A DNA stretch of 64,000 bases, from the NCBI GenBank assembly GCA_030374765.1, contig JARGXX010000043.1:56829-120828 (forward strand). The letters run 5' to 3'. Shown piece by piece: positions 1 through 64,000 of this stretch. The position numbers and the translations under genes were made by a program. Position 1 is the stretch's first letter. Each line of letters opens with the position of its first letter. The DNA comes from Agarophyton chilense. Lineage: Eukaryota; Rhodophyta; Florideophyceae; Gracilariales; Gracilariaceae. The notes under the pieces were generated by a model. The model worked only from the letters and a program-made list of their open reading frames with translations. It did no database searches and was not told where the DNA came from.

Positions 1-749
1 TTTGAGAAGCTCACGGCGTTTGAGTCTGTTCGATCGAGCGGTTGAGAATTCCGTTTTAAAAGACTGTTGTGTGGCGCCGTGCTGATTTGGGGAATAGAGA
101 AAAGTGCGTGGTGACGGTAAATAGTCGCAGGACGTGTTCAGTAAAGGAGGAAGATCGAGAGAAGAAAGGGTGTGATGACGAGAAGAGAAGAAATTGGAGT
201 GGAGTCAGCGTATCGTGGGTTCCATAATCTGTGACGGACAACGGTGGTCGTTCTCGTTACTCTCGGGTGCGACGCCGGTCGGGACAATGTCTAGTGCAGT
301 GTTGTATGTGTGTGTCGTGTGTGTGCAGTCAAGCACTGAAACAGTAAATTTCTGGTTCTCTGCTATGATATATTTTATATAGTCTATATAAGGAGAATTG
401 TCTTCCCAACTTTTACATTTCCCTCATCACGTTCACAACCAAGAAAACTACCTTTACTTTTGATCAACATTGTTTAACATCTCTACGCTCATCTTTGACA
501 TCTGGACGCCGGTCGCCGAATCAACACAACAGCAAACAAGATCAAAACAGTTTAATACGCGTCTGTAAGACTTTTTGGGTCCCTCGACCTCTGGAGCTCC
601 CAATATTCACAGAACTACGGATTACATATGCTAAACCTGTCGTAGAACTATAGATTACAACTCATGCAGAAGTTTACCTGTTCGATGATCCAATTCAGCA
701 CAAAGTAGATACACGATACCATGTCTCAGGTAACACGGCAACAAATCCC
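1..749. other. Non-coding stretch with LTR scrap and TATA-like motif
   Basis: No convincing gene is seen. Positions 229-329 match 36203-36302 (listed separately). A TATATAAGG motif at 385-393 follows an AT-rich run and could be the core promoter of an old LTR, but no transcript can be tied to it. The rest shows only short open frames without recognisable domains. Confidence 0.4.
229..329 (-). repeat. Fragment of CopC-type LTR
   Basis: These roughly 100 bases match 36203-36302 at about 90 percent or better. The second copy lies just beyond the end of a minus-strand copia pol, where its 3' LTR is expected, so this piece is read as a fragment of the same LTR family. The similarity ends near 329, so the fragment is partial. 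Assignment rests on position and pairwise similarity only. Confidence 0.5.
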
Positions 750-995
750 ATGCATATTGTCCGCCTCAAGCAGGAAGACACGGCCTTCACACTCACCTCT
801 TTTCGTAACTTATTTATCCTGTCCACTTGTTTGAATGATTTGAAACAAGCAATCAAATTCAACGGAAATATTACCGGTTGGCAGCACGAGCTGGATTGCT
901 TCAGTCATAGGGCGGTCTGCCTTAATGGAAGGATCAGTATAGTTACACCTGTACGGAATCCATATCATGGGGGAAATTTCCTCGGTTTTGAAGTC

Positions 996-1768
996 TTATC
1001 GGATGATTTTGACACCTCCACGACTGGATCGATCAGTCGTATTCCTGCATGTAGAAAGCGTTATGCATACATCTTCGAATTCTACTACAATCCAAAAATC
1101 CTTCTTGATACCACAAAGAACTTGCATTGCTTTGGTGAAAACCTTCTCTTCGTCTATAGTTTCGCCTGTGGCAAGGGTTTCAGCAGATCCGACGGACTTA
1201 ACTGGGTGTTGAGATTTATGATAGGACCAGCTGAGTGTGTGGAAAACTTGATGGATAGACAAGCTCCCAAACAGTACACTTACCAAGAGTCCAGGTTTTC
1301 CATTATTAATACTTTTACTGGCATCAGAGAACACAACCAGTGACATTTCATACTACTTGTCATCTGAAAGCTTACTGCACCTAATCAATGATCCACGTCT
1401 ATTGAGGTTTTCCATCACCTTGTTTTTTGACAAAATGTCTCTCACTAGTGGCATAAGATTTTTTGCTGAAGCGAAAAAGAAGCATAAGCACAAAATGGCG
1501 AAGCAGAAATCCCTAACCACCCAATCTAACAGATGATTGAGTGAGAAGCAGATGCCTAAATCCTATTGAGAAGCTTTTCAAAATTTTTGCGTCTTGGTCT
1601 GCTGACCTTATACTTTTTGTAGCTTAGCAACTTTTCCTCACCATCTACAGTGATAGTACCGTCATCGTACTGCTGAACAAGAAGTCCATGAAAGTTCAGT
1701 TGTGCTGGTCTGTTGACAACAGTGCCGAGTTGGTGCTCTTCAGATATTTTCCTGACCACTGCTGACAT
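996..1768 (-). pseudogene. CopA0 copia pol remnant: RT C-part and RNase H
   Basis: Decayed copia-type pol on the minus strand. Frame 996-1346 holds a copia RNase H segment: the VVFSDASKS start, a TLSWSYHKSQHPVKSVGSAE core and an ending similar to CopA1 and CopA4. Frame 1556-1768 matches the end of the RT (TITVDGEEKLL followed by an SRPRRKNFEKL motif, equivalent to SRQRRREINEK in CopA4). The frames are separated by stops and frameshifts, so the copy is dead. It is clearly diverged from CopA1/CopA4 and is an older member or sister lineage. Confidence 0.75.
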
Positions 1769-1978
1769 TTTCTGCCCTGACGATGCATAAAGAATGTCAT
1801 CGACCCGCTTGACAGTCTAGATACATGTTCGGCTGTTGCTGATTCGATAGAACAGCTGTTAAACGTAGAATAATTGCTGAAACCCTAATCCACGAAGTAC
1901 GTTGTGGCTAAGATGCTGCCACTTCGCTGCTGCACATGCAAGTCCGTGTGCGGCGGACAGAAGTAACCAGTAATGGTA

Positions 1979-2757
1979 CTACTTTGTGTTGCATTCTCTC
2001 GCTGTGATCAGGTAGACGTCTCTCTGAGCCTCAGTCTGCAAAACGGCGCTCTTCTTATCGATTCTTGCTGGTGTCCAATTGAAGATCACTGCAGGGAAAA
2101 GCAACATTCGAATTCCAACCGGGGCGCATTTGGCAGAGTCCGTATTAAGCATTTCTCTGTCTCTGTCTTTGCTCTCATGCGAGGCCATGCGGGCTTTCAG
2201 TGTAAAACGATCATCCTCATACCTTTTCACCTTGTAGATTACATGACGAGACACATTGTTTACATTCGAAGGAACGTTTGAGACAGGGATATCTTTGACA
2301 ATCCTCTATAACGACTTATCTTCTTTGGCGGACGCATTTTCGGTTGCGTGAGAAGGGGGTCCCTGAGTCTGGTGAATCATGAACTACGTTGCCCTGAAAG
2401 CCTCGTAGTAATTACGAGTGACTTCCTTCAGTACTGCGAAGTTCCTGTTCCGGGAAAAGTTGCACTTCTGCTCCGTTTAGTACCTCCTTCTGCGTTAAAT
2501 ATCCCTGTAATACTGCTTTTGATCTCACCAATGCACCCTAATCTCGTCTCCAACACTTGAAAATTGCTGTCCGATGGAGCAATTTTTTCTTCTGGAAACT
2601 GATGTACTGAAGTGTGGGTATGTACGGTTTCAGTGTCAAAGTATTCGTCTAGATTGTGCTCCGTCTCCATAATTTTATATACACGGGTTCTGCCCATGCC
2701 GTAGATGGTATCCTGCACAGCGGAAGCTATGTTGCTGACGGGGATTAAGACCCGCAC
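1979..2757 (-). pseudogene. CopA0 copia pol remnant: Tudor-like relic and RT N-part
   Basis: Upstream half (in minus orientation) of the decayed copia. Frame 1979-2254 matches the start of the CopA RT: SRHVIYKVK, KARMASHE and DSAKCAPVGIRMLL correspond to the HVIYKIK, KTRIAPHG and DSATCSPAGIRILL motifs of CopA4. Frame 2428-2757 begins with a segment alignable to the Tudor-like domain of CopA4 (residues RVYKIMETEHNLDEYFDTETVH against VTVNYDDGETETLDLEQETW), now much altered. Interrupted and non-functional. The domain order Tudor-like then RT is the same as in the other copies. Confidence 0.65.
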
Positions 2758-2826
2758 AGCAGAGTGTAGGGAAAAGGGAAAAACGTCAGGTAAAGATCGT
2801 ACTGATTCGTAGTCTCGACAGCAAAT

Positions 2827-3274
2827 TGTAACGCAATGACGGGTGGGTCAGCGTACAGGTATCGACCGGTGGTAGCGTGGTAGAGCGGGTCCTAAGGTTC
2901 GAATTCTTGACGGCGGCACTCCCAGTGTACTTGGTGAAATGGGCTGGCGTTTACTGCGTACTCTTACAAGTTGGAGCTACGGAAACGATGGCTTGAAGAC
3001 CAATTGGTGGACCGAATATACCAAAGGGGGTTACTTAGTATCCTAACGGTGCCTATTTTACTCTAAGGGAGAAGCGTCGCTCGAGCCAAGTAATTAGTAC
3101 TGGCGAGGCGCTGGGATCTCCCTGATACTGTAATGCTAATCTATAACAATAATTAAAATTAATTAATAATCTCCCTGAGTCGAGCTGAGGTCTGCCAGTC
3201 GACGTGGCGTCTGTAAGATTCCTCAGGGCCCGGCGGCTTACAGAGCTCAACCGTTATCGTCGCTCCTTAACACA
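2827..3274 (-). repeat. GypB LTR, copy 1 (3' LTR of GypB0)
   Basis: One of three copies of a roughly 446-bp repeat (others 9590-10035 and 43032-43476). On the minus strand it runs TGTG...TTACA, the TG...CA ends of an LTR. This copy lies 3' of the GypB0 integrase-chromodomain frame, while the other two lie immediately 5' of a GypB gag frame, exactly where 3' and 5' LTRs belong. The plus strand contains a GGTTCGAATTC stretch resembling a tRNA B box, but no tRNA fold is present. No target duplication can be assigned because the partner LTR is missing. Confidence 0.75.
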
Positions 3275-3665
3275 AAGAGCACAATTTAAGTCAAACCTCA
3301 GATGCAGATTCATTGCAATGCCCTTTAGGGTTGCTTTCAGCGTGGCTGCTGAAAGCATTTATTAATAGTGCTTGAAGAGGTACTGATGATAGTTCTAGCA
3401 AGAGCAATTACTAACGAGAGGCAACCGAAAAAACTGCTGATGCCTACCATCGCATTCAAGACAGAAAAGCAGAAATAAAGTCTCATGACCAGTATCGAGA
3501 ACAGAATGCATATTCATGCCTTTGTATAATATGCACATGACAAAGCAGCACGCAATCCGTTAGCGCTGAAAGAAGTTGAATACGTCGGTCATCATAGTGC
3601 GCGATGTCGTGGAGTCGGTCGATACAACAGGGCCCTGTGAGTTGCGACGTGCAAGCGTACGGAGG
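3275..3665. other. Presumed 3' untranslated part of GypB0
   Basis: Interval between the end of the GypB0 chromodomain frame and its 3' LTR. No gene seen. Confidence 0.4.
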
Positions 3666-4790
3666 TCACTTCGATATAGACGAAACAATAGAGCGGTTAC
3701 GTTGAGTTTCCGTCTTCTCCAATTCATCCATGTATTTGGAAACCAGAATAGGGACATCCCCGCGTAGACTGTTCAAAGTTATCCAGTCCGTTTCCTCGTC
3801 AGAGAATCAGCGTCATTTTTGAAGTAACTCAATATTCTCTTATCGGCATTTGATATTTTAGAAAACGGTCAAGAACCAACAGTTCATTTTCTTGAGAGGC
3901 AAGATAGTGTCTAAATTCTTCAGTGACTTCGAAACTTTTGTTTCGAGAGAATTTCAACCTGCGACCGTGTAACTCTTCCTTATGACCGTCATGTAAAGAC
4001 TCGAAAAGGATGATATACTCGTTTCGACATTCGAGTACGCAATATAGTCCAACCCACTTGAGTGATTGTTTTTTAGTCCGCTCACGCTGCAGTACACCCC
4101 GAAGAATGGAGTAACCCTCGGTAAATATGATTCCGTCCAAGGCGAATTGCAGCTGTCTAATGCGGTATAGTTGAGCCTTTTTTAATGTCTTTGAGTTCAA
4201 GAACTCCCACTTTCTCACCAACTTTCCGGTGAATAGCAGTAAGCGGCGAGTCCTGGTTATGATCAGTAAACACCGTCAAAGACAACGGTTATCGAGTCGG
4301 TAAATATCGGATTGTTCAAAGCATATTGTACAACTGGCAAAATACTGGGGCAACAGCTTTTCGGGAGCTGGTACTCAGAAAGAAGAGCACGAGATACGCT
4401 TAGGAGCTCTGGGCAGACTACTTCAACACTTCCATTTGACCAAGTGCAACACGCCAACGTGGAATGATGAGATGGCTTGGTCCTTTTCTTCAGAACACGA
4501 ACGACTTCGTTCTTGAAACGAGAGCCGCGTTTACAGACCCCCTGGTTAGACAGACCAAACGCTGCAAACTTGTTTATCAGAAAAATTTGCTGCGACTTCA
4601 GCTGTGATTTCGGTCGTGGTTGTGAGCCAAAACTAACCGCTGTGATCATCTTTGACTACCAGAACATACAAAAAGCCATCCTCTCCACGTGACATGTAGC
4701 AAAAGTCGAAGTAAAACAATTCATTAGGTTGTAGACATGCAGTTTGTGAAATTAAAGCTACAAACTGGGAAAAATGATTGATTCGAATCC
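3666..4790 (-). pseudogene. GypB0 gypsy integrase with chromodomain, decayed
   Basis: Ty3/gypsy (chromovirus) integrase remnant. Near 4690-4780 the first catalytic Asp region reads NELFYFDFCYMSRGEDGF. Frame 4263-4649 covers the rest of the core, including the FKNEVVRVLKKR and SEYQLPKSC segments; frame 3829-4221 is the integrase C-terminus (HGRRLKFSRNKSFEVTEE). A short chromodomain end (RGDVPILVSKYMDEL) precedes the stop at 3666-3668. Several frameshifts and stops interrupt it. Homologous to GypB1/GypB2 but clearly diverged. From 4453 rightward the sequence is part of the large segmental duplication, and its partner starts at 37892. Confidence 0.75.
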
Positions 4791-6358
4791 ACATTAAATA
4801 CGTTTTTCTACATGTGCATTACGAAAATGCCGAGAAGTTTGTAAAGGCTCCCCGCATGAAATCTAGGCTTAACTAGAATTCCGAAAACACGGAAACATTG
4901 TTCAGCAGGGCATTGCATTCCCTCATATGAACTATCCGGGTTTAGTAGAAAAACACAACCGTTTCTCAGCTGCCTCAACTCTGAGCACATTCGGAAGCAG
5001 CATATTCTAAGCTGTAATCGGGTGCGAGTCTTCTTTCTCTCTCACCATTTGTGGATTGCACTTGTACCCAGAAGTTCAAATATGTACTTTGAACTTTGTC
5101 TTATGCACGGGGCCCTCTCTTTGTGTATCTTTCGAAAGAACAAATCATGCTTAACCGCTGCTCCTTTTGAACATTCGAGATTGAAATTCTGGCAACAAAA
5201 ACCTGTTTCGCTTGGTGATTCTTGTTTTCCTTTCCTAGCACACCCCAACATCATTTCTATCGGTACTCTCAACGCATATTCGAAGGCTAGCGTGAAGACA
5301 AAGAAGCAGAGGAGGCGAATCATGTCTCAGAGCCAAGATATTTCGAAAGCTTAATACGTGATCCAAGTGAAGTTCCATGCCTATTGTTTCCGTTTCAATC
5401 TACGCACCTGATGACCTGCTACCCCGTACCGAGAGGCTATTAGTTGTTCAGAAAAGTCCAACATATAGACATCTTTTGTTTTAGTGGAAAGGATGGAATG
5501 TCGTGCGTATCAAATACGGAATTCAGTAGGGCGTACTCTTTTCCGTGCACCCGCCATCAGCATTACACAGAATGAGACATAGCAAATCGATCCATCACTA
5601 CGAATTCACGCCATTTGGTTGAATCACTGGACTATGGAATGATACTTTCTAGAGATTCCCATTTCGGAACAAAACTCTGCGGCACGAATTCATTGGAATT
5701 CCATACCACAGGAAAAAAAGTTGCAACTAAATTGGAGACGAGAGTAATCAATGACTGCACTATCAGCCTACCGGAACAAACGACCCGGAACAATTCACGA
5801 CACCAAAGCCCCGTAAAATAGCAGAATTAACATCTCAGATAAATTCCAGACACTCTGAGAAGGCCATTGAACTTTGATCTGGCGCGAAGTAGTTCGAAAT
5901 AGAGTAAATCAACAAGTTCGACACTTTCTTGAAGTCATCAATGATGAGATGGTATTAATTTTGACATGTGACTTTGTCTATTTCGAAACTTCTTGCATAC
6001 TCCTTAAAAATGTCTATCTGTTTCATGACAGCAGGTGATAATTAATTCGCTTTCTTGATGAATCATGTCTATGTTTAAATTAATGAAAATCCGTAGGAAA
6101 TGTAATATTAAACTTCCCAAACGGAGCTGAAAGGACACCATGGTACAAAATAGTTGCTGCTACGCCCACGCTTTGTACTACTCGTCGGTAAAACTCAGAC
6201 TTGCGCCTGCAAAACTGTCAACGTCTGTCAGAATGAAGTGGGCTTTGGGAGTTGATGACAACAGAGCTCTAAACAGTAGAAGTCATAATATCAGAACTCA
6301 AATGCTAGGTCTTCTCCTTCCGAACAGGAGTTCAAACAGCTCTTCAATCAAAGTTTTC
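4791..6358. other. Unassigned duplicated stretch
   Basis: No gene recognised. Present a second time at about 38230-39797. Short frames are open on both strands, but stops fall at different places in the two copies. A minus-strand segment near 6090-6200 keeps the residues GVLSAPFGKFNITFPTDFH in both copies (see 39525-39740), hinting at a decayed coding piece, probably from another element. Confidence 0.3.
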
Positions 6359-6589
6359 CTACTTTGAGTTGGGGCGCTTTCGAGCACTTCATATATGTCT
6401 ATCAAGCACTAGATTCCATCTTCCGCCCACTCGGTTCAATGCAGGAAGCGCAATTCCATTTTGGACATATACGACTTCAGCTTGTTCAACAATTTCTGTC
6501 TCGTGTGAAAGATCGTCAGGACAGTGATCAATAACTTCGTTGGCGATGAAATGGCTATAAAATTGCGTATGAGATCTTGAGGCATGCTA
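6359..6589 (-). pseudogene. Unrecognised coding fragment, copy 1
   Basis: A minus-strand frame that ends with a TAG at the same point in both duplicated copies (here 6359-6361; partner 39798-40025). Both read an FYSH-IANEVIDH core, a VQNGIALP-LNRVGGR segment and a RKRPNSK end. Frame conservation between two diverged copies suggests it was once coding. This copy has at least one in-frame stop. No family is recognised; it may be a piece of a transposable element. Confidence 0.35.
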
Positions 6590-7019
6590 TGAAGAACTTT
6601 GGTGTTGTTGACATGTCGCGATTCGCGCTCGTCGCACCTGACGCAAAAGGATGGGCACCAAGAGATGTTCCGCGCTGTGTCTGATGCCCCCAAACTCTTT
6701 GACAAATTCTGGTATTCTTTACTATATAGTAGTCTCTGGTGCTCTAAGACCAGCTCGTAGGTTGCGTTTCTAGATTTTCTATGATGCGTGCGCTGCGTAG
6801 GTTTCGCTGTCGTCCAGCAGCTGTCTACTTCGAGGTCCTATGCAGTCCAAGAGCCCGCATTTCACTCCCGACTGCAGTCCACTCTGGGCTGAAGTTGCGC
6901 TATTTCATCCCAGTTTCGCAGCACTCTGCTTTGGGGTGCACCTACGCATCCCAGATGTGCTCGTGGGTGGTCAAGAGTCCCCCTATGACCAATTTTTCGA
7001 AAGGAATATGGAAGATTGG
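6590..7019. other. 3' flank of GypB1
   Basis: No gene or LTR recognised between the end of the GypB1 integrase frame and the unknown fragment. The GypB LTR expected on this side is absent, so GypB1 appears truncated at its 3' end. Confidence 0.3.
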
Positions 7020-7562
7020 TCATAAAAAGTTGACCGGTCTCTTTTGTCGTGTTGTTCCGTCCTTCCTTACTTGTTCCAGATATTCTTCTACCAAGTCTGG
7101 TACATCGCGCTGTAGCCTTTCCAATGGGACCCAGTATGTTTCGCTGTCTTCAAAGCCTTTCCATTTGACCAAGATGTCCAATATGCCGTCTTCCTTTCTG
7201 ATATTCTGGAAATCTTCGAACACTAGTATCTCGTTTTCTTGATAATAGAGGTGATTTAGAAGTTCTTTGGTGATTTGAAAATTCTTGTTCCGGTAAAACT
7301 TTAACCACCGGCCGTGCACTAGTTCCTTCTTTCCTGAAAGCAACTGTTCAACTTCGAATATGTATTCAACATTGCAGCTTTTCACTCGATATGGACCTGT
7401 CCAGTGTAGCGAGAGTTTCCTTTTAACTTTCTTCTGTAGCACTTCTTTCAACACAAAGTCGCTCTCAGAAATTTTCACGTTCCGTACTCCCGTTTTCCTC
7501 TTGGGTGATTCTACCGCTGCTTTTCGTTTCCCGTTAGAATCTGTGGCGACTTCCCGGTGCAT
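7020..7562 (-). pseudogene. GypB1 integrase C-terminus with chromodomain
   Basis: An uninterrupted 180-residue segment belonging to a broken pol. The first part is the integrase C-terminal region (KRKLSLHWTGPYRVKS). Residues about 111-165 (nt 7068-7232) form a chromodomain: an EILVFEDFQ strand, VKWKGFEDSETYWVPL with the W and Y positions of the aromatic cage, and a C-terminal helix DVPDLVEEYLEQV. In chromoviruses such domains guide integration to marked chromatin. The frame ends with RQKRPVNFL at 7020. The matching copy (GypB2, 40440-40990) has stops in this region. Confidence 0.8.
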
Positions 7563-7592
7563 GAGCTTTATTGCTTCTCTACGCCGGTTGAA

Positions 7593-8300
7593 TTATCGCA
7601 ATTGCCTAATCTGTGCCTCGGTGATGGACAAAATTTCCGACTCTCTTTTGCCTTCAGTGAGTCCGGCGAACGGGCTGTCCTGCTTCAGCCCGGTAAATAC
7701 TTCGAGTGGATATCGATTCTTCAATCGCTTCAACGGGGAGTTATTCAGTGCTGACTGCACCAGTGACACCACACTGGGCCATGAGGCGAATGGAAGCTGA
7801 AACTCTGACAGTAGTTCTTTTGCCGCTCTTGCTAGCTCTCTGCACACTACCTCAACTATGCCGTTGCTTCACGATGCGTAGGACATGGTGTAGTATGCTG
7901 AATGTGCAAATGATCCTTGAGACTACGTGTCACTGTGTTCTTAAAATGACTGGCTTGATAGGAGACCCATATCCTCGAAGTTCCGAAGGCGGCCAACCAT
8001 TTTATAAGAAGTTCAGCGGTTACTTCAGCCGTTGCTTCGGTTGTAGGTACGAGCCATAGATAGCCAGAGAAGTCGTTTTTGATTACCAGAACGTAGATGT
8101 GATGTTTTTCTTCTTTTCAAATGTAGCAGTAGTCGAAATGGATTACTTCGTTGGGTTTCGTAGAGTGAATTGCAAACCATACAGGCCTTGGCACTGTAAA
8201 TCTTGGTCGAATAACGAGGCAGTGGATACAGGATGCCACGGAGTCGTTCACATCTTTGTCAATACAGTCCCACCAGAAGTGTGTCTCGATGTCTGCCTTT
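7593..8300 (-). pseudogene. GypB1 integrase core, decayed
   Basis: Minus-strand integrase core in broken frames. Around 8100-8160 the first catalytic Asp region reads EVIHFDYCYI followed by an in-frame TGA, then YVLVIKNDFSGYLWL. The second catalytic Asp is replaced by Tyr (VSYQASHFKN near 7950), a change shared with GypB2. Frame 7593-7847 covers the downstream part (ELLSEFQLPFASWPSVVSL). Upstream, a CIHC pair of the HHCC zinc site is recognisable. The missing catalytic Asp and the stops make it inactive. Confidence 0.7.
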
Positions 8301-8398
8301 CACACTTCCTTTGCTCGGTGTCCTGTGGATCCGGTGTGTGCTGCGATTAAAACTATTAGCTTAAAAAGTGTGCCTAACTTCCGAACCCATATAAGCCC

Positions 8399-8689
8399 TC
8401 AACTGTTTCGCCAAATGCCTTGATTCTGCTTTAAACTGCCGGGTGGCTTCTCTGGACTACTACGTTGTGTGTTCTCCAGGTCTTTGAGTTTTGGCCATTC
8501 GAGTTTCGGTTTCAGTTCGGGGCTTATTGGCGCCATGAGAACAGTCTCGCATGCCCTCAGAGTGGCTACTTTGACTTTGGCAGGACTTTTTAAGGCCCAA
8601 CGTGTCATAATATCAGCCCAAACATTCCGTTTCTCCGGTAGATGCTGTATGATATACCTGAAACGTTTGAGCTTCATTGCCCATCTCAT
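8399..8689 (-). pseudogene. GypB1 RNase H tail, joined to protease by RT deletion
   Basis: The frame opens with the end of a gypsy RNase H: RWAMKLKRFRYIIQHLPEKRN followed by VWADIMTRW. The residues just upstream belong to the protease frame (8689-9114), so the whole RT and most of RNase H are missing. GypB2 has the same junction (near 42130), showing that the deletion is older than the duplication or is a family trait. Confidence 0.7.
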
Positions 8690-9150
8690 TAGCTTGCTCG
8701 CCGTGTGGCGTGATGTGCCGGGGGTGCAATTGTGTCTTCTTTCGTGTCTCTGTAGGATACACCACTGCAGTTACCCTTCTCAGTAGGTACACTGAGGCGG
8801 CTGATACGCATACCATTGATCGCTGGGCCGACCTTCTCGAGGTGGTCGTCTAAGTTGAATTCTATTTCATTGAGTAGGAGGCGTCCAAGAATCACCCCTT
8901 TCATACTCTGATCCGTAATGAAGAACTCTACTCCATGCGGAAGTATAAGTATCTTGGTCCTGAGCAGGGTTATAAATAGGGGCACCGCCACCCTTTGCTT
9001 TGATGTGAACACCATGAGGGCTTCTTCATTGCTCTCAAAAGCAGTCTCGAGTTTGATGGACTCAGGGAGATTGATGACTTCCAAGTTGCTTCCTGCAATG
9101 ACTTGCTTCATCAAGTCTTTTGATATAGCACTGTAGTCGGCAAAGAGTCT
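8689..9150 (-). pseudogene. GypB1 aspartic protease, decayed
   Basis: Retroviral-type protease segment of a gypsy pol. It contains DLMKQVIAGSNLEVINLPES, a LPHGVEFFITDQ strand and the terminal GVILGRLLLNEIEFN motif. At the active site GypB2 retains DSGADYSAIS (42584-42592 encodes the DSG), whereas this copy reads DSLPTT after a small deletion, so the catalytic loop is broken and the reading frame shifted. Confidence 0.7.
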
Positions 9151-9191
9151 CTAATTGTGACTGCTGCGCCTCTTTCGTCGATTAAAATGTT

Positions 9192-9605
9192 TTACCTTTC
9201 ATTGCTGCTCGGATGGCTTGACAAACGGGCGACTTTGATGCTTCTCTTCCCCTGCTTCTCTGCGAATAAATCGTCCAGGAGCTGCTTCCGTTCATCAGCA
9301 AAGGTAGTACTACAGTCTTGGATACGGTGCTTTTTGTCGCAGTTCCTGTTCAGGCAAGGCCTCGTCCACACAGTACCGTCTGCGGCGGTTTTCTGTGCTC
9401 CTGAGTTCGAAGAATCTCGTTTCGAACGTTTTCGACTGCGCTCTATATCTTCGGATTCACTCTTCTTCGAAACGTTTCCTCCGTCGCGCTCGCTTCTCCG
9501 CTTTATCTGCGCTCGTGCAGTTTCGCCGTTATGAAATTCGACGAAAAGAGCGCTGGCGCGTTTCATGAAATAGGATATGCTTGCCTTCTTGTAATGCAAT
9601 GACAT
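9192..9605 (-). CDS. GypB1 gag fragment with zinc knuckle
   Basis: Open frame of 137 residues. The first 16 nucleotides, including the ATG at 9603-9605, lie inside the 5' LTR copy 9590-10035. The protein is basic and Ser/Arg-rich in its middle and has a nucleocapsid-type CLNRNCDKKHRIQDC motif (C-X4-C-X3-H-X4-C, a variant spacing). It ends close to the protease. Gag of this kind packages the element RNA. The rest of the element is dead. The homologous GypB2 gag has several stops. Confidence 0.6.
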   Translation of the reverse strand: MSLHYKKASISYFMKRASALFVEFHNGETARAQIKRRSERDGGNVSKKSESEDIERSRKRSKRDSSNSGAQKTAADGTVWTRPCLNRNCDKKHRIQDCSTTFADERKQLLDDLFAEKQGKRSIKVARLSSHPSSNER

Positions 9606-10035
9606 GTGGGTCAGCGTACGGGTCTCGACTGGTGGTAGCGTGGTAGACCGGGTCCTAAGGTTCCAATTCTTGATGGCGGCACTCCCAGAGTACTTGGTGC
9701 AATGGGCTGGCGTTTACTGCGTATTGCTACAAGTTGGAGCAAAAATAACGATGGCTTGAAGACTAATTAATAGAACGAATATACCAAAGGGGGTTCTTTA
9801 GTATCCTAACTGTGCCCACCTTCATCTAAGGGAGAAGTGTCGCTCGAGCCAAGAGAATAGTACTGGCGAGGCGCTGGGATCTCCCTGGCACTGTAATGAT
9901 AATGTATGACACTAAATAAAATAAAATAATAATCTGCCTGAGTCCAGCTGAGGTCGGCCAGTCGACGTGGCGTCTGTAAGATCCCTCAGGGCCCGGCAGC
10001 TTACAGGGCTCAACCGTTATCGTCCCTTCTTCACA
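9590..10035 (-). repeat. GypB LTR, copy 2 (5' LTR of GypB1)
   Basis: 446-bp copy with TGTGAAGAAG at the minus-strand start and GCATTACA at the end, directly upstream of gag. Compared with copies at 2827 and 43032 it differs by scattered substitutions and small indels. The bases after the LTR (AGAAGGCAAGC) do not start with TGG, so no ordinary tRNA primer site is visible. Confidence 0.75.
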
Positions 10036-11060
10036 TATCTCCCTCCTTAGGATTCGGCCATTACGGTGAAGTCAAGATGGCCTCATCATTGACCGAGGGG
10101 ACGCGATCTCTTTGTCGCTCCCAGTACCATTGGGCGCGACGGGACGTCGCGTGGTCATCGCATGCGGGGATGCGACGAAGCGTGAGCTGACCATTGGCGC
10201 CGAAGGAAAATTAATTTGCTTAAGGACTGAAACTCCCGCGCGCCGTAGACACTGGCCATAGGTACATCGCCGGCGTATTCCTCGTGGTGCGGTATCCCGG
10301 TGGTCCCTTGGCTTATTCTCCCCTGACCGTCATTGGGACCTTCCTTAGTCTTTGCTCTTCCTTTGGCGACCCAATGCGCTTCGTCTACCGTGGTTTACGC
10401 CTGTCAGTACTTTAAGGTCAATTCCATTCGTCTTCTCATCGCGGTAATTTTTCATTAGTCGCGCGCGATGCCAAACTCGCCTTATAAGCCCGTCAGATAC
10501 GCTATTCTCCCTCCGGAATATGTCGCTTCCGTCGGCTCTCCTATCCATTTCCCGGCTGACCAGCCTGTGGGGAGCGGCATTATAGCTTCGAAAAACCAAA
10601 CGGGGAGCTTCTCGGGATACCAAGTGGCTTACGAACGTCATGGGGACTGCTACGACCATACAGTCGGACGGAATCCGCAAGTAATGCGTCATATCATTCT
10701 TCCGTACTCAGTAGAAAAATCCTAAAGGTTCGGTCATATGTATCTCGGTGCCCGAAGGTTTTCCAAAATACCCGATTTTTGGAAGGGCAGCATGAATGCG
10801 CCCAGCGTCTCGTAATATAACCGATGGTTTCATTGTCCTGTGGATCTACGTTCGGCGACGCTATATTGCACCTTAATCCAAGCGGACATGCCGTACGTCC
10901 GCTGCGAGGAGGAAGCCGAATACCAGTTCAGGGTGACCAAACTCCTTTCGGACCTATACAAGGAGTTCATCCCGCCTCATGTGCGATTTCCTCCGGCGGG
11001 TCACAACCTTTTGGCGCTTATATGCTTCCAGCCGCTGTATGACCGCCTGTTTTTGGATGT
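10036..11060 (+). pseudogene. Unrecognised decayed plus-strand coding region, copy 1
   Basis: Successive plus-strand frames read as one broken protein: a segment with RRVVIACGDATKRELTIGAE near 10110-10220, one with GGPLAYSPLTVIG near 10300, then 10468-10725 (PNSPYKPVRYAILPPEYVAS and MRHIILPYSV), and 10840-11064 (DMPYVRCEEEAEYQFRVTKL). The partner at 43477-44530 keeps the same order with different stops, so the coding nature is well supported even though both copies are dead. I recognise no family. It lies just 5' of a GypB LTR and beside CopA1, and may be a captured gene or the capsid part of an unknown element. Confidence 0.45.
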
Positions 11061-11096
11061 CTAATAGGGTCTATCGGAACGAGATAAACGAGCCCG

Positions 11097-11760
11097 TGTC
11101 GTACAATCACCTCTGGGGTCTGCTACTGTCTTGTCTCAGGAGCATGTTGACGCTCAACCTCAGAAGGTAGACATGATAAAGCTTGATGGTAACAGGTCAC
11201 CGTGAAAACCCGCAGGGGCAAACGGCGGGGCAACTAGCCTACACCGTGTAGGTGAACGATGGTAGGCGTCGACGCGCGGTAAAACCTATGTGTTAGTTGA
11301 GAAACAATGAACCAAAAGATATAGTTGTGACCCAAGTGGGGTCTGTCTTTATCAGACTAGGGTGGAGGAGGTGCAGTTCCCTATATGCAGTGGACTGCAC
11401 CCTCCAGATCACCCGGAAGGTGCCAGCAAGGCACGGTCTCTGACCTAGTTTCAGAGACCTGGCCAGCACTGGCTACAGTGCCAGGTGGCCACTCCACTAC
11501 TGAATTACTAACAATCACTCAACCAGAAGGTACATGTCAACACTACACGTGGCTAACAACACCTAGATGGTAACTCCACTACTGAATTACTAACAATCAC
11601 TCAACCAGAAGGTACATGTCAACACTACACGTGGCTAACAACACCTAGATGGTAACTCGCCCGGAGCTGCGTGGCCGATGATCCCTCGCATCCATCACCT
11701 ACAAGGTCAGTGTAGTATATCGACAACCTCAAAGGTCAAACCTTCTGCCACTATAAGACA
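11097..11760. mobile_element. Solo LTR with GCCCG target duplication
   Basis: A 664-bp insertion starting TGTCGTAC and ending ATAAGACA (TG...CA), flanked by GCCCG at 11092-11096 and 11761-11765. The paralogous position in the second copy of the block (near 44532) has no insertion and reads straight through, which confirms it as a later insertion. No internal coding region is present, so this is a solo LTR left by LTR-LTR recombination. The family matches no other element here. It sits beside the CopA1 3' LTR. Confidence 0.8.
11491..11654. repeat. Two tandem 82-bp units inside the solo LTR
   Basis: Positions 11491-11572 and 11573-11654 are near-identical, each from ACTCCACTACTGAATTAC to CCTAGATGGTA. 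Duplicated blocks in LTRs often hold enhancer or promoter sites; no function is shown here. Confidence 0.85.
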
Positions 11761-11765
11761 GCCCG

Positions 11766-11998
11766 ATGATCGTTTGCGTCAATCCCTGGGGTTCTTCTTT
11801 TGTTGACATCAGGTGGAGCTTCACTAACACACAAATACAACATGTAAGCGTACGAAATACATTTCAAAAACTTTTGCCACGACATAATGTCAACGATTCA
11901 TGGTACAGCCACTAAAAATACAAATACAAAAACATTGGGCATTTGCAACAAGAGAAGGTGAATCGCATCAACAAGAACATTCTAATACTCTTGCGTCT
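11766..11998 (-). repeat. CopA1 3' LTR remnant
   Basis: On the minus strand the repeat begins with TATTAGAA just after the pol end and a purine-rich stretch (better kept in CopA2 as GAAGAAGGAAGAG). It aligns to 16640-16811, the presumed 5' LTR, with roughly 15-20 percent differences by eye, implying an old insertion. Its distal end cannot be located. Confidence 0.55.
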
Positions 11999-13076
11999 TC
12001 AACCAAAATGTTTCTCGGATCTTTTAGTTTCCGAAATATCCTGAGGGTTGAAGTTGAGTTTGTCAGTAAATAGCGTAAGCTGAAGAGCGTCTGTCTTCTT
12101 GGTGAGTAGATCTGCAAGGTTGGAGTTTCCAGGAACCCAAGATATTTTGTCCACTGCACCAGTCTGAAATTCATATTGGACGCAGCTAACTCCTCCGCGA
12201 ATAGACTTGGCGATAGAGTTTTTCTACGTCAAGAGTGATGTGATTGAATCTTTGGATTCAACTGCACTTCTCAGTTTGACCTCCATATCTAACAGCTCCG
12301 GGTATGCCTTAGAGATAGTCCTGCCTTCATCAATGCCTTCAGAAGCAGCAAAAATCTCGGCTGCTGGAACGCTTTTAACTGGGCGCTCTGCCTTGTGAAA
12401 GAGCCACGAGATGGTATAATCAATAGAACTGCTTTTCATTTCACCTACAAGTAGACCAGTTAGAACTCCAAGTTGACCACAAGCATCAGTACGTGATGCA
12501 TCAACAAATACTAAGACGCTGATCTCATGCTGTTTGCTATCTGTCTGCCTAGGGTGTGCGATTGTTTTTCCAAGCTTTTTAAGCTTTGCAAAAAAAAATA
12601 ACTGGTTGAACAAAATGGCAGACCTTAAGATCGGGTGCTTTTTGCTGTAGATAGCTCGCATAGAATGAGCAAAAAGGCGATGCAGCAGTTCCGATCCATC
12701 CAAGGGAACTGTTGGTTGAGGCAAATAATGACTTCTCAATCTGGTTGAGTGGTTCGTCAGAATGCTTGCGACGTTGTCTGGAGAAGGGATACTCAGTAAC
12801 AGCTTCCATTTTGTCGTCGGCGTCAGTCTCAATGGTAAGATCACCATTTTGAATAGTGTTGATCTCAAAGAAACGTAGCTTTCCTGGTCCATGCATCACA
12901 TCACCAAACTTGAATCGTTTGTCAAATTCCATCATTCCACGTTTCACACCGTTGGCATCACATGCAACGTTCAAGTCATCTACAATTTTTGCGACAATTA
13001 GTCCCAACCTTCCGTTTTCTTTTTGAAAGAAGAGCTGGGGCACGTGAGCTGACTGAGTGAGTCCAATTTCAAACAT
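11999..13076 (-). pseudogene. CopA1 RT C-part and RNase H
   Basis: Second half of a copia RT and the RNase H, minus strand, in several frames. Frame 12579-13076 holds the RT active site as KIVDDLNVA (IVDD at 12975-12986, in place of the usual YVDD), then GPGKLRFFEINT and the SRQRRKHSDE segment. Frame 12224-12892 carries RNase H (VFVDASRTDACGQLG, TISWLFHKAERPVKSVPAAE). The end, KISWVPGNSNLADLLTKK, is read in the next frame around 11999-12220. A TAG separates it from the preceding frame where CopA4 has Gln (KWQELSDN). A frameshift lies near 12600. Dead element. Confidence 0.8.
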
Positions 13077-13094
13077 AATATTGTCGGACTGGTT

Positions 13095-13926
13095 CTACCA
13101 TTTATCATTGGCATTTGCAAGCCCGTATGCAGCTGTCAACAACAACCATAGATTAGTAGATTTCATTCGGCTTTCTTTGGGAGGGCGCACATAGACATTT
13201 CTCTGCGCCTCACCGGTCTGCAAAAATGCAGAGTTTACATCAGCCCTGCAAATGTTCCATCGGAATAAAGATGCTATGGACTCGAGAATCCAAAGACCTG
13301 TAGGTGGACACGTTATACAGTCTTTGCTTAGGACGATCCTTAAGTCATCTTCGCTACCATGAGGTGCTATTCGTGCTTTTAGCTTCAAAGAGCCATCGTC
13401 ATTACTCTTCATTTTGTAAAGTGTGTGACTATTGATTATATTTGAGTTCGGAAGAACTTCGTCGTGTGTGACAGGGCGCACAGTCTTGATGAAGGTTTCC
13501 TCTTCTAACTTGTATGCATTGAATAGAGGGTATTGGTGGAACCCTTGTGCGTGGTGCTTGAGGAATGGCTTATTCCCAAAATGCTTTACCATTGACGACT
13601 GAACAGCTTTCTCAGTGCTAGTGACTTGTAAATCAGGCAGTGTTGGACTAGAGCTAGAGCTAGCTGTAAGTGCATTGTTGTAGTTCCAAACTTCCTTTAT
13701 CATATCTAGGAGTTCTTTGTCGCCGTCCTCATAATAGGTGTTTAGACGACCATCTTCGTCTGCTGAATGCACAGTTCCTGGATAAAAATGCGCAGCCATG
13801 GGCCAGAGCACTGAAAAAATGTGTCCAACTGACGGTTTATCATACGGAGAGTCCGTCGATAGTACATCATCAGCAGCTGCATTCTCATGATACGATGTAG
13901 CCTGGGAGTCAAAACATCTACTTGGT
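13095..13926 (-). pseudogene. CopA1 Tudor-like domain and RT N-part
   Basis: The frame opens upstream of 13811 and ends at the TAG near 13095. Its first domain (13674-13811) reads VLWPMAAHFYPGTVHSADED then YYEDGDKELLDMIKEVW, the pattern of Tudor domains of the PDS5/Agenet type (WP-D-FY-GTV-SYD-YEDGD-E-L). A Ser-rich linker follows, then the RT start: LYKMKSNDDGSLKLKARIAP, RWNICRADVNSAFLQTG and WLLLTAAYGLANAN. It joins the integrase frame by a one-base shift near 13920 that is shared with CopA2. This placement of a chromatin-reader-like domain within a copia pol is unusual. Confidence 0.75.
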
Positions 13927-14880
13927 ACTATAGTCCGGACTTGCTTCGGCAGTCGTTACAGGCAACGTGCCTGCAGAACTACGCTGTTCAATAGAGAGTT
14001 CATCTACCGAGCCCATTCCTTCCTGTACTAGTTGGGCGAAGCTCTCTTTAGAAAGTGCTGGCCAGGTATCTTCAAAGGCGGCAATAATTTCCCGACCCTT
14101 GCGTCCTGGAACGGTCACTGAGCGAGCAGCTCTGTTGACTAAGAGGATCGGTTTGGGATCCGTCCACTTTCCTCTCTTTTCATAGTCTTTCTTTTGGTTG
14201 ACTTCAACAAAGTCACCAACTGCGATTGGTGGTTCAGTCACAGAATTTGAGCGAAGAATTAGCGCTAGTTTGCGGCGTTCTTGTAGCTGGTCACGAGCAA
14301 TGCGAACATCGTCAGGTATAGCAGTTTTATTAGGCTCGGCGGCAATAGGATTTGAGAAGCCTTTCGCTAGTTCAAATGCAGACAAGGTGTTGTTACCGTA
14401 AAGATCGTTAGAAATACACAGAGGCTTGTATGCAGCTACTTTGGGGTCAAACTCGGAACCAGCATCCTCTTTTAGGTTAATAAAGATGCTGCGAAAGATG
14501 TTATGCTTAGACACTATCGCATTTTTCGAGTGCCTGCCAGGAGGCACTCGATGAATCGGTATTCCAAGCTTCTTGGCGTAGCGCTTGAACGATCCGACTT
14601 GGAAGGCTTTGTCTGCACGAATAGAGTCAGGGTACCAGAACTGGGATAACCAGGAGGCTTCAAAGGCAAAAATAGCCTCTGTAAGACTTGTTGAAGTTAC
14701 TACAAGAGCACTTGAATATCTTGTAATTAGATCCATCAAGTGCATTTGCAGCATCTCATCAAAAAAAAAGATCGACACATAAAACCTCGTTGTAGTCCTT
14801 AGAAAGGGAACTAATGGAGACCTTGAGACTGGGCTGCGGCACCGCTGCGGAGCGACAAGCAGTGCAGCGATTGATCATTT
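13918..14880 (-). pseudogene. CopA1 integrase core and C-terminal domain
   Basis: Integrase part of copia pol. Upstream CTAC pair of the HHCC site, first catalytic Asp in VLCVDLFF (seen intact in CopA2), second Asp in SIRADKAF. The expected Glu is replaced by Val (KNAIVSKH), so this copy could not catalyse integration. The C-terminal domain is GDFVEVNQKKDYEKRGKWTD with ILLVNRAARSVTVPGRKGRE. A poly-A length difference causes a frameshift near 14760 relative to CopA2. Nearly identical to CopA2 (45678-46637). Confidence 0.8.
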
Positions 14881-14887
14881 CCGTGAG

Positions 14888-15109
14888 CTACGACTTTACG
14901 GTCTCAATCCAGATTCCATTCCTCTCTATCAAGAGCTTGTAGTCACTATAGCTTGCATGGCCACATACGTGTTTGTAGGCCTTGTCTATAATCTTCTTTA
15001 CATCACACCATGGTGTGGTGTCAAGAGTTACTGCAGAGGCTCGAAAGAGTAGAGCCGTCATTGCAGTGAGATGTAAAGATTCCCAATGCCGAGTAGCTAA
15101 GGAAGCCAT
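14888..15109 (-). pseudogene. CopA1 integrase zinc-binding segment
   Basis: Short frame carrying the HH half of the HHCC site (KHVCGHASYSDYKLLIERNG). It ends at a TAG (KS-stop-LTEM) in the same reading frame as the following CTAC half, so a stop codon splits the zinc-binding domain. CopA4 has a TAG two codons away in the same window. Confidence 0.7.
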
Positions 15110-15188
15110 TATTGATTATGGAAAGGTGGTCTCGGTGTCCGTGAGAGACGAACATAAGTGCATTTCTGCCTATGTGCTCGGTATTAGC

Positions 15189-16488
15189 TTATCGAGTCAC
15201 GTCTCTTCCAATGACCCACTGGGGTGATCCGTCTAGAACAAGGTGCTTGATCCGAACTGAATTACCGTGGTCAGATGTCGCAGTGAGGGCAATTGATCCT
15301 AGTATGTGACGTGCTGAACTGGTGTGCCGGCCAGTTCCGTACTGCCAGTGCGTGTGTCCGTTGAGTGCCAGGGGTATGGCATCTAGCTTCGGGTTAGCTG
15401 GCAATCCGATGTGATCGGCTAGTAAGTTCAGTTCTATTGATCCAATTGCGGAGAACGATGCTTCGTCGCCAAGCAGTGGTCCGAGTTCGACCAGAGATGT
15501 ATCGGTACTGGCGGATGAGCTAGTCAGAGTTGCCATATTAAATGAGACAGTCTTCCTCTTAGACTTGTCTCTGCTGTGCTGATCATGGTAAGGTGTGTTT
15601 CCAGTGCAATTAGAGTGACGACCGTTTTCTTTTGACCCAGATGGGGCATCAAATGACTTCATATGCGATGGGAATGAGCTGTCGGGATAGTGGTTGCGCC
15701 TCCAGTGTCCATATTTTCTGCATTCATCACAGGGATACTTTAAAATGGAAGATTGTCCCTTGTAACGGCTTCTGTGACTGCGAAGATGTTCTCGAGTATG
15801 GCTTGTTCTAGCAGAGCTGGCAACAAGCGATCCAATTTCGCTGTTTGGGGAGGTCTTATCGCAGTGCTTAATGACCGAGGCTACTGATTGATCCGTTATA
15901 GAGTTGATAAACTCTTCATTCGACGACTGCAAAATGAGGTTCTCATCAGATGATTCGCCTGCTGCCATAACGGAAACCCGTTTGGAGTCATCAATGGCGG
16001 AATTAGATAGTAGCATTAAAGCAGTAATGCACTCGGGTAGCCTGATAGTAGAAGATATGGAGTTGAACTTTGGAACTTGTGTCGAGAATCGAGACTCGAA
16101 GTTCTTCATGGTCTCGGTGCTGCAACGGCGAGTATTCCATAGCATATTGAGCGCGGGAAGCTTCACTTACTATAGAGAGGGCATCCTTCTGATATATATT
16201 GCCCACGAAGAAGTCTACTTCCCAATCTTCAATCAGCTCAGTCTGTGACATTCCAGTGCGAAGATCTTTTGCACGGCCATAAAATTGAGATTTGATACAA
16301 ACAGCCTGCATTGCTGTCGGCATCTTGCTGCTATTAGAGTCTGGGAGAGTTTTGTGAAACGTCTGCCAGAGCTTGACTGCATCTTGATATTCTTCCTGGT
16401 CACCCCTCCCATCAGTCCATGGAGGGGATCTCACATCCCAGGAGAACTTGGTCCTAGACGAAAAGTTGGCTTAGAATGCTGGGCCCAT
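15189..16488 (-). pseudogene. CopA1 gag and protease
   Basis: The Gag start is the ATG at 16486-16488 within the primer-binding site. Codon 6 is TAA, after which the frame continues with TKFSWDVRSPPWTDGRGDQE as in CopA4. Frame 16003-16434 is the N-terminal gag and 15189-16166 continues it. The zinc knuckle is CDECRKYGHWRRNH (C-X2-C-X4-H-X4-H). The protease site reads LLGDEASFS here (LLDDGAPYS in CopA3/CopA4) and the end is QWVIGRDVTR. One frameshift and one early stop inactivate it. Confidence 0.8.
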
Positions 16489-16491
16489 CAC
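16477..16491 (-). promoter_or_regulatory. CopA1 primer-binding site overlapping gag ATG
   Basis: Minus strand reads GTGATGGGCCCAGCAT. ATGGGCCCAG is complementary to CUGGGCCCAU of the initiator tRNA-Met anticodon arm. The element's ATG pairs with the CAU anticodon and is the gag start. One mismatch relative to the longer match in CopA3. Confidence 0.7.
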
Positions 16492-16811
16492 TAAAAAAAA
16501 TTAGACTGCGCCTTCGTGCTTGGTCGAGCTAGTCGACTGAGAACGACAAATTCAAGTGCTTTCTGTCAGTGTAAAACAAATTCCACATTGAGAGAGAGGT
16601 CTCTACCTCTTCCCGCTGGTTTACCAACTACAAACATGGTGATTTGTAAGGACACACAATTACAACATATAAGCGTGCGCAATACATTACAAAAACTGTT
16701 GCCACGAAATAATATCAACGAGTCACGGTACAGCCATTAAGAATACAAATACGAAAAGATGGGGCGGTTGCATCAAGAGAAGGTCAGTTTCATCAACCTA
16801 CCATTCTAATA
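16492..16811 (-). repeat. CopA1 5' LTR (presumed)
   Basis: On the minus strand it begins TATTAGAATGG at 16811 and ends next to the primer-binding site. Its first 170 bases align with the 3' LTR remnant at 11766-11998. TG...CA ends are not visible and no target duplication could be found, so the boundaries are approximate. Confidence 0.5.
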
Positions 16812-18186
16812 GAAGCATTCACGTTAGTCGGTTATCACAGTTTTTATGAATATAATCCGTTCATTGTAACAATTCCTATCATTGTCGATGACAGTACACA
16901 TTCATCTTTAGTGCTCAGTCTGCTTTTTCCCTTAATAAGATTTCTACACCAATCGTGCATTTGACTAACTTTACTTCTTCAATCAACACTTTTCTTTGAA
17001 AAACAAAGTATTGAGAGTGCTACCAAATAAAAGAAGAAGCTTATTTATCTTCGTAATCATCTTCGAGAACTCATACAAGTGCGTACGTTAAGTTTTTTTC
17101 AAACTCTTTGTAAGATTTTAAGTTGTGGTCGAGATCTGTTTGGCTACGTTTCCCCTTTCCAAAACAGTTTTAACACTACAGTCAAAGAACGTGGTATTTC
17201 TTTGTCATCGCAGATATTTCGAAATATTTACAGTGCTTCCTTCCAGTTATCAGTAGTTGTTTCGTTATGAATATTTAAAGGAGCCTGCCAATTTGGGCAA
17301 ACTGTATATCAGATGAGACGTTCAGTCTAACCAGAGCTAGGGCTGCCCGCACATGGGAAGAGAGGCGGCCTGAGCCGGAAGCAGCCACTAGTATTGCGTG
17401 CTTTTTCTCAGCCGTTCCACTGGCTTTGGCTCAGCCGTGCCATCGTCTCATAACTCGCTTCGGCACGAGAACTCTCAGTAAAAATAATAGAGAAAGCTGG
17501 CCGCTGCTTCCAACTGCGAACAGATCCAGCACTGTTTGTGCAGCCAATGAGAAAGGAGCCACTGACGTCTTTTCATTGGCTGCCCGCCGTAGTAGGAACG
17601 GTCAGGTGGTCGCCGGCGCCTCCACTTAATGAGCCCGAGAATCGCGACGCTCCCGTACTTAATCCCGGACTCTGTTCACATCCTCGTATGGTGCGACTCA
17701 CACATCTTCAGTCGTAGCTTCAGTCTCAGCTTCACTCACAGCTTCAGCCGCAGCTTCAACAGCACCTCGAGCAAATAGCTTCAGCGGGTTTTTGCAGTGT
17801 TCCCAAGCGCGACTCAAACAACTATCTCAGTCGCAGCTTTAACAGCAGCTTCAGCTCCAGTGTCAGATTCTTCAGCCAAGGAAATGTTTGAGCTTTTGCC
17901 TTCGTATCGTCTTTCGGACGAAATACCCATGAAAGCACCCAGAGACCAATAGCCCATTTTACAAGCCGAGGGGATGCTTCGGCTATGAGATGCTCGCTTG
18001 AGCTTTACCATCTTGTGAATCTCAGAACTGCCCTCGGTTGTAATCGGATATGTACATTTCTACGGAGCGCTACAACTATCTACTGCACCAAGCTCACCTT
18101 CAGACCTCCATGTCGTCCCCATCGGCACCTTGCGACTCATTACCATCTTCCGCATCTCCTGAATCGGTCTCTGTACTGCTCAAAAC
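16812..18186. other. Spacer between CopA1 and RB pseudogene
   Basis: AT-rich to about 17300, then more GC-rich. No gene recognised. Duplicated at 48571-49945 with very few differences. Confidence 0.35.
17701..17880. repeat. CTTCAG-rich low-complexity tract, copy 1
   Basis: Many AGCTTCAG/AGTCTCAGCTTCA units in tandem-like array. Second copy near 49460-49640. Confidence 0.6.
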
Positions 18187-19065
18187 TCAACTTGATCTTC
18201 CGATGACTTCTTGCACCTCCCGCCGCACCGCGGTACATCTTGCGTCGGCAACCGGCCCGTCGAAACTCAGTGGTCGATACCGTCTTCTCTCCCGGCTTCT
18301 GTGACTCACTGCAACATTTCCGATAGGACTTTCCCCAAAGGCGAATGGTGACCGAGTACCCGGTGTCATTGAACCCAGATCGTTGCCTGGACTTCTCCGC
18401 ACGCTGTGCTGTCAACTCAGAGCCATATTCCTCGTGGACGGTGACATGGGAGAAACAAAAATCGATCCGATTTGTTTTGGGGATCTTTGTGTCTTCATGA
18501 TGCGCATAGCACTCTGCAATAATTTACGATCAATATCCTCAAACATTTTCTTTTGTTCCCTTCCCTGACGGCGGCTTGCCCGTCTGGAAAGGTCATTCAA
18601 ACCTTCTGAAGCTTGGTCGTCTGCCTTACTCGCTCGCAATGCTTCCGCTAATCTCTTTGCATCTCGGCCTCCATTATCTTCGCCCGTCAGTACGATGAAG
18701 TTGCTCATGAAAGGCACAAACACTTCGTTATAGAAGCGAATGATATCGCCTGTCTCTTCAGCCGTCGATTCCGGTCGTGGCCCACTATCATCGGCAGCAT
18801 CTTCCGCCAACAAATGCCCGAAATCTCCGAGAAAAATGTTACGGGACACTGGTGGAGAATTGCTCAGAAATGTGGAATCACTTGTGTGCTCCAATTGATT
18901 GTAGTGCCACACGATATGGCGGAACTGCAGTTGGATATGTTGGATCTTGGCCACGCCATCTACCACAAACAGGATGATCAAGTCAATATGTCTGTTGACT
19001 GTCAAATTCCATCTGCACCACAGAGCATACTGCACGCTTTTCCACACTGCCGAACGAAGGTTGGT
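18187..19065 (-). pseudogene. Retinoblastoma-related pocket protein, truncated copy 1
   Basis: The coding frame from the duplication breakpoint at 19065 reads the RB pocket B box: NLRSAVWKSVQYALWCRWN, the hallmark helix NRHIDLIILFVVDGVAKIQ, and DIIRFYNEVFVPF. It then has an in-frame TGA at 18412-18414. Beyond it the same frame continues with an RB C-terminal motif (RSPFAFGESPIGN, RRYRPLSFDG) to a stop at 18187. RB proteins repress E2F-driven S-phase genes in the nucleus. This copy lacks the N-terminus and A box because the duplication ends inside it. The TGA is shared with copy 2, so it predates the duplication. Confidence 0.75.
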
Positions 19066-19078
19066 TTGGGTGTCCAAA

Positions 19079-19450
19079 TCAGGGGATCGCAGGCAAGAGA
19101 GAGAGAGCATTGCTAAGCAACGAGTGCGCGCGGTTGGCAGCGTGCCGGGGCATTATGCGGGCGTACTGCTCGTCGCGCAAGACCGTGAGAAGGGTTTCGA
19201 GTGCATGGTTGGGTTTGTTGAGCAAAGAGACGGCGTCCATGACGGCGCACATGAGCGTGGTGTGATGAGCGGTGAAATTGGGCTGATCGGATGCGCGCAG
19301 GGACGAGAGCAAGTCGAAAAGTAGGGTGGCGACTACTTCAAAGTGATTTTCGTGAAGGTGATGGAGCACGGCAAGAAGCGCGGAAAGGATGGCGTGCGTA
19401 TGAATGTCGACAGCTAGTGACAGGATGCCATGTAATGCGCACGCGAGCAC
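19079..19450 (-). CDS. Unrecognised helical ORF at duplication edge
   Basis: A 123-residue minus-strand frame of alpha-helical, Leu/Ala/His-rich character (LLAVLHHLHENHFEVVATLL, LLNKPNHALETLLTVLRDEQ). It abuts the RB breakpoint but does not match the RB sequence found at the equivalent place in copy 2. It could be an exon of a host gene brought next to RB by the rearrangement. GTAAGT lies just upstream and might be a splice donor. No family recognised. Confidence 0.35.
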   Translation of the reverse strand: MLACALHGILSLAVDIHTHAILSALLAVLHHLHENHFEVVATLLFDLLSSLRASDQPNFTAHHTTLMCAVMDAVSLLNKPNHALETLLTVLRDEQYARIMPRHAANRAHSLLSNALSLLPAIP

Positions 19451-19465
19451 TTACGTGCTCTGACG

Positions 19466-19628
19466 CCCGTTCCAACTTGCATTCGTAGTTAGTGCCTTTA
19501 CATGAGCAATTACTATTGTCTACATAAACACAGCAAGATGAATCTGCAGGTCATCTGACTACACGGACGCCGGGGCACCCAAGTTGTCTAAGAAACATAG
19601 CTACAGTTGTTACCCCGCTCAATACTTA
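19466..19628 (+). other. Possible 5' LTR end or leader of CopA3
   Basis: Unmatched sequence directly upstream of the CopA3 primer-binding site. LTR ends cannot be set because the 3' LTR is missing. Confidence 0.3.
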
Positions 19629-19644
19629 GTTATGGGCCCAGCAC
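19629..19644 (+). promoter_or_regulatory. CopA3 primer-binding site overlapping gag ATG
   Basis: GTTATGGGCCCAGCAC is complementary over 16 bases to the anticodon arm of metazoan-type initiator tRNA-Met (recalled sequence GUGCUGGGCCCAUAAC). The gag ATG is at 19632-19634 inside it. Best of the three matches. Confidence 0.75.
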
Positions 19645-21078
19645 CAGCCTCATCCTCCGGCACGCGCAGCCGTCCACGTTTTTCTTAGGACCTGAAAAAC
19701 GTCCTGTGGACTGACGGCAAAGGCAACCAGGAAGATTATGCAAAGTCAGTGGCACTATAAGACTTCATTTCACGAGAAATTGCCCGACTCAAAATCGAGC
19801 AAGATAGCGTTACCGCTTCGCAGAACAATTCTGAAGAGCCAGCTGTATGGAAGGTCTCGAGATCTGTGTTCTACGATCAGTGACGAAGATGTTGCTTCAG
19901 ATGAAGAAGCCGACAAGATCGTCAAAACCATCTATAAGTGAGATTCGCTGTCTGTTGTCAGTGAGGTTTATGGGAACTTTATCACGCTTCTGAATATGAA
20001 GCGCTCCGGCAATTAAACGTTCCCCAATTTCGAACTTAGATTAGATGCTTCGGCGTCTAAGTTTCACGCTCAATCTGAATCCGCCAAGTTGCCAGAGTCG
20101 CTGACAGCCTTCATGCTTTTGAAAAACTCAGCTGTCGACAATGGGCAGCGTGTCTCGGTGCTTGCGGCGACATCAACGAACAGCACTTTGACTGCTACTG
20201 CGACGACGACGGATTACCTCAACACTATGTCGTATGAGAAAATGGCGTCTGTCTTTCGCCAGTGTGATGAAGTCCCTCATGCACACTCTACCGGCTCCCC
20301 ACAGCCGCTTTCAATCGCTGCCAATGCAGCACAGCTCCTGCCGCGCAACTAGAACCGCCCCGACAGTCGCAACAAGGGTAGACTCCTTTCCATGCGCTAT
20401 CCTTGTGACATTTTCAAGAAGTTTGGTCAACGGAAAAAGAACCACAACCCGGATGGTTCCTTACCCTCCCATGTGCGCTGCCTCGACTCCCCAGCTCCAT
20501 CGCTGAACACGTCGCCGCCGAACAAGTATGGACAGCAGAATGATGCCCCGAAGAAGGTTGTTTCTTTTAACTGTGCCACCATGACCAGTTCAACGGCAGC
20601 TGTCTCCGCAAATCCCGCGCCTGCCCGTCTCGGTCCTCTCCTAGATGACGGCGCACCGTACAGTGCCAGCGGACAAGTCGAGCTGCATCTCCTGTCTATC
20701 GAACTCGGATTGGCTCCCGACACTCCACATGAAACGATTCCTGCATCGCTCAACGGCCACACCAGGTAGCAATATGACGTGGGTGCTCATGCAAGCCTCC
20801 AGCGCAGCATTCTTGGCTAGATAGTCCTGCGCGCCAAGTCTGACCTCGGAAATGACATCAACATCACCCACTTAGTGCTCGAAGGATCATCGCAGTGGGT
20901 GATCGGGAGAAATGTCACCCCCAAGGCGAACATTGTTCATTTTGGTATGAACGCTCTGTGCTTCGATGCCAACGGCGCGAACGATCCTTTGAAAATCGTT
21001 GATGACGGCTTCCTATCCTATATCTCTGTAGAACGCTTCGCATCATCCAAAGGATACCTTGTATTTACTCTCTACTGA
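19632..21078 (+). pseudogene. CopA3 copia gag-protease, truncated
   Basis: Gag begins MGPAPASSSGTRSRPRF, then an in-frame TAG, then LWTDGKGNQEDY. Later frames read KSQLYGRSRDL and DSLSVVSEVYGNF. Frame 20392-20769 has a degenerate zinc knuckle (CDIFKKFGQRKKNH) and the protease site LLDDGAPYSASGQVE. Frame 20875-21078 keeps SSQWVIGRNVTPKANIVHFG. Several stops break the coding sequence. The element is cut off at about 21075 by the start of the zinc-finger block, so integrase and RT are missing. Plus strand, opposite to CopA1. Confidence 0.75.
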
Positions 21079-21147
21079 TCACTCGTGTGTTCATAGCTAC
21101 AAAAGATACTTTTCGAGCAACGTTAAAGTAGTATGTATCGTTTTTGA

Positions 21148-21450
21148 ATGGCAACGAAACAAGTGAGGGCATTCCAACATGTACCTCTACCCCACTACAG
21201 GAGACAAGCCAGTGACCACCACAATCACTTACTGTCCAACTGTGTTGATATCTCGAATCACTTTGTTTCCTTCGACGACACCAACTGCGGCAACTGCACC
21301 CAGAGCAACGCCGAGCGCATTTCGTTCTGCTTGTTCGTGTCATCTGCACCAGCTTCTGATTTGCATACGCATGTGCGTCTCTTGGAACCCAACGAATGCT
21401 GTCGTATGACAGACACCGGCGCCTTGCCATGCGGTCGACATCCATGCTGA
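21148..21450 (+). pseudogene. Zinc-finger gene copy A, upstream coding segment
   Basis: Plus-strand frame with NCVDISNHFVSFDDTNCGNC and HVRLLEPNECCRMTDTGALP, ending at TGA after GRHPC. In copy C (54932-55426) the same codon is sense and the frame goes on for another 64 residues, so the stop is a disabling change in A and B. Identity of the domain is unknown; it looks like a beta-rich N-terminal domain of the zinc-finger protein downstream. Confidence 0.45.
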
Positions 21451-21915
21451 CATGCGCTTCCCTCTGTTTTGGAACGAATATCAACGGCTGTTCAGTCCGC
21501 GATTTTGTTGGAGAGCACAGCTCCTGAGTTCTTTCTGTTCTGGTTTATTGCGACAAAACTGGTCCAAGATGATTCACACCGCGTTCAAATTTTGGTTTTC
21601 ACAGAGGATGGAAACCAGTGTGCTTTTCGGCTGCGATGAGAGATGATGCTCCGTGACGAAAAACTTCGAGTACTTTCGGACACTAGATCGAATTGAAACA
21701 GATCACACTTTTCAGTACTTGGACGCTGGTGTCGCCGGCGAACACCGAGCTACCTTGCGTCTTTGCCATCAAAGTTGGTCGAGAAATATCGCCCTCTTTG
21801 TGTTGAAGCGTTTCCCTCACAGTTTGTTCTGTGAACTTTACACGCGTTTCAATCCTTGCGTCTTCTCTCGAAATAAGCAAGGCATCTCACACAACAAACA
21901 ACCCAATCGTTTAAG

Positions 21916-23205
21916 ATGGACAATGAACTTGTTGCACACCAGTTTTCGGGGTTTCTCAAGAGAAGGCGATTGCACTACACAAATCGCAGCAACCGAAACA
22001 GAAGAAGCTTAGATGAGTTCCCCCGCGCTCTCCGACTACCGCCGCTTGGAAACCCTCAAGCAGGGAGTCTTCCAAGCTTCCAATCTCTATTCGGCCGCTC
22101 GGAAGATTCAAGACTTCCATCCGGCCATCGATTTATTTCTCAACGACTACCGCCGCTTGGAATATCTCAACCGGGAAGTCTTCCGGGTTTCGAATCTTCA
22201 TTTGGCCGCCCAGGCGATTCCAGACTTCCATCTGGCCATCAATTTAGATCTCTTCGACTACCGCCGCTTGGAAACCCGCAACCACAAAGTCTTTCGAGTT
22301 TCCAATCTCTATTCGGCCGCCCATTCGGCCGCCCGGAAGATTCAAGACTTGGATTCGGTCATCAACCCACTTCTTGCGATGTCCGTCGGAGTGGAAGTGG
22401 AACCGCTCGTCCCGTGTCTCTCGAACGGTTTCAGGAAGCAAGGGGCACTCACCCCATTCCTGCACTCCAGTCCCACGGAAATGAACACTACACGGAAATC
22501 CCACACCAACACCGCCATGGGGAAACAGCGTGGCGAAGAAAAAGTGTTCTGAAACTACCTCAGGAGCGCAAGAGTCGGGATGAAGGCGCCCCAGAGATTG
22601 CACAGAGATTTTGTTCAGATAGCATTCGCCAATCTCCAGTTCATGTGCCTTATCCTGCCCCGGAAGCGTCGTGTCTCGTTCAAGAAGTTTCCCACCGGTC
22701 TCCTGAGCACAACCTCCGTGACGATTCGTTGTTGCCGATACGTACAGCTCCTGCTGGTTGCTCATCATTTCCAACCCATCAACCAGGACTCGAAAAACTT
22801 GGCATCACAGGCTCCCGTACCAAACGTCCCCAGATTTTCCAGTGTGAGTGGTGTACGAAGTCGTTTGGTCGCAAGCATCATAAGGTGCGACACATCCAAG
22901 CCATTCATCGAAAAGTGAGTTACTTCAGCTTTCACTGCGGATCTCAATCACGTCGGTCTTTTCTAACATTTCTCTTTGCAATTGCTTTTGAAACCATCTT
23001 CTTTGACATATCCATATTGGATGGGGTAACTCAGGTGCGCCCCTTTGTCTGCCCCGTATGCTCGCATCGGTTTGACCAGAAACAGAACCTAGAAAGGCAT
23101 TTGAGTACTGTTCACTGCGTTGAGGCGGGGTTCAAGTGCCAGATTTGCGGCATCCTGTTTTCGCAAAGAGCGATGGCCGAATCCCACATGAAAACTGCTC
23201 ATTAA
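21916..23205 (+). CDS. C2H2 zinc-finger protein, copy A
   Basis: 429 codons if read through the intron, 389 if spliced. The C-terminal part has three C2H2 fingers of spacing C-X2-C-X12-H-X4-H: FQCEWCTKSFGRKHHKVRH, FVCPVCSHRFDQKQNLERH and FKCQICGILFSQRAMAESH. Fingers 1 and 2 are split by a GT-AG intron (22915-23034). The N-terminal half is Pro/Ser-rich in this frame (RLPPLGNPQ repeats) but lies over a 111-bp tandem repeat that is also open in a second frame, which looks more like coiled coil. A TAA after finger 3 is followed in frame by a degenerate fourth finger, so the gene is probably shortened. Likely nuclear DNA-binding protein, possibly a pseudogene. Confidence 0.6.
   Translation: MDNELVAHQFSGFLKRRRLHYTNRSNRNRRSLDEFPRALRLPPLGNPQAGSLPSFQSLFGRSEDSRLPSGHRFISQRLPPLGISQPGSLPGFESSFGRPGDSRLPSGHQFRSLRLPPLGNPQPQSLSSFQSLFGRPFGRPEDSRLGFGHQPTSCDVRRSGSGTARPVSLERFQEARGTHPIPALQSHGNEHYTEIPHQHRHGETAWRRKSVLKLPQERKSRDEGAPEIAQRFCSDSIRQSPVHVPYPAPEASCLVQEVSHRSPEHNLRDDSLLPIRTAPAGCSSFPTHQPGLEKLGITGSRTKRPQIFQCEWCTKSFGRKHHKVRHIQAIHRKVSYFSFHCGSQSRRSFLTFLFAIAFETIFFDISILDGVTQVRPFVCPVCSHRFDQKQNLERHLSTVHCVEAGFKCQICGILFSQRAMAESHMKTAH
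22034..22366 (+). repeat. Three tandem 111-bp units in zinc-finger gene A
   Basis: Units start with GACTACCGCCGCTTGGA at 22034, 22145 and 22256. 111 is 37 codons, so the repeat leaves frames undisturbed. In the second plus frame (22013-22552) each unit reads DYRRLETLKQGVFQASNLYS and then AARKIQDFHPAIDLFLN, an amphipathic helix. The last unit has a small extra duplication GCCCATTCGGCC. Confidence 0.8.
22915..23034 (+). other. Spliceosomal intron in zinc-finger gene A (120 nt)
   Basis: GTGAGT donor, TTCTAAC branch-like site and TAACTCAG acceptor. Removal joins HIQAIHRK directly to VRPFVCPVC, the usual spacing between C2H2 fingers. The intron is 120 nt with no stop, so unspliced RNA stays in frame and adds 40 hydrophobic residues. 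Confidence 0.8.
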
Positions 23206-23335
23206 GCTTTCGAGCATTTGCAATTTAGGCTGTACAAGATCTACTTTACGGAGATGGAGGATTATTTGAGGCATGTACGCGCAGAGCACCCAAATCGCCA
23301 CAGTTTATCGACGGATGTGAAGAGAGTGTAGTTGG
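23206..23335 (+). pseudogene. Degenerate fourth zinc finger after stop
   Basis: In the same frame as copy A after the TAA: KIYFTEMEDYLRHVRAEHPN and then VKRV and a stop. Both finger Cys positions are lost (FRLY in place of C-X2-C). The inverted copy at 23353-23613 keeps CQLC here. Confidence 0.6.
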
Positions 23336-23352
23336 ACTGCTAAAGTCGCAAA

Positions 23353-23613
23353 CTATACTCTCTTCACAACCGTTGATGAACTGTGACAGTGAGGGTGCTC
23401 TGCGCTTCCCTCGGTCAAAACATCATCCATGTTCAGAAAGTAGATCTTGCAAAGCTGACATTTAAAACCCCCAAAAGTCGGATGAGCATTCTCCAAATTC
23501 CCTTCCGCGTTCAGTAAACGCTCCCAATTCTGTAAACTGCATCCACAACGCCACAAAAAAAATTCTATGTCTTTTTCGTATCTCGGATCACATCTGATCA
23601 CTCGTATGGTCAC
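23353..23613 (-). pseudogene. Inverted zinc-finger tail fragment
   Basis: Minus-strand frame ending VVKRV, 18 bp from the stop of the plus-strand copy, giving a tail-to-tail arrangement. It keeps the intact start of finger 4 (FKCQLCKIYFLNMDDVL) and AEHPH. Only the last finger is homologous. Confidence 0.55.
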
Positions 23614-23662
23614 AGCTGCTCAAGATACTTTCCGAGCGACATCATAGTAGTATCTACCGTTT

Positions 23663-23968
23663 TTGAATATCAATGATACAAGTGAGGGCTGTCCAACATG
23701 TACCTCTATTCCACTCCAGGAGACAAGCCAGCGACCACCGCACTCACTTATGTCCAACTGTGTTGATATCTCGAATCACTTTGTTTCCTTCGACGACACC
23801 AACTGCGGCAACTGCACCCAGAGCAACGCCGAGCGCATTTCGTTCTGCTTGTTCGTGTCATCTGCACCAGCTTCTGATTTGCATACGCATGTGCGTCTCT
23901 TGGAACCCAACGAATGCTGTCGTATGACAGACACCGGCGCCTTGCCATGCGGTCGACATCCATGCTGA
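23663..23968 (+). pseudogene. Zinc-finger gene copy B, upstream coding segment
   Basis: Same frame as in copy C (start near ILE-NDTSEGCPTCTSIPLQ) but ended by TGA after GRHPC as in copy A. 23495-28315 as a whole is the partner of 54764-59656. Confidence 0.45.
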
Positions 23969-24433
23969 CATGCGCTTCCCTCTGTTTTGGAACGAATATC
24001 AACGGCTGTTCAGTCCGCGATTTTGTTGGAGAGCACAGCTCCTGAGTTCTTTCTGTTCTGGTTTATTGCGACAAAACTGGTCCAAGATGATTCACACCGC
24101 GTTCAAATTTTGGTTTTCACAGAGGATGGAAACCAGTGTGCTTTTCGGCTGCGATGAGAGATGATGCTCCGTGACGAAAAACTTCGAGTACTTTCGGATA
24201 CTAGATCGAAGTGAAACGGATCACACTTTTCAGTACTTGGACGCTGGTGTCGCCGGCGAACACCGAGCTACCTTGCGTCTTTGCCATCAACGTTGGTCGA
24301 GAAATATCGCCCTCTGTGTGTTGAAGCGTGTCTCTCACCGTTCGTTCTGTGTACTTTACATGCGTTTCAATCCTTGCGTCTTCCCTCGAAATAAGCAAGG
24401 CATCTCACACAACAAACAACCCAATCGTTTAAT

Positions 24434-25710
24434 ATGGACAGTGAACTTGTTGCACACCAGTTTTCGGGGTTTCTCTAGAGAAGGCGATTGCACTACACAA
24501 ATCGCAGCAACCAAAACAGAAGAAGCTTAGATGAGTTTCCCCGCGCTCTCCGACTACCGCCGCTTGGAAACCCTCAAGCAGGGAGTCTTCCGAGCTTCCA
24601 ATCTCTATTCGGCCGCACGAAGAGTCAAGACTTCCATCCGGCCATCGATTTGTTTCTCAACGACTACCGCCGCTTGGATTATCTCAACTGGGAAGTTTTC
24701 CGGGTTTGGAATCTTCATTTGGCCGCCCAGACGATTCCAGACTTCCATCTCGCCATCAATTTAGATCTCTTCGACTACCGCCGCTTGGAAACCCGCAACC
24801 ACAAAGTCTTCCGAGTTTCCAATCTCTATTCGGCCGCCCGGAAGATTCAAGACTTGGATTCGGTCATCAACCCACTTCTTGCGATGTCCGTCGGAGTGGA
24901 AGTGGAACCGCTCGTCCCGTGTCTCTCGAACGGTTTCAGGAAGCAAGGGGCACTCACCCCATTCCTGCACTCCAGTCCCACGGAAATGAACACTACACGG
25001 AAATCCCACACCAACACCGCCATGGGGAAACAGCGTGGCGAAGAAAAAGTGTTCTGAAACTACCTCAGGAGCGCAAGAGTCGGGATGAAGGCGCCCCAGA
25101 GATTGCACAGAGATTTTGTTCAGATAGCATTCGCCAATCTCCAGTTCATGTGCCTTATCCTGCCCCGGAAGCGTCGTGTCTCGTTCAAGAAGTTTCCCAC
25201 CGGTCTCCTGAGCACAACCTCCGTGACGATTCGTTGTTGCCGATACGTACAGCTCCTGCTGGTTGCTCATCATTTCCAACCCATCAACCAGGACTCGAAA
25301 AACTTGGCATCACAGGCTCCCGTACCAAACGTCCCCAGATTTTCCAGTGTGAGTGGTGTACGAAGTCGTTTGGTCGCAAGCATCATAAGGTGCGACACAT
25401 CCAAGCCATTCATCGAAAAGTGAGTTACTTCAGCTTTCACTGCGGATCTCAATCACGTCGGTCTTTTCTAACATTTCTCTTTGCAATTGCTTTTGAAACC
25501 ATCTTCTTTGACATATCCATATTGGATGGGGTAACTCAGGTGCGCCCCTTTGTCTGCCCCGTATGCTCGCATCGGTTTGACCAGAAACAGAACCTAGAAA
25601 GGCATTTGAGTACTGTTCACTGCGTTGAGGCGGGGTTCAAGTGCCAGATTTGCGGCATCCTGTTTTCGCAAAGAGCGATGGCCGAATCCCACATGAAAAC
25701 TGCTCATTAA
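24434..25710 (+). pseudogene. C2H2 zinc-finger protein, copy B, disrupted
   Basis: Start equivalent to copy A at 24434, then TAG at codon 15 (24476-24478) and a small deletion near 24622 that shifts the frame. From 24706 the frame is the same as in A and C, through the intron (25420-25539) and the three fingers to the TAA at 25708-25710. The repeat region has about 10 differences from A and C, which match each other there. Downstream of about 24780 all three are nearly identical. Confidence 0.65.
25420..25539 (+). other. Spliceosomal intron in zinc-finger gene B (120 nt)
   Basis: Same donor, branch and acceptor as copy A, identical length. Confidence 0.75.
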
Positions 25711-25881
25711 GCTTTCGAGCATTTGCAATTTAGGCTGTACAAGATCTACTTTACGGAGATGGAGGATAATTTGAGCCATGTATGCGCAGAGCACCCCAAT
25801 CGTCACAGTTTACCAACGGGTGTGAGGAAAGTATAGCTTGCGACTCTAGCCGTAATGGAGTAAGTTATCTACAAGCTTCTA

Positions 25882-26685
25882 TCAGTGTTCTATCGCCTGA
25901 AGGTTATGCTCAGGAGAACTGCTTGGAAACTTCTTGCGTGGAATACAACGCTTGCGGGGCAGAACAAGGCACGGGAACTGCATATTGGTGAATGTTTTCT
26001 GAAGAAAACCCCTGTGAAATCTCTGGCGCTCCTTCTTCCAGACTATTATGTTCCTGAAGTACTTCCAGAACGTTGCCTTTTCGCCACACTTTTTCCTCAT
26101 GGTGGCTGTTGTGTGGCATTTCCGTGGGACTGGAATGCAGTCTTGGTTGGGGTAAGCGCAACTTGCTTCCTGAGACAAATTGAGAGACACCGGACGGAAG
26201 GTCCCACTTCTACTCCGTTGGACATCACAAGAAATGGATTTATGGCCAAATCCAAGTCTTGAATCTTCCGGGCGGCCAAATGAAGATTCCAAACTTGGGA
26301 GAGTTCTCGGTTGAGATGTTCTAAGCGGGTGTTCTCGGAGAGAGCTGGTTTGATACACGGATGGAAGTCTTGAATCTTCCGGGCGGCCGGAGATGGATTC
26401 TAAGCGTGGAAGACTGCCCGTCTGAGGGTTTCCAAGCGGCGGTAGTTTAGTTGGAGAGCGGGGGGGAAACCCATCTGGGAGTCTTCTGTTTTCGTTGCTG
26501 CGATTTGGGTCGTGCAGCCCACATGCCGAAAGGCCTTGTGAGTAATTAGTATACCTATCTTGATACCGCTGGCAATCGTAAACTGAGAGAAATTCTCTAG
26601 TACGCGAAATAACAAGACACGCATTATAAGCTGTCTTCTTTTCCACACTTTTCTCGCGTTCTATCAGGAAGCAAGACCGGATCAT
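25882..26685 (-). pseudogene. Inverted paralogue of zinc-finger gene N-terminal half (B')
   Basis: 267-residue minus-strand frame. It shows the same motifs as copies A-C (NRSNENRRLPDGFP, KLPPLGNPQTGSLP, GRPEDSRLP repeats and FHRGFLQKTFTNMQFPCLVL), diverged, and lies tail to tail with copy B. No zinc fingers follow. In the alternative frame the repeats read TRLEHLNRELSQVWNLHLAA, a good coiled coil, interrupted by one TAA. Both frames cannot be judged by eye. Duplicated at 57164-57967. Confidence 0.5.
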
Positions 26686-26689
26686 GTCC

Positions 26690-27315
26690 TCAAAAGACGG
26701 AGAAAGAAACCTCGGTCACGAAATCACAGGAAAGGGTGATGTAGTCCACACCACACGATAACAAAGAAGAAGCGAGCTGTCCTAAACATAGTAGCGTTGC
26801 TATATTTTTGTTACGTTGTGAATGGCAATTATTTCTTGGAAAGATTTTGCTCCGAGTGGCGGACGCATGTTGAGTGGTTCGAAACTCTGTCAGAATGGCG
26901 GGAGTCCAGGCCGGCAACAGAATTGTTCACCATACCCACCCCACTTGAAGGTGAACAATTGAAGCGGCAACCCCTGCATCTGCAGGCCGTTGTTGTTCGA
27001 ATATTTTCTCTCTCAGGACACGGAATGACGCGCCCAGAGGGCACCAGAAATCCTTCAAATAAAAGGCCCATGTACCTCGCGCCCAGCTTGCAGTGGCATC
27101 ATCTTCATCTAGCACGTGAATACCCCGGCCGAGCTTTGATGGTAACGGTCTCAAGAGCGACAAAAAAGCAATAGCTGTGGTCCAAATTCGTTTCGGAGCC
27201 GACATTCACATTCGACTTGACAAATCCTGTGCTCATGCCCAACGCTGTCTTCCTGTTGGAGCAGCCGCCGCATTCCTGTGCAAGCGCTCACGATGCAAGA
27301 TAGTAGCCTAGCATC
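26690..27315. repeat. Repeat module M, direct copy 1
   Basis: Occurs again at about 57972-58597 (same orientation) and inverted at 53337-53935. Both strands have open frames of 80-125 residues (plus 26797-27174; minus 26927-27205 with GIHVLDEDDATASWARGTWA). Neither matches a known family. The minus-strand frame looks the more protein-like, and because it continues from B' it might be an upstream exon of that paralogue. Confidence 0.5.
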
Positions 27316-27586
27316 GCATTACCTGCCAACCACTACAATGTATTAGCATTTCATCCAACCGTTTAGAACCAGCACCCAGCCCACTGGTGCTCACCCCGAC
27401 GCAGTAACGCTACTGAAGCTATTCTCTTCTCTCCACTGCACTACAGAGTGCCCCGATCTGGTACGTTTTGAAGAATTGAGTTGAGTACCTGTACAATTTT
27501 AAACAATATCGCAATGCCCATGTCTATCTATGCCACAGGCACCAGCGATACGCTGTACCGCTGTGAAACACGTACAACATCCATCA

Positions 27587-27657
27587 GTGACGTACAGATT
27601 GACATAACCAGTACGTCACCTTAAGTGTCCGGAAGGTCGCATAGTATCCCTATATAA
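27587..27657 (+). promoter_or_regulatory. Promoter-like module with inverted CRE-like sites and TATA box
   Basis: GTGACGTAC (27587-27595) and its exact inverse GTACGTCAC (27611-27619) are separated by 15 bases; ACGT cores are typical of bZIP binding sites. TATATAAA follows at 27651-27658. Duplicated unchanged at 58869-58940. Confidence 0.55.
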
Positions 27658-27675
27658 ATCCGGCACGTTATCCTC

Positions 27676-27695
27676 GGAGCTCTTCCGAGAGCTCC
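27676..27695 (+). promoter_or_regulatory. Perfect 8-bp hairpin downstream of TATA box
   Basis: GGAGCTCTTCCGAGAGCTCC: stem of 8 bp, loop TCCG. It would lie at or just after the transcription start set by the TATA box. Could be a 5' UTR hairpin or a DNA palindrome for a regulator. Confidence 0.5.
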
Positions 27696-27755
27696 AGGCA
27701 GACCCTTTGTGCCGACTATTTCTTGTGTTGAGATCGCTCCCCACACTGCACACGT

Positions 27756-27930
27756 ATGAACTTCAACAACATGTCCGAAGCTCAACTTACAACCGCATCC
27801 TTGCACAAAGGCCTTGTATCATTGTGTGATGCATGAAGACCAAGCCAAGTTCTATCAGAGTGCAGTGAAAGAAACAGAAGACTTTTGAATACACCATGTC
27901 AATGATGATCGCGTAGAAACAGTCGGCCTT
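27756..27930 (+). pseudogene. Small broken coding region after promoter, copy 1
   Basis: The first ATG after the promoter opens a 26-codon frame (MNFNNMSEAQLTTASLHKGL, stop TGA at 27834-27836). One base later the frame continues as MHEDQAKFYQSAVKETEDF and a TGA, then IHHVNDD. The second copy (59038-59255) carries about 60 extra bases that extend this as ALKRIADSWHEPQRKGTA and stop. A small, unrecognised, frame-shifted gene is the best reading. Confidence 0.35.
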
Positions 27931-29317
27931 GGGTTGGGAAACAAAAGAGCACGGCGTTGAGCGTGCAAGAATGAAGCGACGAAACAAGAATCCGTGCTGG
28001 GCAAGTGCTACCGCGGGAGCCTCTCGGCATTTCAGAGCTTAAGATGTCTTATTACACTGCATTTTGGTTGTTAGTCTTAATCTCGGGTCTATATTCAACC
28101 ATTTATTGAAGCTTTCTTACAAGTACCTTTCAACAACGAACAACTCTTCTACTCTTAAAATTTCTGTTGCCACGAAAACTTAGTGCAAAATAAATATCTA
28201 CTTATGATAAGCTGCTACGCAACCATAGCAGCTAATGCAGTTTGCAATTCATATTAGTACAGAGATTCTGGGCACAATTCAGACTTTTTTGGGGCACAGG
28301 CTTCAGTATACAATCTGGCCCTTCATGCTGCGCGTGGGTGCTGCTGGAGCTTACGGTGTCGCCACCGTGTGGAGAAAGGAACTTGTGCGCACTTGATGCA
28401 GAAGACGAAAGCCACAGTTTGAATAATAAGTCAATACTCAAACGGCGGCATTGGTGGTATTTTCATTCCCCAGAACTCTCACATCTGTATCAAGGGTCCC
28501 ATCCGTATTGCACTCGGTTCACGTTTTGGAACGTAGAGCCGTCCCGAGCAGTCTACTCCCAGTGAATCAGTCACGTTCTTTAACGCTGTGCAGACATTGT
28601 GCATCCTTCCAGCCAATCACTCAAAAAAAGTATGAAGTTTCTTGTATGGAAGAGTGCCTATTCCGAGAACATTGCTTCCTAGCGATAAGAGAATCGGCGG
28701 TGTGCGCGTACTGATTGTATTAAAAGCGGTGTGACGATGAATCGAAGATCTGAATGAACTGGTCTGTCCGATCAATTTCAAAGACAACGTAAACATGACC
28801 GGTCGCGAAGAGTGATCAAGGAACATGAAAAAAATATCGTTGCATGTGTAACAAATAGAGCCCTTGACGTCGAGCACGGTTTTCGCCCAGCTCCTGTCAG
28901 TCCTGTGTGCCATCAGACTGGACGGTGATCCGAATCCAAGCTGTCCGCTGTCGGCAGCGATGCTGTGTCGGAGCAACTGCGAAATATGCTGCAACGAACT
29001 GCAGTTTGTGCGAACCAAAGCACTCTTTAAGCAGCCACCGAGTCTGCTGCTCTCATTTCTACGAGGTTGAGATAACTGGGCCTTTTCCCGCCACAATGAC
29101 GGAATTCTGTCTACTGGCTTTTAGCGATTTGAAAATGGGGGGGAGGAAAACAATTTCGTAGATGAAAAATGCGCCACACAGCTGTAACAAAATCTTGCGC
29201 ACAATCGCAGGCCTTTCCTAGCGACATAAGTAGGAGATATTCTTGAGTTAGGCGCAAACGGCACTCATAAAGCGCTTCAGACTGACGGCTCATAGACCTC
29301 ACGCAAAGCATGCCACA
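27931..29317. other. Stretch without recognised gene upstream of GypA
   Basis: 27931-28315 is shared with 59256-59656. From 28316 the partner is interrupted by CopA4. 28316-29317 has open frames on both strands (minus 28617-29096, plus 28864-29070) with no recognisable family and is unique in this window. Confidence 0.3.
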
Positions 29318-29322
29318 GTAAC
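29318..29322. repeat. GypA target site duplication, left
   Basis: GTAAC, identical to 36026-36030 on the far side of the element. Confidence 0.9.
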
Positions 29323-29502
29323 TGTCGGGCACGTGTAGCGCGCATGCGCCACACGTGTCGACGTAGTGCATAACGAGCTCGCCGCCGCTCGCGCCCGATA
29401 TTTTAGAGGCGCGAGAGCGGCGGCGGCTCTTAAGGAAAAAGGTAGGCAACAGTGGGAAGAAAAGAAAAGGATACGCTTGCCCCTACAGACAAGCGCTTTT
29501 CA
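29323..29502 (+). repeat. GypA 5' LTR
   Basis: 180 bp, TGTCGGGC...GCTTTTCA. It differs from the 3' LTR at only three positions, all transitions, which indicates a recent insertion. It holds a GC-rich hairpin (29380-29395 with 29408-29425) and an imperfect CACGTGT/ACACGTG palindrome. LTRs carry promoter and polyadenylation signals; at 180 bp this one is short for the gypsy group. Confidence 0.93.
29380..29425 (+). promoter_or_regulatory. GC-rich hairpin in GypA LTR
   Basis: CGCCGCCGCTCGCGCC (29380-29395) pairs with GGCGCGAGAGCGGCGGCG (29408-29425) with a 2-nt bulge and a 12-nt AT-rich loop CGATATTTTAGA. The 3' LTR has one C-to-T change in the right arm. Confidence 0.6.
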
Positions 29503-30003
29503 TGGTACCGCATCCAAGGTCTGACATCGAGAGAAAAATGGCAGTCCTCACAGGTACATGTTGTGTTCGATGGCGCGGCAACTTCAGATGTTGCGCGCTT
29601 TTTCTTTGCGTACGAAAACTTTGTCACCCTAGGCAAGTCCGACGAGGATCGGGCAGTGCAGCTGTTATGCCACCTCGAGGGTGACGCGTTTGACTTCTAC
29701 AACCGCAATTTCGCTGTTGATGGCAGTCTCACTAGCGCAGCGAGCAATTACGGTTTTATAAAGGCTAGGATGAATACGGAGTTCAAACGGACTCCAAAGC
29801 CGGAAGATGAAGTTCATGAGGCCGTTTCCGGACGACTCGACCCTGCCGATATTCAGAGGTCGCTTTTGCAGTTAGAAGCTCTCTACAAAAGAGTTGGGTT
29901 CAACGAAACCGCGTCGTTTGGACTTTTTTGCAACGCAGTCGCCGCCGTTCCACACATGGCGCAGTTCGTGATGTTCGGGCTCCGGATGACTATCAGTCGT
30001 TGA
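29503..30003 (+). pseudogene. GypA gag (capsid), frame-shifted
   Basis: The frame runs out of the LTR and has a gypsy capsid-like segment: DGAATSDVARFFFAYENFVT, EDRAVQLLCHLEGDAFDFYN and DIQRSLLQLEALYKRVGFNE. No ATG is in frame before 29769, and the first ATG after the LTR is in another frame. Near 29970 the frame shifts to one reading APDDYQSLKKAIRDYESG, and near 30040 shifts again into the long pol frame. Two single-base losses (or sequence errors) within about 75 bp would explain this. Confidence 0.7.
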
Positions 30004-30043
30004 AAAAGGCTATAAGAGATTACGAAAGCGGCCGAAGGCATTT

Positions 30044-33000
30044 TTGTCTCCGCCTGATCTTAGTGTCTCACCTCAGGTGCCAACGAGGAAGATACTCCGC
30101 CGTGCCGATGCTCCGTCCGGAACTGCACAGCAGTTGGAGAGCAAGGTGGACCAGTTGGCGGGAGAGTTCGAAGAGCTGACAATGCTCGTGAAGAAAAAGT
30201 TCGAGGGTCCATCGGGATTATCTGACAAGGACTGGACTTGCAGTTACTGCAACAAGCCCGGTCATGGAGCGAACCGCTGCCCATCTAACCCTCACTGTAA
30301 TACGAGGTGTAGACGATGCGGCAAGTTTGGCCATCAGGAAGAGACCTGTTGGTCTAAATCGAAGCAGGAAGAGAAGCGAGCAGTTGGGTTCAGTGGAGTG
30401 AAGTCGGAATCCGCAGAAGGACTGAAGATCAAGAAGAATGAAGAAAAAGATCATGTGGCCGTGGTACAGGAAGCTCCGGCCGTGAAAGATGTGGTCGCCG
30501 CAGCGAAGAGGAACGCAGACGGTGAGGCCCTACCGAAGCAGCCCCGGACTGGAATCATGGGCATTGATGCCTTGGTTAACAAGAGCCGTGGAGCCTTTCG
30601 CAAGGTTGCTGCCCTGAAGGGCAAGAAGAAATCGAGGAAACCGAAGAAGGGCAAAGGGACAGCACAAGGCCTCCAGGACCAGGTGGGCAAGTATAATGTG
30701 ATGGCCGAGTTGGCCTATGCCTCGTCTGGCCTAAGCTTTGGCCAGTTGTTGCGTGGGGATGCCGATGAGGCAAGGAAGCGGTTGAAGCACCTATTGTCGG
30801 GGAAAGTTCCGATAAGGCACGCTTCCGTCCTCCATGCCACTAGCCTACCACTTCGCCTGAAGGTAGTGGCCATCAAGCTGTACGGAACTGACGCCAATGC
30901 CCTCTTGGATTCGGGGGCAGTTCCGAACCTCCTGTCCTGGGAGATGTGTGACCATTTGACCCTGACGCCCTCGCCGACGAGCAGGAGGGTGACGGTGGCC
31001 GATGGGAGTGCCGCAGACGTTCTGGGTTGCGTGAACGGAGTTTCAGTTTCATTTGGGAAGATGGGAGTCCCCTTGGACTTCTTGGTGGTGAACAATACGC
31101 CGTTCGATGTGATAATTGGATGCCCGACCCTCGAGGCCCTGCAAGCTCAGCTAGACTTTAGCAGACGGCAGGTGAGCCTCATGATCGGGGCGGAACAAGT
31201 CCTGTTGCAGTTGTACAATGAGCCACCGGTGGTGGACGGAGCTCGCACCGATTGCGAGGACTTTGTGTCGCCGGACGACTCGGAACCGGATGTGTTTCCC
31301 GCTGAGTCTGGATCTTCCAGTTCCGGCTCAGCGGGCGAGTCAGAGAGCGAGTCGGAGTTGGTACTAGCAGTACTCGACAGGGAGCCTCATGAGCCTGACC
31401 TGGCGGGCGTCGATTCAGACGTCCCATCGTCAGGGGAAGACGAAGAGAGTGCACGGTCGGCGTTGTTGTCCTCGAAGATGGCGCACCTGCGCCCAGACGT
31501 TCAGAAGCAGATGACGGACTCCCTGAAGGAGACCGACATTATTGCCTGGAGTAGTGGCGATCTCAGTCCAGCGGATGTGCCCGTTAAGCACAGTTTTGAG
31601 CTGACGGACGAGAAGCCGCTCTACTCAAAGGTGCGAAGGATGCCCCCGAGGCACAACGCCGTGATCAGGAAAGAAGTGAATGAGCTATTGAAGACGGGAA
31701 TCATTACCCCGTCCAGCTCTGCTTGGTCCTTTCCAGTGGTCATAGCGACCAAGAAGGATGGCAATCCGAGGTTCTGCGTTGATTACCGACAGCTGAACCG
31801 GGTGATGAAGCCAGACCGCTGGCCTCTCCCGAAGATTGAAGAGATCTTCGACGACCTCGTTGGGTCGAAGGTCTTCACGACGTTAGACCTTTTCACAGGT
31901 TACTGGCAGGTCTGCATGTCGGAGGCCTGCAAAGAAAAGACGACGTTCGTCTGTCGTTACGGCACCTACAAGTTTGAGGTGATGCCGTTCGGGCTGATGA
32001 ATGCCCCCTCTACATTTCAGAGAATGATGGATGAGGTGTTGCGGGACCTGCCCTTCGTTATGGTGTACGTTGACGACGTCGTCATCTTCTCCAAGACGAT
32101 GGATGAGCACCTGGCCCATTGTCGGGAGGTGTTCCGCAGGATTGGTCTCGCTAGTTTGAAGGTGAAGGTGACGAAGTGTAGCTTCGCACAATCTGAGATC
32201 AAACTCCTTGGCCATGTGATTGATGGGAACGGCATCCGGGTGGACGTTGATAAGATCGCCGACATTGTGGAGGCCCCCGTCCCGAGAAACAAGACAGAGC
32301 TCAGGAGCTTCCTTGGTCTGGCGGGGTACTATCGAAGATTCATCAGAGACTTCGCCAAGAGTTCGGCGGTGCTGCATGCCGCCACTTCGGCGAAGAAGAA
32401 GTTCGAGTGGAACCCCGAGATGCAGGTCGCGTTTGAGGATCTCAAAAAGAAAATGACGACGCCGCCGGTGCTAACCTTTCCCGACTTCGACTCTCCTTTC
32501 ATTGTCGAGACTGATGCTTCGGGTGTGGCATTGGGGGCTGTCCTCAGCCAAAAGAAAGAGGATGGGAAAGTGCACCCCATCCAGTACGCGTCTAGGTCTA
32601 TGACGCCTGCGGAGAGGAACTATGCTACCTGTGAGAGGGAGGCATTGGCAGTTGTGTTCGCCCTGAAGAAGTTTCGGGTGTACCTGCTGTCGTCAGTCCC
32701 CTTCACGGTTCTTACCGATCACCAGGCCCTTCAGTATGCCTTCCGGAAGAAGGATGTGCATGGAAGGTTGGCAAGGTGGCTGGACCTATTTGCGGAGTAC
32801 GAGTTTGAAATCAAATACCGCCCGGGAGTCGCCAATGGGGCCCCCGATTACTTGTCGCGGATCCAGGCCGAGGAGAAGGGACCTGGACGTGATGAAACCG
32901 GACGAGAACAAGGGTTAGTCGCGACCATTACTTGGTCGGACCCGCGTTTGGACGGACTGGAAGAAGGGCTGCTAAACGTCGCGAGGTTTCTCTCCGGGGC

Positions 33001-33490
33001 CCTCGTGCACGAAGAAGATGCGGACGCAAGGAGAGCCGTCCGTAGAAGGGCGAAGTCGTTCATGTTGTGGAACAACACTTTGTTTCACAGGGAGGCCGGA
33101 GGTCTCCGCGCCGTCCCACCGATGGGGGAGCGTGGAAAAGTGATTCAGATGTTCCATGATGACATTGGTCACTGTGATGTCGCTGCGACACGGAGATTCA
33201 TCCGGGAAAGGTTCTGGTGGCCGGGCGTCCTCAAGGACGTGACCTCGTACGTGCGTGGATGTTACCAGTGTCAGAGGGCGGCAAGGCTGCCCACCTATCG
33301 CACTAACCTCCGCACCCCTGTCAGCGGACTCTTCGAGACGGTCTCCCTGGACTTCGCAGGTCCGTTTCCAGCGTCAAAGGGGAAGAAGAAGTTCCTCATC
33401 ATCGCGGTGGAGCACTTGACTGGGTGGCCCATAGCACGGGTCACCAAAACCTCGGTCGCAGACACGGTGGTCGAGTTTGTGAAGGAATAA
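30044..33490 (+). CDS. GypA polyprotein: nucleocapsid, protease, RT, RNase H, integrase N-part
   Basis: 1148-residue open frame of a Ty3/gypsy element. In order: two CCHC zinc knuckles (residues 66-79 CSYCNKPGHGANRC and 89-102 CRRCGKFGHQEETC), aspartic protease (LLDSGAVPNLLS, 288-299, with FDVIIGCPTL at 354-363), an acidic Ser/Glu-rich linker (405-475), RT (LDLFTGYWQV at 614-623, YVDD at 675-678), RNase H (TDASGVALGAVLS at 823-835, TDHQALQYAF at 891-900), integrase zinc site (H1038, H1043, C1073, C1076) and the first catalytic Asp in SLDFAGPFPA (D1103). TAA at 33488-33490 stops it before the second catalytic Asp. The true start is upstream in gag. GC-rich compared with its surroundings. Confidence 0.92.
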   Translation: MSPPDLSVSPQVPTRKILRRADAPSGTAQQLESKVDQLAGEFEELTMLVKKKFEGPSGLSDKDWTCSYCNKPGHGANRCPSNPHCNTRCRRCGKFGHQEETCWSKSKQEEKRAVGFSGVKSESAEGLKIKKNEEKDHVAVVQEAPAVKDVVAAAKRNADGEALPKQPRTGIMGIDALVNKSRGAFRKVAALKGKKKSRKPKKGKGTAQGLQDQVGKYNVMAELAYASSGLSFGQLLRGDADEARKRLKHLLSGKVPIRHASVLHATSLPLRLKVVAIKLYGTDANALLDSGAVPNLLSWEMCDHLTLTPSPTSRRVTVADGSAADVLGCVNGVSVSFGKMGVPLDFLVVNNTPFDVIIGCPTLEALQAQLDFSRRQVSLMIGAEQVLLQLYNEPPVVDGARTDCEDFVSPDDSEPDVFPAESGSSSSGSAGESESESELVLAVLDREPHEPDLAGVDSDVPSSGEDEESARSALLSSKMAHLRPDVQKQMTDSLKETDIIAWSSGDLSPADVPVKHSFELTDEKPLYSKVRRMPPRHNAVIRKEVNELLKTGIITPSSSAWSFPVVIATKKDGNPRFCVDYRQLNRVMKPDRWPLPKIEEIFDDLVGSKVFTTLDLFTGYWQVCMSEACKEKTTFVCRYGTYKFEVMPFGLMNAPSTFQRMMDEVLRDLPFVMVYVDDVVIFSKTMDEHLAHCREVFRRIGLASLKVKVTKCSFAQSEIKLLGHVIDGNGIRVDVDKIADIVEAPVPRNKTELRSFLGLAGYYRRFIRDFAKSSAVLHAATSAKKKFEWNPEMQVAFEDLKKKMTTPPVLTFPDFDSPFIVETDASGVALGAVLSQKKEDGKVHPIQYASRSMTPAERNYATCEREALAVVFALKKFRVYLLSSVPFTVLTDHQALQYAFRKKDVHGRLARWLDLFAEYEFEIKYRPGVANGAPDYLSRIQAEEKGPGRDETGREQGLVATITWSDPRLDGLEEGLLNVARFLSGALVHEEDADARRAVRRRAKSFMLWNNTLFHREAGGLRAVPPMGERGKVIQMFHDDIGHCDVAATRRFIRERFWWPGVLKDVTSYVRGCYQCQRAARLPTYRTNLRTPVSGLFETVSLDFAGPFPASKGKKKFLIIAVEHLTGWPIARVTKTSVADTVVEFVKE

Positions 33491-34228
33491 ATAGTTCGTC
33501 CATTTGGCCCTCCTCGCACGGTTGTCTCTGATAACGCGAATGCGTTCACGGCGGGTGTTGTCGAGGCGTTCAATAAGAAGCACGGGATATCTTGGAGGAC
33601 AGTGCTCCCCTATGCCCCGATGGCAAACGGTAGGGCGGAGAGGATGGTCGGGACGATCAAAGGCGCGGTGAAGAAGATCGTATTACAAGGAACGCTGGAC
33701 TGGGAAAAGGCCCTGCCCAGCGTCTTGTACGGGTATCGTAGGAGAGACCGAAGGGTGGTGCCGTCTCCTTTCGAGCTATTGTACGGGGTTCGCCCCCGCA
33801 TGATGGCGACGGATGCCGTGGCACTGTTGCCCTGCGCCACTCCGAGCCAAAGAGCACTGGAGGTCTTGAGCATGAGCGGAGAGCGGTCAATGATGGTTGC
33901 GAGATCCAGCAACCCCCAGCTGACGAAGGGGAAGATCGAGAAGTACGTGGTGGGAGAAGAAGTGCTGGTAGCGCACGGTCCGGCGTTCAACAAGGCCAAG
34001 GAGTGGCCCGCTTTCGACTCCTACTACTATGGCCGATGCAGGGTTGTGAAAGCTGCTCATCCGCGCTACGAGCTGCAGTCCTCGACCGGGCGGGTCACTC
34101 GCAGTGCCATACACGCGAGGAGGCTGAAGACGTACAGATGTCAGCCTCCGCACCTGCAGAGACCAGTGTCGCCCGTCTCGTGCTGCTGCAGCGCGAAGCA
34201 CGGACCGGTTCACTGTGGAAGTCAGTAG
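33491..34228 (+). pseudogene. GypA integrase C-part after in-frame TAA
   Basis: Same frame as the preceding polyprotein. It holds the second Asp (VVSDNANAF) and Glu (NGRAERMVGTIKG) with exactly 35 residues between, the classic D-35-E. It then continues with WEKALPSVLYGYRRRDRR and PFELLYGVRP, and a C-terminal domain with YYYGRCRVVKAAHPRYEL. No chromodomain is visible. The single TAA (VKE-stop-IVRPFG) is most simply a CAA-to-TAA nonsense change. Confidence 0.88.
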
Positions 34229-34266
34229 CACCGGTAGGAAGAGAAGTGGTCGAAGGTCTTTGTTCC

Positions 34267-34594
34267 GAACCTAAGTGAAGGCGGACAAGCCACGAAGCGC
34301 GAAAGAAGAAGAAGCTTGGATCTGAACCTAAGTAATGATGGACAAGCCATAAAGCGCGGAAGAAGAAGAAGCTTGGATCCGAACCTAAGTGATGGTGGAC
34401 AAGCCATAAAGCGCGGAAGAAGAAGAAGCTTGGATCCGAACCTAAGTGATGGTGGACAAGCCATAAAGCGCGGAAGAAGAAGAACCTGGAATCCGAACCT
34501 AAGTAAATGTGGACAAGCCATGAAGCGCAGGCGAAGATGACGCTTGGATCCGAAACTCAGTGAAGGTGGACAAGCCCAGCGTGCAGCGAAGAAA
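34267..34594 (+). repeat. 57-bp tandem repeat in GypA 3' region
   Basis: Units begin GAACCTAAGT at 34267, 34324, 34381, 34438 and 34495, with a diverged sixth at 34552 and a relic near 34657. Each unit has a purine run GCGCGGAAGAAGAAGAAGC and reads NLSDGGQAIKRGRRRSLDP in one frame (19 residues) and a hydrophobic peptide on the other strand. Lies between pol and the 3' LTR. Confidence 0.85.
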
Positions 34595-35845
34595 AAAGCT
34601 CAAACCCGAGAGAACATTAACGAGCCGAAACAGCAGAAGAAGAAAGAAGTTGGGTCCGAACCTAAGTGAAGGTGGAAAAGCCATGGAACGTTAGAGAAGA
34701 AGAATCTTTAGGACGCATAAGGCTGAGCTAAAGCCGAAGAAAATTTGAGACTAGATTCAAGCTGAAGAAAGGCGGACTAGTGATGACAGGGTGTGTAAAG
34801 TTCTCTTATCTCGGTCACGTAGGGATGCTCCCCTCCGCAGAGTCGAAAGAACTCCTTGCAGAGGCTAGAAGATACCGCTCAGTGCCGTAGAAGATTAAGC
34901 GGTTGACGGGTCGGAGAAGAAATAGACTCTGATATTTCTACAGGTGACGGAGGTGGCGGGTGGAGCTGCGTCATTGGAACTACAGGAAGAGAAGAGGTGT
35001 CGCAAGTACTGGCACGGACAGAGATTATGTTCAGGTGATGACTGGCCGTTGCCACCCGTTTCACATTGGGCGAAGGGTAACCCCGCGTCGATGAGGCTGA
35101 CGCACGAGAATTCTTTGCGCTCCGCGTTGGTCCAGCGGCCGTCATTTGAGCAGTAGTAAACCGCCGCTGCGCGGCTGAATGACCACTGTGGTCAGCATGC
35201 GGTTCTTCACGACCTTGTGCAGAGGAAGCTGAAGATCGAGCTGTCGGTTGGAATGCTCGAGATTCAGAGAGTTGCGAGGTACCTTTGCACCTATGCCCTT
35301 CTCGAAGATGCTTTTGGTTGCAAGCACGCGGATGCTGATGCACGGTCAAAAAAAAAGAGTTTGGTAGGCTGCGTGGAGGACGATGTAGTCCTCGGACTTA
35401 CCGGATTGAAGGAAGGAGAGACAGGAGTCGAGGTGTCTTGCTCACTGCTCCTAGACCTCTCTTCCTGGCGCGAGGCCTTGCGGTGCGCTCTGTAGGCAGC
35501 CAGCAGTCGACCCTTGTCGCCCTGCGCCACCCCGTTCGGAAGCTTAAGAGTTACCGGAGCTATCTCTGATTCCGGCGGCGCTGGGGCATGGGGACTACGG
35601 GCGTTCATCGCGCGTCGCGGCATCGTGGGGAGGAAGGAGTAAGGAAGCTGTGGGGGCCGCCGTAAAGGACGGGAGAAGGTGGAGCAGTCGTGGGTTGCGC
35701 GGTGGTTGAGCTTAGAGGAAAGTGGGGAGCGACGACGCGCGCAAGATACTAGTGCGCGGTTGCTCCAGCAAACAGTGCGGGCTGGAGGTTGGCGGTTCCT
35801 TCCACTTGTCCTGTGCCACGGTGGCGCAGGCTTTGCGGGGGACCG
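34595..35845. other. GypA 3' internal region
   Basis: About 1.2 kb between the tandem repeat and the 3' LTR, unusually long for a gypsy element without env. No env-like protein is seen. It contains a minus-strand open frame, listed separately. A purine-rich tract before the LTR (GCGGGGGACCG) is weak. Confidence 0.5.
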
Positions 35846-35875
35846 TGTCGGGCACGTGTAGCGCGCATGCGCCAC
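35291..35875 (-). CDS. Antisense ORF in GypA 3' region
   Basis: 194-residue frame on the strand opposite to gag-pol, starting in the 3' LTR. An internal Met begins MPRRAMNARSPHAPAPPESE, then VTLKLPNGVAQGDKGRLLAA and a Ser/Thr/Pro-rich tail. Composition is compatible with a protein, but the region is GC-rich, so long frames arise easily. Antisense ORFs at this position are known in some plant gypsy elements; no homology to those is claimed. Confidence 0.3.
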   Translation of the reverse strand: MAHARYTCPTRSPAKPAPPWHRTSGRNRQPPARTVCWSNRALVSCARRRSPLSSKLNHRATHDCSTFSRPLRRPPQLPYSFLPTMPRRAMNARSPHAPAPPESEIAPVTLKLPNGVAQGDKGRLLAAYRAHRKASRQEERSRSSEQDTSTPVSPSFNPVSPRTTSSSTQPTKLFFFDRASASACLQPKASSRRA

Positions 35876-36025
35876 ACGTGTCGACGTAGTGCATAACGAG
35901 CTCGCCGCCGCTCGCGCCCGATATTTTAGAGGCGTGAGAGCGGCGGCGGCTCTTAAGGAAAAAGGTAGGCAACAGTGGGAAGGAAAGAAAAGGGTACGCT
36001 TGCCCCTACAGACAAGCGCTTTTCA
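35846..36025 (+). repeat. GypA 3' LTR
   Basis: 180 bp, TG...CA, 177 of 180 positions identical with 29323-29502. Followed by the GTAAC duplication. Confidence 0.93.
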
Positions 36026-36030
36026 GTAAC
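36026..36030. repeat. GypA target site duplication, right
   Basis: GTAAC, matching 29318-29322. Confidence 0.9.
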
Positions 36031-36202
36031 TATGAAAATTACGGTTTGCAAATGTTATGCAACCTTCATCGCTACGGTTAGGCTGGCGCCTTGCTGTAAA
36101 TATATTCATATAGAAATAGCAGGGATTTACTAATGTGTCAGCCTAATGCGTTGTTGGAAATTGTATGTGACCAATCAGGTACACCTACATATACTTCCTG
36201 AC

Positions 36203-36354
36203 TGTGACGGACAACGGTGGTCGTTCTCTTTACTCTTGGGTGCGACGCCGGTCGAGACTATGTCTAGTGCAGTGTTGCACGTGTGTCTCGTGTGTGTGCA
36301 GTCTAGCTGCGCTGAAAAACTGCCATCAGCGTGGGTTGTTTGTGCAGTCTAGCA
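36203..36354 (-). repeat. CopC 3' LTR start
   Basis: On the minus strand the LTR starts TGCTAGACTGCAC at 36354 directly after a purine stretch GCAGGGAAA. The TAG in those first bases is the pol stop codon. The part 36203-36302 recurs at 229-329. The far end is not resolved. Confidence 0.55.
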
Positions 36355-36930
36355 TTTCCCTGCACGATGATGGTAGTTTGGGGGTGGCGGCACGATGTTG
36401 AGGGCGTTTCGAAGTAGAGTGAACGTCTGTTTCTTGAGCGCTTTCGTCAGAATGTCTGCGAGCATGGATATGGTGGGGGTGTGCTGGATAAGGATGCGCT
36501 TGCTTTTGATGAGGTCATGGAGGTAATGTCTGCGGAGGTGGCAATACTTCCGGTGCTTGGTGGGGGCCGTTTGGTATGCTACCAAGATTGGGGCATTATT
36601 GTCCATGTGTAGTAGAGTCGCGGACTTCTGGGAGTAGCCGATGTAACACAGCAGTCGGGGCAGCCACATTGTTTGCTGAGAGGCCGCTGACGCCGCATGA
36701 TACTCTGCTTCGCATATCGATAGAGCGATCGACTTCTGCTTTGTCGACTGCCACATTACTGGGCTTTTTGTTAAGAGGTGTACTATCCCAGAGTATGACT
36801 TTCGATCTGACTCATTTGCGAAACCGCGTCTGCTTATGATACTAGAGTGGAAGGGGCGGCCTGCTTGTAGAGAATTACGTGGCTTATTGTGCCTTTGAGG
36901 TATTTCAGAGAGTAGCGGAGTTGTTCTCAA
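36349..36930 (-). pseudogene. CopC copia RNase H
   Basis: 193-residue frame of a classical copia RNase H: SYSGIVHLLTKSPVMWQSTK, KQKSIALSICEAEYHAASAA, HMDNNAPILVAYQTAPTKHR, and the ending DILTKALKKQTFTLLRNAL. It follows a broken RT frame. The sequence is a different lineage from CopA, which has FSDAS...ISW and HKSKRPVKS motifs instead. Confidence 0.8.
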
Positions 36931-37880
36931 TTCTTTTGTGTTGGAGCTTTCATGTTCGTAGCCAGGCGGCTTATAATGTGGGCTATGTCCGGTCTTGTGG
37001 AATCAGCTACATAGCGAAGCTCTCCAATTCTTTGGCGGTATGCGAATTCTTTCTCCGGTGGCAGTGCTGCAGATTGGTTGGGTGGATTTTTGGGGTTTGG
37101 TTCGATTTATGGGGTTGGTTTGGGACTACAGTGGAGAAGGTTGTGTTTTTCGAGGATTGCACGGATGGTATGAGGTTGGGAGATGTGGATGGCACGGTTT
37201 GGGAATCTTTCAATGCGCCAATTGAGAAAGAGTTTTGGTGGACCTAGTCGTCGTATCTTGTATCTGGACCGGATAGTGTCGTAGAGATCATCTATCATGG
37301 ACTTGAGTGGAGCAGCCGCTAAGAAGTCATCGATGGTCACGCTTATTATGATGGAGCCGTCCGATGTGAGGCGGATGAAGAGGCAGGGATCGCTGTTAGT
37401 TTGAATGTAGCCTTTGCTTTTCAGGAATGATGCTAATGCCTCGGAGTATATGTGGGAGGCAGGAGGGATACCGCACAGGTTTCCTTTGAGTATCCCAGCT
37501 CGGCCCTTGTGTTTGTAGGAACCATCGAAGCGAGGGATTTTTCGCACGAATACAGGTGTGGAGTGTTCATATCGTTCGTGGGGGAATGCAGATGATATGT
37601 CAAACTGTTCTGGTTAAAGATGGAAAGCGGCAGCTAGACACATAATGGATCTGGTTGAGGTGCATTCAGCGGTGTAAGTTGTGACGCGGTCTGGATCAAA
37701 GTGTACATGTGGAAGCATGCGGTCGCCTCGCACGTTGCATCCTGCTTTGTGTCTTGTTGTAGAGCCATCATCCAATCGTTTGTAGCGGTAGGTCATTTTC
37801 AGTGGAATGGTCTTGGTTTGTGGTGGTAGTTCAGAGTTTGGAATCCATTCAATTGTTTCGTGTTTGTCTAGTGTTTCTAG
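36931..37880 (-). pseudogene. CopC copia reverse transcriptase, decayed
   Basis: Frame 37614-37796 is the RT start (YRYKRLDDGSTTRHKAGCNV). Frame 37107-37547 continues with GNLCGIPPASHIYSEALASF, CLFIRLTSDGS and the active site IISVTIDDFLAAAP (TIDD at 37326-37337, no Tyr before the Asp pair), then RRLGPPKLFLNWRIER. Stops and frameshifts break it. The upstream half of the element is missing: at 37892 it is cut by the start of the large duplicated block. Confidence 0.75.
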
Positions 37881-37891
37881 TTCACCATCAT

Positions 37892-38229
37892 GCCAACGTG
37901 GAATGATGAGATGGATTGGTCTTTTTCTTTAGAACATGAACGACTTCGTTCTTGAAACGAGAGCAGCGTTTACAGACCCACTGGTTAGACAGACCAAACG
38001 CTGCAAACCAGTTTATCAGAAACTTTTGCTGCTACTTCAGCTGTGATCTCGGTCGTGGTTGTGAGCCAAAACTAACCGCTGTGATCATCTTTGACTACCA
38101 GAACATACAAAAAGCCATCCCCGCCACGTGACATGTAGCAAAAGTCGAAGTGAAACAATTCATTAGGTTGTAGACATGCAGTTTGTTAGATTAAAGCTAC
38201 AAAATAAAAAAATTGAGTGATGCGAATCC
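37892..38229 (-). pseudogene. GypB0' integrase piece (duplicate of 4453-4790)
   Basis: Partner of the right part of GypB0, with about 5 percent differences. It starts abruptly at GCCAACGTGGAATGATGAG, which marks the left end of the segmental duplication against unrelated CopC sequence. Confidence 0.65.
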
Positions 38230-39524
38230 ACATTGAATACATTTTTCTAAATGTGCATTACAAAAATGCCGAGAAGTGTTTGAATGCTCACCGTATGAAA
38301 TCTAGGCCTAAATAGAATTCTGAAAACACGGAAGCAGTGTTCAGCAGGGCATTACATTCCCTATTATGAAATATCCGGGTTTAGTAGAGAACCATAACCT
38401 TTTCTCAGCTGCCTCAACTCTAAGCACACTCGGAAGCAGCATATTCTAAGCTGTAATAGCGTACGATTTTTCTTTCTTTCTCACCATTTATGGATTGCAC
38501 TTGTACCCAGAAGGTCAAATATGTACTTTGAACTTTGTCTTGTGCACGGTGCCCTCTCTTTCTGTAGCTTTCGAAAGGACATATCATCTTTAGCCGCTGC
38601 ACCTGTTGAACAGTCGAGATTGAAATTCTGGCAACAAAAAACCTGTTTCGCTTGGTGATACTTGTTTTCCTTTCCTAGCACACTCCAAAATCATTTCTAT
38701 CGGTACTCTCAACGCATATTCGAAGGCTAGCGTGAAGACAAAGAAGCAGAGGAGGCGAATCATGTCTCAGAGCCAAGATCTTTCGAAAGCTCAATACGTG
38801 GTCCAAGTGAAATTCCATGCCTATTCTTACCGTTTCAATCTACGCACCTCATGACCTGCTACCCCGTACCGAGAGGCTATTAGTTGTTCAGAAAAGTCCA
38901 ACATATAGACATCTTTTGTTTTAGTAGAAAGGATGAAATGTCGTGCGTATCAAATACGCAATTCAGTACGGCGTACACTTTTCCGTACACCCGCCATCAG
39001 CATTACACAGAAGTTGACATAGCAAATCGCTCCATCACTACGACTTCACGCCATTTTGTTCGATCACTGGACTATGGAATAAGACTTTATAGAGATTCCC
39101 ATTTCGGAACAAAAATCTGCGGCACGAAATCATTGGAATTCCATACCACAGGGAAAAAAGTTGCAACTAAAACTGGAGACGAGATTATTCAAGGACTGTA
39201 CTATCAGCATACAGGAACAAATGAACCGGATCATTTCACGACATCAAAGCCCCATGGAACAGAATAATTAACTTCTCAGATCAATTTCAGACACTCTGAG
39301 AAGGCCAGTGACCCTTAATCTGGCGGAGAGTAGTTCTAAATACAGTCAATCAACAACTATGACACTTTCTCAAGGTCATCAATAATGGGATGGTATTAAT
39401 TTTGACATGTGCTTTTATCTATTTGGAGACTTCTTGCATACTCCTTAAAATTGTCTCTCTGTTTCATGAGAGCAGGTGAAAATTAATTCGCTTTCTTGAT
39501 TGATGAATCGCTTCTTTGTGTAAA
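38230..39524. other. Unassigned duplicated stretch, copy 2
   Basis: Partner of 4791-6090. The longest plus-strand frame is 38884-39267 (127 residues, with DYGIRLYRDSHFGTKICGTK and LEFHTTGKKVATK); its copy-1 equivalent is partly open (5615-5821), so it may be a remnant of a coding region. Not recognised. Confidence 0.3.
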
Positions 39525-39740
39525 TTAATGAAAATCCGTAGGAAATGTAATATTAAACTTCCCAAACGGAGCTGAAAGAACCCCTTGATACAAAATAGTT
39601 GCTGCTACGCCCACACTTTGTACTAATCGTCGGTTAAACCTCAGACTTGCGCCTGCAAAACTGTCAACATCTGCCCGAGTTAAGTGGGCTTTGGGAATTG
39701 ATGACAACAGGGCTCTAAAAATCACATTATCAGAACTCAA
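39525..39740 (-). pseudogene. Unrecognised coding fragment
   Basis: 71-residue minus-strand frame (KAHLTRADVDSFAGASLRFN and GVLSAPFGKFNITFPTDFH). The copy-1 equivalent near 6090-6330 keeps the second half of the frame but has stops in the first half. Family unknown, probably a transposon piece. Confidence 0.3.
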
Positions 39741-39797
39741 ATGCTAGGGCTTCTCCTTCCGTACAGAAGTTCAAACTTTCCTTCAACCAAAGTTTTC

Positions 39798-40025
39798 CTA
39801 CTTTGAGTTGGGGCGCTTTCGAGCACTTCCTATGCGTCTATCAGGCACTAGATTCCGTCTTCCGCCCACTCGGTTCAATGTAGGAAGCGCAATTCCATTT
39901 TGGACATTTACTACTTCAGCATGTTCAAGAATTTCTCTCTCGTGTATATGATCGTCAGGAAAGTGATCAATAACTTCGTTGGCAATTAAATGGCTATAAA
40001 ATTGCGTATTAGATCTTGAGGCACG
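39798..40025 (-). pseudogene. Unrecognised coding fragment, copy 2
   Basis: Open for 75 codons to the TAG at 39798-39800 with FYSHLIANEVIDHFPDDHIH, VQNGIALPTLNRVGGRRNLV and a RKRPNSK end. Better preserved than its partner at 6359-6589. No family recognised. Confidence 0.35.
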
Positions 40026-40440
40026 CTATGAAGAACTTTGGTGTTGTTGACGTGTCGCGATTTGCGCTCATCGCACGTGACGCAAAAGGTTGGGCACCAA
40101 GAGGAGTTCCGCGCTGTGTCGGATGCCCCCAGACTCTTTGACGAAGTCTGGTATTCTTTACTATATAGTAGTCTCTGGTGCTCCAAGAACAGCTCGTGGG
40201 TTGCGCTTCTAGATTTTCTATGATGCGTGCGCTGCGTAGATGTCGCTGTCATCCAGCAGCTGTCTACTTCGAGGTCCTACGCAGTCCAAGCGCCTGCATC
40301 TCAATCCCGACTGCAGTCCACTCTGGGCTGCAGTTGCGCTATTTCATCCCAGTTTCGCAGCACTCCGATTTGTGGTGCACCTACGCATCCCAGATGTGCT
40401 CGTGGGTGGTCAACAGTCCCCTTATGACCAAAATTTCGAA
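40026..40440. other. 3' flank of GypB2
   Basis: No gene recognised; partner of 6590-7019. Confidence 0.3.
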
Positions 40441-43047
40441 AGGAATATGGAAGGTTGGTCATAAAAAGTTGACCGGTCTCTTTTGTCTTGTTGTACCGTC
40501 CTTTCTGACTTGTTCCGGATATTCTTCTACCAAGTCTGGTACATCGTGTTGTAGCCTTTCCAATAAGACCTAGTAAGTTTCGCTGCCTTCAAAGCCTTTC
40601 TATTTTACCAAGATGTCCAATACACCGTCTTCCTTTATGATATTCTGGAAATTTCCGAACACCAGTAGCTCGTTCTCTTGATAATAAAGGAGATTTAGAA
40701 GGTCTTCGGTTATTTGAAAATTCTTGTTTCGGGAAAACTTTAACCGACGGCCTTGCACTAGTTCCTTCTTTCCTGTAAGCAACTATTCTTTTTCGGAGAT
40801 GTATTCACCATTGCAGCTTGTCACTCGATATGGACCTGTCCATTATAGCGAGAGTTTCCTTTTCATTTTCTTCTGTAGCAATTCTTTCAACACAAAGTCC
40901 CTCTCAGAAAATTTCACCTTGCGTACTCCCGTTTTCTTCTTGGGTGATTCTACCGCTGCTTTTCGTTTCCCGTTAGAAGCTGTGGCGAATTTCCGGTGCA
41001 TGCGCTTCATTGCTTCTCTGCACCGGTCGAATTATCGCAATTTCCTAATCTGTGCCTCGGTGATGGACACAATTTCCAACTCTCCTTTGCGTTCAGTGAG
41101 TCCGGCGAACGGGCCATCCTGCTTCAGCCCGATAAATACTTCGAGTGGACATTGATTCTTCAATCGCTTCAACGGGGAGTTCTTCAGTGCTGACTGCACC
41201 AGTGACATCGCCCTGGGCCATGAGGCGAATGGAAGCTGAAACTCTGACAGTAGTGCTATTGCCGCTCTTGCTAGCTCTCTGCACACTACCTCAAATATAC
41301 CGTTGCTCCACGGTGCGTAGGCCAGGGTTTAATGATGCTGAGTGTGCAAATGATCCTTGAGACTACATGTCACTTTGTTCTTAGAATGACTGGCTTGATA
41401 TGAGACCCATATCCTCGAAGTTCAGAAGGCGGCGAACCATTCTGTAAACAGTTCAGAGGTTACTTCAGCCGTTGCTTCGGTTGTAAGTTCGAGTTATAGA
41501 TAGCCGAAGAAATCGTCTTTGATCACCAGAACGTAGATGTGATGTTTTTCTCCGTTTCAAATATAGCAGTAGTCGAAATGGATTACTTCGTCCGGTTACG
41601 TTGCGTAGATTGCAAACCCCAACAGGCCTGGGCACGATAAATCTTGGCCAAATATGGAGGCAGTGAATACAGGATGCCACGAAGTCGTTCACATCTTTGT
41701 CCATACAGTCTCACCAAGAGTGTGTCTCGATGTTTGCCTTTTTCACTTCCTTTGCTCGGTGTCCTGTGGATCTGGTGTGTGCTGCGATTAAAACTCTTAG
41801 CTTACACAGTGTGTCTGACTTCGGTACCCATATAAGCCCTCAAATGTTTTGCAAAATGCCTTTGTTCTGCTTGAAACTGCTGGGTGGCTTCTCGGGACTG
41901 CTACTTTGTGTGTTCTCCAGGTTTTTGAGTTTGGGCCAGTCAAGTTTCGGCTTCAGTTCGGGGCTTATTGGCGCCATGAGAACAGTCTTGCATGCCCTTA
42001 GAATGGCTACTTTGAAATTTTCAGGACTTTTTAAGGCCCAACGTGTCATAATATCCGCCTAAACATTCCGTTCCTCCGGTAGATGCTGTATGATATAACT
42101 GAAACGGTTGAGCTTCAATGCCCACCTCATCAGCTTGCTGGGCGGGTGGCGTGGTGTGCCGGTGGTTCAATTGGGTCGTCTTTCGTGTCTCTGTAGGATA
42201 CACCACTGTAGTTACCCTTCTCAGTAGGTACACCGAGGCGGCTGATACGCATACCGTTAATCGCCGGACCGACCTTCTCGAGGTGGTCGTCTAGGTTGAA
42301 TTCTATCGCATTGAGCAGGGGCCGTCCAAGAATCACCCGTTTCATACTCTGATCCGTAATGAAGAACTCTACTCCATGCGGAAGTATAGGTATCTTCTTC
42401 CTGGGCAGGGTTATTACCAGCGGCACCGTCACGCTTTACTTTGATGTGAACATCATTAGGGCTTCTGCAGTGCCCCTCAAGAGCAGTCTCGAGTTCGATG
42501 GATTCAGGGATATCGATGACTTCCAAGTTGCTTCCCGCAATGATTTGCTTCATCAAGTCTTTTGATATAGCACTGTAGTCGGCGCCAGAGTCTCCAATCG
42601 CGTCTGCTGCAACTCGATCGTCGATTAAAATGCTTTACCTTTCATTGCTGCTCGGATGGCTTGATAAACGGGCGACTTCGATGCTCCTCTTCCCCCGCTT
42701 TTCTGCGAAGAAATAGTCCAGGAGCTGCTTCCGTTCGTCAGCGGAGGTAATACTACAGTATTGAATTCGGTGCTATTTTTCGCACTTCCTGTTCAGGCAA
42801 GGCCTCGTCCACACAGGACCGTCTGCGGCGGTTTTCTGTGCTCCTTAATTCGAAGAATCTCGTTTCGAACGTTTGAGACTGCGCTCTATATATTCGGGTT
42901 CACTCTTCTTCGAAACGTTTCCTCCGTCGCGCTCGTGTCTTCGCTTTATCTGCGCTCGTGCAGTTTCGCCGTTATTCACTTCGATGGGAAGAGAGCTGGC
43001 GCGTTTCATAAAATAGGATATGCTTGCCTTTTGTAACGCAATGACGC
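40441..43047 (-). pseudogene. GypB2 gypsy element, decayed (gag, protease, RNase H tail, integrase, chromodomain)
   Basis: Partner of GypB1, differing by roughly 5-12 percent. The chromodomain region (40441-40640) has two stops. Integrase C-part 40600-40782; core 41032-41286; zinc site CIHC in 41465-41704 (DKDVNDFVASCIHCLHIWPR). The second catalytic Asp is Tyr as in GypB1. RNase H tail 41840-42120. Protease 42130-42600 keeps the active-site DSGADYS (DSG at 42584-42592). Gag 42630-43047 has several stops but retains CLNRKCEK. The RT is absent with the same junction as in GypB1. Confidence 0.8.
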
Positions 43048-43476
43048 GTGGGTCAGCGTACGGGTCTCGACCGGTGGTAGCGTGGTAGAGCGAATCCTAA
43101 GGTCCGAATTCTTAACGGCGGCACTCCCAGAGCACTCGGTGCAATTTCTGGCGTTTACAGCGTAGTCCTACAGGTCGGTGCTACAGAAACCATGGCTTGA
43201 AGACCAAAGGGTGGAACTAATATAGCAAAGGGGGTTCTTTAGTATCCTAACTGTGCCTACCTTACTCTAAGGGAGAAGCATCGCTCGAGCCAAGAAGATA
43301 GTACTGGCGAGGGGCTGAGATCTCCCTGGCTCTGTAATGCTAATCTATGAAACAAATTAAAATAAACAAATAATCTGCCTGAGTCCAGATGATATCGGCC
43401 AGTCCACGTGGCGTCTGTAAGATCCCTCAGGGCCCGGCGGCTTACAAGGCTCAAACGTTATCGTCGCTTCTTCACA
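43032..43476 (-). repeat. GypB LTR, copy 3 (5' LTR of GypB2)
   Basis: 445 bp, TGTGAAGAAG...GCGTTACA on the minus strand. Aligns end to end with 2827-3274 and 9590-10035. Confidence 0.75.
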
Positions 43477-44530
43477 TATCTCCCTCCTTAGGATTCGGCC
43501 GTTACGGAGAAATCAAGATGGACTCATGAATGACTCAGTGGACGCGAGCACTTCGTTGCTCCCGGTACCATTGGGTGTGACGGGACGTCGCGTGGTCATC
43601 GCCTACGGGGAGGCGTGGAATGGTGAGCTGACCATTGGTGCCGAAGGAAAATTAATTTGCCTAAGGACTGAAACTCCCGCGCGCCGTAGACATTGGCCAT
43701 AGATAGAACGCCGGCGTATTCCTCGTGGCGCGGTATCGCGGTGATCCCTTGGCTTATTCTCCCCTGAAGGTCATTGGAGCCGTCCTTAGTCTCCGCTCTT
43801 ACTTTGGCGACCATCCGGGCTTCATCCATCGTGGTTTACGCCTGTCAGTACGCTCAGGTCAATTCCATTCTTCTTCTCATAGTAGTAATTTTTCATTGGT
43901 CGCGCGCGATGCCGAACTCGCCTTTTAAGCCCGTTGGATACACCATTCTCCCTCCAGACTATGTCGCTTCCGTCGGCTCTCCTATCTATTTCCTGGCTGA
44001 GCAGCCTGTGGACAGCGGCACCATGGCTTCGAAAAACCAAACGGAGAGCTCCTCAAAATACCAAGTGGCTTACGAACGTCCCAGGGACCGCTGTGACCAT
44101 ACAATGGGACGGAATCAGCGGGTAGTGCATCATGCCATTCTTTCGTACTCTGTGAAAGAATACCAAAGGTTCTTTCATATGTATCTGGATGCCCGAAGGT
44201 TTGCCAAGATACCCGATTTCCGGAAGGGTTGCAAGAACGCGCCCAGCGTCTCGTTGTATAATAGATGGCTGTATTTTCCTGTGGATCCGCGTTCGCCGAC
44301 GCGATGTCGAACTCTAATTCAAGCCGACATGCCGTAAGTTCGCAGCGGGAAAGAAGCCGAATACCAGTTCAAGGTGAACAAACTTCTTTTGGACCTATAA
44401 ACGGAGTTCATATTGATTTATATGCGATTTTCTCCAGGGGGTCACGATCTTTTTGCGATTATATGCTTCCGGCAGCCGTATGACCGCCTGTTTTTGGGTT
44501 TCCAATATGGTGTATCGGAACGACATACAC
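43477..44530 (+). pseudogene. Unrecognised decayed plus-strand coding region, copy 2
   Basis: Partner of 10036-11060. The best-preserved part is 43774-44337: MPNSPFKPVGYTILPPDYVA, KYQVAYERPRDRCDHTMGRN, HHAILSYSVKEYQRFFHMYL and NAPSVSLYNRWLYFPVDPRS. After TAA at about 44335 the frame goes on with EAEYQFKVNKLLLDL. Comparison of the two copies gives a protein of more than 300 residues with no recognised homologue. It could be a capsid-like or host gene. Confidence 0.45.
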
Positions 44531-44539
44531 GAGTTCGAT

Positions 44540-44770
44540 GGTCGTTCGCGTCAATCCTTAGGGTTCTTCTTTGTTGGCATCAGGTGAAGTTTCACGAACA
44601 CACAAATACAACATATAAACGTGCGCAATACATTCGAAAAACTGTTGCCACGCCATAATGTCAACGAGTCATGGTACAGACACTAAGAATAAAGACACCA
44701 AAACGTTGGGCATTCGCATCAAGAGAAGATGGATTGCATCAACATGACCATTCTAATACTCTTCCTTCTT
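44540..44770 (-). repeat. CopA2 3' LTR remnant
   Basis: Partner of 11766-11998, without the adjacent solo LTR. The minus-strand purine tract GAAGAAGGAAGAG precedes TATTAGAATGG. Confidence 0.55.
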
Positions 44771-45571
44771 CAACCAAAGTTTTGCTCGGATCTTTTTGTT
44801 TCCGAAATATCCTGAGAGTTGAAGATGAGTTTGTCAGTAAATAGCGTAAGCTGGAGAGCATCTGTCTTCTTGGTGAGTAGATCTGCAAGGTTGGAGTTGC
44901 CAGGAACCCAAGATATTTTGTCCACTGCACCAGTCTGAAATTCATATTGGACGCAGCTAACGTCTCCGCGAATAGACTTGTCAATAGAGTTTTTCTGCAT
45001 CAAGAGTGGTGTGAATAAATCCTTTGATTCAACTGCAATTCTCAGTTTAACATCCAAATCTGACAGCTCCGGGTATGCCTTCTTTGCTTAAGACGGTTCT
45101 TAAGTCATCTTCGCTACCATGAGGTGCTATTCGTTCTTTTAGCTTCAAAGAGCCATGGTCATTAGTCTTGATTTTGTAAAGTGTGTGACTATTGATTATA
45201 TTTGAGTTCGGAGGAACTTCGTCGTGTGTGACAGGGCGCACAGTCTTGATGAAGGTTTCCTCTTCTAACTTGTATGCATTGACTAGAGGGTATTGGTGGA
45301 ACCCTTGTGCGTGGTGCTTGAGGAATGGCTTATTCCCGAAATGCTTTACCATTGACGACTGAACAGCTTTCTCAGTGCTAGTGACTTGTAAATCAGGCAG
45401 TGTTGAACTAGAGCTAGAGCTAGCTGTAAGTGCATTGTTGTAGTTCCAAACTTCCTTTATCATATCTAGGAGTTCTTTGTCGCCGTCCTCATAATAGTTG
45501 TTTAGACGACCATCTTCGTCTGCTGAATGCACAGTTCCTGGATAAAAATGCGCAGCCATGGGCCAGAGCAC
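44770..45571 (-). pseudogene. CopA2 Tudor-like domain, RT N-part and RNase H end joined by deletion
   Basis: The Tudor-like domain is 45434-45571 (VLWPMAAHFYPGTVHSADED, NYYEDGDKELLDMIKEVW). RT N-part follows (LYKIKTNDHGSLKLKERIAP) until a junction at 45080/45081 where about 1.01 kb present in CopA1 (12311-13321) is missing, removing the RT active site and most of RNase H. The RNase H end (KISWVPGNSNLADLLTKKTD) is read in another frame at 44770-45057. Confidence 0.8.
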
Positions 45572-45677
45572 TGAAACAATGTGTCCAACTGACGGTTTAT
45601 CATACGGAGAGTCCGTCGATAGTACATCATCAGCAGCTGCATTCTCATGATACGATGTAGCCTGGGAGTCAAAACAT

Positions 45678-46637
45678 CTACTTGGTACTATATTCCGGAC
45701 TTGCTTCGGCAGTCGTTACAGGCAACGTGCCTGCAGAACTACGCTGTTCAATAGAGAGTTCATCTACCGAGCCCATTCCTTCCTGTACTAGTTGGGCGAA
45801 GCTCTCTTTAGAAAGTGCTGGCCAGGTATCTTCAAAGGCGGCAATAATTTCCCGACCCTTGCGTCCTGGAACGGTCACTGAGCGAGCAGCTCTGTTGACT
45901 AAGAGGATCGGTTTGGGATCCGTCCACTTTCCTCTCTTTTCATAGTCTTTCTTTTGGTTGACTTCAACAAAGTCACCAACTGCGATTGGTGGTTCAGTCA
46001 CAGAATTTGAGCGAAGAATTAGCGCTAGTTTGCGGCGTTCTTGTAGCTGGTCACGAGCAATGCGAACATCGTCAGGTATAGCAGTTTTGTTAGGCTCGGC
46101 GGCAATAGGATTTGAGAAGCCTTTCGCTAGTTCAAATGCAGACAAGGTGTTGTTACCGTAAAGATCGTTAGAAATACACAGAGGCTTGTATGCAGCTACT
46201 TTGGGGTCAAACTCGGAACCAGCATCCTCTTTTAGGTTAATAAAGATGCTGCGAAAGATGTTATGCTTAGACACTATCGCATTTTTCGAGTGCCTGCCAG
46301 GAGGCACTCGATGAATCGGTATTCCAAGCTTCTTGGCGTAGCGCTTGAACGATCCGACTTGGAAGGCTTTGTCTGCACGAATAGAGTCAGGGTACCAGAA
46401 CTGGGATAACCAGGAGGCTTCAAAGGCAAAAATAGCCTCTGTAAGACTTGTTGAAGTTACTACAAGAGCACTTGAATATCTTGTAATTAGATCCATCAAG
46501 TGCATTTGCAGCATCTCATCAAAAAAAAGATCGACACATAAAACCTCGTTGTAGTTCTTAGAAAGGGAACTAATGGAGACCTTGAGACTGGGCTGCGGCA
46601 CCGCTGCGGAGCGACAAGCAGTGCAGCGATTGATCAT
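45678..46637 (-). pseudogene. CopA2 integrase
   Basis: 319-residue frame, longer than in CopA1 because the poly-A run is one or two bases shorter. CTAC half of the zinc site, first Asp in EVLCVDLFF, second Asp in SIRADKAF, Glu replaced by Val (AIVSKH). C-terminal domain RGKWTDPKPILLVNRAARSV. Almost identical with CopA1. Confidence 0.82.
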
Positions 46638-46646
46638 TTCCGTGAG

Positions 46647-46868
46647 CTACGACTTTACGGTCTCAATCCAGATTCCATTCCTCTCTAGCAAGAGCTTGTA
46701 GTCACTATAGCTTGCATGGCCACATACGTGTTTGTAGGCCTTGTCTATAATCTTCTTTACATCACACCATGGTGTGGTGTCAAGAGTTACTGCAGAGGCT
46801 CGAAAGAGTAGAGCCGTCATTGCAGTGAGATGTAAAGATTCCCAATGCCGAGTAGCTAAGGAAGCCAT
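46647..46868 (-). pseudogene. CopA2 integrase zinc-binding segment
   Basis: As in CopA1 (KHVCGHASYSDYKLLLERNG) and ended by the same TAG. Confidence 0.7.
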
Positions 46869-46947
46869 TATTGATTATGGAAAGGTGGTCTCGGTGTCCG
46901 TGAGAGACGAACATAAGTGCATTTCTGCCTATGTGCTCGGTATTAGC

Positions 46948-48247
46948 TTATCGAGTCACGTTTCTTCCAATGACCCACTGGGGTGATCCGTCTAGAACAA
47001 GGTGCTTGATCCGAACTGAATTACCGTGGTCAGATGTCGCAGTGAGGGCAATTGATCCTAGTATGTGACGTGCTGAACTGGTGTGCCGGCCAGTTCCGTA
47101 CTGCCAGTGCGTGTGTCCGTTGAGTGCCAGGGGTATGGCATCTAGCTTCGGGTTAGCTGGCAATCCGATGTGATCGGCTAGTAAGTTCAGTTCTATTTAT
47201 CCAGTTGCGGAGAACGATGCTTCGTCGTCAAGCAGTGGTCCGAGTTCGACCAGAGATGTATCGGTACTGGCGGATGAGCTAGTCAGAGTTGCCATATTAA
47301 ATGAGACAGTCTTCCTCTTAGACTTGTCTCTGCTGTGCTGATCATGGTAAGGTGTGTTTCCAGTGCAATTAGAGTGACGACCGTTTTCTTTGGACCCAGA
47401 TGGGCCATGAAATGACTTCATATGCGATGGGAATGAGCTGTCGGGATAGTGGTTGCGCCTCCAGTGTCCATATTTTCTGCATTCATCACAGGGATACTTT
47501 AAAATGGAAGATTGTCCCTTGTAACGGCTTCTGTGACTGCGAAGATGTTCTCGAGTATGGCTTGTTCTAGCAGAGCTGGCAACAAGCGATCCAATTTCGC
47601 TGTTTGGGGAGGTCTTATCGCAGTGCTTAATGACCGAGGCTACTGATTGATCCGTTATAGAGTTGATAAACTCTTCATTCGACGACTGCAAAATGAGGTT
47701 CTCATCAGATGATTCGCCTGCTGCCATAACGGAAACCCGTTTGGAGTCATCAATGGCGGAATTAGATAGTAGCATTAAAGCAGTAATGCACTCGGGTAGC
47801 CTGATAGTAGAAGATATGGAGTTGAACTTTGGAACTTGTGTCGAGAATCGAGACTCGAAGTTCTTCATGGTCTCGGTGCTGCAACGGCGAGTATTCCATA
47901 GCATATTGAGCGCGGGAAGCTTCACTTACTATAGAGAGGGCATCCTTCTGATATATATTGCCCACGAAGAAGTCTACTTCCCAATCTTCAATCAGCTCAG
48001 TCTGTGACATTCCAGTGCGAAGATCTTTTGCACGGCCATAAAATTGAGATTTGATACAAACAGCCTGCATTGCTGTCGGCATCTTGCTGCTATTAGAGTC
48101 TGGGAGAGTTTTGTGAAACGTCTGCCAGAGCTTGACTGCATCTTGATATTCTTCCTGGTCACCCCTCCCATCAGTCCATGGAGGGGATCTCACATCCCAG
48201 GAGAACTTGGTCCTAGACGAAAAGTTGGCTTAGAATGCTGGGCCCAT
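46948..48247 (-). pseudogene. CopA2 gag and protease
   Basis: Gag ATG at 48245-48247 in the primer site, TAA at codon 6. Frames 47762-48193 and 47197-47925 carry gag with the CDECRKYGHWRRNH knuckle. The protease site is LLDDEASFS, then TAA at about 47197 and the remaining frame 46948-47163 to QWVIGRNVTR. A few single-base differences from CopA1. Confidence 0.8.
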
Positions 48248-48250
48248 CAC
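48236..48250 (-). promoter_or_regulatory. CopA2 primer-binding site overlapping gag ATG
   Basis: Identical to the CopA1 site at 16477-16491. Confidence 0.7.
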
Positions 48251-48570
48251 TAAAAAAAATTAGACTGCGCCTTCGTGCTTGGTCGAGCTAGTCGACTGAG
48301 AACGACAAATTCAAGTGCTTTCTGTCAGTGTAAAACAAATTCCACATTGAGAGAGAGGTCTCTACCTCTTCCCGCTGGTTTACCAACTACAAACATGGTG
48401 ATTTGTAAGGACACACAATTACAACATATAAGCGTGCGCAATACATTACAAAAACTGTTGCCACGAAATAATATCAACGAGTCACGGTACAGCCATTAAG
48501 AATACAAATACGAAAAGATGGGGCGGTTGCATCAAGAGAAGGTCAGTTTCATCAACCTACCATTCTAATA
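48251..48570 (-). repeat. CopA2 5' LTR (presumed)
   Basis: Practically identical with 16492-16811. Confidence 0.5.
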
Positions 48571-49945
48571 GAAGCATTCACGTTAGTCGGTTATCACAGT
48601 TTTTATGAATATAATCCGTTCATTGTAACAATTCCTATCATTGTCGATGACAGTACACATTCATCTTTAGTGCTCAGTCTGCTTTTTCCCTTAATAAGAT
48701 TTCTACACCAATCGTGCATTTGACTAACTTTACTTCTTCAATCAACACTTTTCTTTGAAAAACAAAGTATTGAGAGTGCTACCAAATAAAAGAAGAAGCT
48801 TATTTATCTTCGTAATCATCTTCGAGAACTCATACAAGTGCGTACGTTAAGTTTTTTTCAAACTCTTTGTAAGATTTTAAGTTGTGGTCGAGATCTGTTT
48901 GGCTACGTTTCCCCTTTCCAAAACAGTTTTAACACTACAGTCAAAGAACGTGGTATTTCTTTGTCATCGCAGATATTTCGAAATATTTACAGTGCTTCCT
49001 TCCAGTTATCAGTAGTTGTTTCGTTATGAATATTTAAAGGAGCCTGCCAATTTGGGCAAACTGTATATCAGATGAGACGTTCAGTCTAACCAGAGCTAGG
49101 GCTGCCCGCACATGGGAAGAGAGGCGGCCTGAGCCGGAAGCAGCCACTAGTATTGCGTGCTTTTTCTCAGCCGTTCCACTGGCTTTGGCTCAGCCGTGCC
49201 ATCGTCTCATAACTCGCTTCGGCACGAGAACTCTCAGTAAAAATAATAGAGAAAGCTGGCCGCTGCTTCCAACTGCGAACAGATCCAGCACTGTTTGTGC
49301 AGCCAATGAGAAAGGAGCCACTGACGTCTTTTCATTGGCTGCCCGCCGTAGTAGGAACGGTCAGGTGGTCGCCGGCGCCTCCACTTAATGAGCCCGAGAA
49401 TCGCGACGCTCCCGTACTTAATCCCGGACTCTGTTCACATCCTCGTATGGTGCGACTCACACATCTTCAGTCGTAGCTTCAGTCTCAGCTTCACTCACAG
49501 CTTCAGCCGCAGCTTCAACAGCACCTCGAGCAAATAGCTTCAGCGGGTTTTTGCAGTGTTCCCAAGCGCGACTCAAACAACTATCTCAGTCGCAGCTTTA
49601 ACAGCAGCTTCAGCTCCAGTGTCAGATTCTTCAGCCAAGGAAATGTTTGAGCTTTTGCCTTCGTATCGTCTTTCGGACGAAATACCCATGAAAGCACCCA
49701 GAGACCAATAGCCCATTTTACAAGCCGAGGGGATGCTTCGGCTATGAGATGCTCGCTTGAGCTTTACCATCTTGTGAATCTCAGAACTGCCCTCGGTTGT
49801 AATCGGATATGTACATTTCTACGGAGCGCTACAACTATCTACTGCACCAAACTCACCTTCAGACCTCCATGTCGTCCCCATCGGCACCTTGCGACACATT
49901 ACCATCTTCCGCATCTCCTGAATCGGTCTCTGTACTGCTCACAAC
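48571..49945. other. Spacer between CopA2 and RB pseudogene
   Basis: Partner of 16812-18186, including the CTTCAG-rich tract near 49460-49640. No gene recognised. Confidence 0.35.
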
Positions 49946-51208
49946 TCAACTTGATCTTCCGATGACTTCTTGCACCTCCCGCCGCACTGCGGTACATCTT
50001 GCGTCGGCAACCGGCCCATCGAAACTCAGTGGTCGATACCGTCTTCTCTCCCAGCTTCTGTGACTCACTGCAACATTTCCGATAGGACTTTCCCCAAAGG
50101 CGAATGGTGACCGAGTACCCGGTGTCATTGAACCCAGATCGTTGCCTTGACTTCTCCGCACGCTGTGCTGTCAACTCAGAGCCATATTCCTCGTTGACGG
50201 TGACATGAGAGAAACAAAAATCGATCCGATTTGTTTTGGGGATCTTTGTGTCTTCATGATGCGCATAGCACTCTGCAATAATTTACGATCAATATCCCCA
50301 AACATTTTCTTTTGTTCCCTTCCCTGACGGCGGCTTGCCCGTCTGGAAAGGTCATTCAAACCTTCTGAAGCTTGGTCGTCTGCCTTACTCGCTCGCAATG
50401 CTTCCGCTAATCTCTTTGCATCTCGGCCTTCAATATCTTCGCCCGTCAGTACGATGAAGTTGCTCATGTAAGGCACAAACACTTCGTTATAGAAGCGAAT
50501 GATATCGCCTGTCTCTTCAGCCGTCGATTCCGGTCGTGGCCCACTATCATCGGCAGCATCTTCCGCCAACAAATGCCCGAAATCTCCGAGAAAAATGTTA
50601 CGGGACACTGGTGGAGAATTGCTCAGAAATGTGGAATCACTTGTGTGCTCCAATTGATTGTAGTGCCACACGATATGGCGGAACTGCAGTTGGATATGTT
50701 GGATCTTGGCCACGCCATCTATCACAAACAGGATGATCAAGTCAATATGTCTGTTGACTGTCAAATTCCATCTGCACCACAGAGCATACTGCACGCTTTT
50801 CCACACTGCCGAACGAAGGTTGGTGGGGCCAAGTCTTCCTAACAAATCCCCTATTCTAGTGCTTGCCAGGGCAAACAATTTTTCAAAAAAGAAGTCTAGA
50901 ACTCTTGCTCTGGCTTCAACATCTCCGTACAGTCGTTCCGGACGCCCCATTTCTTTCAACCTTAGTGTGATCATCGCCTTTGTTTCTATACGTTGTCCTT
51001 CTTCGATCTTCTGCTTTTGCGGCGTAATCGGGGATTGTTCTACACTTTCTGGCTGTTCATTATGTTCTGGTGACTGATCGGACATCTGTGTGTTCACCAA
51101 CACTCGCTCCGACAAATTTCTCTTTTGGTTAGAACGGTTTCTGCTCATCTTGCGTACAAAGGAAATCTCGACTACATGCTTGAAGAACTCGTACCAGAGG
51201 CGAGTCAT
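49946..51208 (-). pseudogene. Retinoblastoma-related pocket protein copy 2: B box and C-terminus
   Basis: A 345-residue open frame (50171-51208) holds the linker and the full pocket B box: VLDFFFEKLFALASTRIGDL (residues 103-122), NRHIDLIILFVIDGVAKI (152-169) and DIIRFYNEVFVPY (235-247). A TGA (50171-50173) interrupts it. The same frame continues with RSPFAFGESPIGN to 49946. RB pocket proteins bind E2F/DP and LxCxE partners in the nucleus. Upstream the A box and N-terminus are present but broken (51209-53227). Part up to 50824 is the partner of copy 1. Confidence 0.75.
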
Positions 51209-51932
51209 GTCTCCATGCCATCCATTCTAGAATACGAGCGTCACAGCTATTCGAATGATTAACCAAGCGATGTGGCATCTGTGGTACAAGGGTATAGAAT
51301 GTTTACAGCGCCTCGTAAGCTCAAAGGGTGATACATTGAACGCACGATAGGCAACTGTGAAAACGTGAAGATCCCTTCTACCCTAGGCATAGACAGCGGT
51401 ATCCCACGCGAAAGTGAGAAAGCTTTTGTGTAGGATGTAGTTGTGAAGTACATTGCTATTAAACTTTTCAGGCTGTTCGCGTAGCCGACGAAGTTCCTTC
51501 TCGAGAATACCTTTGATGGTTGAGAAACAGATAGCCAGAGCTTCACGTTTGTACCGGGAATTATTCAGATCCGTAATCACGTCACAAGGCATCAGAGTAC
51601 CGTCTGCCAACATCAATGATAGCGTATAATGGGCGACCACCCCCAGTGACCCTTCTCAGATCGTGCGATATAGCCACACTTTCTGGCGGGCATGTGAGAC
51701 ACGTTTCGCTTCGAGTTTCTGGTCGTTTCTGCTTCAGCTCACTGATCCATGTTGCAGATCGATTGTTGTCAGTGCCGGGAGTGAGAGCAATGTTTGATGA
51801 TGGAGGTATAGGAGGCACGATAGTCGTACAGTGCGGCGTAACGACAGCTACTGTGGCCAGTGCCTCCAATGCATCAGGGTGAGTGGACAGATAGCGTGAG
51901 AAGCGATCCTGGAATGACAGTGACGAATGCAT
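51209..51932 (-). pseudogene. RB-related pseudogene copy 2: A box
   Basis: In one frame from the B-box ORF upstream: FNVSPFELTRRCKH, interrupted by two TAG codons (after LVF and after AVYA), and KREALAICFSTIKGILEKEL followed by SNVLHNYILHKSFLTFAWDT. This matches the cyclin-fold helices of the RB A box (cf. the helix preceding a FHR-LLAC motif in RB proteins). Frame 51582-51932 upstream (STHPDALEALATVAVVTPHC, TPGTDNNRSATWISEL) resembles the start of the A box. A frameshift lies near 51630. Confidence 0.65.
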
Positions 51933-53227
51933 GGCAGATTGAGTGCGCGTGCGACGCGGCGTGGGCGGGCGGGCTTATGATGGGGTGACGGCAAAGTCGG
52001 AAGCCTTCCGAAGATTTCGGGGGCGTGGGGTAGGTGCTGCAGACTGGTTTTCGCCGTCCATACGACGTTTGCGATTGAGAGGTGTGGAAGGCTGTGATGA
52101 GGCTTTAGGCGTTGATGGTGCTGCGTGGGTAGTGGGCTGGGCCGGAGATCGTACGGGCACAGACGGGTCCTTGTTGCGTTTGAACGGTGCAGCGACGGAT
52201 GGTTGTACTGGGCGGAGGCTTTGCCACGAAGTTGATGTTCCAGCGCATGAAGACTGACGTGGTAAGGGGAGCGAGAGTGGTAAAGCGGCAACGGCAGTAA
52301 GCTGTGGCGCATGAAGAAAGATACGTTCGTCGCTTACAATACGGTCATCGACAGCGGTGAGTTGTTGTGCATACAATTCATCTATTGACTTGCCATGGGC
52401 ATCGATATCATCTTCAGTAGCCTGAAAGAACGATAACCGAGTGAGGATAGCGGGGGGTAGGAGAGTTACAACTGTGCGTTGGTATTGGTGCAACTCGCTC
52501 GACACGGCGCATGTGATACGAAATACGGCGTTCTCAGGATTGTATGCTGCAATGAGACCGGACTGCGTGAGGCAGGCGAGCAGCAAATGGTAGGTTTAAA
52601 AATGGTGGTACCAGGACCCGGACGGAGATGAGAGCGAGGCCTTTGCAATGATGAACAAGAGCCATGCGAGGGTCGTGAAACAGAGGGGTGATTGTGAAGC
52701 AAACGGCGACCAATGAGAAAGCGTAGCTTTCTCCAAACGTTTGCTGCAACCATGAAGGCGGTGTGCGATGCACGACCGTATGGTGTTGGGAATGGGGGCC
52801 GCATGTTGCGATTGAAAAGGTCCTCGGGGGAGCGTGAGTTGAGTATGAACTCCGGAACGTGACGGACTTGGGCGTTGGCGGCGGAGAGTAACTGTGTGAG
52901 GGGAAGCTGGGTATCTGATCGGCGCGGTAGGCGACGGAGTGAGGTAAAGAACACAGGCGGAGGTGTATAGATTCGGGGGCCGGGGCTCGGCCGAGTTGTG
53001 GATGGTGTGCGCCAAATTAGCGATACGGATGGGAAGGGCGAGGCTTTGAACGAGGAGGTCGATACAATCCGCTGGGGGGGACTGCGGTTGCTGTGGTTGC
53101 TTGAGCTGTTGGTGGTTGTGTTGCGAGTGAGCCTGTATGTGAGAGGGGGCGGGAGAGGGGGTAGAACAGCACACGTAAACGCTAATTCAGTGTCCCGAGA
53201 ATACCTGGAAAATGGAAAGCAGCGCAT
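51933..53227 (-). pseudogene. RB-related pseudogene copy 2: N-terminal domain and linker
   Basis: Frame 51975-52586 opens just after a TAA with YHLLLACLTQSGLIAAYNPE, the RB N-terminal (DUF3452-type) motif. It ends in a Pro/Ser linker with a basic RKRRMDGENQ stretch and TAA; the next frame continues in register. Upstream of the first TAA the same frame reads LAWLLFIIAKASLSSP. Further upstream, after a frameshift, comes FFTSLRRLPRRSDTQLPLTQ and LLSAANAQVRHVPEFI. The order matches RB proteins throughout, with at least two stops and one frameshift. Start codon not determined. Confidence 0.6.
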
Positions 53228-53336
53228 AAATCACACAACCAGCTAAAGAAACCATATAGTGCACGTGATGAAGCAAATATGAGTTTGTCTGGCGTTAGTG
53301 GAGACAACATGGATGGGAGAACTTTTTGACCGAAGG

Positions 53337-53935
53337 CTACTTTCTTGCATCGTGAGCGCTTGAATGGAAATGGGGCGGCTGCTCCTACAGGTAGACAGCG
53401 TTGGGCATGAGCACAGGATTTGTCAAAGTCGAATTTGAATGTCGGCTCCGAAACGAATTCGAACCACAGCTATTGCTTTTTTGTAGCTCTTGAGACCGTT
53501 ACCATCGAAGCTCGGCCGGAGTATTCACGTGCTAGATGAAGATGATGCCACTGCAAGCTGGGCGCGGGGTACCTGGGCCTTTTATTTGAAGGATTTCTGG
53601 TGCCCTCTGGGCGCGTCATCCCGTGTCCTGAGAGAGAAAATATTCGAACAACAACGGCCTGCAGATGCAAGGGTTGCCGCTTCAATCGTTCACCTTCAAG
53701 TGGGATGGGTAAGGTGAACAATTCTGTTGCCGCCGCAGACTTCCGACATGCTGACAGAGTTTCGAACTACGCAATATGCGTCCGCGACTCGGAGCAAAGT
53801 CTTTACAAGAAACAATTGCCAGCCACTGTAACAAGTCCAACAACGACACTATGTGTAGGACAGATCGCTTCTTCTTTGTTTTCATATGGAATAGATTAGA
53901 TCACCATTTCCTGTGATTTCGTGCCCGTGCTTTCT
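53337..53935. repeat. Repeat module M, inverted copy
   Basis: Reverse complement of 26690-27315 and 57972-58597 with moderate divergence. The minus-strand frame 53470-53721 equals the plus-strand frame of the direct copies. Confidence 0.7.
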
Positions 53936-54763
53936 TTTTTCCTCCTTTGAAGACACAGCTCTATGAATATCAACCATAATTCTGGAAAAGTACGCTGAAT
54001 TACTCAGAAGACTTTGTGGTTCCCAGAGCAACGATGATGGACATGGACGCCCATCGTGGATTTTCATTTAAGCCCAAGCGAAAAGCGCACGGCACAACGA
54101 TCGAAAAGATCCAGCCTTCGATCGGGAAAACGAAAGTCGAGGGCACAATAGACAGGAGTGGAGAAAGGTGATCAAGCCACGGCCTGTGCTTTACAATATT
54201 TTATGATCGTTCCAATTCTGCAGCACCGTTGCGGTGGTCCTACGAGATGCGAGACAGTACGCCAAACTGTTTTCAATCTGTACCGTTTCAGCCAACCTTG
54301 AGCTCGCACATACGGTCCATTGATTGCATTCTCACCTACAGGGACATTTTAAGTTCACAAGAAATGGTGTCACACTGGCCAATCCGTTTTCTCTTTAGAA
54401 CACTTGCTGGAGTGTCACCTGCAAAACTGCTTGATAGCCACATTTGCGCCAGCTCATGAATACAGTTTGATTTCGCTACGCTCGGGAGGAAGCATACTAG
54501 TACAGAAGGTACGCAACTGCTGCACGTAATCAGTTGCCCATCTGCCAGTTTCAGATACGCTGCCGAATCAGCATCTGTTCAGATGCGGTCGAGGGACAAA
54601 GAGGTTGGAGACGGAAAGGTTACGGTGCACGTTTCTGTGCTTGGGGCACAGTCGCGAACAACATGTACATTTTACCAAAGCTGATATCATCCATCACGTG
54701 AAGCACTATCTGCCTATGGATGTCCATTATTGTTTCCAAAGCGCACAGCTTTCCATCAAGATG
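53936..54763. other. Stretch without recognised gene
   Basis: Unique in the window. A plus-strand frame 54605-54916 (103 residues, with HVHFTKADIIHHVKHYLPMD) enters the duplicated block. It could be an upstream exon of zinc-finger gene C, but no splice signals were resolved. Confidence 0.3.
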
Positions 54764-54931
54764 AAATTCCCTTCCGCGTTCAGTAAACGCTCCCAATTCT
54801 GTAAACTGCATCCACAACGCCACAAAAAAAATTCTATGTCTTTTTCGTATCTCGGATCAGATCTGATCACTCGTATGGTCACAGCTGCTCAAGATACTTT
54901 CCGAGCGACATCATAGTAGTATCTACCGTTT

Positions 54932-55426
54932 TTGAATATCAATGATACAAGTGAGGGCTGTCCAACATGTACCTCTATTCCACTACAGGAGACAAGCCAG
55001 CGACCACCGCACTCACTTATGTCCAACTGTGTTGATATCTCGAATCACTTTGTTTCCTTCGACGACACCAACTGCGGCAACTGCACCCAGAGCAACGCCG
55101 AGCGCATTTCGTTCTGCTTGTTCGTGCCATCTGCACCAGCTTCTGATTTGCATACGCATGTGCGTCTCTTGGAACCCAACGAATGCTGTCGTATGACAGA
55201 CACCGGCGCCTTGCCATGCGGTCGACATCCATGCTGCCATGCGCTTCCCTCTGTTTTGCAACGAGAATCAAATGCTGTTCAGTCCGTGATTTTGTTGGAG
55301 AGCACAGCTCCTGAATTCTTTCTGTTCTGGTTTATTGCGACAAAACTGGTCCAAGATGATTCACACCGCGTTCAAATTTTGGTTTTCACAGAGAATGGAA
55401 ACCAGTGTGCTTTTCGGCTGCGATGA
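54932..55426 (+). CDS. Zinc-finger gene copy C, N-terminal ORF
   Basis: 164-residue frame, in the same register as the zinc-finger frame starting at 55703. It contains NCVDISNHFVSFDDTNCGNC, HVRLLEPNECCRMTDTGALP, ESTAPEFFLFWFIATKLVQD and VQILVFTENGNQCAFRLR, a pattern suggesting a beta-sandwich domain, but no family is recognised. Between 55427 and 55702 the same frame continues with TGA, TGA and TAA interruptions (segments LRDEKLRVLSDTRSN and LVEKYRPLCVEAFPSPFV look coding). So the two ORFs were probably once one protein, now split by nonsense changes. Copies A and B have an additional stop at GRHPC. Confidence 0.45.
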   Translation: MNINDTSEGCPTCTSIPLQETSQRPPHSLMSNCVDISNHFVSFDDTNCGNCTQSNAERISFCLFVPSAPASDLHTHVRLLEPNECCRMTDTGALPCGRHPCCHALPSVLQRESNAVQSVILLESTAPEFFLFWFIATKLVQDDSHRVQILVFTENGNQCAFRLR

Positions 55427-55702
55427 GAGATGATGCTCCGTGACGAAAAACTTCGAGTACTTTCGGACACTAGATCGAATTGAAACAGATCACACTTTTC
55501 AGTACTTGGACGCTGGTGTCGCCGGCGAACACCGAGCTACCTTGCGTCTTTGCCATCAAAGTTGGTCGAGAAATATCGCCCTCTGTGTGTTGAAGCGTTT
55601 CCCTCACCGTTTGTTCTGTGTACTTTACACGCGTTTCAATCCTTGCGTCCTCCCTCGAAATAAGCAAGGCATCTCACACAACAAACAACCCAATCGTTTA
55701 AG

Positions 55703-56992
55703 ATGGACAATGAACTTGTTGCACACCAGTTTTCGGGGTTTCTCAAGAGAAGGGGATTGAACTACACAAATCGCAGCAACCAAAACAGAAGAAGCTTAGA
55801 TGAGTTCCCCCGCGCTCTCCGACTACCGCCGCTTGGAAACCCTCAAGCAGGGAGTCTTCCAAGCTTCCAATCTCTATTCGGCCGCTCGGAAGATTCAAGA
55901 CTTCCATCCGGCCATCGATTTATTTCTCAACGACTACCGCCGCTTGGAATATCTCAACCGGGAAGTCTTCCGGGTTTCGAATCTTCATTTGGCCGCCCAG
56001 GCGATTCCAGACTTCCATCTGGCCATCAATTTAGATCTCTTCGACTACCGCCGCTTGGAAACCCGCAACCACAAAGTCTTTCGAGTTTCCAATCTCTATT
56101 CGGCCGCCCATTCGGCCGCCCGGAAGATTCAAGACTTGGATTCGGTCATCAACCCACTTCTTGCGATGTCCGTCGGAGTGGAAGTGGAACCGCTCGTCCC
56201 GTGTCTCTCGAACGGTTTCAGGAAGCAAGGGGCACTCACCCCATTCCTGCACTCCAGTCCCACGGAAATGAACACTACACGGAAATCCCACACCAACACC
56301 GCCATGGGGAAACAGCGTGGCGAAGAAAAAGTGTTCTGAAACTACCTCAGGAGCGCAAGAGTCGGGATGAAGGCGCCCCAGAGATTGCACAGAGATTTTG
56401 TTCAGATAGCATTCGCCAATCTCCAGTTCATGTGCCTTATCCTGCCCCGGAAGCGTCGTGTCTCGTTCAAGAAGTTTCCCACCGGTCTCCTGAGCACAAC
56501 CTCCGTGACGATTCGTTGTTGCCGATACGTACAGCTCCTGCTGGTTGCTCATCATTTCCAACCCATCAACCAGGACTCGAAAAACTTGGCATCACAGGCT
56601 CCCGTACCAAACGTCCCCAGATTTTCCAGTGTGAGTGGTGTACGAAGTCGTTTGGTCGCAAGCATCATAAGGTGCGACACATCCAAGCCATTCATCGAAA
56701 AGTGAGTTACTTCAGCTTTCACTGCGGATCTCAATCACGTCGGTCTTTTCTAACATTTCTCTTTGCAATTGCTTTTGAAACCATCTTCTTTGACATATCC
56801 ATATTGGATGGGGTAACTCAGGTGCGCCCCTTTGTCTGCCCCGTATGCTCGCATCGGTTTGACCAGAAACAGAACCTAGAAAGGCATTTGAGTACTGTTC
56901 ACTGCGTTGAGGCGGGGTTCAAGTGCCAGATTTGCGGCATCCTGTTTTCGCAAAGAGCGATGGCCGAATCCCACATGAAAACTGCTCATTAA
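55703..56992 (+). CDS. C2H2 zinc-finger protein, copy C
   Basis: 429-codon frame nearly identical to copy A (21916-23205): the same repeat region, intron (56702-56821) and three C2H2 fingers. Upstream and downstream flanks instead match copy B, so the gene is a mosaic. The predicted spliced product is about 389 residues. A TAA after finger 3 and a degenerate fourth finger follow as in A. Probable nuclear DNA-binding factor if expressed. Confidence 0.6.
   Translation: MDNELVAHQFSGFLKRRGLNYTNRSNQNRRSLDEFPRALRLPPLGNPQAGSLPSFQSLFGRSEDSRLPSGHRFISQRLPPLGISQPGSLPGFESSFGRPGDSRLPSGHQFRSLRLPPLGNPQPQSLSSFQSLFGRPFGRPEDSRLGFGHQPTSCDVRRSGSGTARPVSLERFQEARGTHPIPALQSHGNEHYTEIPHQHRHGETAWRRKSVLKLPQERKSRDEGAPEIAQRFCSDSIRQSPVHVPYPAPEASCLVQEVSHRSPEHNLRDDSLLPIRTAPAGCSSFPTHQPGLEKLGITGSRTKRPQIFQCEWCTKSFGRKHHKVRHIQAIHRKVSYFSFHCGSQSRRSFLTFLFAIAFETIFFDISILDGVTQVRPFVCPVCSHRFDQKQNLERHLSTVHCVEAGFKCQICGILFSQRAMAESHMKTAH
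56702..56821 (+). other. Spliceosomal intron in zinc-finger gene C (120 nt)
   Basis: Identical in signals and length to introns of copies A and B. Confidence 0.8.
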
Positions 56993-57163
56993 GCTTTCGA
57001 GCATTTGCAATTTAGGCTGTACAAGATCTACTTTACGGAGATGGAGGATAATTTGAGCCATGTATGCGCAGAGCACCCCAATCGTCACAGTTTACCAACG
57101 GGTGTGAGGAAAGTATAGCTTGCGACTCTAGCCGTAATGGAGTAAGTTATCTACAAGCTTCTA

Positions 57164-57967
57164 TCAGTGTTCTATCGCCTGAAGGTTATGCTCAGGAGAA
57201 CTGCTTGGAAACTTCTTGCGTGGAATACAACGCTTGCGGGGCAGAACAAGGCACGGGAACTGCATATTGGTGAATGTTTTCTGAAGAAAACCCCTGTGAA
57301 ATCTCTGGCGCTCCTTCTTCCAGACTATTATGTTCCTGAAGTACTTCCAGAACGTTGCCTCTTCGCCACACTTTTTCCTCATGGTGGCTGTTGTGTGGCA
57401 TTTCCGTGGGACTGGAATGCAGTCTTGGTTGGGGTAAGCGCAACTTGCTTCCTGAGACAAATTGAGAGACACCGGACGAAAGGTCCCACTTCTACTCCGT
57501 TGGACATCACAAGAAATGGATTTATGGCCAAATCCAAGTCTTGAATCTTCCGGGCGGCCAAATGAAGATTCCAAACTTGGGAGAGTTCTCGGTTGAGATG
57601 TTCTAAGCGGGTGTTCTCGGAGAGAGCTGGTTTGATACACGGATGGAAGTCTTGAATCTTCCGGGCGGCCGGAGATGGATTCTAAGCGTGGAAGACTGCC
57701 CGTCTGAGGGTTTCCAAGCGGCGGTAGTTTAGTTGGAGAGCGGGGGGGAAACCCATCTGGGAGTCTTCTGTTTTCGTTGCTGCGATTTGGGTCGTGCAGC
57801 CCACATGCCGAAAGGCCTTGTGAGTAATTAGTATACCTATCTTGATACCGCTGGCAATCGTAAACTGAGAGAAATTCTCTAGTACGCGAAATAACAAGAC
57901 ACGCATTATAAGCTGTCTTCTTTTCCACACTTTTCTCGCGTTCTATCAGGAAGCAAGACCGGATCAT
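57164..57967 (-). pseudogene. Inverted paralogue of zinc-finger gene N-terminal half (C')
   Basis: Partner of 25882-26685 with very few differences (for example GEKATFW against GEEATFW). Tail to tail with copy C. Confidence 0.5.
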
Positions 57968-57971
57968 GTCC

Positions 57972-58597
57972 TCAAAAGACGGAGAAAGAAACCTCGGTCA
58001 CGAAATCACAGGAAAGGGTGATGTAGTCCACACCACACGATAACAAAGAAGAAGCGAGCTGTCCTAAACATAGTAGCGTTGCTATATTTTTGTTACGTTG
58101 TGAATGGCAATTATTTCTTGGAAAGATTTTGCTCCGAGTGGCGGACGCATGTTGAGTGGTTCGAAACTCTGTCAGAATGGCGGGAGTCCAGGCCGGCAAC
58201 AGAATTGTTCACCTTACCCACCCCACTTGAATGTGAACAATTGAAGCGGCAACCCCTGCATCTGCAGGCCGTTGTTGTTCGAATATTTTTTCTCTCAGGA
58301 CACGGAATGACGCGCCCAGAGGGCACCAGAAATCCTTCAAATAAAAGGCCCATGTACCTCGCGCCCAGCTTGCAGTGGCATCATCTTCATCTAGCACGTG
58401 AATACCCCGGCCGAGCTTTGATGGTAACGGTCTCAAGAGCGACAAAAAAGCAATAGCTGTGGTCCAAATTCGTTTCGGAGCCGACATTCACATTCGACTT
58501 GACAAATCCTGTGCTCATGCCCAACGCTGTCTTCCTGTTGGAGCAGCCGCCGCATTCCTGTGCAAGCGCTCACGATGCAAGATAGTAGCCTAGCATC
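57972..58597. repeat. Repeat module M, direct copy 2
   Basis: Partner of 26690-27315 (offset 31282). Confidence 0.65.
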
Positions 58598-58868
58598 GCA
58601 TTATCTGCCAACCACTACAATGTATTAGCATTTCATCCAACCGTTTAGAACCAGCACCCAGCCCACTGGTGCTCACCCCGACGCAGTAACGCTACTGAAG
58701 CTATTCTCTTCTCTCCACTGCACTACAGAGTGCCCCGATCTGGTACGTTTTGAAGAATTGAGTTGAGTACCTGTACAATTTTAAACAATATCGCAATGCC
58801 CATGTCTATCTATGCCACAGGCACCAGCGATACGCTGTACCGCTGTGAAACACGTACAACATCCATCA

Positions 58869-58940
58869 GTGACGTACAGATTGACATAACCAGTACGTCA
58901 CCTTAAGTGTCCGGAAGGTCGCATAGTATCCCTATATAAA
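58869..58940 (+). promoter_or_regulatory. Promoter-like module, copy 2
   Basis: GTGACGTAC at 58869-58877, GTACGTCAC at 58893-58901, TATATAAA at 58933-58940; the same spacing as 27587-27658. Confidence 0.55.
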
Positions 58941-58957
58941 TCCGGCACGTTATCCTC

Positions 58958-58977
58958 GGAGCTCTTCCGAGAGCTCC
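58958..58977 (+). promoter_or_regulatory. Perfect 8-bp hairpin, copy 2
   Basis: Same sequence and position relative to the TATA box as 27676-27695. Confidence 0.5.
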
Positions 58978-59037
58978 AGGCAGACCCTTTGTGCCGACTA
59001 TTTCTTGTGTTGAGATCGCTCCCCACACTGCACACGT

Positions 59038-59255
59038 ATGAACTTCAACAACATGTCCGAAGCTCAACTTACAACCGCATCCTTGCACAAAGGCCTTGTA
59101 TCATTGTGTGATGCATGAAGACCAAGCCAAGTTCTATCAGAGTGCAGTGAAAGAAACAGAAGACTTTTGAATACACCATGTCAATGATGATCGCGCACTG
59201 AAGCGCATTGCTGATTCTTGGCATGAGCCTCAGCGTAAGGGCACAGCATAAAAGT
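59038..59255 (+). pseudogene. Small broken coding region after promoter, copy 2
   Basis: As at 27756-27930, but with the additional roughly 60 bases that extend the second frame to ALKRIADSWHEPQRKGTA and a TAA. The extra bases appear ancestral because they prolong an open frame, so copy 1 probably lost them. Confidence 0.35.
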
Positions 59256-59651
59256 AGAAACAGTCGGCCTTGGGTTGGGAAACAAAAGAGCACGGCGTTG
59301 AGCGTGCAAGAATGAAGCGACGAAACAAGAATCCGTGCTGGACAAATGTTACCGCGGGAGCCTCTCGGCATTTCAGAGCTTAAGATGTCTTATTACACTG
59401 CATTTTGGTTGTTAGTCTTAATCTCGGGTCTATATTCAACCATTTATTGAAGCTTTCTTACAAGTACCTTTCAACAACGAACAACTCTTCTACTCTTAAA
59501 ATTTCTGTTGCCACGAAAACTTAGTGCAAAATAAATATCTACTTATGATAAGCTGCTACGCAACCATAGCAGCTAATGCAGTTTGCAATTCATATTAGTA
59601 CAGAGATTCTGGGCACAATTCAGACTTTTTTGGGGCACAAGCTTCAGTATA
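59256..59651. other. Non-coding stretch before CopA4
   Basis: Partner of the part before 28311. Nothing recognised. Confidence 0.3.
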
Positions 59652-59656
59652 CAATC

Positions 59657-59914
59657 TGTGTGAATGTTGAGTTACAGAGACTCACTTTCAATGGACGTGA
59701 AGTACTGGTCAAGTAACCGGCTGTGAGAAACTGTCCATGCAACAATGAATCTGTGTGAGTACTGACATGCAATAGACCATCTGATATATAAGACAGAACA
59801 CTGCACTTGTTCTTGACAAGTGGACCGTCACAGAGGTTCTCCCCATTTTTGATAAACTACCTCTGATCGTTATCTGATACCGCTACCACTGTCAACCGTA
59901 TTCTCAATTATTCA
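59657..59914 (+). repeat. CopA4 5' LTR
   Basis: 258 bp, TGTGTGAATG...CAATTATTCA (TG...CA). It begins exactly where homology with the other copy of the block stops (CAATC at 59652-59656 and 28311-28315). A TATATAAG box at about 59785 is the likely promoter. The 3' LTR lies outside the window. Confidence 0.75.
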
Positions 59915-59929
59915 TTGTTATGGGCCCAG
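59915..59929 (+). promoter_or_regulatory. CopA4 primer-binding site overlapping gag ATG
   Basis: TTGTTATGGGCCCAG directly after the LTR. GTTATGGGCCCAG is complementary to 13 bases of the initiator tRNA-Met anticodon arm. The gag ATG (59920-59922) lies inside. Confidence 0.8.
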
Positions 59930-61482
59930 ACCCAGATTCTACGTTACCGAAGGGGCTACCAACGCGGCCAAGATTTTCTTGGAACCTCAAAAGTGTCCCT
60001 TGGACTGATGGTCTTGGAAACCAGGAAGAATATGCCTCTTCCGTTGATTTATGGAATTCGTTCCATGATATGCTACCAGATTCAAATTCTAATAAGATTC
60101 CAAGTGCGCTAAGGGGAATTATGCTACAGTCACAGCTCTACGGTAGAGCCAAGGATCTTTGCAAAGCAATATCCGCTGAAGATATTCGAGCCGTTGATGG
60201 ACATAAGGTTATCGTGAATGCAATTTACAAACGTGATTCTCTCTCTGTGGTTAGTGAGGTTTATCAAGCGTTCATGACAATGCTAAACACTCGTCGCCGC
60301 GGTAATGAGAGCTATCTAAACTTCGAGGCACGCTTTGCAGCTCAAGTATCCAAACTGACTGCTACATCTGGTAGTTGCAAATTGCCGGAGGCAATGAATG
60401 CATTCATGTTACTTGCAAACTCTGGTGTTGAAAATGGGCAACGAGTATCGGTGCTTGCTGCTGTTGCTACCAATGATTCGATTGCTACTAATGCTGACAC
60501 GGAAGCATTTCTACAAGCCGTATCCTACGAAAAAGTTGCATCTGTGCTTCGTCAGTGTGATCACACAACTACAGAGCCGATGGAAACCTTATCAACCAAT
60601 TCAATCAATGGATTCAATAGGCATCCACGCCGAAAACTGTCCCCTGATGCGCTTCTGGATCTGAAGAGCAAAAGTAAGTGTCGGAAATGTCACAAGTACG
60701 GACATTGGGCTGTTGATCACAATGCCGATGGGTCCTTGAAACCTGGGACCATGTCTAGTGAGACGCAAGAGAAGCAGTCAACTCCGTCTGAAAACCAAAA
60801 GAAAACGATAACGTTCAACATGGCAAACCTGCATTATCTCGCTCCAGCCTATGAAGCTCCAGAACCTATTATTGGCCCGTTGTTAGATGATGGTGCACCG
60901 TATAGCGGAATTGGTATCACTGAATTCAAAATGCTACAGCCTACCGTTTTGCCTGGGTGGAACGGGACATTCGAACCACTACCCGAGGGCATACAACAAG
61001 GAAGCGTGTGGCAGTATGGCTCCGGCCAGCATGCCAGTGAACAGCGACGCATACTTGGATCTGTCAAATTTAATGTAAGGACGGATATGGGAAACACTGC
61101 ATCTGTTACGCACCTTGTGATTCAGGGATCCTCGCAGTGGGTCATAGGAAGAAATGTTACCCGGAAATGTAACATCTTACACGTTGATGCAAACAGGTTA
61201 GTTCTTCCTGGTTTGCAAGATTCGATTGCTCTTGAGGATAGCTCGTACCACAGCTACATACCGTTCAATGTATTTGTACCAAAATTTTATACTCCGAAAC
61301 AAAATAATTCAACAGAGCTATTCTGTGCGGCTGCTCAGTTTGATGGAGAGAACTCCAGCAGGCCTTGGAAAGAGCTCAAGAAATTGGTTGACAAAGTGCA
61401 TCAGCATGTTTGTGGTCATTCTTCTTTTTCGGATATCAAGATATTATTGGAAAGAAACAAACTATGGAGCCCCGATGTGTAG
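59920..61482 (+). CDS. CopA4 Gag-protease and integrase zinc-site start
   Basis: 520-residue intact frame. Gag starts MGPDPDSTLPKGLPTRPRFS and shares WTDGLGNQEEY and LQSQLYGRAKDLCKAIS with the other CopA copies. The zinc knuckle is CRKCHKYGHWAVDH (60679-60720; C-X2-C-X4-H-X4-H, His in place of the last Cys). Protease site LLDDGAPYSG (DDG at 60886-60894) and closing motif SSQWVIGRNVTR. The end holds the HH half of the integrase zinc site (HQHVCGHSSFSDIKILLERN). TAG at 61480-61482 stops it. Gag forms the particle, and the protease should cut the polyprotein. Best-preserved copy. Confidence 0.88.
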   Translation: MGPDPDSTLPKGLPTRPRFSWNLKSVPWTDGLGNQEEYASSVDLWNSFHDMLPDSNSNKIPSALRGIMLQSQLYGRAKDLCKAISAEDIRAVDGHKVIVNAIYKRDSLSVVSEVYQAFMTMLNTRRRGNESYLNFEARFAAQVSKLTATSGSCKLPEAMNAFMLLANSGVENGQRVSVLAAVATNDSIATNADTEAFLQAVSYEKVASVLRQCDHTTTEPMETLSTNSINGFNRHPRRKLSPDALLDLKSKSKCRKCHKYGHWAVDHNADGSLKPGTMSSETQEKQSTPSENQKKTITFNMANLHYLAPAYEAPEPIIGPLLDDGAPYSGIGITEFKMLQPTVLPGWNGTFEPLPEGIQQGSVWQYGSGQHASEQRRILGSVKFNVRTDMGNTASVTHLVIQGSSQWVIGRNVTRKCNILHVDANRLVLPGLQDSIALEDSSYHSYIPFNVFVPKFYTPKQNNSTELFCAAAQFDGENSSRPWKELKKLVDKVHQHVCGHSSFSDIKILLERNKLWSPDV

Positions 61483-61956
61483 AAGTATTTGTCACTGATA
61501 CTGGAAAAATGCGAGCACTGTTTATGTACCTCTGAGCCAAGAGCCACACGTAAGGTGTCCTTGAGCACCGTGAACAGAGAGTTCAATGACGTTGTGTGTA
61601 TTGATCACTTCTTTTTGGAAGCGAACTGCGTCTTTCATATCATGGACTCCAAATCTAGATACTCCACTGGTGACGTAGTTCCTAACACGTCTATGGCTGA
61701 GGCCATTCGTATTTTTGAGCTACTATGGGTAACACCGTTTTGGGTCCCTCAAAGTGTTTTCTTTGACCCGGCTTTCAAAGCGACAGAATTTACCTCTTAC
61801 CTACACAACTACGGTATTGAAGCGAGACCAATTCCTCCGAGACGGCACAACAAGAATGTAATCGAATCAAAGCATACAGTAATACGAGATATATTAAGCA
61901 CTCAGCTACTGATTGTTCGTCAGACACAGAAAAACAAATTGTTCAACAAGCTCTAA
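61483..61956 (+). pseudogene. CopA4 integrase core
   Basis: In frame after the TAG. CEHC completes the zinc site. First Asp in VVCIDHFFLE, second Asp in VFFDPAFKATEF (61765-61767), Glu in NVIESKH (61864-61866), with 32 residues between the last two instead of the usual 35. All three catalytic residues are present. Near 61888 a one-base loss shifts the frame; this frame then ends at TAA 61954-61956 while the real one continues (ISNDLYGNDICSAQEMAKGY). Confidence 0.82.
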
Positions 61957-64000
61957 GGATTTCCAATGATTTATACGGGAATGATATATGCTCTGCACAA
62001 GAGATGGCAAAAGGATACACAAGACCAGTCCTGAATGGGGCATTCCCTCTTCCCATCCCGGACGAGATACTAGAAGCTCATGAAGATCTCATTGCAAAAA
62101 GGAAGCTTACATTGATTTTAAGGTCCAAAACAATCACTGACATTCCCTTGGCAGTTGGTGATCAGGTGCAGATATTTATCAAAGAGCAAAATGCCAAACG
62201 AGGTAAATGGTCTGCTCCGAAAGTGATTCTTTCGTTTGACAAAGCTACCGGAATAATATCAGTACCCGGGAAGCGCGGAAAAAATTTAACAGCTGCTATC
62301 GAAGATGTTCGCCCTGCCCTCAAAGAAGACAGCATTGCATCAATGATACAAGAAGCAATTGACATATTGGAATGGAACGTTGATGAGTGTATTGAAACGG
62401 TTTTATCCACCCCCCCTACAGTTACTTCTCCAAAATATGGTCACTCCAAGGCATGCAAAGAAGAAAATATTGAACCCTATGTTGATCAAACGTTTCAGAA
62501 TGGAACAGGTGATAGTTATAATGCCCTTCCCTCGAGTGGGGACAACATCGAGGTATTTTGGCCTCTAGACAATGTGTATTACCCTGGAACAATTGGAGCT
62601 GCAGATGATAACAAGGTCACTGTTAATTATGATGACGGTGAGACTGAGACACTAGATCTTGAACAAGAGACCTGGAGATACAATAACACCGACATCCTAG
62701 AAGCAAACTCTGTGATTCCACTGAAGATTACAAGCTCTGAGCAAGAAGTTCTCCAACACTACAAGAATCATTTCGGATTGAAAGATTTTCAATTTTTTCA
62801 AGCTCAAGGTTTCACGTCATTCCCACTGATTAATGCTTATGAGAAAGAAGAGAAGAAGTTCAAAGAGACAGTTAACGTGGTACACAAATCAGATATCCCA
62901 CGGAATGCCAACATAATCTCTAGCCATGTCATATACAAGATTAAGAATAATGATGACAACACCCTTCAGATGAAAACACGCATAGCCCCACACGGAAACA
63001 TGGATCGCGAGAAAAATGACCTGAAAACAGATTCAGCGACGTGTTCACCTGCTGGGATACGAATACTTTTGTCACTGGCAACTATCTTCAAGTGGTGTAT
63101 AGCTAAAATCGATTTTAAGAGCGCGTTTCTCCAGACTGGAAAAGCTGAAAGAGATGTTTATGTTATTCCTCCCAGAGAAAGTTTGGACAAGAATCACCTA
63201 TGGCTATTGCTAACTGCGGCCTATGGCTTGGTAAATGCCAACGCCAAGTGGCAAGAGCTCAGTGACAATCTTTTGAAGTCTTTCGGATTCGTTCAAATAC
63301 TTTTTATCCCGCAAATGTTCCTTAAGACTGATATGACTGGAAAACTAATTTTAGTCTCTGTCAAAATCGTTGACGATGTCCTTCTTGGAGGTCCGAGGGA
63401 TTTAGTTGGGGAAACAATCCAGAAAATTCAAGCCTCGTATGAACTCGGTACGATATGTTATGGTCCTGGCACATTTCTGTTTTATGGACTACAAATTTCT
63501 CAGGAAGATGATTTCACTATTCATGTCAATGCAGATGCTAAACTGCAGTTGTTGGAGTCATTCCCTATAAGCAGACAGAGACGAAGAGAAATCAATGAGA
63601 AAATGACTGCGATTGAAGAAAAAAGCTTCCGATCTGTCAGCAGTTCACTTGGATGGCTTGGTATAGCAGCTTCGCCGCTGTGTGCCTTTTATGCGAGCTA
63701 TTTACAGCAAAAGATACCGCAAGGAACAGTCCATACGCTAATCTCACAGATTAACATTTTACGACTACTGAAAAAACTGGGGACAACTATACAATACACA
63801 AGACCCCGAGACAAGAGCTCATACCAAATGTCAGTCCTCGCGTTTTCTGATGCTAGTCGACTGGTTGATCATGGCCAGCTTGGTTTTTGTATTGGCCTGC
63901 TATTTGGGCAATGTCAAGAAGGGGCTATTTTTCACACCATCTCTTGGTGTAGTCACAAATCTAAGCGACCAGTGAAATCAATCGGCGCTGCAGAAATAAT
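61890..64000 (+). CDS. CopA4 integrase C-domain, Tudor-like domain, RT and RNase H (runs off window)
   Basis: Open without any stop from about 61890 to the window end (over 680 codons). Order: end of integrase core, C-terminal domain (RGKWSAPKVILSFDKATGII), linker, Tudor-like domain at 62550-62687 (EVFWPLDNVYYPGTIGAADD then VNYDDGETETLDLEQETW), RT (SSHVIYKIKNNDDNTLQMKT, KIDFKSAFLQTGKAERDVYV, WLLLTAAYGLVNA, active site KIVDDVLLGG with IVDD at 63366-63377), and RNase H (LAFSDASRLVDHGQLGF, HTISWCSHKSKRPVKSIGAA). No own start codon is expected because it belongs to the polyprotein. It is separated from the preceding part by the frameshift near 61888. Confidence 0.9.
62550..62687 (+). other. Tudor-like domain coding segment in CopA4 pol
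   Basis: About 46 codons reading V-FWPLD-YYPGTI, then VTVNYDDG, E-LDL and ETWRY. Aromatic and acidic positions correspond to the PDS5/Agenet class of Tudor domains, which bind methylated Lys or Arg. Also present in CopA1 (13674-13811) and CopA2 (45434-45571), and decayed in CopA0. Confidence 0.7.

Follow-up and report, generated by a model that had tools for sequence, protein, structure and literature searches.

The CopA4 element

The window (the whole 64,000-nucleotide stretch analysed) forms the terminal 64 kb of contig C43 in the Agarophyton chilense genome (80 Mb, 135 contigs). A Copia retrotransposon, CopA4, lies on the plus strand from ~59.7 kb to the end of the window, where the contig also ends and truncates the element inside its reverse transcriptase (RT)/RNase H part. 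The copy is broken, with one stop and one frame change. Its parts are arranged as expected of Copia: a gag/protease frame, the remnant of an integrase, the integrase C-terminal domain (IN-CTD), a variable linker, a Tudor segment, a second linker and an RVT_2 RT. The gag and protease part (59878..61482, +) is a 534-codon frame with a stop at its end; the protease was read by eye, and the gag frame gave a weak zinc-knuckle match (PF00098, 12.8 bits, below the cut-off of 20.8). The integrase core remnant follows at 61483..61956 (+; PF00665, 16.3 bits, below the cut-off of 32.6), and the part after it sits in a different frame. The IN-CTD (61944..62370, +, bounds approximate) and the variable linker preceding the Tudor domain (62371..62525, +) were placed by alignment. 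The Tudor domain itself was assigned to 62526..62684 (+), corresponding to model residues 15–67 of a 92-aa segment at 62484-62759, and the RT to 62889..63509 (+; PF07727, 74.6 bits, cut-off 31.6). Translated in frame, the segment reads ...GDNIEVFWPLDNVYYPGTIGAADDNKVTVNYDDGETETLDLEQETWRY...

With an RVT_2 RT and integrase upstream of it (PF07727; IN-CTD in the aligned rows), CopA4 belongs to the Ty1/Copia group (Pseudoviridae). The first-pass annotation, made from the sequence alone, had placed the segment between the integrase C-domain and the RT, and the in-frame translation, the IN-CTD alignment and the PF07727 match confirm this position. A chromovirus identity was also considered for CopA4 and rejected: the RT is of Copia type, and the chromodomain family PF00385 was absent from the 16 families matched by 14 members.

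Two copies with the segment at the same place in the element, claimed by the same annotation, were found on the minus strand: that of CopA1 at 13668..13832 and that of its segmental-duplication twin, CopA2, at 45428..45592. A third, heavily decayed Tudor-to-RT stretch at about 2333..2560 (-), in which stops occur and little of the pattern survives, is taken to be the decayed version called CopA0. CopA1 and CopA2 lie within a 5.7-kb duplication (13321-19065/45081-50824, 99.3% identical), which includes a fragment of a retinoblastoma-like gene (B-domain, PF01857) as well; they are one insertion copied along with its surroundings. Their likeness is therefore not independent evidence of conservation, and neither are the segment matches in frames of identical 222 or 286 codons that recur across many contigs. 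In a check for long terminal repeats (LTRs), CopA2 was flanked by 90-nt direct repeats, 89% identical and 3,813 nt apart; no flanking direct repeats were found around CopA1 (11700-17000).

Identity of the domain

Pfam Tudor_3 (PF18115) matched CopA4 with E 3.8e-5 and 23.9 bits, below the gathering score of 25.8. Across the genome the same family exceeded its cut-off at 27 places, and all 27 overlap rows matched by the segment, so that the likeness goes beyond chance. Among solved structures, PDB 7DE9 was matched by the single CopA4 copy (E 5.1e-7) and by the sequence profile of the Tudor (E 4.9e-16). This is the structure of Arabidopsis RDM15, which we take to be a plant PDS5-like protein. The Tudor profile aligned with RDM15 over 49 columns (hhalign, prob 98.5), and CopA4 is 39% identical to it over 54 residues.

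The first-pass annotation had read the segment as a Tudor domain of PDS5/Agenet type, to be abandoned if structure prediction gave no barrel. The predicted fold is a five-strand Tudor barrel. When it was compared with known structures, matches within 1 Z unit were tied and the fold neighbours included the SMN and TDRD3 Tudors; RDM15 is therefore not distinguished by its fold alone. The profile, the barrel prediction and the cage residues all agree with the RDM15 Tudor and together support the assignment of the segment as a Tudor domain that is probably nearest to it. The PDS5 half of the earlier label thus stands; the Agenet half was dropped, since PF05641 scored 16.5 bits on the segment, below its cut-off of 27, and only 1 of 14 members matched it at E up to 0.1.

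The IN-CTD and the Tudor both start with a VGDxVEVF-like stretch, which might be read as a sign that the latter arose by duplication of the SH3-like C-domain of the integrase and not by capture of a Tudor. Profile comparison of the three domains spoke against this. Tudor and IN-CTD aligned over 11 columns only (prob 28), against the 49 columns shared with RDM15, and IN-CTD compared with RDM15 gave a prob of 1.3; a duplication origin is accordingly regarded as highly improbable.

Distribution of the domain

When the genome was searched with the segment, the best 150 of 309 candidates were scored and all 150 matched, some of them partly; two of these rows stem from the same broken copy. Of the best 150 match rows, 26 fall within single open frames of 1,490-1,561 codons. 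A separate search with the RT, in which the best 150 of 1,145 candidates were scored, yielded loci that had no row in the segment search. From the larger number of such loci, twenty were chosen by hand, in most cases because of a long frame, and each (20/20) carries a diverged Tudor between IN-CTD and RT.

A profile search of public proteins gave 251 matches. Among the best 120 listed, 42 span both IN-CTD and RT, and 35 of these 42 have the Tudor. To offset bias, a second search was seeded from Tudor-less relatives; its scoring was confined to the 7,995 candidates with the most shared words, and it gave 125 matches, of which the best 120 were listed. The combined pool of 179 listed proteins contains 67 that span IN-CTD and RT, 54 with the Tudor and 13 without. 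Absence of the segment from most family members had been named beforehand as the finding that would speak against a conserved domain; it is present in most, namely in all 20 inspected RT loci and in 54/67 spanning public proteins. The single CopA4 Tudor, searched against 5.8 billion proteins, gave 2,984 candidates and none at E <=0.001, where the longer profiles succeeded. Among viral contigs there were 30 pattern matches and no relative was found.

Relatives with named sources include proteins from Gracilariopsis chorda (P0010) and Agarophyton chilense (P0036), both red algae, and in the element tree each pairs with a family of the present genome (94.5/97 and 100/100, respectively). Two Tudor-bearing proteins (P0044 and P0050) and one that ends inside the domain (P0103) have source names containing TRINITY, which presumably denotes a transcript assembly; these names point to transcription of the relatives.

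Conservation of the methyl-lysine pocket

In the excerpted description of RDM15, W616, Y623 and Y641 hold the methyl group, D643 and D645 hold the amine protons, and E647 and Q654 contact H3R2. The corresponding codons of CopA4 start at 62559 (W616), 62580 (Y623), 62628 (Y641), 62634 (D643), 62640 (D645, E in CopA4), 62646 (E647) and 62667 (Q654, E in CopA4). CopA4 and CopA1 retain W, Y, Y, D, E/D and E at the first six of these positions.

We surveyed the pocket in 145 Tudor rows from transposable elements (TEs), comprising loci of this genome and homologues, with rows of >=12 gaps left out. These were reduced to 65 representatives less than 80% identical to one another, 17 from this genome and 48 from elsewhere. 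The three cage aromatics are kept in 63 of the 65 (17/17 own, 46/48 others). Acidic residues at 643 and 645 accompany them in 48/65 (12/17 own), a count that stays at 48/65 when 647 must be acidic as well; the full acidic set is missing in 17/65. The corresponding numbers for all 145 rows are 139, 112 and 112. Position 647, an R2-contact position, is E in 62/65. Position 645 is looser (D/E in 55/65), position 654 is E in 54/65 and Q in 2, and two groups of this genome, L088 and L089, have N at 643. Because of this looseness at 645 and 654 and the N at 643, H3K4me1 specificity may not be common to all members; judged from the N643 of L088 and L089, ligand preference may differ between families.

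Mean entropy was 0.60 bits over the seven contact columns and 2.03 bits over the other 45 (p 0.0002). The non-cage aromatic neighbours 615 and 622 vary (1.65 and 1.88 bits), and the columns that are invariant where filled are G609, W616, Y641 and W655.

Selection on the domain

The first-pass annotation had argued for selection from the conservation of fold-defining residues in otherwise diverged copies. Its comparison of CopA1 with CopA2 falls away, these being one duplicated insertion; conservation of the Tudor beyond that of its flanking linkers is found both in identity and in dN/dS. For 15 of the 17 own representatives (105 pairs; the other two are without one part), mean identity between families was 0.44 for the Tudor, 0.23 and 0.20 for the two linkers, 0.51 for the IN-CTD and 0.55 for the RT. 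All parts were present at 78 loci, 68 of them distinct; only 7 of the resulting 2,278 pairs had dS of 0.15-1.2, leaving a usable set of three non-overlapping pairs, two of them from one family. Pooled over these three pairs, dN/dS was 0.08 for the Tudor, 0.20 for the IN-CTD, 0.18 for the RT, and 0.40 and 0.31 for the linkers. With rounded counts from the same three pairs, the Tudor differed from the first linker with p 0.0005 and from IN-CTD plus RT with p 0.06. The Tudor is thus more constrained than the linkers between families.

Among near-identical copies, the ratio of nonsynonymous to synonymous changes was 3.55 for the Tudor, 2.38 for the IN-CTD and 2.89 for the RT, with no extra constraint on the Tudor (p 0.48 against IN-CTD plus RT; p 0.83 against the linkers). 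We infer that changes in these copies reflect drift after insertion, while selection acts on the replicating lineages. The same unreduced nonsynonymous variation, together with the many copies that are near-identical or broken, could be taken to mean that young copies retain the segment only by chance, as a decayed relic. This explanation is scarcely credible, since groups less than 80% identical share the Tudor, 17 in this genome and 48 elsewhere, and since it occurs in the long open frames of this genome described above and in relatives whose source names are those of transcript assemblies (P0044, P0050).

Gain, loss and origin

The element tree (83 rows, 256 columns) was built from the 67 spanning proteins minus P0107 and P0150, 14 loci of this genome and four distant proteins represented by the RT only (P0168, P0174-P0176). 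One branch separates six distant Tudor-less proteins from the other 77 rows. Among these 77, nine further rows lack the Tudor and fall together in a nested group (82.7/95; 97.5/100 for eight of the nine). In several Tudor-less members the linker contains a THxMxxRS-like motif in place of the Tudor. Under parsimony two changes are needed. A single gain with a single loss would fit, and a Tudor already at the root and lost twice is equally costly. As the clade without the domain has spread, the Tudor is dispensable there.

Possible donors exist, because the genome has frames with an RDM15-like Tudor and without integrase or RT matches (L097, L098, L099, L100 and L105); L097 combines this Tudor with SET, PWWP and AWS domains. 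A tree that set 65 TE Tudors beside seven of host type (RDM15 and six from this genome) had 51 columns, a small number for so large a tree. On it the TE/host label needs 4 changes, and the starred branches force at least 3. TE Tudors stood on one side in 0% of 200 bootstrap trees, but the AU test does not reject that arrangement (p 0.397; 51 columns). The plus-strand Tudor of host frame L098 groups with six TE rows (97/91) and could be a domesticated or a donor copy. The pattern of presence and absence suggests a single gain; repeated capture, or adoption of a TE Tudor by the host, is thus also possible.

Relation to known systems

The CopA4 domain resembles the RDM15 Tudor (7DE9) in its predicted fold, three cage aromatics, acidic partners and H3R2-contact glutamate. 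RDM15, however, is a host RdDM factor and not a mobile element, and its Q654 is mostly E in the elements. With the Ty3/Gypsy chromoviruses, which according to excerpts of PMC2774666 carry a chromodomain at the integrase C-terminus, the CopA4 group shares a fused histone-reader fold at the corresponding place, after the integrase C-domain; the one combines Gypsy with a chromodomain and the other Copia with a Tudor. The chromovirus chromodomain is assumed to give targeting preferences, and the plant survey that says so reports, in its excerpts, chromodomains in no other group (PMC6317226).

The first-pass annotation knew of no description of such a domain in Copia, and this holds in part. No description of a Tudor domain in Copia was found among the matches listed from the open-licence PMC literature, whereas related fusions are in print. 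The diatom Copia element CoDi-A has, in the excerpts of its report, a putative C-terminal integrase chromodomain, then the sole Copia case (PMC2774666). It thus resembles CopA4 in joining a chromatin-reader-like module to the C-terminus of a Copia integrase; it differs, in a comparison by description only, in that the module is called a chromodomain. Gypsy-10_Ec32 of Ectocarpus is likewise a retrotransposon with a Tudor domain, and in the excerpted text its authors present it as, to their knowledge, the "first reported TE" of this kind (PMC12477816). As described there, it differs from CopA4 in being a Gypsy element with the Tudor at its C-terminus, from a brown alga and with a homologue in a yellow-green alga. 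The Tudor-Copia elements add another case of reader capture by retroelements, in which the nested Tudor-less clade provides a natural control.

Proposed function

A Tudor domain next to the integrase suggests that these elements choose insertion sites by reading chromatin. Identity, position, cage conservation and presence across families are read from the alignments, and the fold from prediction; we infer the ligand, the attachment to the mature integrase and the effect on integration. A Ty1/Copia clade would have acquired an RDM15/PDS5-type Tudor directly downstream of the IN-CTD and preserved an intact methyl-lysine pocket in it. Carried by the integrase, or by an integrase-RT intermediate, this domain would most likely bind a methylated histone lysine, with H3K4me1 as the first candidate, and so tether the pre-integration complex to marked nucleosomes and bias insertion. 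We give this reading a probability of about 0.62. H3K4me1 heads the candidates since it is the mark read by the closest relative of solved structure, whose contact residues the elements mostly preserve; the host has two H3 genes with an intact ARTKQTARKS tail. Chromatin targeting by these elements is plausible. For known Copia elements such as ATCOPIA93, strong chromatin preferences dependent on H2A.Z are reported in excerpts of PMC6668482.

Tudor domains also bind methylated non-histone proteins, and the fold neighbours of the segment include the Tudors of TDRD3 and of SMN, the latter listed with dimethylated arginine. The domain might therefore bind a methylated non-histone or host protein, such as a factor of silencing or nuclear import, and act in nuclear retention or evasion of silencing and not in site choice. 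We consider this a minority possibility, as the nearest relative in structure and sequence is a histone H3K4me1 reader whose contact residues are largely kept, including the R2-contact glutamate at 647. Less probable still is a role for the barrel as a structural spacer or an aid to folding, placed between integrase and RT and conserving its pocket for stability only. SH3-like barrels are common spacers, and some of the four invariant residues are possibly structural; yet conservation is higher at the contact residues than elsewhere, the non-cage aromatics beside them being free to drift, and the Tudor-less clade manages with a linker of different make-up.

Within histone-mark tethering, a more specific version is offered tentatively. 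The clade may have captured an RDM15-type reader of H3K4me1/R2 and long used it for aiming integration at gene-associated chromatin; on the same tentative footing, lineages would have retuned the pocket (N643 in some) and one lineage discarded the Tudor. If true, the targeting strategy would be opposite in mark to that of the H3K9-reading chromodomain of chromoviruses. The nearest solved relative has both a known ligand and a structure, so that in this Copia clade the connection of reader and insertion site can be put to a direct test.

Further observations in the genome and the window

Segment matches were strongly clustered by contig: C100 (1.84 Mb) holds 20, C28 (1.08 Mb) 7 and C11 (0.23 Mb) 7 of the best 150 rows, and the large contigs C68 (5.03 Mb) and C95 (3.00 Mb) hold 3 and 1. 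Such clustering could also come from selection after insertion or from duplication. Pairs of CopA4-type copies lie exactly 4,727 bp apart on C122 (68241/72968) and C44 (6241/10968), a spacing that suggests tandem elements with a common LTR.

Besides the duplication that holds CopA1 and CopA2, the window contains the pairs 4447-11092/37886-44533 (89.0%) and 23495-27913/54764-59195 (98.7%). A chromodomain match (PF00385, 29.7 bits, cut-off 25.1) lies at 7023-7592 (-), at the end of another frame that by eye resembles the integrase end of an LTR element; with the Tudor, two kinds of chromatin-reader domain are therefore present in one window. Three similar plus-strand frames of 391-442 codons lie at 21877-23205, 24535-25710 and 55664-56992, and a C2H2 zinc finger (PF00096, 45.3 bits) was matched in the first of them to be scanned.
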